Assembly: GCA_035546535.1 (NCBI GenBank)
Contig: DASZWQ010000052.1
Location: 1-44,951 of the forward strand
DNA from: Pirellulales bacterium
GTDB lineage: Bacteria > Planctomycetota > Planctomycetia > Pirellulales > JACPPG01
Direction: 5' to 3'
DNA: 44,951 bases
Both the position numbers and the translations under genes were made by a program. How positions within the stretch are numbered: position 1 is the first letter of the stretch; each line of letters starts with the position of its first letter. Below the pieces are notes generated by a model. That model was not told where the DNA came from. It did no database searches and saw nothing but the letters and a program-made list of their open reading frames with translations. Of the stretch, positions 1-44,951 are shown piece by piece.

Positions 1-393
1 ACGCGTCGCAGGCCCTTACGCATGCCCTGCCGGTGACTACCCAAAGGGAGTGTTTGAACGGTTTTCGAGCGATGAGAGCATTGCGTCCTCAAGGAGGTCG
101 CGTGCCGCGCGTTTGCGCCGCTCGCGCGAGGACGCCCACTTGTTTTGACGCATGCGGGAGACAATACTTGGACTCGACGAAAGTCAACCTCGCTTGCACC
201 CACCTTTAGCTCTTTAGTCGATCGCCATAAGGAAACGCTAAACAAAGCTTCCTGATTCTCCGCGGCGGTCCTTGCTCCCCGTTCTCCCCGTGCGCCGTTA
301 TTTGACCGCGCATGCCCCGCGTTTCCCATTGTCTTTGTCCCTCGCTTCTTGACGTACAACTTGGATTTCTACTGACAGAAATTGGAGTCGCAA
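1..393. other. Intergenic lead-in, no gene seen
   Basis: No convincing coding region is visible before the first gene. The stretch has mixed composition with a pyrimidine-rich part around 255-350. The only signal I can point to is a weak promoter-like pair at 140-168, listed separately. The window edge cuts off whatever lies upstream. Confidence 0.5.
140..168 (+). promoter_or_regulatory. Possible promoter upstream of the first PEP-CTERM gene
   Basis: TTGTTT (140-145) and AATACT (163-168) are separated by 17 nt. The -35 form and the spacing match better examples in this window (25182-25210, 36260-36288), but the -10 is a poor match and the start codon is about 225 nt away. Weak call. Confidence 0.25.
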
Positions 394-1131
394 ATGCAGC
401 GTTTGATTCAAACCGTGGCCCTGGCGGCGGGCATTGTCACTGCTTCGAGTAGCCCGAGTCTCGCGGCGCAATTCACATATTCGAGTTTGCCGGTGCCGAC
501 GCCTGAGACGCGCGCCGACGACATTACCGCGGCAAACACGGCGGAGAACTCGTTCCTCGCCACGTTGGGCTCTTCGGGAACCGAGACCTTCGACGAAATG
601 ACCGGCAATCAGATAGGGGCCACCGCGTCACAGGCACTGACGTTCGGATCCTCCGGCATAACGGGCGTCGCCACGTACTCGGGCGTGTTCGGCATTTTCT
701 TTTTGGCGTACACCCCGAACAATGCGCTGGTCGAACAACCGGCCGCCGCGGGACAGCCGCCGTACCAAAATGACATCACGCTGAGCACGCCTGTCACCGC
801 GTTCGGAGCGTACTTCATTCAAGCGGGTGACGGGGACGCGGATACGATCACCCTCCAGCTCGACAACACGATCACCGGCACGAGCAAGGACGTGGTCGTC
901 GGAACGGCAGGACCGGGCGCGATATTCAACACGCTGTTCTATTTTGGCGTGACGGACACCGACCCGTTCAATCGAGTGACGCTGCTTCTCTCCAACGGGA
1001 ACGACGGTGTCCTGCTTGACAATGTCACGGTGGGTAACGTGGCCGCGCCCGAGCCGGCCAGTCTGCTGTTGCTGGCGTTGGCAGCGCCCTGCCTGTGGCG
1101 GATGGCCCGGCGTGCCAGGGTTCGACAATAG
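394..1131 (+). CDS. Exported PEP-CTERM sorting-domain protein
   Basis: A secreted protein of about 245 residues. I chose the ATG at 394 because it begins directly with a signal peptide (MQRLIQTVALAAG, cleavage probably after SLAA). A TTG four codons upstream is also in frame. The C-terminus shows the PEP-CTERM pattern: a PEP motif (APEPASLLLLALAA), a short hydrophobic helix and an Arg-rich tail (RMARRARVRQ). That tail is read in other bacteria by an exosortase, none of which is in this window. The middle (roughly 25-215) is Thr/Gly/Asn-rich with beta-sandwich character and has no catalytic motif I recognise. It precedes a DUF1559 gene on the same strand. Its function beyond export and surface or matrix placement is unknown. 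Confidence 0.8.
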   Translation: MQRLIQTVALAAGIVTASSSPSLAAQFTYSSLPVPTPETRADDITAANTAENSFLATLGSSGTETFDEMTGNQIGATASQALTFGSSGITGVATYSGVFGIFFLAYTPNNALVEQPAAAGQPPYQNDITLSTPVTAFGAYFIQAGDGDADTITLQLDNTITGTSKDVVVGTAGPGAIFNTLFYFGVTDTDPFNRVTLLLSNGNDGVLLDNVTVGNVAAPEPASLLLLALAAPCLWRMARRARVRQ

Positions 1132-1250
1132 GGATAGAATGGCGTGATTCTTCACGGACCGATTCGGCGACCCGCCTCCAGCGCGCGACGCGCATTGGCG
1201 GGCCGCCGCGTCAGCCATCCGTACACCGGAGATTCAACTGGGTAACGAAC

Positions 1251-2303
1251 ATGCGACGGCGCGCCATGACATTGGTGGAACTGCTCGTCGTGATCGCGAT
1301 CATCGGGATGTTGATCGCGCTGTTGCTGCCGGCGGTGCAAATGGCGCGCGAGGCCGCGCGGCGCACGCAATGCGCCAACAATCTCAAGCAAATCGGCCTG
1401 GCGCTGGCGAACCACGAAGCGGCACTCAAACGATTGCCCGCCGGGCAGGTTTCGCAGCAATATCCTCCCGACCCGACGCATCCTTACACGTTCTATCGCT
1501 GGTCGGCGCTTGCGCAGCTATTGCCTTACATGGAACAGGCCAACGTGCGCGACTTGCTCGATACCTCGCTTCCCTTGTACATGCCGGGCGCGGGGTATCC
1601 TTTCGCCGCCGCGAATCTGAACGGTATCGGACAGATGCTACCGATGTTTCTCTGCCCGAGCGACATCGCCGAGCAGGTAAAGAGCCAGATGGGTCCGACC
1701 AACTACGCGATGTGCGCGGGCTCAGGCGCGGGCGGAGGGACGCCGTTTGCAACCGACGGCATTTTCTACGTCAACTCGACAACCACTTACGCCGACATCA
1801 CCGACGGTACTTCGCACACGATCGCCGCCGCCGAGAGCTTGTTGGGCGCCGATACGCTGCGCGACAGCGCGGGCGCATACATCGGGGTATCGCCGGAACG
1901 CACGTACCGATTCGTGCTGGGATTCACAGCCACGCCCGACCTGACCGACACGAAGTGCGCCGCGGCGACACTCTTTAATTCGAGCGCCGGCAACGGCAAC
2001 GACCCGCGCGGATTTGCCTGGTGCAGCGGCGAATACCGCTGCGCGTTGTACAACCATTACTACCCACCGAACTCGTCGACGTGCGATTGCATCACGTCGG
2101 TCACCGTCGACCCGACGCCGCCGCCGGCGAAACCGGTTCTCTATTCGGCCTACGGCTGGCGCGCGGCGCGCAGCCTGCATCCTGGCGGCGTGAACGTCTT
2201 GATGGCCGACGGTTCGATCCAGTTCAGCGCGGCGAACGTCGACCTGACGGTGTGGCGCGCCCTTTCAACCCGGGGGCAGGCGGAAGTCGTGGGCGGTCCA
2301 TAA
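1251..2303 (+). CDS. DUF1559 prepilin-like protein (H-x9-DG type)
   Basis: A 350-residue type II secretion/pilin-like protein of the large DUF1559 family expanded in planctomycetes. The start at 1251 is chosen because it gives MRRRAMTLVELLVVIAIIG, a type IV prepilin N-terminus with the usual Glu after the processing site. Longer in-frame starts would run into the preceding gene. The hydrophobic helix (about 6-30) is followed by the family hallmark (AREAARRTQCANNLKQIGLA). Near the C-terminus lies the His...Asp-Gly motif (HPGGVNVLMADGSIQF), giving the H-x9-DG signature. Cys pairs around 270-300 may form disulfides. The role is presumed to be a pseudopilin or surface protein. The substrate is unknown. 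Confidence 0.9.
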   Translation: MRRRAMTLVELLVVIAIIGMLIALLLPAVQMAREAARRTQCANNLKQIGLALANHEAALKRLPAGQVSQQYPPDPTHPYTFYRWSALAQLLPYMEQANVRDLLDTSLPLYMPGAGYPFAAANLNGIGQMLPMFLCPSDIAEQVKSQMGPTNYAMCAGSGAGGGTPFATDGIFYVNSTTTYADITDGTSHTIAAAESLLGADTLRDSAGAYIGVSPERTYRFVLGFTATPDLTDTKCAAATLFNSSAGNGNDPRGFAWCSGEYRCALYNHYYPPNSSTCDCITSVTVDPTPPPAKPVLYSAYGWRAARSLHPGGVNVLMADGSIQFSAANVDLTVWRALSTRGQAEVVGGP

Positions 2304-2305
2304 GC

Positions 2306-2330
2306 CGCGCCGGGTAACCCTCGCGTTTTT
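2306..2330 (+). terminator. Likely Rho-independent terminator after the DUF1559 gene
   Basis: Right after the stop codon, CGCG..GGG, a TAA loop and CCC..CGCG form a GC stem with a small internal mismatch, followed directly by TTTTT (2326-2330). The position 3 nt past the stop and the T-run fit an intrinsic terminator. Confidence 0.6.
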
Positions 2331-2350
2331 CACCCGAAGCAAACAGCACG

Positions 2351-3556
2351 ATGTCGAGATCCATTGATTCTTGTGTACGGTTCGCACTGCTGCTAACAGT
2401 TGCGTGCGTCAGCCAGGCTGCGTCGAAAATCGAGGCGTCGGAACTCCTGATCGTGGACCGGCTCTCGAACGCGGTCGACCGTTACAGCAGCACGGGCCAG
2501 TTTCTGGGCACCCTGATCAGCGACAGTACGAACCTGAACCAGCCCGACGGCATCGCGCTGTCGCCCGATCACACGAAGTTGTTCGTGGCGAGTTCCCAGA
2601 ACAATGAAGTGGTGGAGTACAACTACGACGCTGCGACGGGAACGGCCGGTGACCCGACTGTCTTCGCGACAGCTGCTCAGGGGCTCGCGTTTCCGAACTC
2701 GATGGTCTTCAGTCCGGACGGCACGAAGCTTTACGTCGCCAATCTCGGCGGAACGGGGGTTACGCAACTTAATCTGGACGGTACTTCCGCCGGACCGAAT
2801 ATCACGGGTGGCAGCAGCTCGGAGTTCAGTGGACTCGCTTTTACTTCCAGCGGCGAGCTTCTCGCCGGCGGCTTCGACGGGGGAACGGTCGCGATCTCGA
2901 ACCCTGCGGTCAGTTCGTTCTCGGATCTGGTTACCCCGACCTCGTCCCTGCAGGGGCTGGCCGGCGTGCTCGTGAACGGCAACGACCTGTACGTGACGGG
3001 CCTGTTTTCGGGCACGTTCGAGAAATTCAACCTTGCCACGGGCAACGTCGACCCGACGTTTACGCAGGCGACCGGCCTCGGTTTTCCGCAAGGCGTGTTC
3101 CTGGCGCCCGACGGCAACAGCCTGCTCGTGGAGGTTCTGGGGTTTGCCAACGGCGCGGGCAACATCTCGGAATACAGCTTCAATGGTGCCTTCCTGGGAA
3201 CCTTCGCGACCCCGGCAACCAGCGCGTCTCAAGGATTCATCGAAGCAACGACCATGATTGTCGTGCCGGGGCCGACGGGATCCGTGTTGACAGGCGACGT
3301 GAATCACGACGGCATCGTCAACAGCCAGGATCTCGCGCTGGTGTCCAGCCAATGGTTGCAATCGGGCCCATCGCTTCAAGGGGACGTCAACGGCGACGGC
3401 ATCGTCAATTCGCAAGACCTGGCCTTGATCTCGTCGAATTGGCTCCATTCATCGAGCGCAAGCGCAACAGCCGTGCCCGAGCCGTCGACCCTTGTGCTGG
3501 GCCTGGCGGGATGCGCGCTGCTGATCGCTCGCTGCGCGTATCGCCGGCGTGGATAG
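2351..3556 (+). CDS. Exported beta-propeller protein with dockerin repeats and PEP-CTERM
   Basis: A 401-residue secreted protein. An N-terminal signal peptide (about 1-28, ending near CVSQAAS) is followed by an NHL/SMP-30-like beta-propeller (about 30-310) with repeats such as LSPDHTKLFVAS, FSPDGTKLYVAN and LAPDGNSLLVEV. Two dockerin type I calcium-binding repeats follow (about 318-372), GDVNHDGIVNSQDLALVSS and GDVNGDGIVNSQDLALISS, which are nearly identical in their Ca loops. The end is a PEP-CTERM tail (VPEPSTLVLGLAG, then Arg-rich). Dockerins normally bind cohesins, and none is in this window. The domain set suggests a cell-surface or matrix protein, not a cytoplasmic enzyme. The ligand of the propeller is unknown. 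Confidence 0.85.
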   Translation: MSRSIDSCVRFALLLTVACVSQAASKIEASELLIVDRLSNAVDRYSSTGQFLGTLISDSTNLNQPDGIALSPDHTKLFVASSQNNEVVEYNYDAATGTAGDPTVFATAAQGLAFPNSMVFSPDGTKLYVANLGGTGVTQLNLDGTSAGPNITGGSSSEFSGLAFTSSGELLAGGFDGGTVAISNPAVSSFSDLVTPTSSLQGLAGVLVNGNDLYVTGLFSGTFEKFNLATGNVDPTFTQATGLGFPQGVFLAPDGNSLLVEVLGFANGAGNISEYSFNGAFLGTFATPATSASQGFIEATTMIVVPGPTGSVLTGDVNHDGIVNSQDLALVSSQWLQSGPSLQGDVNGDGIVNSQDLALISSNWLHSSSASATAVPEPSTLVLGLAGCALLIARCAYRRRG

Positions 3557-3635
3557 AATCGCGCTGGCCACTCTCTTTCGATCCCAAGGTCAGGCCGATC
3601 GCGCGCCAGTCGTTCAGCAGCCCGACTGATGGCCC

Positions 3636-5030
3636 TCACTGTGCCACCTGTTTCTTGACGTCGTCGTATTCGATGAGGTGAAAATCCTCTTCGCGCGGCA
3701 CATCGTGCAGCTTGTCGAGCATTTTGTAGAGCGTGACCAGCGCCTCGTCGCGCAGTTTCTCGCCGGAGCCGGGTGCTACATAAGTAGCCGTCTTGCCGCC
3801 GTAGCCGCCGGCGGCCGCGTCACGAATCGTGGGAAAGTACGCGTGATAGCCGTTGGTGTAGCCGACCAAGAGCGTGGTCGGGACGGGCGAGTGCTCCTTC
3901 AGATCGGTCTGGAACTGCACGAAGAACTCGCCCGGCATGCCGCACAGCGCGATCTCCTTGCCGATCAACAGCGTCGTCAGGATGGGCCGCACGCGCCCCT
4001 CTTGCAGCATGGGAGCCAGGTACCGATCGAACCGCGCGCCGTACATCTTGCTCAAGACGGCCGCCACGTCCGGATCCTTCACATCCCACCGCAAGCGCAC
4101 GCTCACCGGATGCGCGTCAAACTTGATCGCATCTGGCTGAGTAGCCATGGGCTCAATCTCTTTTGCCGTTTCAACGACCGCGGCGGCCAACGTCTGGCCC
4201 ATCTTTCGCATGAGCTCGACGCCACCGTCGCTGCGCGGCGTTTTGTCGACATACGGGTTGATGTTACCGCAGCCTCCTTGCAGGTACAGGCACGGCGCGC
4301 CGACCTGCGCTTCGACCCCGCGGCAGGCCTCGCCCACGAAGTCCGCGCTGTATTCCAGATTGTCCGGCCCCAGCACGACCGGGTGGCAGGCGTAGTGCAG
4401 AAGCACGGCCAACGGCTTGCCGTCCGCGCGATCGAGCCGTACGACGACGTACTCTTTGTCGACCGGCGAGGTCGGCTCGTGCTCGGCGTTGCGCCACTGC
4501 ATGGCCACGCGTCCGTCGGGCAAGAAATGCCGGCGATTGTGCGCCAGATCCACCGTTCCGCGGCCGACGCCGATCGTGACCGGCACCAGGTTATCGGCCG
4601 CCTGGTCGATCGCGCGATCCAACGCGTCGATCACCGTGGGACCGTAGCTGTTTGGCTTGCCGTCGAGCGATTCGAGCGACGGCGCCGCGTGTGTATGACT
4701 CGCGGTGACGAACAGATCGCCGATCCGGTGCTTCGAGAGGGTCCGCTCGCGCAGCTCGGCCAATAGCAGATCCTCGGGCGTGCGTCCCAGGTCGAGTGTG
4801 ACCAAGGCCACGCGCGTCGGCCCACAAGCCAGCACGACCACTCGGCCCATCAGCGGATCGAGCTTGCCGGTGGCCGGCTGCGGACGGTTCGCGTAGCCCC
4901 ACATGGTTTGACCCGGCGGCGGCGTAATGTCGACCACGGCGACGCCGGCCTGTAGCGCCGGTTCATTGGCCGCCGCCAGATTGACATGGCAAAGCGCGAG
5001 CACGAAGAATAGGAGCACGCGACGTTGCAT
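3636..5030 (-). CDS. Neutral/alkaline ceramidase N-terminal-domain hydrolase
   Basis: A 464-residue exported protein related to the N-terminal zinc amidase domain of neutral ceramidases. The signal peptide is about 1-21. The mature part opens with VAVVDITPPPGQTMWGY, the usual start of this family. Zinc-ligand-like motifs are FVTASHTHAAPS (about 108-120) and HYACHPVVLGPDN (about 212-225). The C-terminal immunoglobulin-like domain of true ceramidases is absent, as in many planctomycete paralogs, so the substrate is open (an N-acyl amide is likely). The start is supported by GGAGG 7 nt upstream. A candidate promoter lies at 5094-5121, back to back with bcp. Confidence 0.82.
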   Translation of the reverse strand: MQRRVLLFFVLALCHVNLAAANEPALQAGVAVVDITPPPGQTMWGYANRPQPATGKLDPLMGRVVVLACGPTRVALVTLDLGRTPEDLLLAELRERTLSKHRIGDLFVTASHTHAAPSLESLDGKPNSYGPTVIDALDRAIDQAADNLVPVTIGVGRGTVDLAHNRRHFLPDGRVAMQWRNAEHEPTSPVDKEYVVVRLDRADGKPLAVLLHYACHPVVLGPDNLEYSADFVGEACRGVEAQVGAPCLYLQGGCGNINPYVDKTPRSDGGVELMRKMGQTLAAAVVETAKEIEPMATQPDAIKFDAHPVSVRLRWDVKDPDVAAVLSKMYGARFDRYLAPMLQEGRVRPILTTLLIGKEIALCGMPGEFFVQFQTDLKEHSPVPTTLLVGYTNGYHAYFPTIRDAAAGGYGGKTATYVAPGSGEKLRDEALVTLYKMLDKLHDVPREEDFHLIEYDDVKKQVAQ

Positions 5031-5093
5031 AGGACACCTCCGTGAGAGACCATCGAACGCGCCCTGGCGCGCAGTGGCGATCCGCAGAGAACA

Positions 5094-5121
5094 GTTTTAG
5101 AATTGCTGCTCCGAATTGCAA
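5094..5121 (-). promoter_or_regulatory. Candidate promoter of the ceramidase-like gene
   Basis: On the minus strand, TTGCAA (5116-5121), a 16-nt spacer and TAAAAC (5094-5099). The -10 is preceded by CAATTC, as at 25200-25210. It overlaps the candidate promoter of the divergent bcp gene, so the two may be linked. Confidence 0.4.
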
Positions 5122-5131
5122 CTACTACGGT
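5103..5131 (+). promoter_or_regulatory. Weak candidate promoter of bcp
   Basis: TTGCTG (5103-5108), a 17-nt spacer and TACGGT (5126-5131). The -10 matches the consensus poorly. It is supported mainly by spacing and by its place 50 nt before the bcp start. Confidence 0.25.
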
Positions 5132-5180
5132 TCCTGAAGCGGCGAATGCCGCAAACACAGCACGATAAGGAAAGACATCC

Positions 5181-5660
5181 ATGGGCGATTGGCTCGAAGA
5201 AGGCAAGGCCGCACCCGATTTCACACTCGCGGCCGACGACGGCAAGAAAGTCAATCTCAAGGCGCTTCGCGGCCAGCCCGTCGTGCTCTATTTCTACCCG
5301 CGCGACGATACACCGGGCTGCACCAAGGAAGCGTGCGCATTTCGCGATCGCAAGAAGGAACTGACCAGGCTCGGCGCGCACGTGCTGGGCGTCAGCACCG
5401 ACGACGTCACCAGCCACGAGAAGTTTCGCGACAAGTACGAGCTGAATTTTCCGCTGCTGGCCGACGTCGACCACAAAATCGCCGAGAAATACGGCGCCTG
5501 GCGCGAAAAGAATATGTACGGCAAGAAATCGATGGGCATCCAGCGCTCGACCTATCTGATCGATGCCGAGGGCAAGATTCAAAAGATCTGGAAAAAAGTC
5601 TCGGTCGACGGGCACGACGACCAGGTACTCGACGAGCTAAAGAAGCTGGCCGGCAAGTAG
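5181..5660 (+). CDS. Thioredoxin-dependent peroxiredoxin, Bcp/PrxQ type
   Basis: A 159-residue cytoplasmic thiol peroxidase that reduces hydrogen peroxide and organic hydroperoxides with electrons from thioredoxin. The AhpC/TSA fold covers the whole chain. The active-site motif is DDTPGCTKEACAFRD, with the peroxidatic Cys at 47 and a resolving Cys at 52, the five-residue spacing of E. coli-type Bcp. Downstream, LGVSTDDVTSHEKFRDKY and GIQRSTYLID are family motifs. Length is typical. The start is backed by AAGGA 9 nt upstream. Confidence 0.95.
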   Translation: MGDWLEEGKAAPDFTLAADDGKKVNLKALRGQPVVLYFYPRDDTPGCTKEACAFRDRKKELTRLGAHVLGVSTDDVTSHEKFRDKYELNFPLLADVDHKIAEKYGAWREKNMYGKKSMGIQRSTYLIDAEGKIQKIWKKVSVDGHDDQVLDELKKLAGK

Positions 5661-5886
5661 CTTAGCGGGAGGGTACCCATCGCGCGGTTACGCGTACGTC
5701 ATTCCGTGCGATCGGCCGCCAAGAGTCTGACGCGATTGGGAATTCATTGGTCCCCGCCTTGATTCGTGAAGAACTCTGCACGGAATCGATCTGATTATCC
5801 GTACATCGCAGCGAAGAAATCGCGGGGCTCGCGTTTGGAGAGGTGTTTGATCTCGATTAGCCCCTCCCGCCGGGTATCATGGGGAG

Positions 5887-6132
5887 ATGAAACGTTATGT
5901 CCCGCCTCGGCGCTGGCCGGTATTCTCGCTCAGCTCATTGCTCATCTGGATCACAATGATTGCCGTGGGCATCGGCAGTATTCCATTGCTCAAGCGGGCG
6001 GTGGTGATTCGACGCTACATGGAGATCCACTACTCCATAAGGAAGGGCGACGTGACCGAGGACTACGTGAAAGACGCCCTTGGCGACGAATATGTGGAGT
6101 ATCGACGATTCGTGGACTCGCTGTCAGACTGA
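5887..6132 (+). CDS. Small single-span membrane protein, FSLxSLL type
   Basis: An 81-residue protein with a Pro/Arg N-terminus, then FSLSSLLIWITMIAVGIG (about 13-30), a single membrane helix. I recall this FSL-x-SLL helix at the start of many small planctomycete membrane proteins. The rest is a charged cytoplasmic or periplasmic tail (about 38-81) rich in Asp, Glu and Tyr. GGGGAG abuts the ATG, which is closer than ideal for a ribosome binding site, so expression is less certain. No function can be assigned. It stands alone between bcp and the DUF1501 gene. Confidence 0.55.
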   Translation: MKRYVPPRRWPVFSLSSLLIWITMIAVGIGSIPLLKRAVVIRRYMEIHYSIRKGDVTEDYVKDALGDEYVEYRRFVDSLSD

Positions 6133-6300
6133 GGAGCGGCCAATCGCAAACTGACCCATCCCCCTTGTTCCAGCAAATTTGAATTTCCGCCCCCGCCGTG
6201 TTATCTCTAAGGGCGGGTTCCCACCCCGCGCCGCCCGACCCGCAGCCGAAAGCCCCGCAACCGGCGCGACCACCCGCCAACCCTTTTTCGTGCAGGCGCG

Positions 6301-7683
6301 ATGTTTACGTTCGCCGACAGCACGGGCCGCCTCGGTCGCCGCGGGTTTCTCCGCGCCGGCGCCCTGTCGCTGGGCGGACTCTCGCTGCCGGGATTGCTAA
6401 CGGCCGCTGCCGAATCGAAACGGCTGCTCTCGGGCCGGTCGGTCATTTTCCTCTTCTTGCACGGCGGGCCGAGCCAGTTCGAAACGTTCGACCCCAAGAT
6501 GTCGGCCCCGGCGGAAATTCGCTCGACAACCGGCGAGATTCCCACCGCCATTCCCGGCATTACTTTTGGTCCGCACTTTCCGAAGCTGGCCGGCCTGGCA
6601 AATCGGCTCACGATCGTGCGCTCGTTTACGACCGGTAACGGCAACCACGACATCAAGCCGGTCGTCAGCCGCCACACCGAGGGAGCGAGCCTCGGCTCGC
6701 TGTACGCGCGCATCGCCGGCGCGACCGATCCTGCGACTGGTATGCCGCGGAACGCACTGTTGTTCCCGCGCGCCGTCGACCCCAGCACGGGCCCCGAGCA
6801 AACGCAGTTCGGCCGCTTCAACGCGACCGGGGCGCTCGGTTCGGGCTGTGCGCCGTTCGTACCGGGCGCTGGCGGCGACTTGCAGCAAGATATGCAGCTC
6901 AACCTGCCGATCGACCGGCTCGACGATCGCCGGGCTTTGCTGGGTGAGCTCGACCGCGTCCGCTGGCTATTGGATTCAACAGGCCAGTCGGGCACGCTCG
7001 ACAAGTTGCGCGAGCAGGCGTTTACGAGTGTCACGAACGGTATTGCCCAGGCGTTCGACCTGTCGCGCGAAGATCCGCGCCTCGTCGAGCGCTACGACAC
7101 GGCGCCCCTGGTGCGGCCCGATCAGATCGACCGCAAGTGGAAGAACTACGAGCACTACGTCGACAATGCGAAGTCGCTCGGCAAGCTGTTGCTGTTGGCG
7201 CGACGGCTGTGCGAGGCCGGCGCCGGCTTCGTCACGGTGACGACAAACTTCGTGTGGGACATGCACGCCGACGTCAACAATGCGCACTGCGCCGAAGGCA
7301 TGCGCTATATGGGGCCACCGCTGGACCACGCCGTGTCGGCCTTGATCGAGGATCTGCACGCCCGTGGGCTGGACGAGCGCATTCTGCTGGTCTGCTGCGG
7401 CGAAATGGGGCGCACCCCGCGCGTGAATGCCCATGGTGGCCGCGATCACTGGGGCAATCTCGCCCCCTTGCTACTGGCCGGTGGCGGCCTGCGGATGGGA
7501 CAAGTCATCGGCCAATCGACGCGCGACGGCGGCCAGCCCCAGAGCGAACCGATCGGCATCCCGCATCTGGTGGCGACGGTCTTGCAACGGCTGGTCGATC
7601 CGGCCGAGCTACGCCTGGTGCGCGGCATGCCGAACCCCGTCGTGCAGGCAGCCACGGCCGAGCCGATCCCGGGGCTGGCGTAG
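6301..7683 (+). CDS. DUF1501 exported protein (sulfatase-like fold)
   Basis: A 460-residue protein of the DUF1501 family, very abundant in planctomycetes and distantly related to alkaline-phosphatase/sulfatase folds. The N-terminus has a Tat-like signal (GRRGFLRAGALSLGGLSLPG, about 14-33). Family motifs follow: FLFLHGGPSQFETFDPK (about 51-67), TNFVWDMHADV (about 317-327), LVCCGEMGRTPRVNAHGGRDHW (split here as LVCCGEMGRTPRV and NAHGGRDHW, about 360-385). The His/Asp-rich motifs suggest metal binding. In planctomycetes these genes often sit beside DUF1549/DUF1553 cytochromes. No such partner is adjacent here. The substrate is unknown. Confidence 0.88.
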   Translation: MFTFADSTGRLGRRGFLRAGALSLGGLSLPGLLTAAAESKRLLSGRSVIFLFLHGGPSQFETFDPKMSAPAEIRSTTGEIPTAIPGITFGPHFPKLAGLANRLTIVRSFTTGNGNHDIKPVVSRHTEGASLGSLYARIAGATDPATGMPRNALLFPRAVDPSTGPEQTQFGRFNATGALGSGCAPFVPGAGGDLQQDMQLNLPIDRLDDRRALLGELDRVRWLLDSTGQSGTLDKLREQAFTSVTNGIAQAFDLSREDPRLVERYDTAPLVRPDQIDRKWKNYEHYVDNAKSLGKLLLLARRLCEAGAGFVTVTTNFVWDMHADVNNAHCAEGMRYMGPPLDHAVSALIEDLHARGLDERILLVCCGEMGRTPRVNAHGGRDHWGNLAPLLLAGGGLRMGQVIGQSTRDGGQPQSEPIGIPHLVATVLQRLVDPAELRLVRGMPNPVVQAATAEPIPGLA

Positions 7684-7772
7684 CAAAGTCACAGCACGAA
7701 GCTGTTTCGCACAACGTGTCGCGCAGGACGGACGCCGCTTGTAGACAATTCGGAGCGGCCCAGGGGTTCGGT

Positions 7773-8051
7773 TCACGGCTTTTTCAGCGGTTCCTTTCGT
7801 TCCAAGATCGGCGGGCAGTGCCGAGACATCTCGGCGTTCAGTGCGATGAACTCCTTTTGATCATCGGGCACATTCTCCTCATAGAAGATCGCTTCGACCG
7901 GACATTCGGGTACGCAAGCGTCGCAATCGATGCACTCTTGCGGATCGATGTATAGCATCTGTTCACCTTCCCGAAAGCACTCGCAGGGGCACACGACGAC
8001 GCAATCGGTGTACTTGCAACCAAAACATGGCTGCGTAACGACATAAGCCAT
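7773..8051 (-). CDS. 7Fe ferredoxin, FdxA type
   Basis: A 92-residue electron-transfer protein with one [3Fe-4S] and one [4Fe-4S] cluster, by comparison with Azotobacter ferredoxin I. Cys 9, 17 and 50 fit the 3Fe site and Cys 21, 40, 43 and 46 the 4Fe site. Extra Cys residues occur at 12, 23 and 25. Cys 12 and 25 match the free cysteines of the Azotobacter protein, and Cys 23 is additional. The conserved C-terminal part (EFIALNAEMSRHCPPILERK) is present, though the tail is shorter than in Azotobacter. AAAGG lies 7 nt upstream of the ATG. Divergent from the sigma-kinase gene. Confidence 0.93.
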   Translation of the reverse strand: MAYVVTQPCFGCKYTDCVVVCPCECFREGEQMLYIDPQECIDCDACVPECPVEAIFYEENVPDDQKEFIALNAEMSRHCPPILERKEPLKKP

Positions 8052-8151
8052 CGGTTCGCCTTTCAGCTAAAATAATGTGGGATTTGCCCTCCAATCAGTA
8101 CATGCAAATTGGCGCGCAACAGCGGACAGCTTTTCGGCGGAATTTTCCCGT

Positions 8152-8158
8152 GGGAGGG
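8152..8158 (+). promoter_or_regulatory. Ribosome binding site fixing the sigma-kinase start
   Basis: GGGAGGG lies 7 nt before a GTG at 8166 (4 nt before another GTG at 8163). The upstream in-frame TTG at 8109 has no such site, so translation probably begins at 8166. Confidence 0.55.
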
Positions 8159-8165
8159 TTTAGTG

Positions 8166-9683
8166 GTGCCCGACGACCCATTATCTGAAAGCCAGGAGTC
8201 GCCGTCTTGGCTGCTAAAGTGCGTGGCAAATGGAGACGAGCGCGCGACTACCGCGGTCTTTCAACGGTATGCAACACGCCTGACCGCTTTGGCACGAAGT
8301 CGGCTGTCAAAAAAACTATCAGCGCGAATTGACGCCGACGATATCGTTATGTCCGCCTATCGGAGCTTCTTCATAAGGGCACGGCAGGGTGCCTTTACTT
8401 TGGAGCGAGGCGGAGACCTCTGGCGGCTCCTTGTCGAAATTACATTGCACAAGCTGTATCGACAGCACACGTTTCATACCGCGCAACGACGCTCGGTACG
8501 CATGGAATCAGACGAGCCGGAGAAAGCAATTCGGGATGCGTCCGCGCCAATTCCGTCACCCGACGTTGCGTTAGCAACTGCGGAAGAGCTTGAGTTGATT
8601 ATGGCCGCGTTGCCGCCCGAGGTTCGGAAGGTACTCGAACTGCGCCTGCAAGGACACGAACTTCTGGAAATTGCCAAAGCCCTCAAGCGATCCGAGCGCA
8701 CGATCCGACGGTGGCTGGATCAGTGTCGACAAGCCATGCGGCGCAGATTCCCCTCTGTGTCTACGCGGAGTGCCACCCGCTCAGCCCCCATCGAGCGAAA
8801 GCCTGTGGCGCGAAGAACCAATAGGCGGCGACCGTCGACGACGATCAATGCGGTTCTTGCGTTCGACGACTTTACTTTGATGCGTCAAATTGGCGCGGGA
8901 GCGACAGGTAAGGTTTATCTGGCTCTGGACAAGCGAGCAAACGCGACTGTCGCGGTGAAGTTTTTGAAGAAGCGGTATCTGAACAATCCAGAGGTCGTTT
9001 CGCGGTTCGCCTACGAGGCGCATCTGTTGCAGCAGTTAGAGCACCCCGGTATCGTTCGCATATTCGGGCTCGGCAGGACGCCGAACGAGGGCTTATTCAT
9101 CGCAATGAGCTTCGTGCCTGGCGGCGACCTTGGAGCCCGGTTGGTCGCGGGTCCGGTCCAGCAAGACGCGGCGGCACGTTGGGTTAGCGAAACCGCCGTT
9201 GCGCTCGAATACGCTCATCAGAGAAACATCATCCACTGTGATCTCAAGCCGAGAAACATTCTGCTCAGCAACGACGATCGCGTCGTTGTCACGGATTTTG
9301 GCTTGGCACGCACTTCAAACTCAGAGCTTTTTGGCGACGAGTATATAGCGGGAACACCCGCGTTCATGGCACCGGAACAGGTCGAACCCAGCTGGGGCCC
9401 TTTGGCAGCGAGGACCGACGTCTACGGATTGGGAGCAGTGCTCTATAGCCTTTTAACCGGTCGGCCGCCGCATGAAGGAGCAGCCGTAGAAGTATTGGCT
9501 GCGATTGCGTCCGGCCAAACGCCGACCTTCCCGGCCCACTCACGACCTGAACTGGTTGAAATCTGCCGGCGCTGCCTAGCAGCGGATCCTGCTGACCGTT
9601 ATCCAACAGCGCTCAGCGTTGCAGAAGCACTTTCGGGAGTCGAACGCCACGATCCGGTGAACCCCCGCGGAGTTCTAAGCTGA
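8166..9683 (+). CDS. ECF sigma factor fused to Ser/Thr protein kinase
   Basis: About 505 residues joining two regulators. Residues about 5-190 are a planctomycete-type ECF sigma factor: region 2 around DADDIVMSAYRSFFIRAR, and region 4 as LPPEVRKVLELRLQGHELLE followed by an HTH (SERTIRRWLDQCRQAMRRR). A basic linker (about 195-228) leads to a Hanks-type kinase (about 234-490). It has a Gly loop (IGAGATGKVY, 242-251), ATP Lys265, alpha-C Glu284, catalytic loop HCDLKPRN (357-364, Asp359, Asn364), DFG (377-379) and an APE motif (402-404). Catalytic Asp and Lys are intact, but the HRD Arg is Cys358, so the kinase is non-RD and may not need activation-loop phosphorylation. There is no membrane helix, so it is probably cytoplasmic. 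Numbering is from the GTG at 8166. Codon use is less GC-rich than the neighbours, which hints at transfer. Confidence 0.9.
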   Translation: MPDDPLSESQESPSWLLKCVANGDERATTAVFQRYATRLTALARSRLSKKLSARIDADDIVMSAYRSFFIRARQGAFTLERGGDLWRLLVEITLHKLYRQHTFHTAQRRSVRMESDEPEKAIRDASAPIPSPDVALATAEELELIMAALPPEVRKVLELRLQGHELLEIAKALKRSERTIRRWLDQCRQAMRRRFPSVSTRSATRSAPIERKPVARRTNRRRPSTTINAVLAFDDFTLMRQIGAGATGKVYLALDKRANATVAVKFLKKRYLNNPEVVSRFAYEAHLLQQLEHPGIVRIFGLGRTPNEGLFIAMSFVPGGDLGARLVAGPVQQDAAARWVSETAVALEYAHQRNIIHCDLKPRNILLSNDDRVVVTDFGLARTSNSELFGDEYIAGTPAFMAPEQVEPSWGPLAARTDVYGLGAVLYSLLTGRPPHEGAAVEVLAAIASGQTPTFPAHSRPELVEICRRCLAADPADRYPTALSVAEALSGVERHDPVNPRGVLS

Positions 9684-9766
9684 ATATCTTGAAAGTCGAA
9701 TCTGGTTACCACGTCGCCGGGTGGTCCATTCGACAGCCGCCGTCGCCAACGCTGTCTCCCGCTCAC

Positions 9767-10882
9767 TTATTTCGCGTCTGCCCGGCAATACGGCAGCACC
9801 AACAGGGCGTAGCCCGTCACCAGGTTCGGGTCACCTTCCATCCAGCGGGCGTTCTTGTTCACCCACGATCCGTCCGGCTGTTGCCGGCTGAGCAACGACT
9901 GGAGCAGCTCTTCGCGCCAGTTGTGCGACTTGCCACTCTCATCGACCAGGGTCGGTTGATTGATGGCCGCCAGCGCCTTGGCGAACATGTGGTAGTAGTA
10001 GTACAAGCCGGCGTCGGCCATGCCCGGGTTTTCGTCCAGCGTGTAGTACTTCTTGGCCCAGGCGACGGCCGCCTTCACGCGCGGATCGTCGGGCGTAACG
10101 CCGCAATAGATCATGCTCTTCAGCCCCGCGTAGGTCATCGAACCGTAGCTGCGCAGGCCACCGTTGTCGGTCTTGCCGGCCATGCTGACGCCGCCGGCGG
10201 CGGGCGTGTAATAGAACCCGCCATCCGGGTTCTTGGCCGGAAACTCGGTCGTGTTGTATTCGCTTTCCAGGTTCTGGCAACGCGACACGAAAACCAAGGC
10301 CCGCTTGAACGCCTCGTCGTTCGCATCTTCGCCGGCCGACTTCAAGGCATCGAGCAGGAAGCTGGTGTTCGAGAGGTCGGGCCGTTCGGCCTGGCCGTAG
10401 CCCGCGCCGCCGTAGGTGATATTTGCCGGCTGTACGTTTTCCGATTCATCCCACTGGCCGGCGGTAAGGAACTTCTCGGCGTTCTTCACGATCGCATTAA
10501 AGCGACCGTCTTTGTTGGCCGCGGCAAAGCACATCAGCCCCACGCACGTTTCGTAGTTGCGATGGCGCGATCCCGGGTTATAGATGCCACCGTCGGGCTG
10601 CACGAAACCTTGCAGGTACTTGAGCGCCTTGGCCACGACCGGATCCTGCGCGGTGCGACCGTTCTGCAGCACGCCCGTCGTCACCAGGGCCGTGACCGCG
10701 GGGCCGGCCGCCGAGCTGAACGAACCATCCTCGGCTTGCCCTTTGGTGCGCAAGAACTCAATCGCCCGGGCGACGGCCTGCTCATAGGCCTTTTCGTCGG
10801 CCGCGGCGGCTGGAATTGCTGTCGCACCGAATGTGACCACGGCCAAAGCAAACGCAGAGAACGACAAACAAAATCGCGACAT
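9767..10882 (-). CDS. Exported prenyltransferase/squalene-oxidase repeat protein
   Basis: A 371-residue protein with a signal peptide (about 1-27, cleavage near PAAAA) followed by alpha/alpha-barrel repeats of the squalene cyclase/prenyltransferase type. QW-like motifs are visible: QPDGGIYNPGSRH, NPDGGFYYTP, SYGSMTYAGLKSMIY, QQPDGSWVNKNARW. The DxDD acid motif of real squalene-hopene cyclases is not seen, and the length is about half, so it is probably not a cyclase. Planctomycetes carry many exported proteins of this kind with unknown substrates. AAGGA lies 8 nt upstream of the ATG. It is convergent with the sigma-kinase gene. Confidence 0.85.
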   Translation of the reverse strand: MSRFCLSFSAFALAVVTFGATAIPAAAADEKAYEQAVARAIEFLRTKGQAEDGSFSSAAGPAVTALVTTGVLQNGRTAQDPVVAKALKYLQGFVQPDGGIYNPGSRHRNYETCVGLMCFAAANKDGRFNAIVKNAEKFLTAGQWDESENVQPANITYGGAGYGQAERPDLSNTSFLLDALKSAGEDANDEAFKRALVFVSRCQNLESEYNTTEFPAKNPDGGFYYTPAAGGVSMAGKTDNGGLRSYGSMTYAGLKSMIYCGVTPDDPRVKAAVAWAKKYYTLDENPGMADAGLYYYYHMFAKALAAINQPTLVDESGKSHNWREELLQSLLSRQQPDGSWVNKNARWMEGDPNLVTGYALLVLPYCRADAK

Positions 10883-11131
10883 GAGAAGAATCCTTGCAGG
10901 ACGTTAATTTCGATGCACTATCGACGAGCTGCGCCGGGCGACCACCATACGCGGGCGTGTGCCGCCCCTCCTGACATTCTAGCGTTTTATGGCGGCGCTC
11001 ATGGAGCGCGCCCATCGAGACGCTGACTGGGACGAAACCTTACGCACATGGCGTTCCGCGGGGCCGGGGAGCCTTAAATCTTTCCAAGCGGCCCTCTTCC
11101 GCACAGCCGCGATGGCGTCGGCCGCCAAAGT

Positions 11132-11149
11132 TTCGCCACCGGTGGCGAA
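11132..11149. repeat. Perfect 18-bp palindrome downstream of the isochorismatase-ThuA gene
   Basis: TTCGCCACCGGTGGCGAA reads the same on both strands. It lies about 30 bp past the stop of the minus-strand isochorismatase-ThuA gene. It could fold as a hairpin in that transcript (terminator or processing site), but a strong T-run is missing. A protein-binding site is the alternative. Confidence 0.5.
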
Positions 11150-11178
11150 TTCTTCGCCGGGCGTCCCTTGGCGCGCCC

Positions 11179-12780
11179 TTACTTGGTAGCGGCCGACGAT
11201 TCGTTGGCTGCGATTTCCGGGACGGGCCGCCCCAGCGCCCAGAAAACGCCGTTGACGAGCAGTTGCCGAAACTGCGGAAGCGCAAAATCCTCGGGTCCGC
11301 CCAGCGACGTGTAAAAGACCTTGCCCCCGCGCCGCGTGGTGTTGGTCCAGGCGACCGGTTCTTCGAGCTTTTCGCCGGCCACGCGCCCCATCATCAGCGG
11401 CGTCGCCGACTGGGCCAGCGGGCTCGTCTTGTAGAGCGACGACTGCGAAACGAACTCGCCCGCCGGCACGCCGCGCAGGATCGGGCTTTCCTTGGCCGTC
11501 GGCAGCGTCCAGATCGTCGGCCCCAGCTCGTTCGCATGGTGGCCCGTATAGTGACCCCCCAAAACCTCGGCGTCGAACTCGGGCCAGGCGGCGTAGCCGG
11601 CCGGCGGCTGGTTGTCGCGCAGCGAAAAAGCATGGCTCGCCGTGCGAATGCCGACGACGGGCTTGCCCTCAGCCACGAAATCGCGAATCAACTGCAATTG
11701 CTCGGTCTTCGGCGTGCGGCGGCGAACTCCGACCAACAGCGCATCGGCCGAGGCCAGGGCCTCGAGCCCGGGGAAATCGTTCTTGTCGCCGGCGCTCGCG
11801 TGAAGGATCGTCGTGCGGACGCCGCGCGGCGACAATTCGCGATCGGCAAACTCCGGCAGCGTGCGGGCCATGTCGTATTCGTCTTCACCGATCACGATCG
11901 CCAGGTGCGGCCGATGATCCTCGCGGAAGTTAAAGGCCACTCCCCCGAGAAAGTCGCGGCTCGTGATCGTCGGGCACCAGTATTTCTCGATGTGTTCGAT
12001 CACCAGGTCCGTGGCACGAAAATGATCGAGCCCTACCGGCTCGGAAAGCGAGTCGTGCATCGAGTCGGTCAGGTCGCGCACCAGCACCACGTTCTGCCCC
12101 TGGGCACACATGCGGCGGATCGAGAACGGCCGCCCCAGCACGCACATGTTGGTATGCACGCCCAAAACGACCACGTTGTCGATGCCGCGCTCGCGCATCA
12201 GGTAAAAGGCTTCGTCGTTGTCGGTGATGGCGTCGCCGTCGACGATCTCGAGCGTGTCGATCTGTCGCCGCCAGGGGTTGCCGTGCGGGCATTGCGGCGT
12301 GCAGTCGCAACGATCCTTCGCGTTGTCGAACGGCAGCTTCGGCTCGTGCCCCGTGGCCAGCGGACACCAATCGGCCGGCAAGGGTTTCATCGCCACCTTC
12401 GGCGCCTGCTGCGCTAGCTTCCGGCCTGGCGTGTCGGCGTAGAACTTCATCGTGTCGCTCGGGCAATGGATGACGAGCATGCCCAGGCGGCGAGCGGCCT
12501 TCAGCACTTCGTTCATGCGCGGCGCCATCTCGGCCACGCGGGCCGTTGCCCCCTGGCACCAGTGTTGATTCCACATGTCGCACACGATCACGGCCGTGCG
12601 GTGCGGATCCCATTGGACCTGCCGCTCTTGAAGGGCAAATTCGCCACTGGCTTTGTCCTGGGTACGGACGCGCTCGTGCAAAGTCCACGTGCCGCTGGCC
12701 GACGGCGCGGCCGCCGTGGCGGGCGATAATAAACCGGCAAGAATCAGTGTCCCCAGACAAAACGCTCGATTCATCGGCAT
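11179..12780 (-). CDS. Exported isochorismatase-family/ThuA-domain fusion protein
   Basis: A 533-residue two-domain protein. The signal peptide is about 1-24. Residues about 60-270 are an isochorismatase-like cysteine hydrolase: catalytic Asp68 in VIVCDMWNQHW and nucleophile Cys213 in LGVHTNMCVLGRPF. A Cys-rich insert (RCDCTPQCPHGNPW, about 157-170) is unusual and could bind metal or form disulfides. Residues about 280-520 are a ThuA-like (trehalose-utilisation, glutamine-amidotransferase-fold) domain with GEDEYDMARTLPEFA, LGGHYTGHHANELGP, PVAWTNTTRRGGKVFYTSLG. ThuA domains are common in planctomycete exported proteins. The substrate is unknown, but a secreted amidohydrolase acting on sugar or amide material is plausible. 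ATG codons at 12780 and 12774 are both possible starts. Confidence 0.88.
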   Translation of the reverse strand: MPMNRAFCLGTLILAGLLSPATAAAPSASGTWTLHERVRTQDKASGEFALQERQVQWDPHRTAVIVCDMWNQHWCQGATARVAEMAPRMNEVLKAARRLGMLVIHCPSDTMKFYADTPGRKLAQQAPKVAMKPLPADWCPLATGHEPKLPFDNAKDRCDCTPQCPHGNPWRRQIDTLEIVDGDAITDNDEAFYLMRERGIDNVVVLGVHTNMCVLGRPFSIRRMCAQGQNVVLVRDLTDSMHDSLSEPVGLDHFRATDLVIEHIEKYWCPTITSRDFLGGVAFNFREDHRPHLAIVIGEDEYDMARTLPEFADRELSPRGVRTTILHASAGDKNDFPGLEALASADALLVGVRRRTPKTEQLQLIRDFVAEGKPVVGIRTASHAFSLRDNQPPAGYAAWPEFDAEVLGGHYTGHHANELGPTIWTLPTAKESPILRGVPAGEFVSQSSLYKTSPLAQSATPLMMGRVAGEKLEEPVAWTNTTRRGGKVFYTSLGGPEDFALPQFRQLLVNGVFWALGRPVPEIAANESSAATK

Positions 12781-12900
12781 GCTCGGTTTTCCCGTAGAGC
12801 TGTGGACAACATGTCGCGAGGCGCAGGCCCGGGGATAATTCTGCGGTCACGGCGCCGTGCGAGCAAGGAAGCCTGCTAAACGCGTACCGGTCCGTGGGCC

Positions 12901-12927
12901 GCAGGCGGGACGCCGGCACCACAAAAG
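12901..12927. repeat. Dispersed repeat, family B, copy 1
   Basis: A 27-bp unit starting GCAGGCGGGACGCC and ending CACCACAAAAG. It recurs at 44865-44891 with a single base difference. The copy at 44865 contains the palindromic core GCGGGACGCCCGC. Both copies are intergenic and both are followed within about 100 bp by a GCCGTCT-type element. Confidence 0.75.
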
Positions 12928-12980
12928 GGACCGGGGCCGAAACGTCAAAGCCAAATCGTTTGAGCAACCCTCCTATTATT

Positions 12981-13002
12981 GTGGAGCAGCCGTCTCGGCT
13001 GC
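12981..13002. repeat. Palindromic element GCAGCCG...CGGCTGC
   Basis: GCAGCCGTCTCGGCTGC forms a 7-bp stem with a 3-nt loop (TCT), inside 12981-13002. A degenerate relative occurs about 25 bp after the other family B repeat (around 44917-44935, GCGGCCGTCTTCGGTTGCA). It is probably part of the same composite repeat. Confidence 0.5.
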
Positions 13003-13301
13003 CTATTACGGCTGCACGGGCGTGGCTTGAATGCCGGCGCACCGCATGTTCTTATAGGGGCAAGCGATTCCGGCCCTGGGCGTCCCTCAGGTTCGCCCCG
13101 GCGGTTGTGGCAGAGAATCGCGTGACGCGCACCGGCTGCGGGCCCTGGCTGAGGAGCCTATTGGCATGCGTTCGGCCGGGCGCCCCGCCGGAAATGTTTC
13201 CTTCCTGGCCGGGCTGCTGCTTTGAAAGCCGACTTCCAGCAGCAAACCCGCAACCTAACGTCGCCGCCCCGCGCTCCACACGCTTGAATCGAAAGGTAGA
13301 T

Positions 13302-15938
13302 ATGCTCGCAGCTCGCATCTGGCTTGGCATGTTGGTCGTCGCAGGTTCGCTTCTGACTGCCCAGGGCACGGCGGCTGACGCACCACCGCTCAAGCTTGCC
13401 AAGGGGGACCGCATCGTCATCGTCGGCAACACCTTGGCCGAGCGCATGCAGCAGTACGGCAATCTGGAAGGGTTGCTCTACAGCCGCTTTCCCGATCTGG
13501 ACCTGGTGATCCGCGACCTGGGCTGGTCGGCCGACGAGCTGACGGTGAAGATGCGCTCGCAGGATTTCCAGGATCACGGTCACAACCTGACCGATCACAA
13601 GCCCTCGGTCCTCGTGGCTTGCTATGGGTTCAATGAATCGTTCGGCGGGAAGGCGGGCCTGGCGAAGTTCGAGCAGGACCTGGAGAAGTTCATCACCGAA
13701 TCGACCACCACGAAGTACGACGGCGTCGCCCCGCCGCGGCTGGTGCTGGTCTCGCCCATCGCGCACGAAAACCTGCGCAAGCGCGTTCTGCCCGACGGCA
13801 CCAGGAACAACGAGAACATCAAGCTGTACGCCGACGCCATGGCCCGACTGGCGGCGAAGCACAGCGTGATCTACGTCGACCTGTTCACGCCCACGCTCAG
13901 CCTGATGCAGGGCTCGAAGGAGCCGTGGACGATCAACGGCATCCACCTGAACGCTCACGGCGATGCCGAGGTGGCCAAATTGATCGACGCTTCCTTGTTT
14001 GGCGCGCGGCCGGCCACGAACAACATCGACATGGCCCGGCTGGATCGCGAAATCGACGAGAAGAACCTGCAATTCTGGCGCGATTACCGGGCAGTCAACG
14101 GCTTCTACATCTATGGCGGTCGCAAGAAGCCGTTCGGCGTCGTCAACTTTCCCCCCGAGTTCGCCAAGCTGCGAAAGATGATCGCCAACCGCGACGCGCG
14201 CATCTGGGCCGTGGCCAAGGGAGAGAACGTTCCGGAAACGATCGACGACAGCGGGACGGGCGAGTTCGCCAAGATCGAGACGAACTATACACAGCCGATT
14301 CATCTCACGAATCCCGACGAGGAAAAATCGCAATTCAAGCTGCCGGACGGCTACGAGGTGAACCTGTTCGCGTCGGAAATCGACTTCCCCGATTTGCAAA
14401 AGCCGGTGCAGTTCGAGTTCGATAGCCGCGGCCGGCTGTGGGTGGCCACGATGCCCAGCTACCCGATGTACCTGCCCGGCACGCCGGTCAACGACAAGCT
14501 GTTGATTTACGAGGACACCGACGGCGACGGAAAAGCCGACAAGCAGACGGTGTACGCCGACAACTTGTACATACCGACGGGTCTGGAACTCGGCGACGGC
14601 GGAGCGTACGTCGCGCAGCAGCCGAACCTGATGTTTCTCAAGGACACCGACGGCGACGATCATGCCGACACGCGCGAGATCGTGCTGCACGGCTTCGATA
14701 CCGCCGATTCGCACCACGCCATCAACGCCTTCACGTGGGGGCCGGACGGCGCGCTGTACTCGATGGAAGGAACCTTCCATCAAACCGGTGTCGAAACACC
14801 CTACGGCCCACGGCGCGTGCAGAATGCCGCCGTGTTCCGTTACGAGCCGCTGACCGCGAAGCTCGATATTTTCATCTCCTACGGATTCGCCAACCCCTGG
14901 GGCGAAGTCTTCGATCACTGGGGACAGAACTTCGTGGCCGACGCGTCGGGCGGCGCCAACTATTTCGGCACGGCCTTCTCGGGCCAGGTCGACCATCCGC
15001 ACAAGCACGGCGGCATGCAGCAGTTTCTGAAAATGCAGTGGCGCCCCACGTCGGGCTGCGAAATCGTGGCCAGCCGCCACTTTCCCGACGACGTGCAAGG
15101 CAATTACCTGCTGAACAACTGCATCGGTTTCCACGGCACGCTGAATTACAAGATGCGCGAAGAGGGATCGGGCTTCTTTGCCGAGCCGGTCGAGCCATTG
15201 CTGCAATCGAAGGATCAAAACTTCCGCCCGGTCGATCTGAAATTCGGCCCCGACGGCGCGCTGTACGTGATCGACTGGTTCAATCCGCTGATCGGCCATA
15301 TGCAGCATTCGATCCGCGACCCGAATCGTGACAAAACGCACGGCCGCATCTGGCGGATCACGTACAAGAATCGTCCGCTGGCCAAACCGCCGCAGATCGC
15401 GGGAGCCACGATTCCGGCGCTCTTGGACCTGTTGAAGTCGTATGAAGACCGCACGCTGTACCGCGTGCGCCGCGAGCTGCGCACCCGCGACAGCGACCAG
15501 GTAATGGCCGAACTCGACAAATGGATCGCGGCGCTCGATCCCAAGGATCCGGAGTTGCAGCATCACTTGCTCGAGGCGCTGTGGGTCCATCAGCAGCATG
15601 ATGTGATCGATCAAGCGCTTTTGAAGCGTGTCTTGCGTTCGCCGGAGCCAAAGGCCCGGGCTGCCGCCACGCGCGTGCTGTGCTACTGGCGCGACCGCGT
15701 GGACGAGCCGCTGGAGCTGTTGCGCGTACAGGCCAACGACGAGCATCCACGTGTCCGGCTCGAGGCGGTGCGTGCGGCCAGTTTCTTCCACGATCCCAAA
15801 GCGCAGGAAGTGGCGCTCGAAACGCTTGCCCATCCGCAGGACAGTTACCTGGAATACACGCTCAAGGAAACGCTCGACACGCTCGATCGTCGCGCGAAAG
15901 AGGCTGCGTCGTCCGGCAATACGCAGGCGGGACGGTGA
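13302..15938 (+). CDS. SGNH-like / PVC-type membrane-bound dehydrogenase domain / HEAT protein
   Basis: An 878-residue exported protein. I chose the ATG at 13302, preceded by GAAAGG and opening a signal peptide (about 1-25). Domain 1 (about 30-235) is SGNH/GDSL-like, with VIVGNTLAER, CYGFNESFGG and NGIHLNAHGD, but the Ser and Asp positions read Thr and Asn. Domain 2 (about 345-690) is the PVC-type membrane-bound dehydrogenase beta-propeller, with LPDGYEVNLFASE, DSRGRLWVATMPSYP, EDTDGDGKADKQTVYAD and FGPDGALYVIDWFNPLIGH. Asp-rich DTDGDG loops suggest Ca binding. The C-terminus (about 720-860) is HEAT-like. In many relatives a heme-binding CxxCH domain follows on the same chain. Here it is on the next gene, 5 nt downstream. 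The electron donor is unknown. Confidence 0.85.
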   Translation: MLAARIWLGMLVVAGSLLTAQGTAADAPPLKLAKGDRIVIVGNTLAERMQQYGNLEGLLYSRFPDLDLVIRDLGWSADELTVKMRSQDFQDHGHNLTDHKPSVLVACYGFNESFGGKAGLAKFEQDLEKFITESTTTKYDGVAPPRLVLVSPIAHENLRKRVLPDGTRNNENIKLYADAMARLAAKHSVIYVDLFTPTLSLMQGSKEPWTINGIHLNAHGDAEVAKLIDASLFGARPATNNIDMARLDREIDEKNLQFWRDYRAVNGFYIYGGRKKPFGVVNFPPEFAKLRKMIANRDARIWAVAKGENVPETIDDSGTGEFAKIETNYTQPIHLTNPDEEKSQFKLPDGYEVNLFASEIDFPDLQKPVQFEFDSRGRLWVATMPSYPMYLPGTPVNDKLLIYEDTDGDGKADKQTVYADNLYIPTGLELGDGGAYVAQQPNLMFLKDTDGDDHADTREIVLHGFDTADSHHAINAFTWGPDGALYSMEGTFHQTGVETPYGPRRVQNAAVFRYEPLTAKLDIFISYGFANPWGEVFDHWGQNFVADASGGANYFGTAFSGQVDHPHKHGGMQQFLKMQWRPTSGCEIVASRHFPDDVQGNYLLNNCIGFHGTLNYKMREEGSGFFAEPVEPLLQSKDQNFRPVDLKFGPDGALYVIDWFNPLIGHMQHSIRDPNRDKTHGRIWRITYKNRPLAKPPQIAGATIPALLDLLKSYEDRTLYRVRRELRTRDSDQVMAELDKWIAALDPKDPELQHHLLEALWVHQQHDVIDQALLKRVLRSPEPKARAAATRVLCYWRDRVDEPLELLRVQANDEHPRVRLEAVRAASFFHDPKAQEVALETLAHPQDSYLEYTLKETLDTLDRRAKEAASSGNTQAGR

Positions 15939-15943
15939 GCGGG

Positions 15944-17695
15944 ATGGGACGTTTACCTCGCCCACGCTCCGTGGTGTGCCTGATCGCGCTGTTTCTGGTT
16001 CCTGCCGCGGCGCGGGCGCAAGACGCCGGCGCCATGATCCGCTTGTTGAAAAGTGGCCGGCTGCCACCGGAACGGATCGGCGCCGTACTGAAGCTGGCGT
16101 GCGAGCGCGGCAACGAACAGGACCTGGCTTATATCTACGAGCAGGCCACGAAACCCGACGCCCTGCCTGCCGACCTGCGCCGGCAAGCGATCGAAGGGCT
16201 GGCCACCGCGGCACAAACGCGCAAGGTTCGGCCGCAAGTACCGCCCGACGGATTGCTCGCGCTCTTGGACGATCGCGATCCCACGACAGCCCGCGCGGCG
16301 GTGCACTTGGCCGCGGCGTGGCAGTTGCCGTCGCTCGCCCCGCCGTTGGCCGAACGCGTGCTGGCGACCAATACCAGCGATGAATCGCGCCGCCTGGCGC
16401 TCGAAGCTTTGCTGGCGATCGGCGGGGAGCCGGCCCAGGATGTCGTCAGAAAGTTGCTGGGCTCGAAAAACCCGCGGCTGCAAGCGTATGGCGTGGCGGC
16501 CCTTACTCGTGACGATTTGCCGGCAGCCGCCGCGTGTGCCGCGGCGGCTCTGCACGAGCCGACGGGGGGCGCCAACGTCGACGTCCTGCTGGACGCGTTT
16601 TTGGACCGGCAGGGGGGAAGCGAAAAGCTCGCCGCTGCGCTCGCCAATAGTTCAGTGCCGGTCGATAACGCCAAACTGGCGCTGCGGCACATGTACCTGG
16701 CGGGGCGAAGTGACGCACAACTAGCCGATATTCTCAGCAAGGCCGCGGGTCTCGACGTCGACCGGCCGCCTCCCACGCTAGAAGAATTGAAGGTCATGTC
16801 GGCCGAGGTATTGGCAAAAGGCGATCCCGTGCGCGGCGAGGCCGTTTTTCGCCGTGCCGACCTGGGCTGCATGAAATGCCATTCCGTGAGCGGCGCCGGC
16901 GGCGACGTCGGGCCCGATCTCAGTCCGGTCGGCGCGACTTCGCCGGTGGATTACGTGATCACGTCGATCCTGCACCCGGACCTGAGCATCAAGGAAAGCT
17001 TTCTCACGCGCAACTTCATCACCTCCGACGGCATGATCCATCAGGGGATCGTGGTGGATCGCGACGACAACCGCGTGATCATCAAGGACGCCACCGGCCG
17101 GAGAATTACGATCCCGGTGGCCGACATCGACGAGGAATCCGAAGGACGCTCGCTGATGCCCAAGGGTCTGGCCAGCTTTCTCACGCAGCCAGAGTTTTTC
17201 GACCTGGTGCGTTTCGTCGGCGAGTTGGGTAAGCCTGGCCCTTACGCCGTGCGCTCGCGGCCCACGATCCAGCGTTGGCGGTATCTGAAGGAAACACCCG
17301 CGGCGATCGCGGCACAAGTTCCCGATGACAAGACACTCGTTGCGCAAGTCGCCGCAGTGGCCGCCGATGCCTGGGCGCCTGCCTATGCACGCGTCGACGG
17401 CACGTTGCCTTTGGCGGAGTTCGCGGGCACAAACAAGGTGCTGCTATTAAGCGCCTCGATCGACGTCACCGAGCCCGGCCCGGTCGAAATCAAGCTCGAT
17501 CACGGCGCGGGCGTCACGGTCTGGGTCGATGGGACGCTCGTGGCAGAGGATTCCCCGTCGGCCACTCTCGCGCGCGGGCAGCACACGTTGTATCTACGCG
17601 TGGATCGCGATAAGTACGGTCGCGATGAACTGCGAACAATCGTCGACAAACCCGCCGGCTCGACCGTGTCATACACCGTCGTCGGCGGTCCGTAA
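15944..17695 (+). CDS. HEAT-repeat / heme-binding cytochrome c protein
   Basis: A 583-residue exported protein that appears to be the detached C-terminal half of a PVC-type heme protein. The signal peptide is about 1-25 (VVCLIALFLVPAAARAQ). HEAT-type helical repeats run about 35-265. A class I cytochrome c-like heme site follows: GCMKCHSVSGAGGDVGPDLS, with Cys309, Cys312 and His313. The region after it (NFITSDGMIHQGIVVDRDDN, VADIDEESEGRSLMPKGLAS) is the usual family tail of these heme proteins. A C-terminal beta-sandwich (about 490-583, VTVWVDGTLVAED) looks like a carbohydrate- or protein-binding module. The ATG at 15944 or a GTG at 15935 overlapping the previous stop could start it. Co-translation with the upstream gene is likely. 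Confidence 0.87.
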   Translation: MGRLPRPRSVVCLIALFLVPAAARAQDAGAMIRLLKSGRLPPERIGAVLKLACERGNEQDLAYIYEQATKPDALPADLRRQAIEGLATAAQTRKVRPQVPPDGLLALLDDRDPTTARAAVHLAAAWQLPSLAPPLAERVLATNTSDESRRLALEALLAIGGEPAQDVVRKLLGSKNPRLQAYGVAALTRDDLPAAAACAAAALHEPTGGANVDVLLDAFLDRQGGSEKLAAALANSSVPVDNAKLALRHMYLAGRSDAQLADILSKAAGLDVDRPPPTLEELKVMSAEVLAKGDPVRGEAVFRRADLGCMKCHSVSGAGGDVGPDLSPVGATSPVDYVITSILHPDLSIKESFLTRNFITSDGMIHQGIVVDRDDNRVIIKDATGRRITIPVADIDEESEGRSLMPKGLASFLTQPEFFDLVRFVGELGKPGPYAVRSRPTIQRWRYLKETPAAIAAQVPDDKTLVAQVAAVAADAWAPAYARVDGTLPLAEFAGTNKVLLLSASIDVTEPGPVEIKLDHGAGVTVWVDGTLVAEDSPSATLARGQHTLYLRVDRDKYGRDELRTIVDKPAGSTVSYTVVGGP

Positions 17696-17802
17696 AAGTC
17701 CCTTTGCCGTCGACAGGTTGCACGTTCGCCTTGCGTGGCGCGACTCGATCGGCATGATGATGCTTTGAGCAGGGGCGGCACTTCAGGGCCGGAGAATCAA
17801 CC

Positions 17803-18615
17803 ATGGTCCCCGTGGGTAAGCTCGCGATCGTCATCGGGATTATGTTCGTGGCGGTAGCGAACTGCGTCGCCAACGAAGTGGCGGGGATTGGCGCCGCGCT
17901 GGCTAAGGATCGCGACGGGATTTACATCCGTGCGTTACTGCCCGACACGCCTGCATCGGCTTCGGGTGCGCTGCACGTCGGCGATCGAGTTCTCGCAGTG
18001 GCCGAAGCGACAAAAGCCGCGGTCGAAACGAAAGACCTGAAGCTGGAAGAATGCGTGAGCCTGATTCGCGGGGGCGCCGGCACCACCGTGCGTTTGACCG
18101 TCGTCACGGCCGGTAAGGACGAGTCGCAGGCGCGCGTCGTCAGCGTCGTTCGCGGCGACATCAAGGAACTTAGCCGCTGGGGCGATGGCCAGCGGATTGC
18201 CGCCGGCGCCGCTGCACCGGACGCGCCTTTCGTTCGATTGGATGATGGCAAGCCGGAACGAATCAACGATCGTCGCGGCCAGGTCGTCGTGATCACGTTC
18301 TGGGCAACGTGGTGCGGACCATGTCAGAAGCACATGGCACATTTGCAAGCCCTGGCGACGTCGAATCGGCAATGGAAGGATCGCGTGACGATCATCGCCG
18401 CGAGTGCCGACGACGATGAGAAAACCGCTCGCGACCACGCCGAGCAGGCGGGCTGGGATCAGACACGCAACGTGTGGGCCGCGCCCGAGGCGATCAAGGC
18501 GTGGCATGTCGCGTCGCTTCCCACGACGTACATCATCACGCCGCAGGGAAAGATTGCCGATCTCGACGAAGCGGCCGATCTGGCCGACGCCGTGAATCGC
18601 CTGCTTGCAGAATAA
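17803..18615 (+). CDS. Exported PDZ-thioredoxin (TlpA-like) protein
   Basis: A 270-residue protein with a signal peptide or N-terminal anchor (about 1-25), a PDZ-like domain (about 28-115, IYIRALLPDTPASASGALHVG), and a TlpA/ResA-type thioredoxin domain (about 135-268). The redox motif is FWATWCGPCQKHM, with Cys171 and Cys174. The cis-Pro loop is VASLPTTYIITPQG. TlpA-type proteins act outside the cytoplasmic membrane in disulfide reduction, often for cytochrome c maturation. Its place 107 bp after the cytochrome c gene fits that, but this is inference. Convergent with the DUF1571 gene 25 bp away. Confidence 0.88.
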   Translation: MVPVGKLAIVIGIMFVAVANCVANEVAGIGAALAKDRDGIYIRALLPDTPASASGALHVGDRVLAVAEATKAAVETKDLKLEECVSLIRGGAGTTVRLTVVTAGKDESQARVVSVVRGDIKELSRWGDGQRIAAGAAAPDAPFVRLDDGKPERINDRRGQVVVITFWATWCGPCQKHMAHLQALATSNRQWKDRVTIIAASADDDEKTARDHAEQAGWDQTRNVWAAPEAIKAWHVASLPTTYIITPQGKIADLDEAADLADAVNRLLAE

Positions 18616-18640
18616 TCGATCTGCCCTGCGAACGAATGCG

Positions 18641-20266
18641 CTATTGCGCCCCCGTCGTGCGCACCGCGGGCGTGGCCGGGCCGAAAGCGTAGTTCGGGTT
18701 TGTCGGATCGAAATCCTGGTCCGTCAACCCGCGATTCAACTCGATGTTGCGATAGTTGAACTCTTCAGCCAGCGGCGTGGGCTGTCCGGCGGCGGCTGGC
18801 CAGCCGTACGCTTCGAAGCGCACCGGCAGCTTCAGGTCGGCGTCGATGTAGAGCCGCGTCTTCTGATAATGCAACTGCGGCCGCTGTGTCGCGTGCGACA
18901 CCTCGATGCACGTCGCCATCCGCTGGTCGACTTCCACTTGCGGATAGTACTTCACCACCGCGTCACCCAGCTGCAATTCCGACTGGTACATGGTCAGCCA
19001 CCGCTCGAGGTGACTCTTGATGCCCACCTCGTTGAAGGCTTCGCCCGTGGAACCGACGAGTTCCGGACTGTTGGGGCGCAACTGCAGGGTCACGCCCGAG
19101 CGACCGCGTGGGGCGACCGTGTGCACAAGCACGTTGCCGTCGGCGCGCTTGGCGGTGTAAATCGCCTCTTGCCCCTTATGCGTCTTGGGACCAAGGAAGA
19201 AGGCATAAATGCTCAACGGATCGTGCCGCACCTTGAGGTGCAGATTTTCGTACTTGTCGGCCTGGCCGGTAGCCTGCACGCGATGACTCACCAGGCAGGT
19301 GTAGTCGGGCGTGTGCGCCAGGCGATCGAGCATGTCGCGCGTCACGGCCACCACGGTCGCCATCGGCTGGTCGGCCGGCGCTTTCTTGGCCGCGTCACCC
19401 AGCTCGGCCGGCGGTTGCGCAACCGGCTTGATGTCAGCGATATCGACTTCCGGCTCGCCGAAATCCGGCGGGAAATAGTAGTCGGGGTTGTTGTAGTCGA
19501 AATCGCGATCCGTGAAGTGCTGGTCGAACTGGAAATCAAGATACGTGTATTCCTCGATCAAGGGCGGCTGGGCCTTCGGATCGTCGGGCCAGGTGTACGC
19601 TTCGTAGCGCACCGGCACGTTCAATTCGTTGTCGATGAAGATCCGCGCCATGTGGAACGTAAATTCCGGCCGGCGATTCTGATGCGTTGCGCGAATGTAC
19701 AGGCAGGGCCGCCCTTCGATCTTGGCGTCCTTGTAGATCTTCACTTCGCAATCGTCGAATTTCGAATCGTTCTCAGCGTGTTCGACCAGTCGCTTGATCA
19801 GGTTCAGGATGCCGACTTCGGTCAGTGGGTAACGATTGTCGCGCATGGCCCGGTCCGAATCGGGAAACAGCGATACGGTGCCCATCAGGCGAAATTCGTC
19901 GGAGTGGACGAACATCTTGCCGGCGTCGCGGCCCTCGACGAAAACGACCTCTTGCCAAGGACGGTCTTGCTTGTTGGTGAACGCGGCGTACACGCTGAAC
20001 GGATGCTGTCGCATCTTGACCGACATGCCCTGGTAGTTGGTGAGCTTGCCCGCGACGCGTTCCCGCTTGACCAGGCGGCAGGAGTAGGAGTCGACTTTTT
20101 CGAGCGCCGCGATGCCCGCTTTACCCCAGCGAATGATGGGGGCCAGCGGGTGTTCTCCCGGCTGCGCCGTGAGGTCGCCCGGCGGCGGCCCGATGGGCGT
20201 GGCGCCAAAGGCATTCGCATGGATGGAGGCAACGAACAGCCCAATAAGCGCGATTTGCCTGAACAT
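18641..20266 (-). CDS. Exported protein with two tandem DUF1571 domains
   Basis: 541 residues. The ATG at 20266 is chosen because it opens a signal peptide (MFRQIALIGLFVASIHANAFG). Two homologous halves follow, about 45-270 and 315-530. Each half contains the pattern [T/S]YxCxxxxR[V], a KMR/KVRHxP[F/L]S[V/I]YAxF stretch, then a [Y/L]xxxxRPQLHYQKTRLYID-like stretch with [L/V]PVRFEAYxWP, and a final [L/F]TDxDFDxxNPxYxF. The duplication covers the whole domain. DUF1571 proteins are frequent in planctomycetes and have no known function. The fold may resemble outer-membrane lipoprotein carriers, which would fit an envelope role, but I cannot show it. Confidence 0.83.
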   Translation of the reverse strand: MFRQIALIGLFVASIHANAFGATPIGPPPGDLTAQPGEHPLAPIIRWGKAGIAALEKVDSYSCRLVKRERVAGKLTNYQGMSVKMRQHPFSVYAAFTNKQDRPWQEVVFVEGRDAGKMFVHSDEFRLMGTVSLFPDSDRAMRDNRYPLTEVGILNLIKRLVEHAENDSKFDDCEVKIYKDAKIEGRPCLYIRATHQNRRPEFTFHMARIFIDNELNVPVRYEAYTWPDDPKAQPPLIEEYTYLDFQFDQHFTDRDFDYNNPDYYFPPDFGEPEVDIADIKPVAQPPAELGDAAKKAPADQPMATVVAVTRDMLDRLAHTPDYTCLVSHRVQATGQADKYENLHLKVRHDPLSIYAFFLGPKTHKGQEAIYTAKRADGNVLVHTVAPRGRSGVTLQLRPNSPELVGSTGEAFNEVGIKSHLERWLTMYQSELQLGDAVVKYYPQVEVDQRMATCIEVSHATQRPQLHYQKTRLYIDADLKLPVRFEAYGWPAAAGQPTPLAEEFNYRNIELNRGLTDQDFDPTNPNYAFGPATPAVRTTGAQ

Positions 20267-20563
20267 GACCGAGGGCAGCTCCTGGTGTGTGCCGAATCTT
20301 TCGAAGGCCGGTATCCGCGCGTTTCCGCGGGTGAGTAAGCCTAGGTCGCGAAATGTGCCGGGAATGCGGTCGAGTACGCCGGCAGCATGCCAACAATCGC
20401 GGTTTGCGTAGACGGCACTATAGTCCCAATTCCGCGAAACCTCCGATACCAGTATTTCGCCCTGAAACAGCGATGCTGTCATGCAAAAAACAGGGGCGAT
20501 TCCCACGGTCGGGCGCACCAGGGGGCCGGGCGTCATCGAGGCCGCCGGTGCAGGAAACCGGCT

Positions 20564-21022
20564 TTAGCGGAGAGTTTCGCGCGGGGTGCTGTCGGCATGA
20601 TCGACCCACAAGCCGGCGGCGGCCGTGGCGAGGGCCGCGCGGAATTCCGACGGTAGCGGGGTCTTGGTCAGCGTCGTCGCGTCGACCAGGACATAGATCG
20701 TCTCGGCCGTGGCGATGATCGCATCCTCGCCGGCAACGCGGAATTCCACGGCCAGGGAAAACGACGTGTTCCCCAAGTGCAGCGGCCGCACCGCGATCTC
20801 GAGCACCTGATCGAAGCGCGCCGACGACTTCCACTCTTTGGTTTGCTTCACCAGCTGATAGTCGAGCGGCCCGTTGACCAGCAGCTTTTCGAAGCCGAGG
20901 GCGCGCAAGAACTCGAGTGTGGCCAGATCGACGTAGTGGCCGTAATGAACGTTGAACACCACCTTCTGCGCGTCGCACTCGGCGTAGCGCACCCGCAGGT
21001 AGTAGCGAAAGGGCTGGGCCAT
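20564..21022 (-). CDS. 4HBT acyl-CoA thioesterase, YbgC-like
   Basis: A 152-residue hotdog-fold thioesterase. The active-site motif VRYAECDAQKVVFNVHYGHY (about 10-29) contains the Asp of the 4HBT/YbgC family. VEFRVAGEDAIIATAETIYV follows in the second half. The start at 21022 is chosen for this fold. GAAGG abuts it, so the start has no ideally spaced site, and longer in-frame starts would read through a repeat element. YbgC proteins hydrolyse short acyl-CoAs and often associate with the Tol-Pal system, which is absent here. It lies on the same strand after trpC, separated by 110 bp that contain a palindromic repeat. Confidence 0.85.
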   Translation of the reverse strand: MAQPFRYYLRVRYAECDAQKVVFNVHYGHYVDLATLEFLRALGFEKLLVNGPLDYQLVKQTKEWKSSARFDQVLEIAVRPLHLGNTSFSLAVEFRVAGEDAIIATAETIYVLVDATTLTKTPLPSEFRAALATAAAGLWVDHADSTPRETLR

Positions 21023-21064
21023 CCTTCGTGAGTTCTCGCAGACGCTGTTTGGAAAGAGTGATGG

Positions 21065-21122
21065 GGTGCCACTGGTGGCTCGCCCACCGGTGCGGAATCC
21101 TCGATAAGCACTGGTAGACAAG
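21065..21122. repeat. Dispersed palindromic repeat, family A, copy 1 plus half copy
   Basis: Core at 21065-21093: GGTGCCACTGGTGGC..GCCCACCGGTGC, a stem of TGGTGG-type arms around a short CTCGC loop. A degenerate half copy in the opposite orientation follows at about 21106-21122 (GCACTGGTAGACAAGC). It lies between trpC and the thioesterase gene. Related copies are at 38523-38552 and 44710-44738. Confidence 0.75.
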
Positions 21123-21132
21123 CTTCTTGGTC

Positions 21133-21915
21133 TTAGTGACCCAAAAGCGCGTCGACGGCCGCGCCAACATCGGGACTGGCCATCAACGATTCTCCGACCA
21201 GGATCGCATCGATGCCGGCCGCCTGCAAACGCTCGACGTCCGCGCGGCTGCGAATGCCGCTTTCCGCGACCAGCACGCACTCATCGGGGATGCGCTCGCG
21301 CATACGCAGCGTGTGATCCAAATCCGTCTTGAAGGTGCGCAAGTCCCGATTGTTGATACCGATCAGCGTTGCCCCGGCGTCGAACACGCGCGGCAGGTTC
21401 TCCGGTTCGTACAGCTCCACGAGGGGCGACATGCCCAGCTGTACCGCCTCGTTGTGCAGCGACCGCAGGTGGCAATCGTCCAGGCATTCGGCGATCAACA
21501 GCACGGCATCGGCGCCGGCGGCCCGCGCTTCGAGCAGTTGATAACGATCGAGAATGAAATCTTTGCGCAGCACCGGCAGGCGAACCTGCTGTTTGATCGC
21601 CCGCAAGTAGTCAAGGCTTCCCTGAAAAAAGTGTTCGTCGGTCAGCACGCTCAGGCAACTCGCGCCATGGGCCGCATACGTCTGGGCGATGGCCAGCGGC
21701 TCAAAATCCTCGCGGATCACACCTTTCGAGGGACTGGCCTTTTTCACTTCGGCGATCAGGCGGATCGGCCCCGGCGCGGATAGCGCGCCAAAGAAATCGC
21801 GCGGCGCAGGCATTTCGGCAAGCCGCTTTTCAAGCTCGGCAGCCGGCACGGCCGCTTGCGCTGCGGCAATCTCGTGCCGTTTGCGGGCGACGATTTCGTC
21901 GAGGATCGTGCTCAT
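21133..21915 (-). CDS. trpC: Indole-3-glycerol phosphate synthase
   Basis: A 260-residue TIM-barrel enzyme of tryptophan biosynthesis. It converts carboxyphenylamino-deoxyribulose phosphate to indole-3-glycerol phosphate in the cytoplasm. Family motifs are all present: LIAEVKKASPSKG (phosphate and catalytic Lys), LSVLTDEHFFQGS, PVLRKDFILDRYQ (second catalytic Lys), LIGINNRDLRTF, VAESGIRSRAD and AILVGESLM. The ATG at 21915 gives the usual N-terminus (MSTILDEIVARKR). It lies 27 nt after purH on the same strand and is probably co-transcribed with it. No other trp gene is in the window. Confidence 0.96.
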   Translation of the reverse strand: MSTILDEIVARKRHEIAAAQAAVPAAELEKRLAEMPAPRDFFGALSAPGPIRLIAEVKKASPSKGVIREDFEPLAIAQTYAAHGASCLSVLTDEHFFQGSLDYLRAIKQQVRLPVLRKDFILDRYQLLEARAAGADAVLLIAECLDDCHLRSLHNEAVQLGMSPLVELYEPENLPRVFDAGATLIGINNRDLRTFKTDLDHTLRMRERIPDECVLVAESGIRSRADVERLQAAGIDAILVGESLMASPDVGAAVDALLGH

Positions 21916-21942
21916 GGTCAATCTTGAAAAATCGTCGCGCTG

Positions 21943-23526
21943 TCAGTGCTTGAAATGCCGCCGGCCTGTCAGAAGCATCGAGATTCCATGCCGATTGCAG
22001 GCGGCCGTCACTTCTTCGTCATTGCGAGACCCGCCCGGCTGTACCACGGCCTTTACGCCGGCGGCGGCGGCCAGGTCGATCGAATCGGGGAACGGAAAAA
22101 ACGCGTCGGACCCCAATACCGAACCGGCCGCCTTCGGACCCGCTTTCTCGATCGCGATGCGTACGCTATCGACCCGGCTCATCTGCCCGGCGCCGGTGCC
22201 CAACAGCGTCTGGTCCTTGGCCAGCACAATGGCGTTGCTCTTCACATGCCGGACGATGGCCCAAGCAAATTCCAGGTCGGCCCGCACCGCGTCGCTGGGC
22301 GCCGCCGTCGTGGCCACGGTCCAACTTTCGATAGGGTCCGGTAGCACATCGGCCTCTTGTCGCAACAGACCACCGTCGACTTGCCGATATTCGAACCGTG
22401 GCCGCGCCGGTCCCCAAGCACCGACCGCCAAGAGGCGCACGTTCGCTTTCCACTTCGGCCGGGTGGTCAGTGCAACGAGCGCATCCGGCGCGAAATCTGG
22501 AGCCACTATGGCCTCAACGAAAAGTCCCGGTTCGCACAGCACTTCGGCCGTGGCTAGATCGACCATTCGATTGAACCCCAGGACAGAACCGAAGGCGCTC
22601 ACCGGATCACCAGCCATCGCGCGCCCCGCGGCGACGCTCAATTGCTCGGCGGCCGCGGCGCCGCAGGGATTGTTGTGCTTGATGACCACAGCGGCCGGCC
22701 GGGCCAGCCCGCGCACGATCGCCAAGGCGCTATCCAGATCGAGCAGGTTGTTGTACGACAGCTCTTTACCATTGAGCTGCCGGGCACCAACCAGGTTCGG
22801 CGTCGATAAGCGCTCGGCGTAGAGCGCCGCCCGCTGGTGGGGATTCTCGCCGTAGCGCAACACTTCTTTGAGATCGACCGACAGGTCGAGTCGGGCGGGA
22901 AAATCCTCGGCCGGCTCCGGGCCGGTCGCGGCGAACCAGCGGGCAATGCCGGCGTCGTACCGCGCCGTGTGGGCGTAGGCTTCGGCCGCCAATTGCCGCC
23001 GCAGCCCGTAGCTGATGCCGCCTTTTGCGGAGAGCTCGGCAAGAATCCGCGAATACTGGTCGGGGCTGGTGGCGATCGTTACGAAGGCATGATTCTTGGC
23101 CGCCGCGCGCACCAAGGACGGCCCGCCGATATCGATCTGCTCGATCGTCTCCTCGTCGCTCGCGCCGCGCGCCACGGTTTGCTCGAAGGGATAAAGGTTG
23201 ACGACCACCAGGTCGAACGATTCGATGCCATGGGCCGCGAGCGAGTGCTTGTCTTCGGGATTATCCCGCCGCCAGAGGATGCCGCCGAAAACCTTTGGAT
23301 GAAGCGTCTTGACCCGACCGTCCATCATTTCCGGAAAGCCGGTGTAATCGGCGATATCGCGGACCGAGAGCCCCTGCTCGACGAGGAAGCGCCGCGTGCC
23401 GCCGGTGCTGTAAATCTCCACGCCGGCGGCGGCCAGGCCGTGGGCGAACTCGGCCAGCCCGGTCTTGTCGCTGACGCTAATGATGGCGCGGCCGACTTTG
23501 ACCGCTTGATCCGTCGTTTGAGTCAC
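21943..23526 (-). CDS. purH: Bifunctional AICAR formyltransferase / IMP cyclohydrolase
   Basis: A 527-residue cytoplasmic enzyme for the last two steps of purine synthesis: formyl transfer to AICAR, then ring closure to IMP. The N-terminal cyclohydrolase domain (about 1-200) begins RAIISVSDKTGLAEFAHGL and has STGGTRRFL. The C-terminal transformylase domain (about 205-527) carries VIKHNNPCGAA, with the catalytic Lys-His pair, and VVQPGGSRNDEEV. Length is typical. It uses a GTG start at 23526, supported by GGAGG about 9 nt upstream. Followed by trpC after 27 nt. Confidence 0.97.
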   Translation of the reverse strand: MTQTTDQAVKVGRAIISVSDKTGLAEFAHGLAAAGVEIYSTGGTRRFLVEQGLSVRDIADYTGFPEMMDGRVKTLHPKVFGGILWRRDNPEDKHSLAAHGIESFDLVVVNLYPFEQTVARGASDEETIEQIDIGGPSLVRAAAKNHAFVTIATSPDQYSRILAELSAKGGISYGLRRQLAAEAYAHTARYDAGIARWFAATGPEPAEDFPARLDLSVDLKEVLRYGENPHQRAALYAERLSTPNLVGARQLNGKELSYNNLLDLDSALAIVRGLARPAAVVIKHNNPCGAAAAEQLSVAAGRAMAGDPVSAFGSVLGFNRMVDLATAEVLCEPGLFVEAIVAPDFAPDALVALTTRPKWKANVRLLAVGAWGPARPRFEYRQVDGGLLRQEADVLPDPIESWTVATTAAPSDAVRADLEFAWAIVRHVKSNAIVLAKDQTLLGTGAGQMSRVDSVRIAIEKAGPKAAGSVLGSDAFFPFPDSIDLAAAAGVKAVVQPGGSRNDEEVTAACNRHGISMLLTGRRHFKH

Positions 23527-23721
23527 GATCCGTCACCTCCGGAAGACGCAAGCCCGTGCGAAACGGCGCGGCGGTTGATCGCCGTTCTGGGGGCTCGCGG
23601 AACGAAGTAATCCGCGCTTGCTCGTAGAAGATACCGCGCAAGCCTCGCGGCCAACAGGAGCCCGATTCTGCGTGAGAGAGGCGATCGCTTCGCGGTCCTC
23701 AAACGGCCGGCACGGTGATGA

Positions 23722-25014
23722 TTACGGCTGCGCTGCGGCGCCAAATGGATCATCGTCCGCGGCCGCATCAGCCGGGGCATCGGCCTCCATTTCACGATCG
23801 GCGGCAGCTCCAGGAGCAGCCGCGGCGGCTGCCGCCGGCGCCCGGCGTCCTCCGGCCGGAGTCGCTTCCGGATCGGGGGGCAATTCGTGCACGAGCGGTT
23901 TTACCTGGTCGATTTCGTGCAGGCATTGCAGCAATCCGGTATCGGTCGCCAGATACACGCGGTCGGTCTGGGTGTTTTCGACTTTGATCGGCAAGAGCTC
24001 GGTGGCCATGCGGCCCAGGTGCGCGCCGCTGCGACGATCCACGATCACCAACCGATCTTGCTCATCGGCCGTGTATAAACGTGTCCTACTGGCCGCGATG
24101 AACTTGGCAACGTCTGCACTGAACCATCGCTCGTTCCCGCTATCGGCGGCCAGACAATGCATGCCTGACAGCTCGGCAATCGCGTAGACGTTGCCGTCGA
24201 GCGGTACGGGCATCTGTCGTGCCGGATAACCGGTCGAGAACTGCCAGCGACGCTTGCCCGACTTTTCGTCAATCGCGTAGATGTAACCATCGGCCGACGC
24301 GGCGTAGACCAGCGGAGGCCAGTAACCAAGCCCAGCGGTGATCGGGCCGCGCGTCATGAAACGATAGTTGGCGTTCAGATCGTCCTTGTTGGCCGAGTAC
24401 ACTCCTCCGGCATGCGTTCCCCACACCAGGTAATCACCGGCCAGCACCGGCGATTCATCGATCGACCCCTTGGTGCGATAGGTGGTAGGGGTCAGCTTCG
24501 GCTTTTCCGGTTTGATTTCGTAGCTCTCGACCGCGCCGGCGAAGGTCGGGACGTAAACCCGCGTGTCGCTCACGGTCGGCGCCGCCGAAGGCGTTCCCTG
24601 CAATTTTCGGGTGAAGAGCAGGCTGCCGTCGCGCCGCGACAGCACGTACAAGGTCGAACCATTGCACACGCACACGTACGAGGCGCTCGCGCCGACGGGC
24701 GTGTTGGGAAAGGACCGTTGCCCGACCAACGTCGTCCACAGCGTGCGCCCGGTTTCGGCATCGAAGGCTTGCACCATCGATTCATCGGTCACGCTGATCA
24801 GCGCCCCTTGGTGCAGCGTGATTTCGTGAACTCGATTGCGGCTCGAATCCATCTTGATGCGCGTGGCCCAAGCTCGCGTCAGGCCGAAGCGACGGGCCTG
24901 TTGCTCGGTGATGAGCGTGGTACGCCCCCCTTGAGCCCAGGTCGTGCTTGCGCCGACGAGGCTCACGACACCACAAGCCGCCCAGAGGATACCGATTCGT
25001 GCGCTAGCGTGCAT
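23722..25014 (-). CDS. Exported PQQ-like beta-propeller protein
   Basis: A 430-residue protein with a signal peptide (about 1-28, ending near TTWAQ). The main body (about 55-375) is an outer-membrane BamB/quinoprotein-like beta-propeller of PQQ repeats, for example VQAFDAETGRTLWTTLVGQR, LYVLSRRDGSLLFTRKL, IYAIDEKSGKRRWQFSTG and MHCLAADSGNERWFS. The C-terminal 55 residues are Ala/Pro/Asp-rich low-complexity sequence. PQQ repeats do not by themselves imply PQQ binding, and no enzyme residues are visible. A scaffold role is as likely as catalysis. It lies 195 bp upstream of purH on the same strand, which is too far to assume an operon. Confidence 0.85.
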   Translation of the reverse strand: MHASARIGILWAACGVVSLVGASTTWAQGGRTTLITEQQARRFGLTRAWATRIKMDSSRNRVHEITLHQGALISVTDESMVQAFDAETGRTLWTTLVGQRSFPNTPVGASASYVCVCNGSTLYVLSRRDGSLLFTRKLQGTPSAAPTVSDTRVYVPTFAGAVESYEIKPEKPKLTPTTYRTKGSIDESPVLAGDYLVWGTHAGGVYSANKDDLNANYRFMTRGPITAGLGYWPPLVYAASADGYIYAIDEKSGKRRWQFSTGYPARQMPVPLDGNVYAIAELSGMHCLAADSGNERWFSADVAKFIAASRTRLYTADEQDRLVIVDRRSGAHLGRMATELLPIKVENTQTDRVYLATDTGLLQCLHEIDQVKPLVHELPPDPEATPAGGRRAPAAAAAAAPGAAADREMEADAPADAAADDDPFGAAAQP

Positions 25015-25390
25015 TTTGCGTCAGGTGCCTGGTGCCAGGGGGGTCGGTGAGCCGCGCCACGATCGACACGCGGCGCATCCTTTCATGATAATTGCCCAAG
25101 CGCAAACGTGGGGAGCAAAACAGCCACCGCAAGGCCTCAGGCGCCGATGGTCGTACGGGGTCGGACACCACCGGTGGCGGGTTGTGCCTCGGGCCCGACA
25201 ATTCTAGGATGACACGGCCCGCTAGAGTCTTGCGCTATCGGGGCCAGCAGGACTCGCGTCCCCGCCCAAGACCTGCCAAGGCGGGTTGCCGCCGGTCCGT
25301 CGGCAGGTGCCCAGTCAGCCAGGTTTTGCCACCTGCGTGGGGGGCACCGCATCCGCCCCGCCCACCGCCTATCTCCATCCCGGCGCCGCC
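25015..25390. other. Divergent intergenic region
   Basis: 376 bp between the PQQ-like gene (minus) and the 1289-residue protein gene (plus). It holds the promoter-like site at 25182-25210 and a CCACCGGTGG palindrome near 25168. No gene is seen. Confidence 0.5.
25182..25210 (+). promoter_or_regulatory. Candidate promoter of the 1289-residue protein gene
   Basis: TTGTGC (25182-25187), a 17-nt spacer and TAGGAT (25205-25210), with ATTC just before the -10. It matches the ftsH-upstream site (36260-36288) in spacing and in the ATTCTAGGAT string. The leader to the ATG would be about 175 nt. Confidence 0.5.
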
Positions 25391-28300
25391 ATGAACCATG
25401 CCGCCCTACGAAAGGTGTTGGGATATCTCAACCTGTCGTCGGGCACCTTTGACGCTCAATTCTACGCCAGCGTTAACGACGCGTTTGCCGCCGCCGCGGC
25501 CGACAGCAGGGCCGGGCAGCCGGCCTGGCGCACGCTACGCGAGCAGCTTGATGCCGAACTGACGGCGGTGGCGGGGCAGATCGCCGGATTTGAATCGACC
25601 GACCAGGCGGCGGCCCTGGTACGGTTGGTCTTCGATTCGATCCTGCCCGAGTACAAGAAGTTCCACAAGGATTTGTTGGCCCATCAGAACGAAGAAGCGC
25701 TGTACCAGCCCTTTTTCATCGCCAAGGCGTGCGCGCTGGCACTGGCGCAGGAGGGCCCCTGGACCGAGACGCCGCGCATCGTCCGCGGTGCCGTTGCGCG
25801 GTTGAACGATTTCATCGGCCATCGCCCTGTGGTGGTGTTGCGGACGGCGCAGAAGATCGAACCTTATCGGCATGAGTGGGTTTGCCCGATCCCGCTCTTT
25901 GTTGCCGGGGCTGGCGTCGCGGCCGGACGCTATCACGATATGATCGCGGCAACGCTCGATGTGCTCCGCGCCACGGATCGCGAGGTTCTCGACAGAGCCA
26001 GCTTCGATCCCCATCACCTGCAGGAACTGGCGCTCGATCCGCGCGCTTACGATTTCGATCATCCCGCCAACAAGCGGCCCAATTACCATTTCGGTCAGTG
26101 GGACCCGCACACGATCGACAACTCGGGACGCTACACGCGCTTCGTTTTACAGGCCGTGACCCTGGATGCATTGCTGGAACGTGTGGAAGAGGCGTCGGGT
26201 GACGAGGCTGCATTTCGTCTGCAGGAAGCGGCCGTGGTACTGGCCGGCACGATGCTGATGGCCGCCGGCGTCAGCGGCAGCGGGCCCGAGAGTCACGATT
26301 CCGACACGACCCTGGCGAACTTGTTGCCCCGGATCGCGGCGTATCGCGACGACTTCTATCGCCGCCGCCTGGCCGAAACGGACGGCCCCGCGGGGGACCG
26401 CTTGCGTAGCGAGGCGGCGACGCTACGGCAACCGTTCGCCGGCGCGCGGCACGACTTGAATTCCCGCCTCGCGCGGCTGCGCGGCGTGCAACTGCAGCAT
26501 GTGCGCCTGGCACGCCTGTTCGCCACGATGGGCAACCTGGAAGCGACGACACGCCAGGCGCAGATCGTGCCGGTCGCCTCGGCGCGCATGTTGTCGAAAA
26601 TCAGCGGCCAGATCACGATCGGCCACCTGGCGCTCGAGCGCGGCGACGTCGCTGAAGCTGCCCGCTTGCTGGCCGAGGTCGACGACCTGCTACGGCGGGC
26701 CATCGATTGCGGCGCGGTAGTCGATCCCTGGAACATCTTGGGCTTTCAGGGGCAATTCAGCCTGTTTCCGGCCATGGAAAACAGCGTGCGCGATCACCGG
26801 GTCGACGTGCTGGTACACCTGGTGACGCGCATCTTCAGCCTCGTCGTGCGCACCGCCGCCGATGCCGCGGCAGCGGGTCAGGACGTGCTCCTGGAACAGG
26901 TCCTCGCGCAGCTCAACGCCTTTGCCACCTGGTGGGACCGCTTCGGCACGCTGGAGGTTTCGGGCGTCGACTCGGTGTCGGGGCGCGAATCGGTCGATGC
27001 CGCCACGGCCATCGCCCGCGCGCTGGGCGCATGGCGCCAGGCCGGCGCCACCGGGGGCGATATCGCGTTCTGGCGCAAACACGTCGCCGAGTTCCAATCA
27101 CCCCGTGCTTATGCCCTGGTAATCCGTACGTTGCTCGACAAGCGCGATTTTCTCGCGGCAACGGGATTGCTTGTGCAATGGCTATCCGAATCGGAAGGAA
27201 TGCCGCTGGAAGAGGGGGAGTATTCCCTGCGTCAGTTGACGCTGCGCGGCCTGAAGCTGTTGCTGCCGACCGATGCAAGCGTGCCAGAGCCGTCCTGGCC
27301 GCTGGTGGGCCGGCTCTTCGATTATGTGGAGGCGAACGCCGGCGATTATTGGGACGTTCCGCAACTGGCCTTCGTCGTCAACAAAAACGGCGGTCATGGC
27401 GACAACGACGATGACGATGCGAACCTGTTTCAGGCGGCGTACGAGGACGTCACGTACCTCGATACAACCGACGACGGCACCGATAGCTCGCTCTTTGGCG
27501 GCAGCGAACCGGCCAGCGATTACGAACTCGATCTGGAAGCCGCGCGATTGCGGTCGCGGCTCGGCTTTTTGCGCACGCTGGCCCAGTTGCGTACGATGTG
27601 CGCTGTCGCCAGCGCTACGACGACCACCAATCCGCTGGCGGAGAACCTGGCCGCACAGTACGAACACGCGGCGCGTTGCGAAGAGGGGCTCGCGCAACTG
27701 CTCACGGCGCTCCACCAATATCGCATCGCCGAGCCCGCTGGTACGCACACGTCCCTGGTGGAATACGATCGCCGCCGCCGCGTGAAGGAGTCGCTGCTGG
27801 CCGAAGTCGCCGCGACGGCCGTCGAGGCGGCGGCCGCGGCGCGGTGGATTCGAGCCGCCGCATCCACCGACGGCGAGGGAGCCGCCGCGAATGCAACACC
27901 GTTGCCGCGCTTCGAGACCTTGGCGACGCCGCTCTTGCGCGCTTTGCTCGAAGGGAACGCCGACGCGGCCCGCGCTTCGTTTCCGGCTTTGCGCGCCGAG
28001 TTCGAGCAGCAGCCGATTCTGTACGTGCCCCTGTCGCGCGGCGGCGACCCGGAGCAATTCGTGCGCACGCAATCGCTCAGGCAGTTGCTGGTGGACCTGC
28101 TCACGATTCTGCCGCGCGCGGGACTGCTGGCCGAGACCTGCCAACTGATCACGGTCGCGATCGCCATGGAGCGCCATCGCCCCAAGGGGGACCGGGCCAT
28201 CACGGAATTTGACCGGCTCTTCGAGACCGGATATCGGGCCCTGGTCACGGCAGTCGTCGAGGCGGCTACGAGCAACGAGCAGCCGGCGGCGGATGCCGAG

Positions 28301-29260
28301 TTGGTCGAAACCTTGCAATCGCTCACCGAGCCGTTGTTGCGATTGTGGCTCGAACACAGCCGGTCCGTGCGGCTTTCAGCGCTAGAAAAACTGGCCGAGC
28401 CCGAGCGCTTCAAGTCGCTGGTCGAATTCGTCGAGCGCTACGGGCATGACCTGTTTACGCAGAAATTCCTCAACCCGGGGAGCCTGCGGGCCATTTTGGA
28501 TCAAGGCGCCGAGAATTATTTGCGGCTCCTCGAAGAAGAACCTGACACGGCCCAACCGCTGAAATTGATCGAGGATCTATCGGCCGACGAGCCGCCCCTG
28601 ACTCGCGCCGCGGCCGCCGCGCAGTTGCAAACCATCGCCGAGGTCATCGTCGAGAATTACAACGAGTACAAAGATTACAACAGCACGACCACGCAATCCG
28701 ACCACGGCGAGCTGTTGTACACGTTGATCGATTGCCTGCGTTTGAAGGCCAGCTACGAACGCGTTTGCTGGAACATCCGGCCCATCGTGCAAGCGCACGA
28801 GGTCCTGATGCGGCACGGACAGATCGATACCGCGGAATTATGGCGCCGTGCCCTGGCAGAGCGCACCGGCGAGGCGGCGGACGCCCTGCAGAAGCAGTTC
28901 GAAGCGCTCGGGCAGCGCTACCAGATGCGGCTGCCGAGCATCGCGGCCCGGCTGGCCGAACGGTTCGTGCGTCCGCTCGTGGTCGACGGGCTGCGGGCGC
29001 TCGTGGCGCCGGCCATCGAGGAGATCCGCGCAGGCGACCCCGGTGAAGCCTTCTTGCGCCTGGAAAGCGAAATCCGCGAACTGGCCGAGCAGCCCGCGGG
29101 CTCGGGCGTGGACGTTCCCGCGTGGCTGGCGGCGCTGGAAGAGGAAGCGGCGCGAGCCCAGGCCGAGAGCAGCGATCACGACGCCGCCGCCGATTTGCAG
29201 GCGCGCGTGCGCCCCGTGCGGCTGACGCTTGCCGACGTGCAGCGACAATTGGGTGAATGA
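25391..29260 (+). CDS. Large helical protein of unknown function (1289 residues)
   Basis: I do not recognise this protein. It is long, mostly alpha-helical and rich in Ala, Leu, Arg and Glu, without a signal peptide or clear membrane helix, so probably cytoplasmic. The N-terminal part (about 1-230) has an ordered block with HKDLLAHQNEEALYQPFF and AFDH-like HPANKRPNYHFGQWDPHTID. An acidic loop (GGHGDNDDDDANLF, about 670-685) separates it from a long helical second half. The C-terminus (about 1180-1289) is charged and may form coiled coil. The repeated LxxLL/ALxxA character resembles tetratricopeptide or HEAT-like solenoids, but no repeat register could be fixed. The start at 25391 follows a candidate promoter. 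No neighbour explains it. Confidence 0.85.
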   Translation: MNHAALRKVLGYLNLSSGTFDAQFYASVNDAFAAAAADSRAGQPAWRTLREQLDAELTAVAGQIAGFESTDQAAALVRLVFDSILPEYKKFHKDLLAHQNEEALYQPFFIAKACALALAQEGPWTETPRIVRGAVARLNDFIGHRPVVVLRTAQKIEPYRHEWVCPIPLFVAGAGVAAGRYHDMIAATLDVLRATDREVLDRASFDPHHLQELALDPRAYDFDHPANKRPNYHFGQWDPHTIDNSGRYTRFVLQAVTLDALLERVEEASGDEAAFRLQEAAVVLAGTMLMAAGVSGSGPESHDSDTTLANLLPRIAAYRDDFYRRRLAETDGPAGDRLRSEAATLRQPFAGARHDLNSRLARLRGVQLQHVRLARLFATMGNLEATTRQAQIVPVASARMLSKISGQITIGHLALERGDVAEAARLLAEVDDLLRRAIDCGAVVDPWNILGFQGQFSLFPAMENSVRDHRVDVLVHLVTRIFSLVVRTAADAAAAGQDVLLEQVLAQLNAFATWWDRFGTLEVSGVDSVSGRESVDAATAIARALGAWRQAGATGGDIAFWRKHVAEFQSPRAYALVIRTLLDKRDFLAATGLLVQWLSESEGMPLEEGEYSLRQLTLRGLKLLLPTDASVPEPSWPLVGRLFDYVEANAGDYWDVPQLAFVVNKNGGHGDNDDDDANLFQAAYEDVTYLDTTDDGTDSSLFGGSEPASDYELDLEAARLRSRLGFLRTLAQLRTMCAVASATTTTNPLAENLAAQYEHAARCEEGLAQLLTALHQYRIAEPAGTHTSLVEYDRRRRVKESLLAEVAATAVEAAAAARWIRAAASTDGEGAAANATPLPRFETLATPLLRALLEGNADAARASFPALRAEFEQQPILYVPLSRGGDPEQFVRTQSLRQLLVDLLTILPRAGLLAETCQLITVAIAMERHRPKGDRAITEFDRLFETGYRALVTAVVEAATSNEQPAADAELVETLQSLTEPLLRLWLEHSRSVRLSALEKLAEPERFKSLVEFVERYGHDLFTQKFLNPGSLRAILDQGAENYLRLLEEEPDTAQPLKLIEDLSADEPPLTRAAAAAQLQTIAEVIVENYNEYKDYNSTTTQSDHGELLYTLIDCLRLKASYERVCWNIRPIVQAHEVLMRHGQIDTAELWRRALAERTGEAADALQKQFEALGQRYQMRLPSIAARLAERFVRPLVVDGLRALVAPAIEEIRAGDPGEAFLRLESEIRELAEQPAGSGVDVPAWLAALEEEAARAQAESSDHDAAADLQARVRPVRLTLADVQRQLGE

Positions 29261-29319
29261 AGCGGTGCCTGCGATGCCGCTTCTTGTTCAGTCGGCACGC
29301 CTTTGGAGTCGCCCGCTCA

Positions 29320-29335
29320 TTCGCCTGAGGGCGAA
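29320..29335. other. Hairpin between convergent genes
   Basis: TTCGCC-TGAG-GGCGAA is a perfect 6-bp stem with a 4-nt loop, in the 96-bp gap between the convergent 1289-residue and DUF2147 genes. It could act in both directions as a 3' end structure, but T-runs are missing. Confidence 0.4.
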
Positions 29336-29356
29336 AAGGCATGGCACGGCGCACTT

Positions 29357-29845
29357 TTATTTGCCGGCGTTTTTCTCGGCCTCGGCCTTTTCATCCTGCG
29401 CGGTCACCCGCGGAAAGATTTCCGTCCGCCCGAAGAGCGAGATGCCCACGTAGCCGCGGGCGTTCAATTGGCTGCTGTCGCCGTCCTCGAACCACAGCGT
29501 GCAGTTGTAGGTCTTGCCGCTGTCGCCGTCGTAGATCGTTCCGCCGGACCATTGCTTCTTGGCCGGGTCGTAGGTGAAGTCCTTGAGCATGTCGATGCCC
29601 ACGACCGGGCGTTTGCGCAGCGACTCGTCGGGATTGTATTTATCGAGCGCGCCTTCCTTGTCGTAGGCGACGATCTTGCCGTGGTAGATACCGTTCTCGC
29701 GGCGCACCTCCAGCTTGCCGTTCTTCTTCGGGAACCACCATTTGCCGAGCAGGGCATCGCCCGGCGCCTTGTCGGCAGCTTGTAAGTTCGACACGGCCAA
29801 GAGCGCGGCGGCAAAGGCAAAGGCGACCGAAATGCGGCGATTCAT
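29357..29845 (-). CDS. Exported DUF2147 protein
   Basis: A 162-residue protein. The start at 29845 opens a signal peptide (MNRRISVAFAFAAALLAVSN, cleaved near QAAD). The mature part has the DUF2147 pattern: LLGKWWFPKKNGKLEV, IYHGKIVAYDKEG, RPVVGIDMLKDFTYD, WSGGTIYDGDSGKTYNCTLW, LNARGYVGISLFGRTEIF. The family is small, periplasmic, lipocalin-like in predicted shape and of unknown function. Convergent with the large helical protein gene. Confidence 0.88.
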   Translation of the reverse strand: MNRRISVAFAFAAALLAVSNLQAADKAPGDALLGKWWFPKKNGKLEVRRENGIYHGKIVAYDKEGALDKYNPDESLRKRPVVGIDMLKDFTYDPAKKQWSGGTIYDGDSGKTYNCTLWFEDGDSSQLNARGYVGISLFGRTEIFPRVTAQDEKAEAEKNAGK

Positions 29846-29981
29846 GTCTGCACCCACGGATGGCGAGGTTTCGAGAAGCGATGCACCCAGGAGTTTATAG
29901 GGAATCCGGTTAAAGGCAAACTGCCGATCTTCGCTCAATCGCCCGCGATCGGTGTGGCCGCTTGCATCATCGCGCACTTGG

Positions 29982-30010
29982 TTGACATACATGGCCTGCC
30001 CAGGTATTCT
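29982..30010 (+). promoter_or_regulatory. Strong promoter of the PadR module
   Basis: TTGACA (29982-29987), a 17-nt spacer and TATTCT (30005-30010). This is the closest match to a sigma-70-type promoter in the window. The operator-like palindrome at 30012-30032 starts 1 nt after the -10, so binding there would block initiation. Confidence 0.65.
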
Positions 30011-30011
30011 C

Positions 30012-30032
30012 ATGCCTAGCGAGACAAGGCAT
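30012..30032. promoter_or_regulatory. Operator-like palindrome, probable PadR site
   Basis: ATGCCT and AGGCAT form a 6-bp inverted repeat with a 9-nt spacer, directly after the -10 and 20 nt before the PadR start. PadR proteins bind inverted repeats of this general shape near their own promoters, so autorepression is likely. Confidence 0.55.
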
Positions 30033-30051
30033 AGGCCAAGGAAACACCCGG

Positions 30052-30402
30052 ATGGTCACCAACCCCGATCTGTTGCGCGGCGCGCTCGAGCCGGTAATCC
30101 TGGAGTTGATCTCGGCGGGCGCAAGCTACGGCTACGAGATTGCCAAGGCAGTGCAGGAATCGAGCGGTGGCGAGCTGTTGGCGCAGGAAGGAACGCTTTA
30201 CCCGGCCCTGCATCGCCTGGAAAAGCGCGGCTACCTGCGCGCTACCTGGAAGGCGTCGCCCGAGGGGCGTCAGCGGAAGCACTACCGCGTGACGGGCGAG
30301 GGGCGGCGCTACCTCGAGAGTCTGCGTACCGAATGGGCCACGTTCAGCAAAACGGTCAACCGCATTCTAGGGATCGCGCATGTCGGAATTGTCACGGCAT
30401 GA
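30052..30402 (+). CDS. PadR-family transcriptional regulator
   Basis: A 116-residue DNA-binding repressor with a winged helix-turn-helix. Motifs: LLRGALEPVILELISAGASY at the N-terminus, YGYEIAKAVQESSGG, LLAQEGTLYPALHRLEKRGY (recognition helix and wing) and RKHYRVTGEGRRYLESL. The short C-terminus makes it a PadR-s2-like member that dimerises through its last helix. AAGGA lies 9 nt before the ATG. It overlaps the next gene by 23 nt, the arrangement usual for PadR genes that control permease-prefix-domain proteins. Probably autoregulated through the palindrome at 30012-30032. Confidence 0.92.
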   Translation: MVTNPDLLRGALEPVILELISAGASYGYEIAKAVQESSGGELLAQEGTLYPALHRLEKRGYLRATWKASPEGRQRKHYRVTGEGRRYLESLRTEWATFSKTVNRILGIAHVGIVTA

Positions 30403-31723
30403 CGATGACGAAGGGACCGGTGCAACAGGCGATTTCGCTGGCTCCCGGTCGCAAGACACATTCGACGCTCGCCTGGAGGCCGAGCTGGCCGATCACCTGG
30501 CGGCCGCCGCGGCGGAGTTGGTGCGCAAGGGAGAGCCGCCCGATCGAGCGGCGAGCGCGGCGCTCGCACGCTTCGGCGACGTGAGTCGCATCAAACGACA
30601 ATGCTGGTGGATCCACCATGGGGAGGATTTCATGTTTCGAACGGTTGGCATCGCGCTTCTGAGCACTCTCGTAATCGGCGTCGCACTCCTCGCGGCCGGC
30701 GGTTGGCAGGCACAGCGCAATCTGGCGGCGCGCACCGCGGAGCTTTCCGACCAGCTCGCCTCGCTGACCGCCACGCAAGAAGCAATGCTGGCTCAGCAGC
30801 GGCCGCCGGAAATCACCGGGCATTGCTATCTGGGTGACAAGTCGAAGCCGGCGGCGAACGTCCTGGTGAAAATCTATCGCTTTCCCGATGTCGCAGGAAA
30901 CTTAACAACGGGAGTGATCGTAGATGCCGTCGAGACTGATGCTGACGGACACTTCAAAACGGGCGCGCTTCAATATGGCGAGTACTCCGTGATCGCTCCG
31001 CTGCAGGTTCCGCAGGGCGAAAGCCAGGAGAGTCTCTACTACCGGGAAATTCAAAGCCGCCCCATGACTGTAGTGACGGGTTCAGGCGTGACGCATGTCA
31101 CCTTGGACGTGCTGGCCTCCGCCCGAGTCGAACTTGTCACACAACCATTCCCGAAAACGATCACATGCGCAAAGGGGCAACAGCTCGACGTGACCACATT
31201 GGACAATATCACATTCGGAAGTTCAGTCACTGATCGTCCGGTTCGTCTGTTCCGCGACGGACTGGAGACACACCTTACACCCATTCTTGATTGGCCCGCC
31301 CCACTGGGGCCAACGGGGTTAGGCGGCACCCACGTCGAGCCATATTCGGAAACGCGGTGGCTGCCGCCACGCGAGTACGAAGTCCACAAGTGGCTGAATT
31401 TGACGGGCCCGTCTCCCGATGTCATGGCGCGCGAGGTAACCGAAGGGATCGAGCAACCGGCACCCGTCCCCAACAAAAGCACCTTTTATGCCACGCTCTC
31501 CATGAATGTTCCGAAGGTTCGAACTGCGGCGGGCGGATCGACGAAAGTTACCTTCGCATTGCCGGACGGATTCGCCGATGCGTTCAAGGACGCGTTGCCA
31601 TTGGCAGCGCAGGGCTACGGGACAGCCAACGGCATAACGTATCCGGCTGGAAGCGTCGGCGCCGTCGCGCAAGCCATGAAGATCGACGTGAAGGTTGACC
31701 CGCCCACTCAAACTGCGCCTTGA
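30380..31723 (+). CDS. Membrane-anchored permease-prefix-domain protein with carboxypeptidase-regulatory-like domain
   Basis: 447 residues. The N-terminus (about 25-80) resembles the permease prefix domain found before FtsX-type ABC permeases under PadR control: EAELADHLAAAAAELVRKGE, then AASAALARFGDVSRIKRQCW. One membrane helix follows (about 87-107, GIALLSTLVIGVALLAAGGW), then a short coiled coil (about 112-140, ELSDQLASLTATQEAMLAQQ). No permease follows. Instead there is a carboxypeptidase-regulatory-like beta-sandwich (about 145-225, ITGHCYLGDKSKPAANVLVK, TDADGHFKTGALQYGEYSVI) and a long extracytoplasmic region with no motif I know. AGGGA lies 6 nt before the ATG. The second half is less GC-rich than its neighbours. 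Confidence 0.8.
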   Translation: MSELSRHDDDEGTGATGDFAGSRSQDTFDARLEAELADHLAAAAAELVRKGEPPDRAASAALARFGDVSRIKRQCWWIHHGEDFMFRTVGIALLSTLVIGVALLAAGGWQAQRNLAARTAELSDQLASLTATQEAMLAQQRPPEITGHCYLGDKSKPAANVLVKIYRFPDVAGNLTTGVIVDAVETDADGHFKTGALQYGEYSVIAPLQVPQGESQESLYYREIQSRPMTVVTGSGVTHVTLDVLASARVELVTQPFPKTITCAKGQQLDVTTLDNITFGSSVTDRPVRLFRDGLETHLTPILDWPAPLGPTGLGGTHVEPYSETRWLPPREYEVHKWLNLTGPSPDVMAREVTEGIEQPAPVPNKSTFYATLSMNVPKVRTAAGGSTKVTFALPDGFADAFKDALPLAAQGYGTANGITYPAGSVGAVAQAMKIDVKVDPPTQTAP

Positions 31724-31760
31724 GCGATCCCCCGGTTTTCGGAGCGTCGTTTCGCGCGAT

Positions 31761-32552
31761 TTACGCCGAACGCACCTGTCCAAGAAGTTCACTCAACGAG
31801 CTGATCGACTCGCTGGCTCGAGGTTCTTGATCAGTGTGCGTTCCCGCGGCGCTGCTCTCGGCCCGCTCCACCAGCACCGCCTGCCAGCCAGCGGCGCGGG
31901 CCGCGCGAAAATCGTTCTCCAGATCGTCTCCCACGAGCAGCATCTCTGCGGGCTCGAAGCCGAGTTCGTCAGCGATTGCGGCGAAGAACTCGGGCCGGGG
32001 TTTGCGCCAGCCGACACGCGACGAGACGAACACGTGCCGGCAGTCGCTCAAGGGCGTCAGGGCCCGGCAAATGCCATCCAATCGATCGTCGAAATTCGAA
32101 GCGATGCCAATCGTGACGCCTGCCGCCGCTAGCGCTTGCCAGGCGCCCGAGGCATCGTCGAACAATTGCCAGTGCTGCGGATTAGCAAAATGCTCCCACA
32201 GATCGTCGAAGATGGCACCGGCCTGCGGCGCAGCGCCGAAGACATCGGCCACGATCCCGCGCCACCGCTCACGTTCGCGCTCTTGACTGGTGCGCCCGGC
32301 GTGCAACCGGCGATCGATCTCGTCCTGTTGGGCCATCGCCGCGCGAAACAAACCGTGCATTTCGGCTTCGGCGATCTCGATGCCGTGGCGGCGTCCCACA
32401 CGCGCGTAAGCCGCGGCGACACTCGGCTCGGGCCGGATCAACGTGCCCACGGCGTCGAAGAGAACGGCACGCGGCAAATGATGAGTGCAAAATGATGAAT
32501 GATGAATCGAAGCCAAGGAATACTCCGCACGATCGTTTCCCTTGTTCATCAT
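31761..32552 (-). CDS. HAD-superfamily hydrolase, HDHD3/REG-2-like
   Basis: Up to 263 residues. Motif I is LFDAVGTL, where the second Asp of the usual DxD is Val, as in the REG-2/HDHD3 branch. Motif II is IGIASNFDDR, the Lys is in VGWRKPRPEFF and motif IV is MLLVGDDLENDFRAA. An alpha-helical cap lies between motifs I and II (about 45-130). The true start is uncertain. The first 30 residues read through an inverted repeat (32472-32579), and real initiation may be a TTG at 32516 (GGAG 7 nt upstream) or at 32477. The substrate is unknown. Without the second Asp it may be a weak phosphatase. Confidence 0.85.
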   Translation of the reverse strand: MMNKGNDRAEYSLASIHHSSFCTHHLPRAVLFDAVGTLIRPEPSVAAAYARVGRRHGIEIAEAEMHGLFRAAMAQQDEIDRRLHAGRTSQERERERWRGIVADVFGAAPQAGAIFDDLWEHFANPQHWQLFDDASGAWQALAAAGVTIGIASNFDDRLDGICRALTPLSDCRHVFVSSRVGWRKPRPEFFAAIADELGFEPAEMLLVGDDLENDFRAARAAGWQAVLVERAESSAAGTHTDQEPRASESISSLSELLGQVRSA

Positions 32553-32579
32553 TCTGCATTCATCATTCTGCGTTTGCCG
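32472..32579. repeat. Inverted repeat at the rseP / HAD junction
   Basis: The arms begin CGGCAAA (32472-32478) and end TTTGCCG (32573-32579). Inside them are repeated ATGATGAA/TTCATCATT words on the two arms (about 32479-32507 and 32544-32570), separated by about 36 bp. It ends exactly at the rseP stop codon and covers the 5' end of the HAD gene. Confidence 0.7.
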
Positions 32580-34649
32580 TCACGGTAGCCGCGAGATCCA
32601 GCCCAGGTCGAGCGCGAAGACAAACGTCATCAGGCTGATGATGAAGAGGAACCCGGCGTAGTGGAAGGCGATCACGACCCGCTCGCTGACCGGCTTGCCG
32701 CGGATTCCCTCCAGGATCAAGAAGACCATATGCCCGCCGTCCAGGAGCGGGATCGGCAGAAAGTTCAGCACCGCCAGGTTGGCGCTGAGCATGCCGAGAA
32801 AGATCAACAGCGCCGAGACGCCCTTGCTGGCCGATTGATGGGCCACGCCGAAGATCGACAGCGGACCGCCCATGCCCTTGGGCGAGACCTGCGCGGTGCC
32901 GATCTTGCGCAGAAAGCGATAGACCTGCGCCACGGATTCCACGGCTTCGTTGCTGCCGAGCTTCAGCGCTTCGCTCATCGTGGCCGCGCGCACCTCGACG
33001 TACAGCGGCTCGAAATTGAAGCCGCGGTCGGGGTTCCACTCGTTCGACGCGGCGACGTCGACTTCGACCTCGCGCTTGTCGGCCAGCGTCAGCGTGACCT
33101 TGGTGTCGGCCAGCGTGTTCTGCAATTGTTCGACGAAGAAGGGCCACGATGCCTTGTCGGCCGCTTCGCCAAACTCGACCTTGAATTCGACGTCCTTGTC
33201 ATCGAGCTTGACGTTCTGTGGGGGCAAGCGGGCCGCCACGACCTCGGCGCCTGCGGCGATGCCAGCCTTCTCCGCTGGACCACCCGGCTCGACGCTGGCC
33301 ACGCGCGTCGTGACCCTGATGCCGACGCCCAGCGTGTTCAGCACCAACGGTTCGGCCGGAGTGAGCGGGTCTTCCACGGCATACGGTTCGCGCAGCGTCA
33401 CCTTTTGCTCGCTTTGCTGGCCGTCGCGCCGCGTAACGATCGTGACTTCCTGGCCCGCACGCTTCAGCAACCGGTCGTTCAAGGTCTCGGGATCGCCGAT
33501 GGGCTCGCCATCGATCGAGACCAGCAGGTCCCCTTTCTTCCAGCCAGCCTTGTCGGCGGGCGAGCCGGCCTGCACGGCCGCGATCGCGCCGATCTCCATC
33601 GCAATGCCCAGGCGCTTGAGTGGCCGACCCGGCAGTTCGATCGGCACCTGCTCCGAGTCGTTCTCGTTCAGCTTGCGGAGCACGGTAACGGTCGTGGGCC
33701 CGACGTTTTGCGCCAGCTCGCGCTGCACGTCGGCGTTGGTTGCGACGTTCTTGCCGGCAATCGCCGCGATGGTGTCGCCGGGCTTAAACGGGCTGTCCTT
33801 CCCACCCAAGGGCGCCACCGGCACGATCGGCGGCTTGGCCAACTGCGTGGTCGAGGCGCTAAAGATGCCGATCCGCGGCGCCAGGCCCGTCGGGTCGGGG
33901 TAGATCGTGAACTCCAAGGGCTCGCTCGCCCCCTCGCGCTCGACGACGAACTTCACCCCCTTGTCGAGATTGTCACCCAACGCCACGCGCTGCTGCAGGT
34001 TGCGAAAGCGCGGGTTCTCGATGTCGCCGATGCGAATGATCTTGTCGCCCGGGCGCAGGCCGGCGGTCCATGCCGGATCGCCCGGCCACAGCCGGCCCAC
34101 GACGCACGGGTTTTCCTTGACACCCATCTTGTAAGCGATGACGGCCACGGCGAAGGCAAAGATCACGTTCATGATCACGCCCGCCGAGATGATCGCCATC
34201 CGCTGCGGAACCGTTTTGGCCAGGTAGCTGCGCGGATCGAAGATGCTCGTCTCGGCGCTGGCTTCCCCCTCGGGCAAGGTGTCACCCTCGGCGGCCTCGC
34301 GGGCGAGCTTGGCGCGTTCGAACTCCTCGGCGGCTTTGGTCGGATTGTCCTCCTGGCCGAGCATCTTTACGTATCCGCCCAGCGGCAGGATGCCGATGCC
34401 GTATTCGGTTTCACCCCAGCGAAACTTCGCCAGCTTGAGGCCGAAGACGTCGAAGCCGAGATAAAACTTCTCGCACTTCACGCCGCACGCCTTGGCGACC
34501 AGGAAGTGCCCCAGCTCGTGAACGAAAATCACCGCCCCCAGGCCGACCGCGACTTGCGCGATCAAGTTCCAGTTGTGCCAGTCGGTGAGCCAGCTTGCGG
34601 CAGCCAGAGGCGCCGCGTTTGCAAGTGCCTCGATCAAGTGCATACCCAA
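32580..34649 (-). CDS. rseP: Site-2 protease, RseP/M50 family, with expanded PDZ region
   Basis: A 689-residue membrane metalloprotease that cleaves membrane-bound regulators such as anti-sigma factors inside the bilayer. The zinc motif is FVHELGHFL (His44, Glu45, His48) in the first membrane helix. The third-ligand region is NFLPIPLLDGGHM (about 635-647), followed by the final helices. E. coli RseP has about 450 residues and two PDZ domains. This protein has three clear PDZ-like cores and a fourth possible one: around 175-215, 272-320 (possible), 352-395 and 448-475. The TTG start at 34649 is chosen because AAGGAG lies 8 nt upstream. An ATG two codons in lies too far from it. The start overlaps the dxr stop. 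Confidence 0.92.
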   Translation of the reverse strand: MGMHLIEALANAAPLAAASWLTDWHNWNLIAQVAVGLGAVIFVHELGHFLVAKACGVKCEKFYLGFDVFGLKLAKFRWGETEYGIGILPLGGYVKMLGQEDNPTKAAEEFERAKLAREAAEGDTLPEGEASAETSIFDPRSYLAKTVPQRMAIISAGVIMNVIFAFAVAVIAYKMGVKENPCVVGRLWPGDPAWTAGLRPGDKIIRIGDIENPRFRNLQQRVALGDNLDKGVKFVVEREGASEPLEFTIYPDPTGLAPRIGIFSASTTQLAKPPIVPVAPLGGKDSPFKPGDTIAAIAGKNVATNADVQRELAQNVGPTTVTVLRKLNENDSEQVPIELPGRPLKRLGIAMEIGAIAAVQAGSPADKAGWKKGDLLVSIDGEPIGDPETLNDRLLKRAGQEVTIVTRRDGQQSEQKVTLREPYAVEDPLTPAEPLVLNTLGVGIRVTTRVASVEPGGPAEKAGIAAGAEVVAARLPPQNVKLDDKDVEFKVEFGEAADKASWPFFVEQLQNTLADTKVTLTLADKREVEVDVAASNEWNPDRGFNFEPLYVEVRAATMSEALKLGSNEAVESVAQVYRFLRKIGTAQVSPKGMGGPLSIFGVAHQSASKGVSALLIFLGMLSANLAVLNFLPIPLLDGGHMVFLILEGIRGKPVSERVVIAFHYAGFLFIISLMTFVFALDLGWISRLP

Positions 34650-35797
34650 CGTGCCATCTCCTTGCGCGCCCAGCCGTCGACTCGAATCAACTCATCAAGT
34701 GTAGGACTGGGATCAAAATCATGATGTTCCAAAACGCCGCGGCAGGCCGGCACGATTTCGGTAAAGGGGAGCTCGCCTCGCAAAAATCCTTCGACAGCCG
34801 CCTCGTTCGCCGCGTTCAACACGGCCCCCGTCGTTCCGCCTACGCGGGCCGCCTCGCGCCCCAGTTCCAAGGCCGGAAACCGCTCCAGGTCCGGCGGCTC
34901 GAATTCCAACCGCATGCAATCGGTCCAATTCATCCGCGCCGCCACCCCGTCGGTACGGTGCGGGTAAGTCAAGGCGTATTGAATCGGCAGCTTCATGTCT
35001 GGCGGGCTGAGCTGCGCCAGCACCGAACCGTCGACGTACTCGACAAACGAATGCACGATCGATTGCGGGTGCACCACCACGTCGATCCGCTCGACGTCGA
35101 TGTCGAACAGCCAGCGGGCTTCGATGATCTCGAGCGCCTTGTTCATCATCGTGGCCGAGTCGACCGTGATCTTCGGCCCCATTGCCCAGGTGGGGTGCGC
35201 CAGGGCTTCGGCAACCGTGACGCTGGCCAGTTGCTCGCGTGAATACTTGCGAAAGGGACCGCCGCTGGCCGTGAGCACGATTCGCCGCACTTCGTGCCCT
35301 TGCCCGGCCTGCAAGGCCTGAAAAACCGCACTATGTTCGCTATCGACCGGCAGAATCCGGACGCCTCGCTGCGCGGCCAGTTCCATCACCAGCCGGCCGG
35401 CCATGACCAAAGTCTCTTTGTTCGCTAGCGCTACTGTCTTGCCGGCGTCGAGCGCGGCCCACGTGCTGCGCAAGCCTGCGCTCCCCACGATCGCGGCCAG
35501 CACCACGTCGACCTCGGGCCGGCGGGCGATGTCTTCCAAGGCGCTCGGCCCGGTGACGAGCTCGCAGCCGCCGGGCAAACCGCTCCAGTCCTGCCGGGCG
35601 GCCGCCGCCGGGTCACTGGCGATGGCCCAGCGCGCGCCAAATTCGACGGCTTGCTGGGCGAGCAGACCGGTGCGCCCGTGAGCCGACAAGGCCACGGCCC
35701 GCAGCTTCCCTTCCGAAGCCGCGATGACCGCCAGCGTGCTCTGCCCAATGCTGCCTGTGGACCCGAGCACGGCGATGTTTTTCACGCGGTCCGTCAT
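34634..35797 (-). CDS. dxr: 1-deoxy-D-xylulose-5-phosphate reductoisomerase
   Basis: A 387-residue cytoplasmic enzyme of the MEP isoprenoid pathway. It converts DXP to MEP using NADPH and a divalent metal. Motifs: VLGSTGSIGQSTL (NADPH, about 10-22), VALANKETLVMAG (about 118-130), DSEHSAVFQ (metal), TASGGPFR, ITVDSATMMNKALEIIEA, VHPQSIVHSFVEY and LNAANEAAVEGFL. The ATG at 35797 gives the normal N-terminus (MTDRVKNIAVLG). A longer in-frame start at 35926 would add 43 residues without homology. It overlaps rseP by 16 nt, giving translational coupling. In other bacteria dxr and rseP also often neighbour each other. Confidence 0.96.
   Translation of the reverse strand: MTDRVKNIAVLGSTGSIGQSTLAVIAASEGKLRAVALSAHGRTGLLAQQAVEFGARWAIASDPAAAARQDWSGLPGGCELVTGPSALEDIARRPEVDVVLAAIVGSAGLRSTWAALDAGKTVALANKETLVMAGRLVMELAAQRGVRILPVDSEHSAVFQALQAGQGHEVRRIVLTASGGPFRKYSREQLASVTVAEALAHPTWAMGPKITVDSATMMNKALEIIEARWLFDIDVERIDVVVHPQSIVHSFVEYVDGSVLAQLSPPDMKLPIQYALTYPHRTDGVAARMNWTDCMRLEFEPPDLERFPALELGREAARVGGTTGAVLNAANEAAVEGFLRGELPFTEIVPACRGVLEHHDFDPSPTLDELIRVDGWARKEMARWVCT
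34658..34663 (-). promoter_or_regulatory. Ribosome binding site deciding the rseP start
   Basis: AAGGAG on the minus strand, 8 nt before the TTG at 34649 and inside the end of the dxr coding region. It favours the TTG over the ATG at 34643 (14 nt away). Confidence 0.6.
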
Positions 35798-36146
35798 GGG
35801 AAGAGTTGCCGGGCGTTTAGTGGTTCTACGCAGATCGCAGCCCGGATGGCCCGGTGCGTGTTGGAACTGTTCGTCACTTACGTCTGCAGCGCCATGACCG
35901 GCGACGAGCGACAGGCCTTTACCCATAGGAGGTTCTCAGCCAAGGCGACCGTTCCGGCGTACGCCGCTTGGGTGGTGTCCGCCTCGGGCGAGGAATCTCA
36001 GTCGTGCCCCCAAGCGCATTATGCCGATCGTGGCGATCACTCCGCCGACTGCCGATCACCCACCACGCGGCGGAGGATCGCAGGCGTTTCGTCCTGGAAC
36101 GCGCTAATCGCCGTGCAGACTTGGGTTTGCTGCGACGCCGCCGTGC

Positions 36147-36175
36147 ATTTTAGGAGCGTCTGGCGAGCCCCACAA
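36147..36175 (-). promoter_or_regulatory. Candidate dxr promoter
   Basis: On the minus strand, TTGTGG (36170-36175), a 17-nt spacer and TAAAAT (36147-36152). A good match to the pattern shared with the ftsH and 25182 sites. Confidence 0.5.
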
Positions 36176-36259
36176 CCCTGATCGGCAGAGGCAACAGAGG
36201 GTAGTCGCCCGCAGCGTGGCGAACGATACTTCAGCCGATGCCCGCGGCGGACGCTCTCG

Positions 36260-36288
36260 TTGTATCTTCCGGGGACGGATTCTAGGAT
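36260..36288 (+). promoter_or_regulatory. Candidate ftsH promoter
   Basis: TTGTAT (36260-36265), a 17-nt spacer and TAGGAT (36283-36288), with ATTC immediately before the -10. The leader to the ATG is about 125 nt. Confidence 0.55.
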
Positions 36289-36419
36289 AGGTTTGGTATG
36301 TCTTTCGATCGGCTCATAGCCCTTCCCACCTCTCGCGGCTGGCCCCCGTGCCGCCAGGCTTTGCTTTGCCGGCCGTAAGTTTCGCCCATCACGGATAACG
36401 TCGCCAAGGATACCGCGCC

Positions 36420-38495
<2,076 letters not shown>

Positions 38496-38522
38496 AAGAC
38501 GTATAAGGCTTGGGTGCCACGA

Positions 38523-38552
38523 GGTGCCACGGGTGGCTCGCCCACCAGTGCC
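38523..38552. repeat. Dispersed palindromic repeat, family A, copy 2
   Basis: GGTGCCACGGGTGGCTCG followed by CCCACCAGTGCC. It is preceded by a partial tandem word (GGTGCCAC at 38513-38520). It lies between the convergent ftsH and 38575 genes, where it could serve as a shared 3' end hairpin. Confidence 0.7.
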
Positions 38553-38574
38553 GAACTCAGAGTGAGCAGCCGTG

Positions 38575-39048
38575 CTATTCCTGACCGACCAGCACCAGGT
38601 TGTCCTGGTAGTAGGCGATGGCTTCGGTCGGATTGAGATTGAAGATCGCCCGCCCATCGGTTTGCCACTTGCCGTGGTCGAGCCGGAAGACGGCGGTGGC
38701 GGCGCGCAGGTTGCTGACGGCCTCGACCTCTTCCATGCCGCCCCCTTCGATGGCTTCGAAGGCGATCGTCACGGCCACGAAGGCGCACAGCTCGCCATTC
38801 TGGCGGTGCCGAGCGTAGGTCACCTCGTCATCGAACGAGCAATCCGTCCAGCGCAGGCCGCGCGGCTTGCCGCTCTTGCCGGCCAGCTCGAAGAACTTCG
38901 CCTCGAGCCGCTCGCGATGCAGGTGAAAATCGGAGCGGTAGCGCTCGTAGTTGGCCCGCGCCAACCGCGCTTTTAATTTGACCCACAGCAAGGCCACCGC
39001 GGCCGTGACCACTACACCGGCGGCCGCAATTCCGTACCAGGCACTCAT
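38575..39048 (-). CDS. Small membrane-anchored protein of unknown function
   Basis: 157 residues. The ATG at 39048 is chosen because GGGAGG lies 6-7 nt upstream. The N-terminal helix (about 5-24, GIAAAGVVVTAAVALLWVKL) anchors it, followed by a charged helix (about 25-60, ARANYERYRSDFHLHRERLE). The globular part (about 65-157) contains GLRWTDCSFDDEVTYARHRQ and a C-terminal NPTEAIAYYQDNLVLVGQE. I do not recognise the family, and no enzyme motif is visible. Convergent with ftsH, divergent from the acylase gene. Confidence 0.75.
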   Translation of the reverse strand: MSAWYGIAAAGVVVTAAVALLWVKLKARLARANYERYRSDFHLHRERLEAKFFELAGKSGKPRGLRWTDCSFDDEVTYARHRQNGELCAFVAVTIAFEAIEGGGMEEVEAVSNLRAATAVFRLDHGKWQTDGRAIFNLNPTEAIAYYQDNLVLVGQE

Positions 39049-39319
39049 GGCCATCCTCCCACGCACGCACGGGCGCGTTCGCGCGACACAGAGCACGACG
39101 CGACAAACTCGATTTTACGCCTGCTGGGGCTGTAAACGCAAGAAAGCGCCCGGCCAGGGGGATATTGCCGGCGAAAAGCGCCGTCTCACGCCGGGTGACA
39201 CGCACCGCTACTGGCCAAAACCCACGGCGATTGCTTGCATCGCGCCGGCGCAAGCGGCATGCTAGGAGCGCCTTCCCGCGCCCCTTCTGCCGCACCGCAA
39301 AATCGAGGAGCTTTGCATC

Positions 39320-41488
39320 ATGCGCCGCTTCCGTCTGGCGATCTTCGCGTCTCTATTGTTCGGTTCGACAGTGCCCCCGGTCGCGCGCGGCGCCGACGAG
39401 ATCGATCCCTCGTCGCTCGCACAGTCCGTCACGATCTATCGCGACGAGTGGGGGGTGCCGCACATCGACGCACCGACCGACGAGGGCGTGGTGTTCGGTT
39501 TTGCGTTCGCACAGTGCGAGGACTATTTCTGGCAGGTCGAGGATTCGTACCTGCAATGCCTGGGGCGCTATGCCGAGGTCGTGGGCGACGCCGGCCTGGA
39601 AAGCGATCTGTTGAACCATTCGTTCGAAGTGGTCCGCCGCTCGCGCGAGGACTTTCCTTCGCTCGAGCCGAAACTGCGCAGCATCTGCGCGGCGTACGCG
39701 GCCGGCTTCAACCATTACCTGGCGACGCATCCGCAAGTCAAGCCGCGGCTGATCACGAAGCTCGAGCCGTGGAATCTGATCGCCTTCGAGCGCTTCACGC
39801 TCTTGAACTTCATCTACGGCAAAGCCCGCGTGCCGAAGAAGGCCACGCGCACCCTGCAGGACGAAATCCAAGCCGTCGTCGGCTCCAACGCCTGGGCCAT
39901 CGGTCCGGCGAAAACCAAGGCCGGCACGACCATGCTCTTTGCCAATCCGCACCAGCCCTGGTTCGGCTACGGGCAATTCTACGAAGGCCATCTGCACAGC
40001 GGCGAGGGTTGGAGCTTCTCGGGCTCGACGTTTTTCGGCGGCCCCATTCCCACGATCGGCCACAACGACAACCTGGGCTGGTCGCACACGGTGAACAATC
40101 CGGACATCGTCGACGTCTATCGCGAGACGTTCGATTCGCCTGACCGTCTGAAGTATCGCTACGCCGACGGCTACAAGACGGCCGAGGAGTGGCAGGAGTC
40201 GATCGGCGTGCGCACCGGCGACAAAGTCGAGCCGCGCAAATGCACGTTCCGCAAAACGCATCACGGCCCGATCATGGCCAAGGACGACGACACGCATTAC
40301 CTGGCCGTCCGGGTCGCCAAGATCATGGAAGGGAGCCGGCTGCGGCAAGCGCTCGACATGACGCGGGCTCGCAATTTCACCGACTGGCGCAAGGCGATGG
40401 CCGGCCTCAACCTGCAAATGTTCAACACGGTGTACGCCGATCACGACGGCAATATTTTCTACGTCTACAACGGCACGATTCCGCGCCGCGATCCCAGTTT
40501 CGACTGGACCAAACCGGTCGATGGCAGCAATCCCAAGACCGAATGGAATGGCCTGCACACGTTCGACGAGCTGCCGCAAGTGTGGAATCCGCCGTCGGGC
40601 TACGTACAGAACTGCAACGCGACGCCGTTTGCGGCCACCGACGACGGCAATCCGTTCCAGACCGATTTCCCGCCGTACATGGTCGAAGAGCAGAACGAAG
40701 ACAAAAGGCGCTCGAAGGTGTCGCGCATGCTTTTGCGCAAGCTGCACGGCGCGACGTTCGACGATTGGCAGCGGCTGGCTTTCGACACGACGCTGTACTG
40801 GCCGCTGATCGAGATTCCGCGCTACCAGCGCGAGCTGGAATTGTTGAAGGCGTCGAATCCCGAGCTGGCAGCCAAGGCCGCGCCCTTGATCGCGCACCTG
40901 GCCGATTGGGACTTCCGCTCGTCAGTGACCTCGACGCAAACCACGCTGTGCGCCGCCTGGTATCAGGAGCTGTACGGCACCGGCTACCCGGCCGAGAATC
41001 TCAAGCCCGAATATCAGGAGAGCCAGGCCAAGCGGTTCGAGGCCTTGCTCACGGCAGCCGCCAAGATCAAGGCCCTCTACGGCGATTGGAAGGTGCCGTG
41101 GGGCGATATCAGCCGCATGCAGCGGCATGCCAACCAGGCCGAGGGGGCACTCGTGCCGTTCGATGACAAGCTGTCGAGCATCGCCTGTCCCGGCGCGCCC
41201 GGCCCCTTGGGCATCGTCTTCAACACCTATTACACCCCCATCACGCCGCAGCGCAAAAAGCAGTACGGCATCGTCGGGCATTCGTTCGTGGGCGTGTACG
41301 AGTTCAGCAAGAACGAGAAAGTGAAGGCGGCCACGATCCTGCAATTCGGCGAGAACGCCGATCCCAGCTCGCCTCACTTTTTCGACCAGGCCCAGCTCTA
41401 CGTGCAGCAGAAGTTCAAGCCGGCCTGGTTCGACTGGGACGAAGTCGTGGCGCACGCGAAGGTGAAGTACCACCCGGGCGACAAGTGA
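39320..41488 (+). CDS. Exported penicillin-acylase-family Ntn hydrolase
   Basis: A 722-residue protein with a signal peptide (about 1-24). The alpha part starts with [20 protein letters not shown], the family hallmark. The autocatalytic site is [11 protein letters not shown]: Ser189 would become the N-terminal nucleophile of the beta chain after self-cleavage. Other family motifs: [48 protein letters not shown] late Asn and Arg set is probably intact. Relatives hydrolyse beta-lactams, acyl-homoserine lactones or cyclic imides, so the substrate here is open (quorum-signal or amide degradation are both possible). GAGGAG lies about 10 nt before the ATG. Confidence 0.9.
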
Positions 41489-41526
41489 CGGAAGAGAATG
41501 CCGAATGAAAAGTGCCCCTGCTTAGC

Positions 41527-41603
41527 CGCCGGGCTTGCCCGGCGCGCAAAGTACTGACTGCCGGCTGCCGACTCGTGTCTTTCGACATTTGACGTTCGAC
41601 ATT
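41527..41603. repeat. Hairpin and short direct repeats after the acylase gene
   Basis: A perfect palindrome at 41527-41544 (8-bp arms CGCCGGGC / GCCCGGCG, TT loop) begins about 40 nt past the acylase stop and could serve as its 3' end. It is followed by two direct copies of TTCGACATT at 41581-41589 and 41595-41603. Confidence 0.55.
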
Positions 41604-41611
41604 CGTCATGT

Positions 41612-42283
41612 TCAGTCCATCGACTTGGGACGGTCGATCAACAGCGCGACTTCGAAGCGCGAGTGCGGCACGTCGCTACGTACGACCGACGCCGGGCGCA
41701 TGCGCAGCTCGCTCGTCACCTTGCCCCAGCTCCACGACTTCACCTGGTAGATGTACAGATTCGGCTCGGGCGTCTGCGCCCGTTTGAAGCCGTATTGCGA
41801 TTCGAGGAAGGCCACCAGGCGGCGCGTGTCGCCGGTCGTGCCGAAGAAGGTGATCCGCGCGACCCGTTGTTTCTGGTTGAAATAGTACGTCAGCGAACCG
41901 GCCACGTCGGCATCACTGGTGCCCGTGACCAGCGGAACGCGATAGCCTTGCACGTCGAGCTCGGCCAGATTGGCGGAGACACGCGGCCAATTCGACAGCA
42001 CCCAAGCCGTGGTCACGTCGAAACGGAGCACTTCTTCCAGCGAATGGATGGGCGTGGCCGGCTTGGCGGCCTTGGGCGTAGCGGCATCACCCGCCGTAGC
42101 GGCTGCTGCGACCGGTTGCTCGGTTTCGCCGGGCACTGCCTCGGCTTTCGCCGCTTCGTCCTTGCCCTTGGCCGGCATCACGCGGGCCAAGAGCCCCGAG
42201 ACCCCGTTACTCGTGGAAAGCACCCACGGCAGCACGGTGGTCATCAAGAACAGGGCGACAAACAACTTGCTTCTGCCGGCCAT
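41612..42283 (-). CDS. Membrane-anchored protein of unknown function
   Basis: 223 residues. One N-terminal helix (about 5-22, KLFVALFLMTTVLPWVL) is followed by an Ala/Pro/Glu-rich linker (about 37-75) and a folded C-terminal domain (about 80-220) with FDVTTAWVLSNWPRVSANLA, LVTGTSDADVAGSLTYYFNQ, RITFFGTTGDTRRLVAFLES and LIDRPKSMD. The fold is alpha/beta in character. I do not recognise the family with certainty and see no catalytic motif. It is convergent with the acylase gene. Confidence 0.78.
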   Translation of the reverse strand: MAGRSKLFVALFLMTTVLPWVLSTSNGVSGLLARVMPAKGKDEAAKAEAVPGETEQPVAAAATAGDAATPKAAKPATPIHSLEEVLRFDVTTAWVLSNWPRVSANLAELDVQGYRVPLVTGTSDADVAGSLTYYFNQKQRVARITFFGTTGDTRRLVAFLESQYGFKRAQTPEPNLYIYQVKSWSWGKVTSELRMRPASVVRSDVPHSRFEVALLIDRPKSMD

Positions 42284-42493
42284 CCGTCCCTCCTCGCCGC
42301 ACCCCCTGACGCAATCACGCGATATCGCGGCTCATCAAAAGGGTATCGGCCGGTTCATGCGGTGCGCCCCACGCATGGTTTGGGCCGTCGAATGACACGG
42401 AATCTGCGCAATCGGACGATAGCGTGACATGGGCAGGATAAGTAAACTAAATCGACCTCCTGAGCAGTATTCCAGTGTGGGCATTTAAAAGCG

Positions 42494-43159
42494 ATGGAAG
42501 TGACCGACTTCACAATTAGACTGCTGCTTCTTTTCTTCCCGGGAATCATCTGTTTTCTGACGGTCGATGCATTAACGGTGCATCTTAAGAGACGCCCGCA
42601 CGAGATCGCGCTTTTAGCATTCGTCTACGCTGTTTTCTCATACGTCATCTTTGCCTTGCTAAAGGCGCCCTTTGGGATAGAGTTCCCCGAAACGGGCGGG
42701 ATCTTCATGCCCCCGCCACAATTGAACCTATTCAAAGCGCTTGGCGATAAAGCGGTTCCGATTAACGCCGTAGAGGTCGCTGTCGTTACTTCGATCGCAT
42801 TTTTGCTGGGAATCGCGACCAGTTACTGCATCAACCAATTTTGGTTTCATGACATTGCTAGGGCTCTGAAGATTACGAAGAAGTTCGGGCCTCCGAACGT
42901 CTGGTCGTTCGCTTTTAACATTAACGAGGTGAAATGGGCGACTGTTCGGGATCTTGAGGCAAAGCTGATGTTCCAGGGATATATTCGTGCATTTTCTGAC
43001 GTCGAGGACCAAGCCGAAGTTCTTTTGACCCAGGTATGCGTATACAATGAGGCCACGGGGAAGCTTTTGTACGAGGCTGACCACATGTACCTTGCACGAC
43101 CGAAGGATAACATGACCGTGGAGTTCCCGTTGACGAAGCAGGAGCTTTCCGAGGGCTAA
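42494..43159 (+). CDS. DUF6338-like membrane protein
   Basis: 221 residues. Three membrane helices are likely: about 7-27 (TIRLLLLFFPGIICFLTVDA), 39-58 (IALLAFVYAVFSYVIFALL) and 95-115 (VAVVTSIAFLLGIATSYCIN). The soluble C-terminal part (about 130-221) has VWSFAFNINEVKWATVRDLE, KLMFQGYIRAFSDVEDQAEV and LYEADHMYLARPKDNMTVEF, a pattern I associate with DUF6338. The family match is from memory and uncertain. Codon use is visibly more AT-rich than the neighbours, suggesting recent transfer. There is no clear ribosome binding site. The stop is followed after 3 nt by a tiny gene. Confidence 0.8.
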   Translation: MEVTDFTIRLLLLFFPGIICFLTVDALTVHLKRRPHEIALLAFVYAVFSYVIFALLKAPFGIEFPETGGIFMPPPQLNLFKALGDKAVPINAVEVAVVTSIAFLLGIATSYCINQFWFHDIARALKITKKFGPPNVWSFAFNINEVKWATVRDLEAKLMFQGYIRAFSDVEDQAEVLLTQVCVYNEATGKLLYEADHMYLARPKDNMTVEFPLTKQELSEG

Positions 43160-43162
43160 ACG

Positions 43163-43321
43163 ATGACAGATAAGTGCGACCGCAAAGTTTTGCCCTTGCC
43201 CGAGCCACGCTCAAGTAAGGGCGGCCAGAACCCTCCGAGTCCGCCCGCCAACCGCCCGCCAGCACCACGCGGCAGCGCGGAGCGCGCGCCGAGGTCCGGG
43301 GGTTCAGGACGAACAAAGTAG
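43163..43321 (+). CDS. Tiny disordered protein 1, paralog of the next gene
   Basis: A 52-residue protein starting MTDKCDRKVLPLPEPRSSKG, then Pro/Gly/Arg/Ser-rich to a Lys end. The ATG at 43163 follows the membrane protein stop by 3 nt, with GAGGG 7 nt upstream, so translation is probably coupled. It aligns with the next small gene: M[ST]D[KR] start, RK, PR, KGxNPP, RPxAP, then Gly-rich and basic. There is no secondary structure and no membrane helix. A disordered partner of the membrane protein is the best guess. Not recognised. Confidence 0.6.
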   Translation: MTDKCDRKVLPLPEPRSSKGGQNPPSPPANRPPAPRGSAERAPRSGGSGRTK

Positions 43322-43343
43322 ACCAAGTAAGTTGGAATGCCAG

Positions 43344-43511
43344 ATGAGCGATCGATATCGAAAGCCTGTCGACGTGACCCACGTGAGGCCGAAAGCCGGC
43401 CAAGAAAAGGGCGCGAATCCGCCAAATACTACCGGCGCCCGTCCGGCCGCGCCTGGCGGAAGCGGCGGCGGGTCGACAAATCAGGGTCGCGGAGGCGGCG
43501 GTAAGAAGTAG
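43344..43511 (+). CDS. Tiny disordered protein 2, paralog of the preceding gene
   Basis: A 55-residue protein starting MSDRYRKPVDVTHVRPKAGQ, then KGANPPNTTGARPAAPGG and a Gly-rich, basic tail (NQGRGGGGKK). The gene starts 22 nt after the first paralog ends. A GGA 8 nt before the ATG is a weak site. The shared start and the shared KGxNPP..RPxAP core argue that both genes are real and arose by duplication. Another reading frame from 43337 is also open but does not match the paralog. Confidence 0.6.
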   Translation: MSDRYRKPVDVTHVRPKAGQEKGANPPNTTGARPAAPGGSGGGSTNQGRGGGGKK

Positions 43512-43524
43512 CCAGTCTGGCCGC

Positions 43525-44631
43525 TTACGTCTTGGGGATCATCACCCGGTCGCCGTTCTTCATGGCCGACTGGTGGGCGCAGATGCCGGTCATGGTCCAG
43601 TTGGCGCTTGTGCCCGCGTCGGGCCGGGGCGGACGGTCTTCGACGATGGCGCTCAAGAACTCGTGCGCCATGTGCGGATGCGACCCGCCGTGGCCGCTCC
43701 CTTGTATGAACGACAAGTGCTGCGCCTCGTCGGCGTCGTACACCCCCTTGGTCGTGAAGCGGCGAATCCCCTCGGGCAGCAAATGGGCGAAGTCGGGCAC
43801 CGTCACGCGCTCGGGCTTTTCGCCACGGTGCAGCACGCACGGCTCATGCTCGACGCGCGTCCATTCGAAGGCCACCTTATCGCCGTACACGTCGAAGCTC
43901 TCGATGTACTGCCGCGCGGTCTCGAACAGGCTGCGCGTCACTTCGCAGCACAGCGGCGAGTCGGCCAGGCGGATCGTGGCGGTCTCGACGGCGAACGGTG
44001 AACCGTATTTGGCCGTGAGCTTGTCGCTGATCCGCCCCGACCCGTGACACACGACGCTTTCGGCGCGCTTGTTCGGCAAGTGCAGGCAGGGGCTCACGCA
44101 GTGGGTGGCGTAGTGCATCGGCGGCAGCCCTTCCCAGTAGCCGGGCCAGCCGGCCATCTCCTGCTGGTGCGAGCCGCGCAGGAATTGAATCCGCCCCAGC
44201 TCGCCGCTCTCGTACAGTTGTTTGACAAACAGAAACTCGCGGCTGTAGACCACCGTCTCCATCATCATGTAATGCTTGCCGCTCTTGCGCTGGGCGTCGA
44301 CGATGGCCAGGCATTCTTCGACCGTGGTCGCCATCGGCACGGTGCTGGCCACGTGCTTGCCGGCCTGCAAGCCGGCCAGGCTTTGCGGCGCGTGATCGGG
44401 AATCGGCGTGTTGATATGCACCGCGTCGACGTTCGGATCGGCGAGCACGTCTTCGTATTTCGTGTAGCGCTTGGCGATGCCAAAATGGTCGCCGATCTGG
44501 TTCAACTTCTCCGGCGAGCGCTGACAGATGGCGTACATCTCGGCGTGCGGATGGTTCTGGTAGATCGGGATGAACTCGGCCCCGAAACCGAGGCCGATGA
44601 TCGCCACGCGAACTTTTTTGGGGCTGGCCAT
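43525..44631 (-). CDS. Gfo/Idh/MocA-family oxidoreductase, variant active site
   Basis: A 368-residue NAD(P)-dependent oxidoreductase. The ATG at 44631 opens a Rossmann fold: VRVAIIGLGFGAEFIPIYQN, then VLADPNVDAVHINTPIPDHA. The usual EKP motif with the catalytic Lys is replaced by STVP in GKHVASTVPMATTVEECLAI. The C-terminal sheet domain carries HYMMMETVVYSREFLFVKQL, MAGWPGYWEGLPPMHYATHC and GSGHGGSHPHMAHEFLSAIV. No twin-Arg signal is visible, so it is probably cytoplasmic. Planctomycetes have many paralogs acting on sugars or inositols, and the substrate here is unknown. Confidence 0.9.
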   Translation of the reverse strand: MASPKKVRVAIIGLGFGAEFIPIYQNHPHAEMYAICQRSPEKLNQIGDHFGIAKRYTKYEDVLADPNVDAVHINTPIPDHAPQSLAGLQAGKHVASTVPMATTVEECLAIVDAQRKSGKHYMMMETVVYSREFLFVKQLYESGELGRIQFLRGSHQQEMAGWPGYWEGLPPMHYATHCVSPCLHLPNKRAESVVCHGSGRISDKLTAKYGSPFAVETATIRLADSPLCCEVTRSLFETARQYIESFDVYGDKVAFEWTRVEHEPCVLHRGEKPERVTVPDFAHLLPEGIRRFTTKGVYDADEAQHLSFIQGSGHGGSHPHMAHEFLSAIVEDRPPRPDAGTSANWTMTGICAHQSAMKNGDRVMIPKT

Positions 44632-44709
44632 GAGATGCGTACTCCGCTGTGGACGGCTGCGAACGAGCGACCGTGGCTTGTCCGACTGTAAATCATTGCG
44701 GCGAAGCGG

Positions 44710-44738
44710 GGTGCCCCTGGTGGCTTGTCCACCAGGGC
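44710..44738. repeat. Dispersed palindromic repeat, family A, copy 3
   Basis: GGTGCCCCTGGTGGCTTG followed by TCCACCAGGGC. CCCTGGTGG / CCACCAGGG arms form a 9-bp stem around CTTGT. It has the same orientation as the copies at 21065 and 38523. Confidence 0.75.
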
Positions 44739-44864
44739 TCTGCCTGAACCGCGCTACAGAATTTTCCCGCTGAAAACGTGGCCAGATTACAATACCCCTC
44801 GTGACGACGCAAGAAACCGCCGCGACGCGGCAAGGCTGTTCAGTCTTGCACGTTGCCCAAAGAA

Positions 44865-44891
44865 GCAGGCGGGACGCCCGCACCACAAAAG
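44865..44891. repeat. Dispersed repeat, family B, copy 2
   Basis: A 27-bp unit starting GCAGGCGGGACGCC and ending CACCACAAAAG, identical to 12901-12927 apart from one base. Here the inner palindrome GCGGGACGCCCGC is perfect around a central A. Confidence 0.75.
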
Positions 44892-44951
44892 ATCGGGAGC
44901 GACCGTTGACTGTAGTGCGGCCGTCTTCGGTTGCACGGTCCTCCCGACTTC

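Follow-up and report, generated by a model that had tools for sequence, protein, structure and literature searches.

The fusion gene raises the question of why an ECF sigma factor and a complete Ser/Thr kinase should be joined in a single polypeptide, and which target gene such a protein might serve. It is located in a window of 44,951 nucleotides of a Pirellulales genome, and it was analysed together with its relatives in genomes of the same order and class. This comparison shows that a single sigma family remains associated with a single non-RD kinase clade, the two being either fused or encoded by overlapping genes. On the basis of these sequence data, the gene product is best explained as a soluble kinase-gated ECF sigma factor that is dedicated to its own ferredoxin gene as a conserved target, a reading to which we assign a probability of roughly 0.6. 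The features of the locus are compiled in Table 1.

The open reading frame had been proposed to begin at position 8166, and this GTG start, the coordinates and the numbering of the residues K265, E284, H357-C358-D359, N364 and D377 were found to be correct. The TTG codon at position 8109, which was selected as start by ORF finding, is unlikely to be used, since a strong SD-like sequence GGGAGGG is located immediately 5' of the GTG codons 8163 and 8166 and since positions 8102 to 8128 represent promoter-like DNA. According to Pfam, residues 14 to 194 match Sigma70_ECF (PF07638; 4e-18, 66 bits), residues 140 to 189 match Sigma70_r4_2 (PF08281; 3e-8, 34 bits) and residues 237 to 479 of the same chain match Pkinase (1e-46). 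As is characteristic of ECF (group 4) sigma factors, sigma2 and sigma4 are present and separated by just a short linker. The highest 19-residue hydropathy window of the protein reached a value of 1.35, and no membrane helix was detected. Pfam domains and hydropathy thus agree with the original prediction that sigma regions 2 and 4 and a complete kinase share one chain without a membrane helix. The statement that no anti-sigma factor is encoded nearby also holds, as the flanking genes code for a DUF1501 protein, an FdxA-type ferredoxin and a squalene-hopene-cyclase-like protein. In a predicted structure of the full chain, the kinase fold mostly showed pLDDT values above 90; no confident sigma-kinase interface appeared in this model, the underlying alignment of which contained kinase relatives only and left the sigma part poor. 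The linker between the sigma and kinase parts comprises 21 to 74 residues across the family.

Table 1. Features of the sigma-kinase locus (positions refer to the window)
Feature	Position	Strand	Remarks
FdxA-type 7Fe ferredoxin gene	7773..8051	-	92 aa; divergent; second, dedicated fdxA copy
TGTCCG-N17-GCAT promoter-like element	8102..8128	-	Directed toward ferredoxin; proposed target promoter of the sigma-kinase
ECF sigma factor-Ser/Thr kinase fusion gene	8163..9683	+	GTG at 8163 or 8166, stop at 9683; 505 aa from 8166
ECF sigma domain, residues 14-194	8205..8747	+	Sigma4 HTH at residues 140-189
Ser63 codon	8352..8354	+	Proposed phosphorylation site; invariance observed, role putative
Sigma4-kinase linker	8748..8861	+	Predicted disordered; pLDDT 31-49 over most of its length
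Hanks-type kinase domain	8862..9641	+	Non-RD (HCD); short activation loop without the usual Thr
His357-Cys358-Asp359 catalytic-loop codons	9234..9242	+	

When 396 genomes from the order were searched, more than 20 fused homologues were detected, and a profile built from them yielded 70 full-length matches among 397 sampled genomes of the class. This conservation in related genomes rules out a frameshift, a sequencing error or chance as the origin of the fusion. The refuting case envisaged earlier, namely homologues with an HRD motif and an error in the present sequence, was excluded, because fused homologues are common and all of them are non-RD. No orthologue was present in four genomes of the close genus, and viral contigs gave matches to the kinase domain only. 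The assignment to Planctomycetota is supported by homologues and by protein family hits. Matches to the PADLOC entries PD-T4-6 and MAD6 likewise covered the kinase domain only and were taken as generic. A report of this exact fusion was not found in the open literature searched, a set that did not include the main ECF classification paper.

A single clade (SH-aLRT 96) united every fused kinase with 17 small non-RD kinases from gene pairs in a mixture-model tree, for which the HxD residue and the Lys/Thr behind it had been masked, and a larger kinase tree agreed with this picture. Fused and split states alternate within this clade. The 11 changes counted on the tree represent an upper view, since some of the apparent splits (L148, L160 and L288) are due to a single in-frame stop, either within the kinase or in the stretch that separates it from the sigma part. 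Where the two parts are split, the start codon of the kinase gene mostly shares bases with the stop codon of the sigma gene, in the form ATGNNTGA or ATGA. Members of this sigma family are found next to large kinases as well, mostly of about 900 to 1300 residues, which are RD kinases in 19 of 21 cases and contain a strongly hydrophobic stretch in 14 of 21. A second, separate group of HCD kinases (L230, L260 and L262), two of them large, is paired with the same sigma family and has no linked ferredoxin. Some close members of the sigma family (L222, L227, L231, L239 and L240), in which the residue equivalent to Ser63 is kept, have no kinase gene in the fetched flanks.

The kinase part contains the P-loop Lys265, the alphaC Glu284, the HxD Asp359, Asn364 and the DFG Asp377 of Hanks-type Ser/Thr kinases, with Cys358 at the position where the Arg of the HRD motif is expected in RD kinases. 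A set of 93 distinct relatives was examined, comprising 78 fused kinases and 15 kinases from gene pairs that adjoin a close relative of the sigma part. None of them has Arg at this position, which is occupied by Cys in 52, Gly in 37 and Ala in 4 kinases. As Lys265, Asp359, Asn364 and Asp377 are invariant in these relatives and only one of them lacks Glu284, the kinase looks active, and the non-RD type with intact catalytic residues noted in the original prediction is a property of the whole set. Since the 93 kinases had been recovered by a profile of non-RD fusions, the search was repeated with the sigma part alone; among 60 loci retrieved in this way, the fused proteins with a readable catalytic loop were again all non-RD. 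A profile search had been suggested to determine whether the HCD motif is conserved in homologues, and the answer is divided: as judged from the aligned kinases, the conserved feature of the loop is the loss of Arg and not the Cys itself. Moreover, a Thr that precedes the GT of the P+1 loop by 5 or 7 residues is present in 13 of 75 fused kinases versus 71 of 83 RD kinases that have no linked sigma. Phosphorylation of the activation loop is probably not the switch of a kinase that has neither the HRD Arg nor the Thr usually found in this loop, and the missing Thr fits the independence from such phosphorylation that had been proposed.

Region 2.2 of the sigma part reads D56-A-D-D-I-V-M-S63, and Ser63 is present without exception in all 108 rows of the sigma family. 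Alignment of the family profile over its full length placed this residue at the Glu of the sequence DVVQEAF in E. coli sigmaE (1or7), which corresponds to E407 in the core-binding region of sigma70. The preceding acidic motif is DADD in the fusion protein and DPED, DAED or DADD in most of the relatives. These alignments suggest Ser63 as the prime candidate for phosphorylation.

A likely target was provided by a conserved divergent ferredoxin gene and a promoter-like element, both of which had been overlooked in the original prediction. An all-against-all comparison of the flanking open reading frames, performed without prior expectation, yielded one recurrent neighbour, the divergent ferredoxin. 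It is located upstream at 75 of 79 fused loci and at 17 of 23 loci with small paired kinases, compared with 0 of 21 loci with large ones; most of the small paired loci without it fall outside the kinase clade. The linkage is kept in genomes of the same order as well as in other families of the class. The ferredoxin encoded in the window aligns over 89 residues, nearly end to end, with the 7Fe ferredoxin I of Azotobacter (1frk). Like ferredoxin I of A. vinelandii (FdxA 7Fe), the linked ferredoxins keep the cluster-ligating cysteines, which occur in FdI-like spacing in 92 of 92 cases. They differ from it in forming a second fdxA lineage that shows more variation and is coupled to the sigma-kinase, and against NCBIfam FdxA the window ferredoxin scored 118 bits, under the equivalog cut-off of 135. 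At least two fdxA copies are present in 30 of 30 genomes with a sigma-kinase versus 13 of 266 others (Fisher p 3e-31, hand-read lists), one copy being the usual count in genomes of the order. The linked ferredoxins also fall on one side of a supported branch in a tree that is based on few columns and from which only this split was used. Copy number and branch mark them as a dedicated second fdxA lineage. An extra Cys at position 23 is found in 44 of 92 linked ferredoxins, and Val occupies this position in 24 of 24 unlinked copies examined. The second fdxA gene of the genome is itself divergent to another, distant ECF sigma gene (G000:C12:60754-62000; L119, L313). The sole RD (HRD) kinase in or next to the clade (L225 in G008; sigma 1450-2055, kinase 1881-3398) has a divergent ferredoxin and a promoter-like element, so that the ferredoxin link is independent of the loss of Arg.

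The promoter-like element was analysed in 80 non-redundant intergenic regions between sigma-kinase and ferredoxin genes. The pattern ACCGGACA was present in 22 of these regions versus 0.17 expected, and ATGC-N19-GACA in 18 versus 0.1 expected. Read toward the ferredoxin, the element takes the form TGTCCGGT-N14-cGCATt, which has the geometry of an ECF promoter, and it is mostly positioned 37 to 65 bases ahead of the fdxA start. By two-fold cross-validation, 60 of 80 held-out regions scored above the 99% level of shuffles, compared with 1 of 80 on the opposite strand. Upstream of unlinked fdxA genes, including the second copy of this genome, the element is absent and the scores resemble those of random DNA. 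No motif indicative of autoregulation was detected toward the sigma gene in the intergenic regions. In the kinase clade with L079, L082 and L139, the spacer is one base shorter (18/20 versus 5/70, p 1e-12) and A is commoner at position 6 of the first box (-35). Such a variation of spacer and -35 box by kinase clade is as expected if the sigma part itself reads the element. Across the genome under study, matches to the pattern were equal in number to the control (9 versus 7). Upstream of the fusion gene L141 the element is kept (score 12.8) and the ferredoxin is missing; a different long reading frame, perhaps an insertion, lies directly behind the element. The apparently conserved N-terminal sequence LEPD of relatives such as L087 and L092 is the DNA element read in frame, and the true starts of these genes are therefore probably located further downstream.

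Several known systems offer points of comparison. ECF43 sigma factors are devoid of acidic residues and are activated by kinase phosphorylation of a Thr in sigma2.2, with EcfP/PknT of Vibrio parahaemolyticus and EcfK/PknS of Xanthomonas citri as studied pairs (PMC8999054, PMC13147305). Like ECF43, the fusion protein comprises an ECF sigma factor without an anti-sigma factor and with a Ser/Thr kinase as partner. Unlike ECF43, the family consists of one soluble chain or of overlapping genes, its non-RD kinase is devoid of a membrane helix, its acidic motif is retained, a Ser stands in for the Glu of QE and the proposed linked target is a ferredoxin. As the acidic DADD motif is kept, the parallel with ECF43 activation is a partial one. 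In ECF59, a Ser has been proposed as phosphorylation site (PMC8103513), and ECF59, ECF61, ECF62 and ECF217 are planctomycete ECF groups encoded beside kinases (PMC8999054). The sigma family of the fusion resembles these groups in that it also adjoins kinases, namely large RD ones, in the order; a fused, non-RD and ferredoxin-linked branch was not found in the literature searched. ECF41, ECF42 and ECF57 likewise carry a regulatory domain fused behind sigma4, but the extension is a catalytically complete kinase in the present family and a SnoaL-like, protein-binding or WD40-like domain in those groups.

According to the preferred reading, the sigma-kinase would recognise the TGTCCG-N17-GCAT element and turn on fdxA. 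With less certainty, the kinase may phosphorylate the sigma part, either in cis or from one copy to another. That the kinase controls its own sigma part, as suggested in the original prediction, is the natural interpretation, since this sigma family otherwise occurs in genes that overlap those of the same kinase clade. Ser63 would be the best candidate site, as it sits where canonical sigma factors have the core-binding Glu, and a phosphate at this position could restore the negative charge and promote the binding of RNA polymerase, the effect being activation. Two observations speak against this part of the model, since the retained DADD motif means that the sigma part, unlike ECF43, may bind core without a phosphate, and since Ser63 is equally invariant in members of the sigma family without a kinase found nearby. 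The first of these would suit an inhibitory kinase, one whose C-terminal domain covers the sigma regions, or switches them off by phosphorylation, until a signal releases them. A covalent fusion is well suited for such an intramolecular lock, and ECF41 and other groups provide known examples of regulatory extensions at the C-terminus (PMC8999054). However, split genes, in which the kinase has a start codon of its own, are found all over the clade and do not sit easily with a purely covalent lock, the invariant catalytic residues indicate that phosphotransfer matters, and the predicted model gave no confident interface; inhibition is accordingly regarded as a rather unlikely alternative.

The input to the kinase could plausibly be a redox, iron or Fe-S signal, given that the proposed target encodes a 7Fe ferredoxin. 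The presence of the ferredoxin also lends plausibility to Cys358 of the HCD loop as a redox switch of the kinase, and Cys is indeed the commonest residue at the position of the HRD Arg. Yet redox control by Cys finds no support as a general mechanism, since Cys itself is not conserved, 41 of 93 relatives having Gly or Ala instead, and since relatives with Gly retain the same architecture, ferredoxin and promoter element; this switch is highly improbable. The ferredoxin might instead act as sensor or electron donor of the kinase as well as its output. Co-inheritance of a dedicated ferredoxin lineage with the sigma-kinase, the complete set of cluster cysteines and the frequent extra Cys at position 23 are consistent with such a closed redox loop, but the promoter element suffices to explain the linkage and the kinase contains no ferredoxin-binding domain recognised by Pfam, so that we consider the loop unlikely. 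Equally doubtful is a self-contained redox circuit in which the non-RD kinase of a phosphorylation-gated sigma factor, both on one chain, responds to the state of the dedicated 7Fe ferredoxin that is also the main transcriptional target. Finally, the link might be positional only, the element serving another regulator and the sigma-kinase acting elsewhere in the genome. Numerous matches to the pattern elsewhere (139 versus 46 for a reversed, crude control in 40 genomes) would allow for this, but the element is absent from unlinked fdxA genes and varies with the sigma-kinase clade, and the linkage persists within the order and in other families of the class, which makes a purely positional link improbable.

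Kinase control of ECF sigma factors has been recognised from gene neighbourhoods and a few studied pairs, and for the planctomycete kinase-associated ECF sigma factors no target or signal was found in the literature searched. The sigma-kinase family represents a compact, soluble single-gene version of such a system, in which both the proposed target gene and a 27-base element are conserved. This makes the circuit and its probable target directly testable, including whether the kinase switches the sigma part, at which residue, whether it acts in cis or in trans, and the reason for the loss of Arg.
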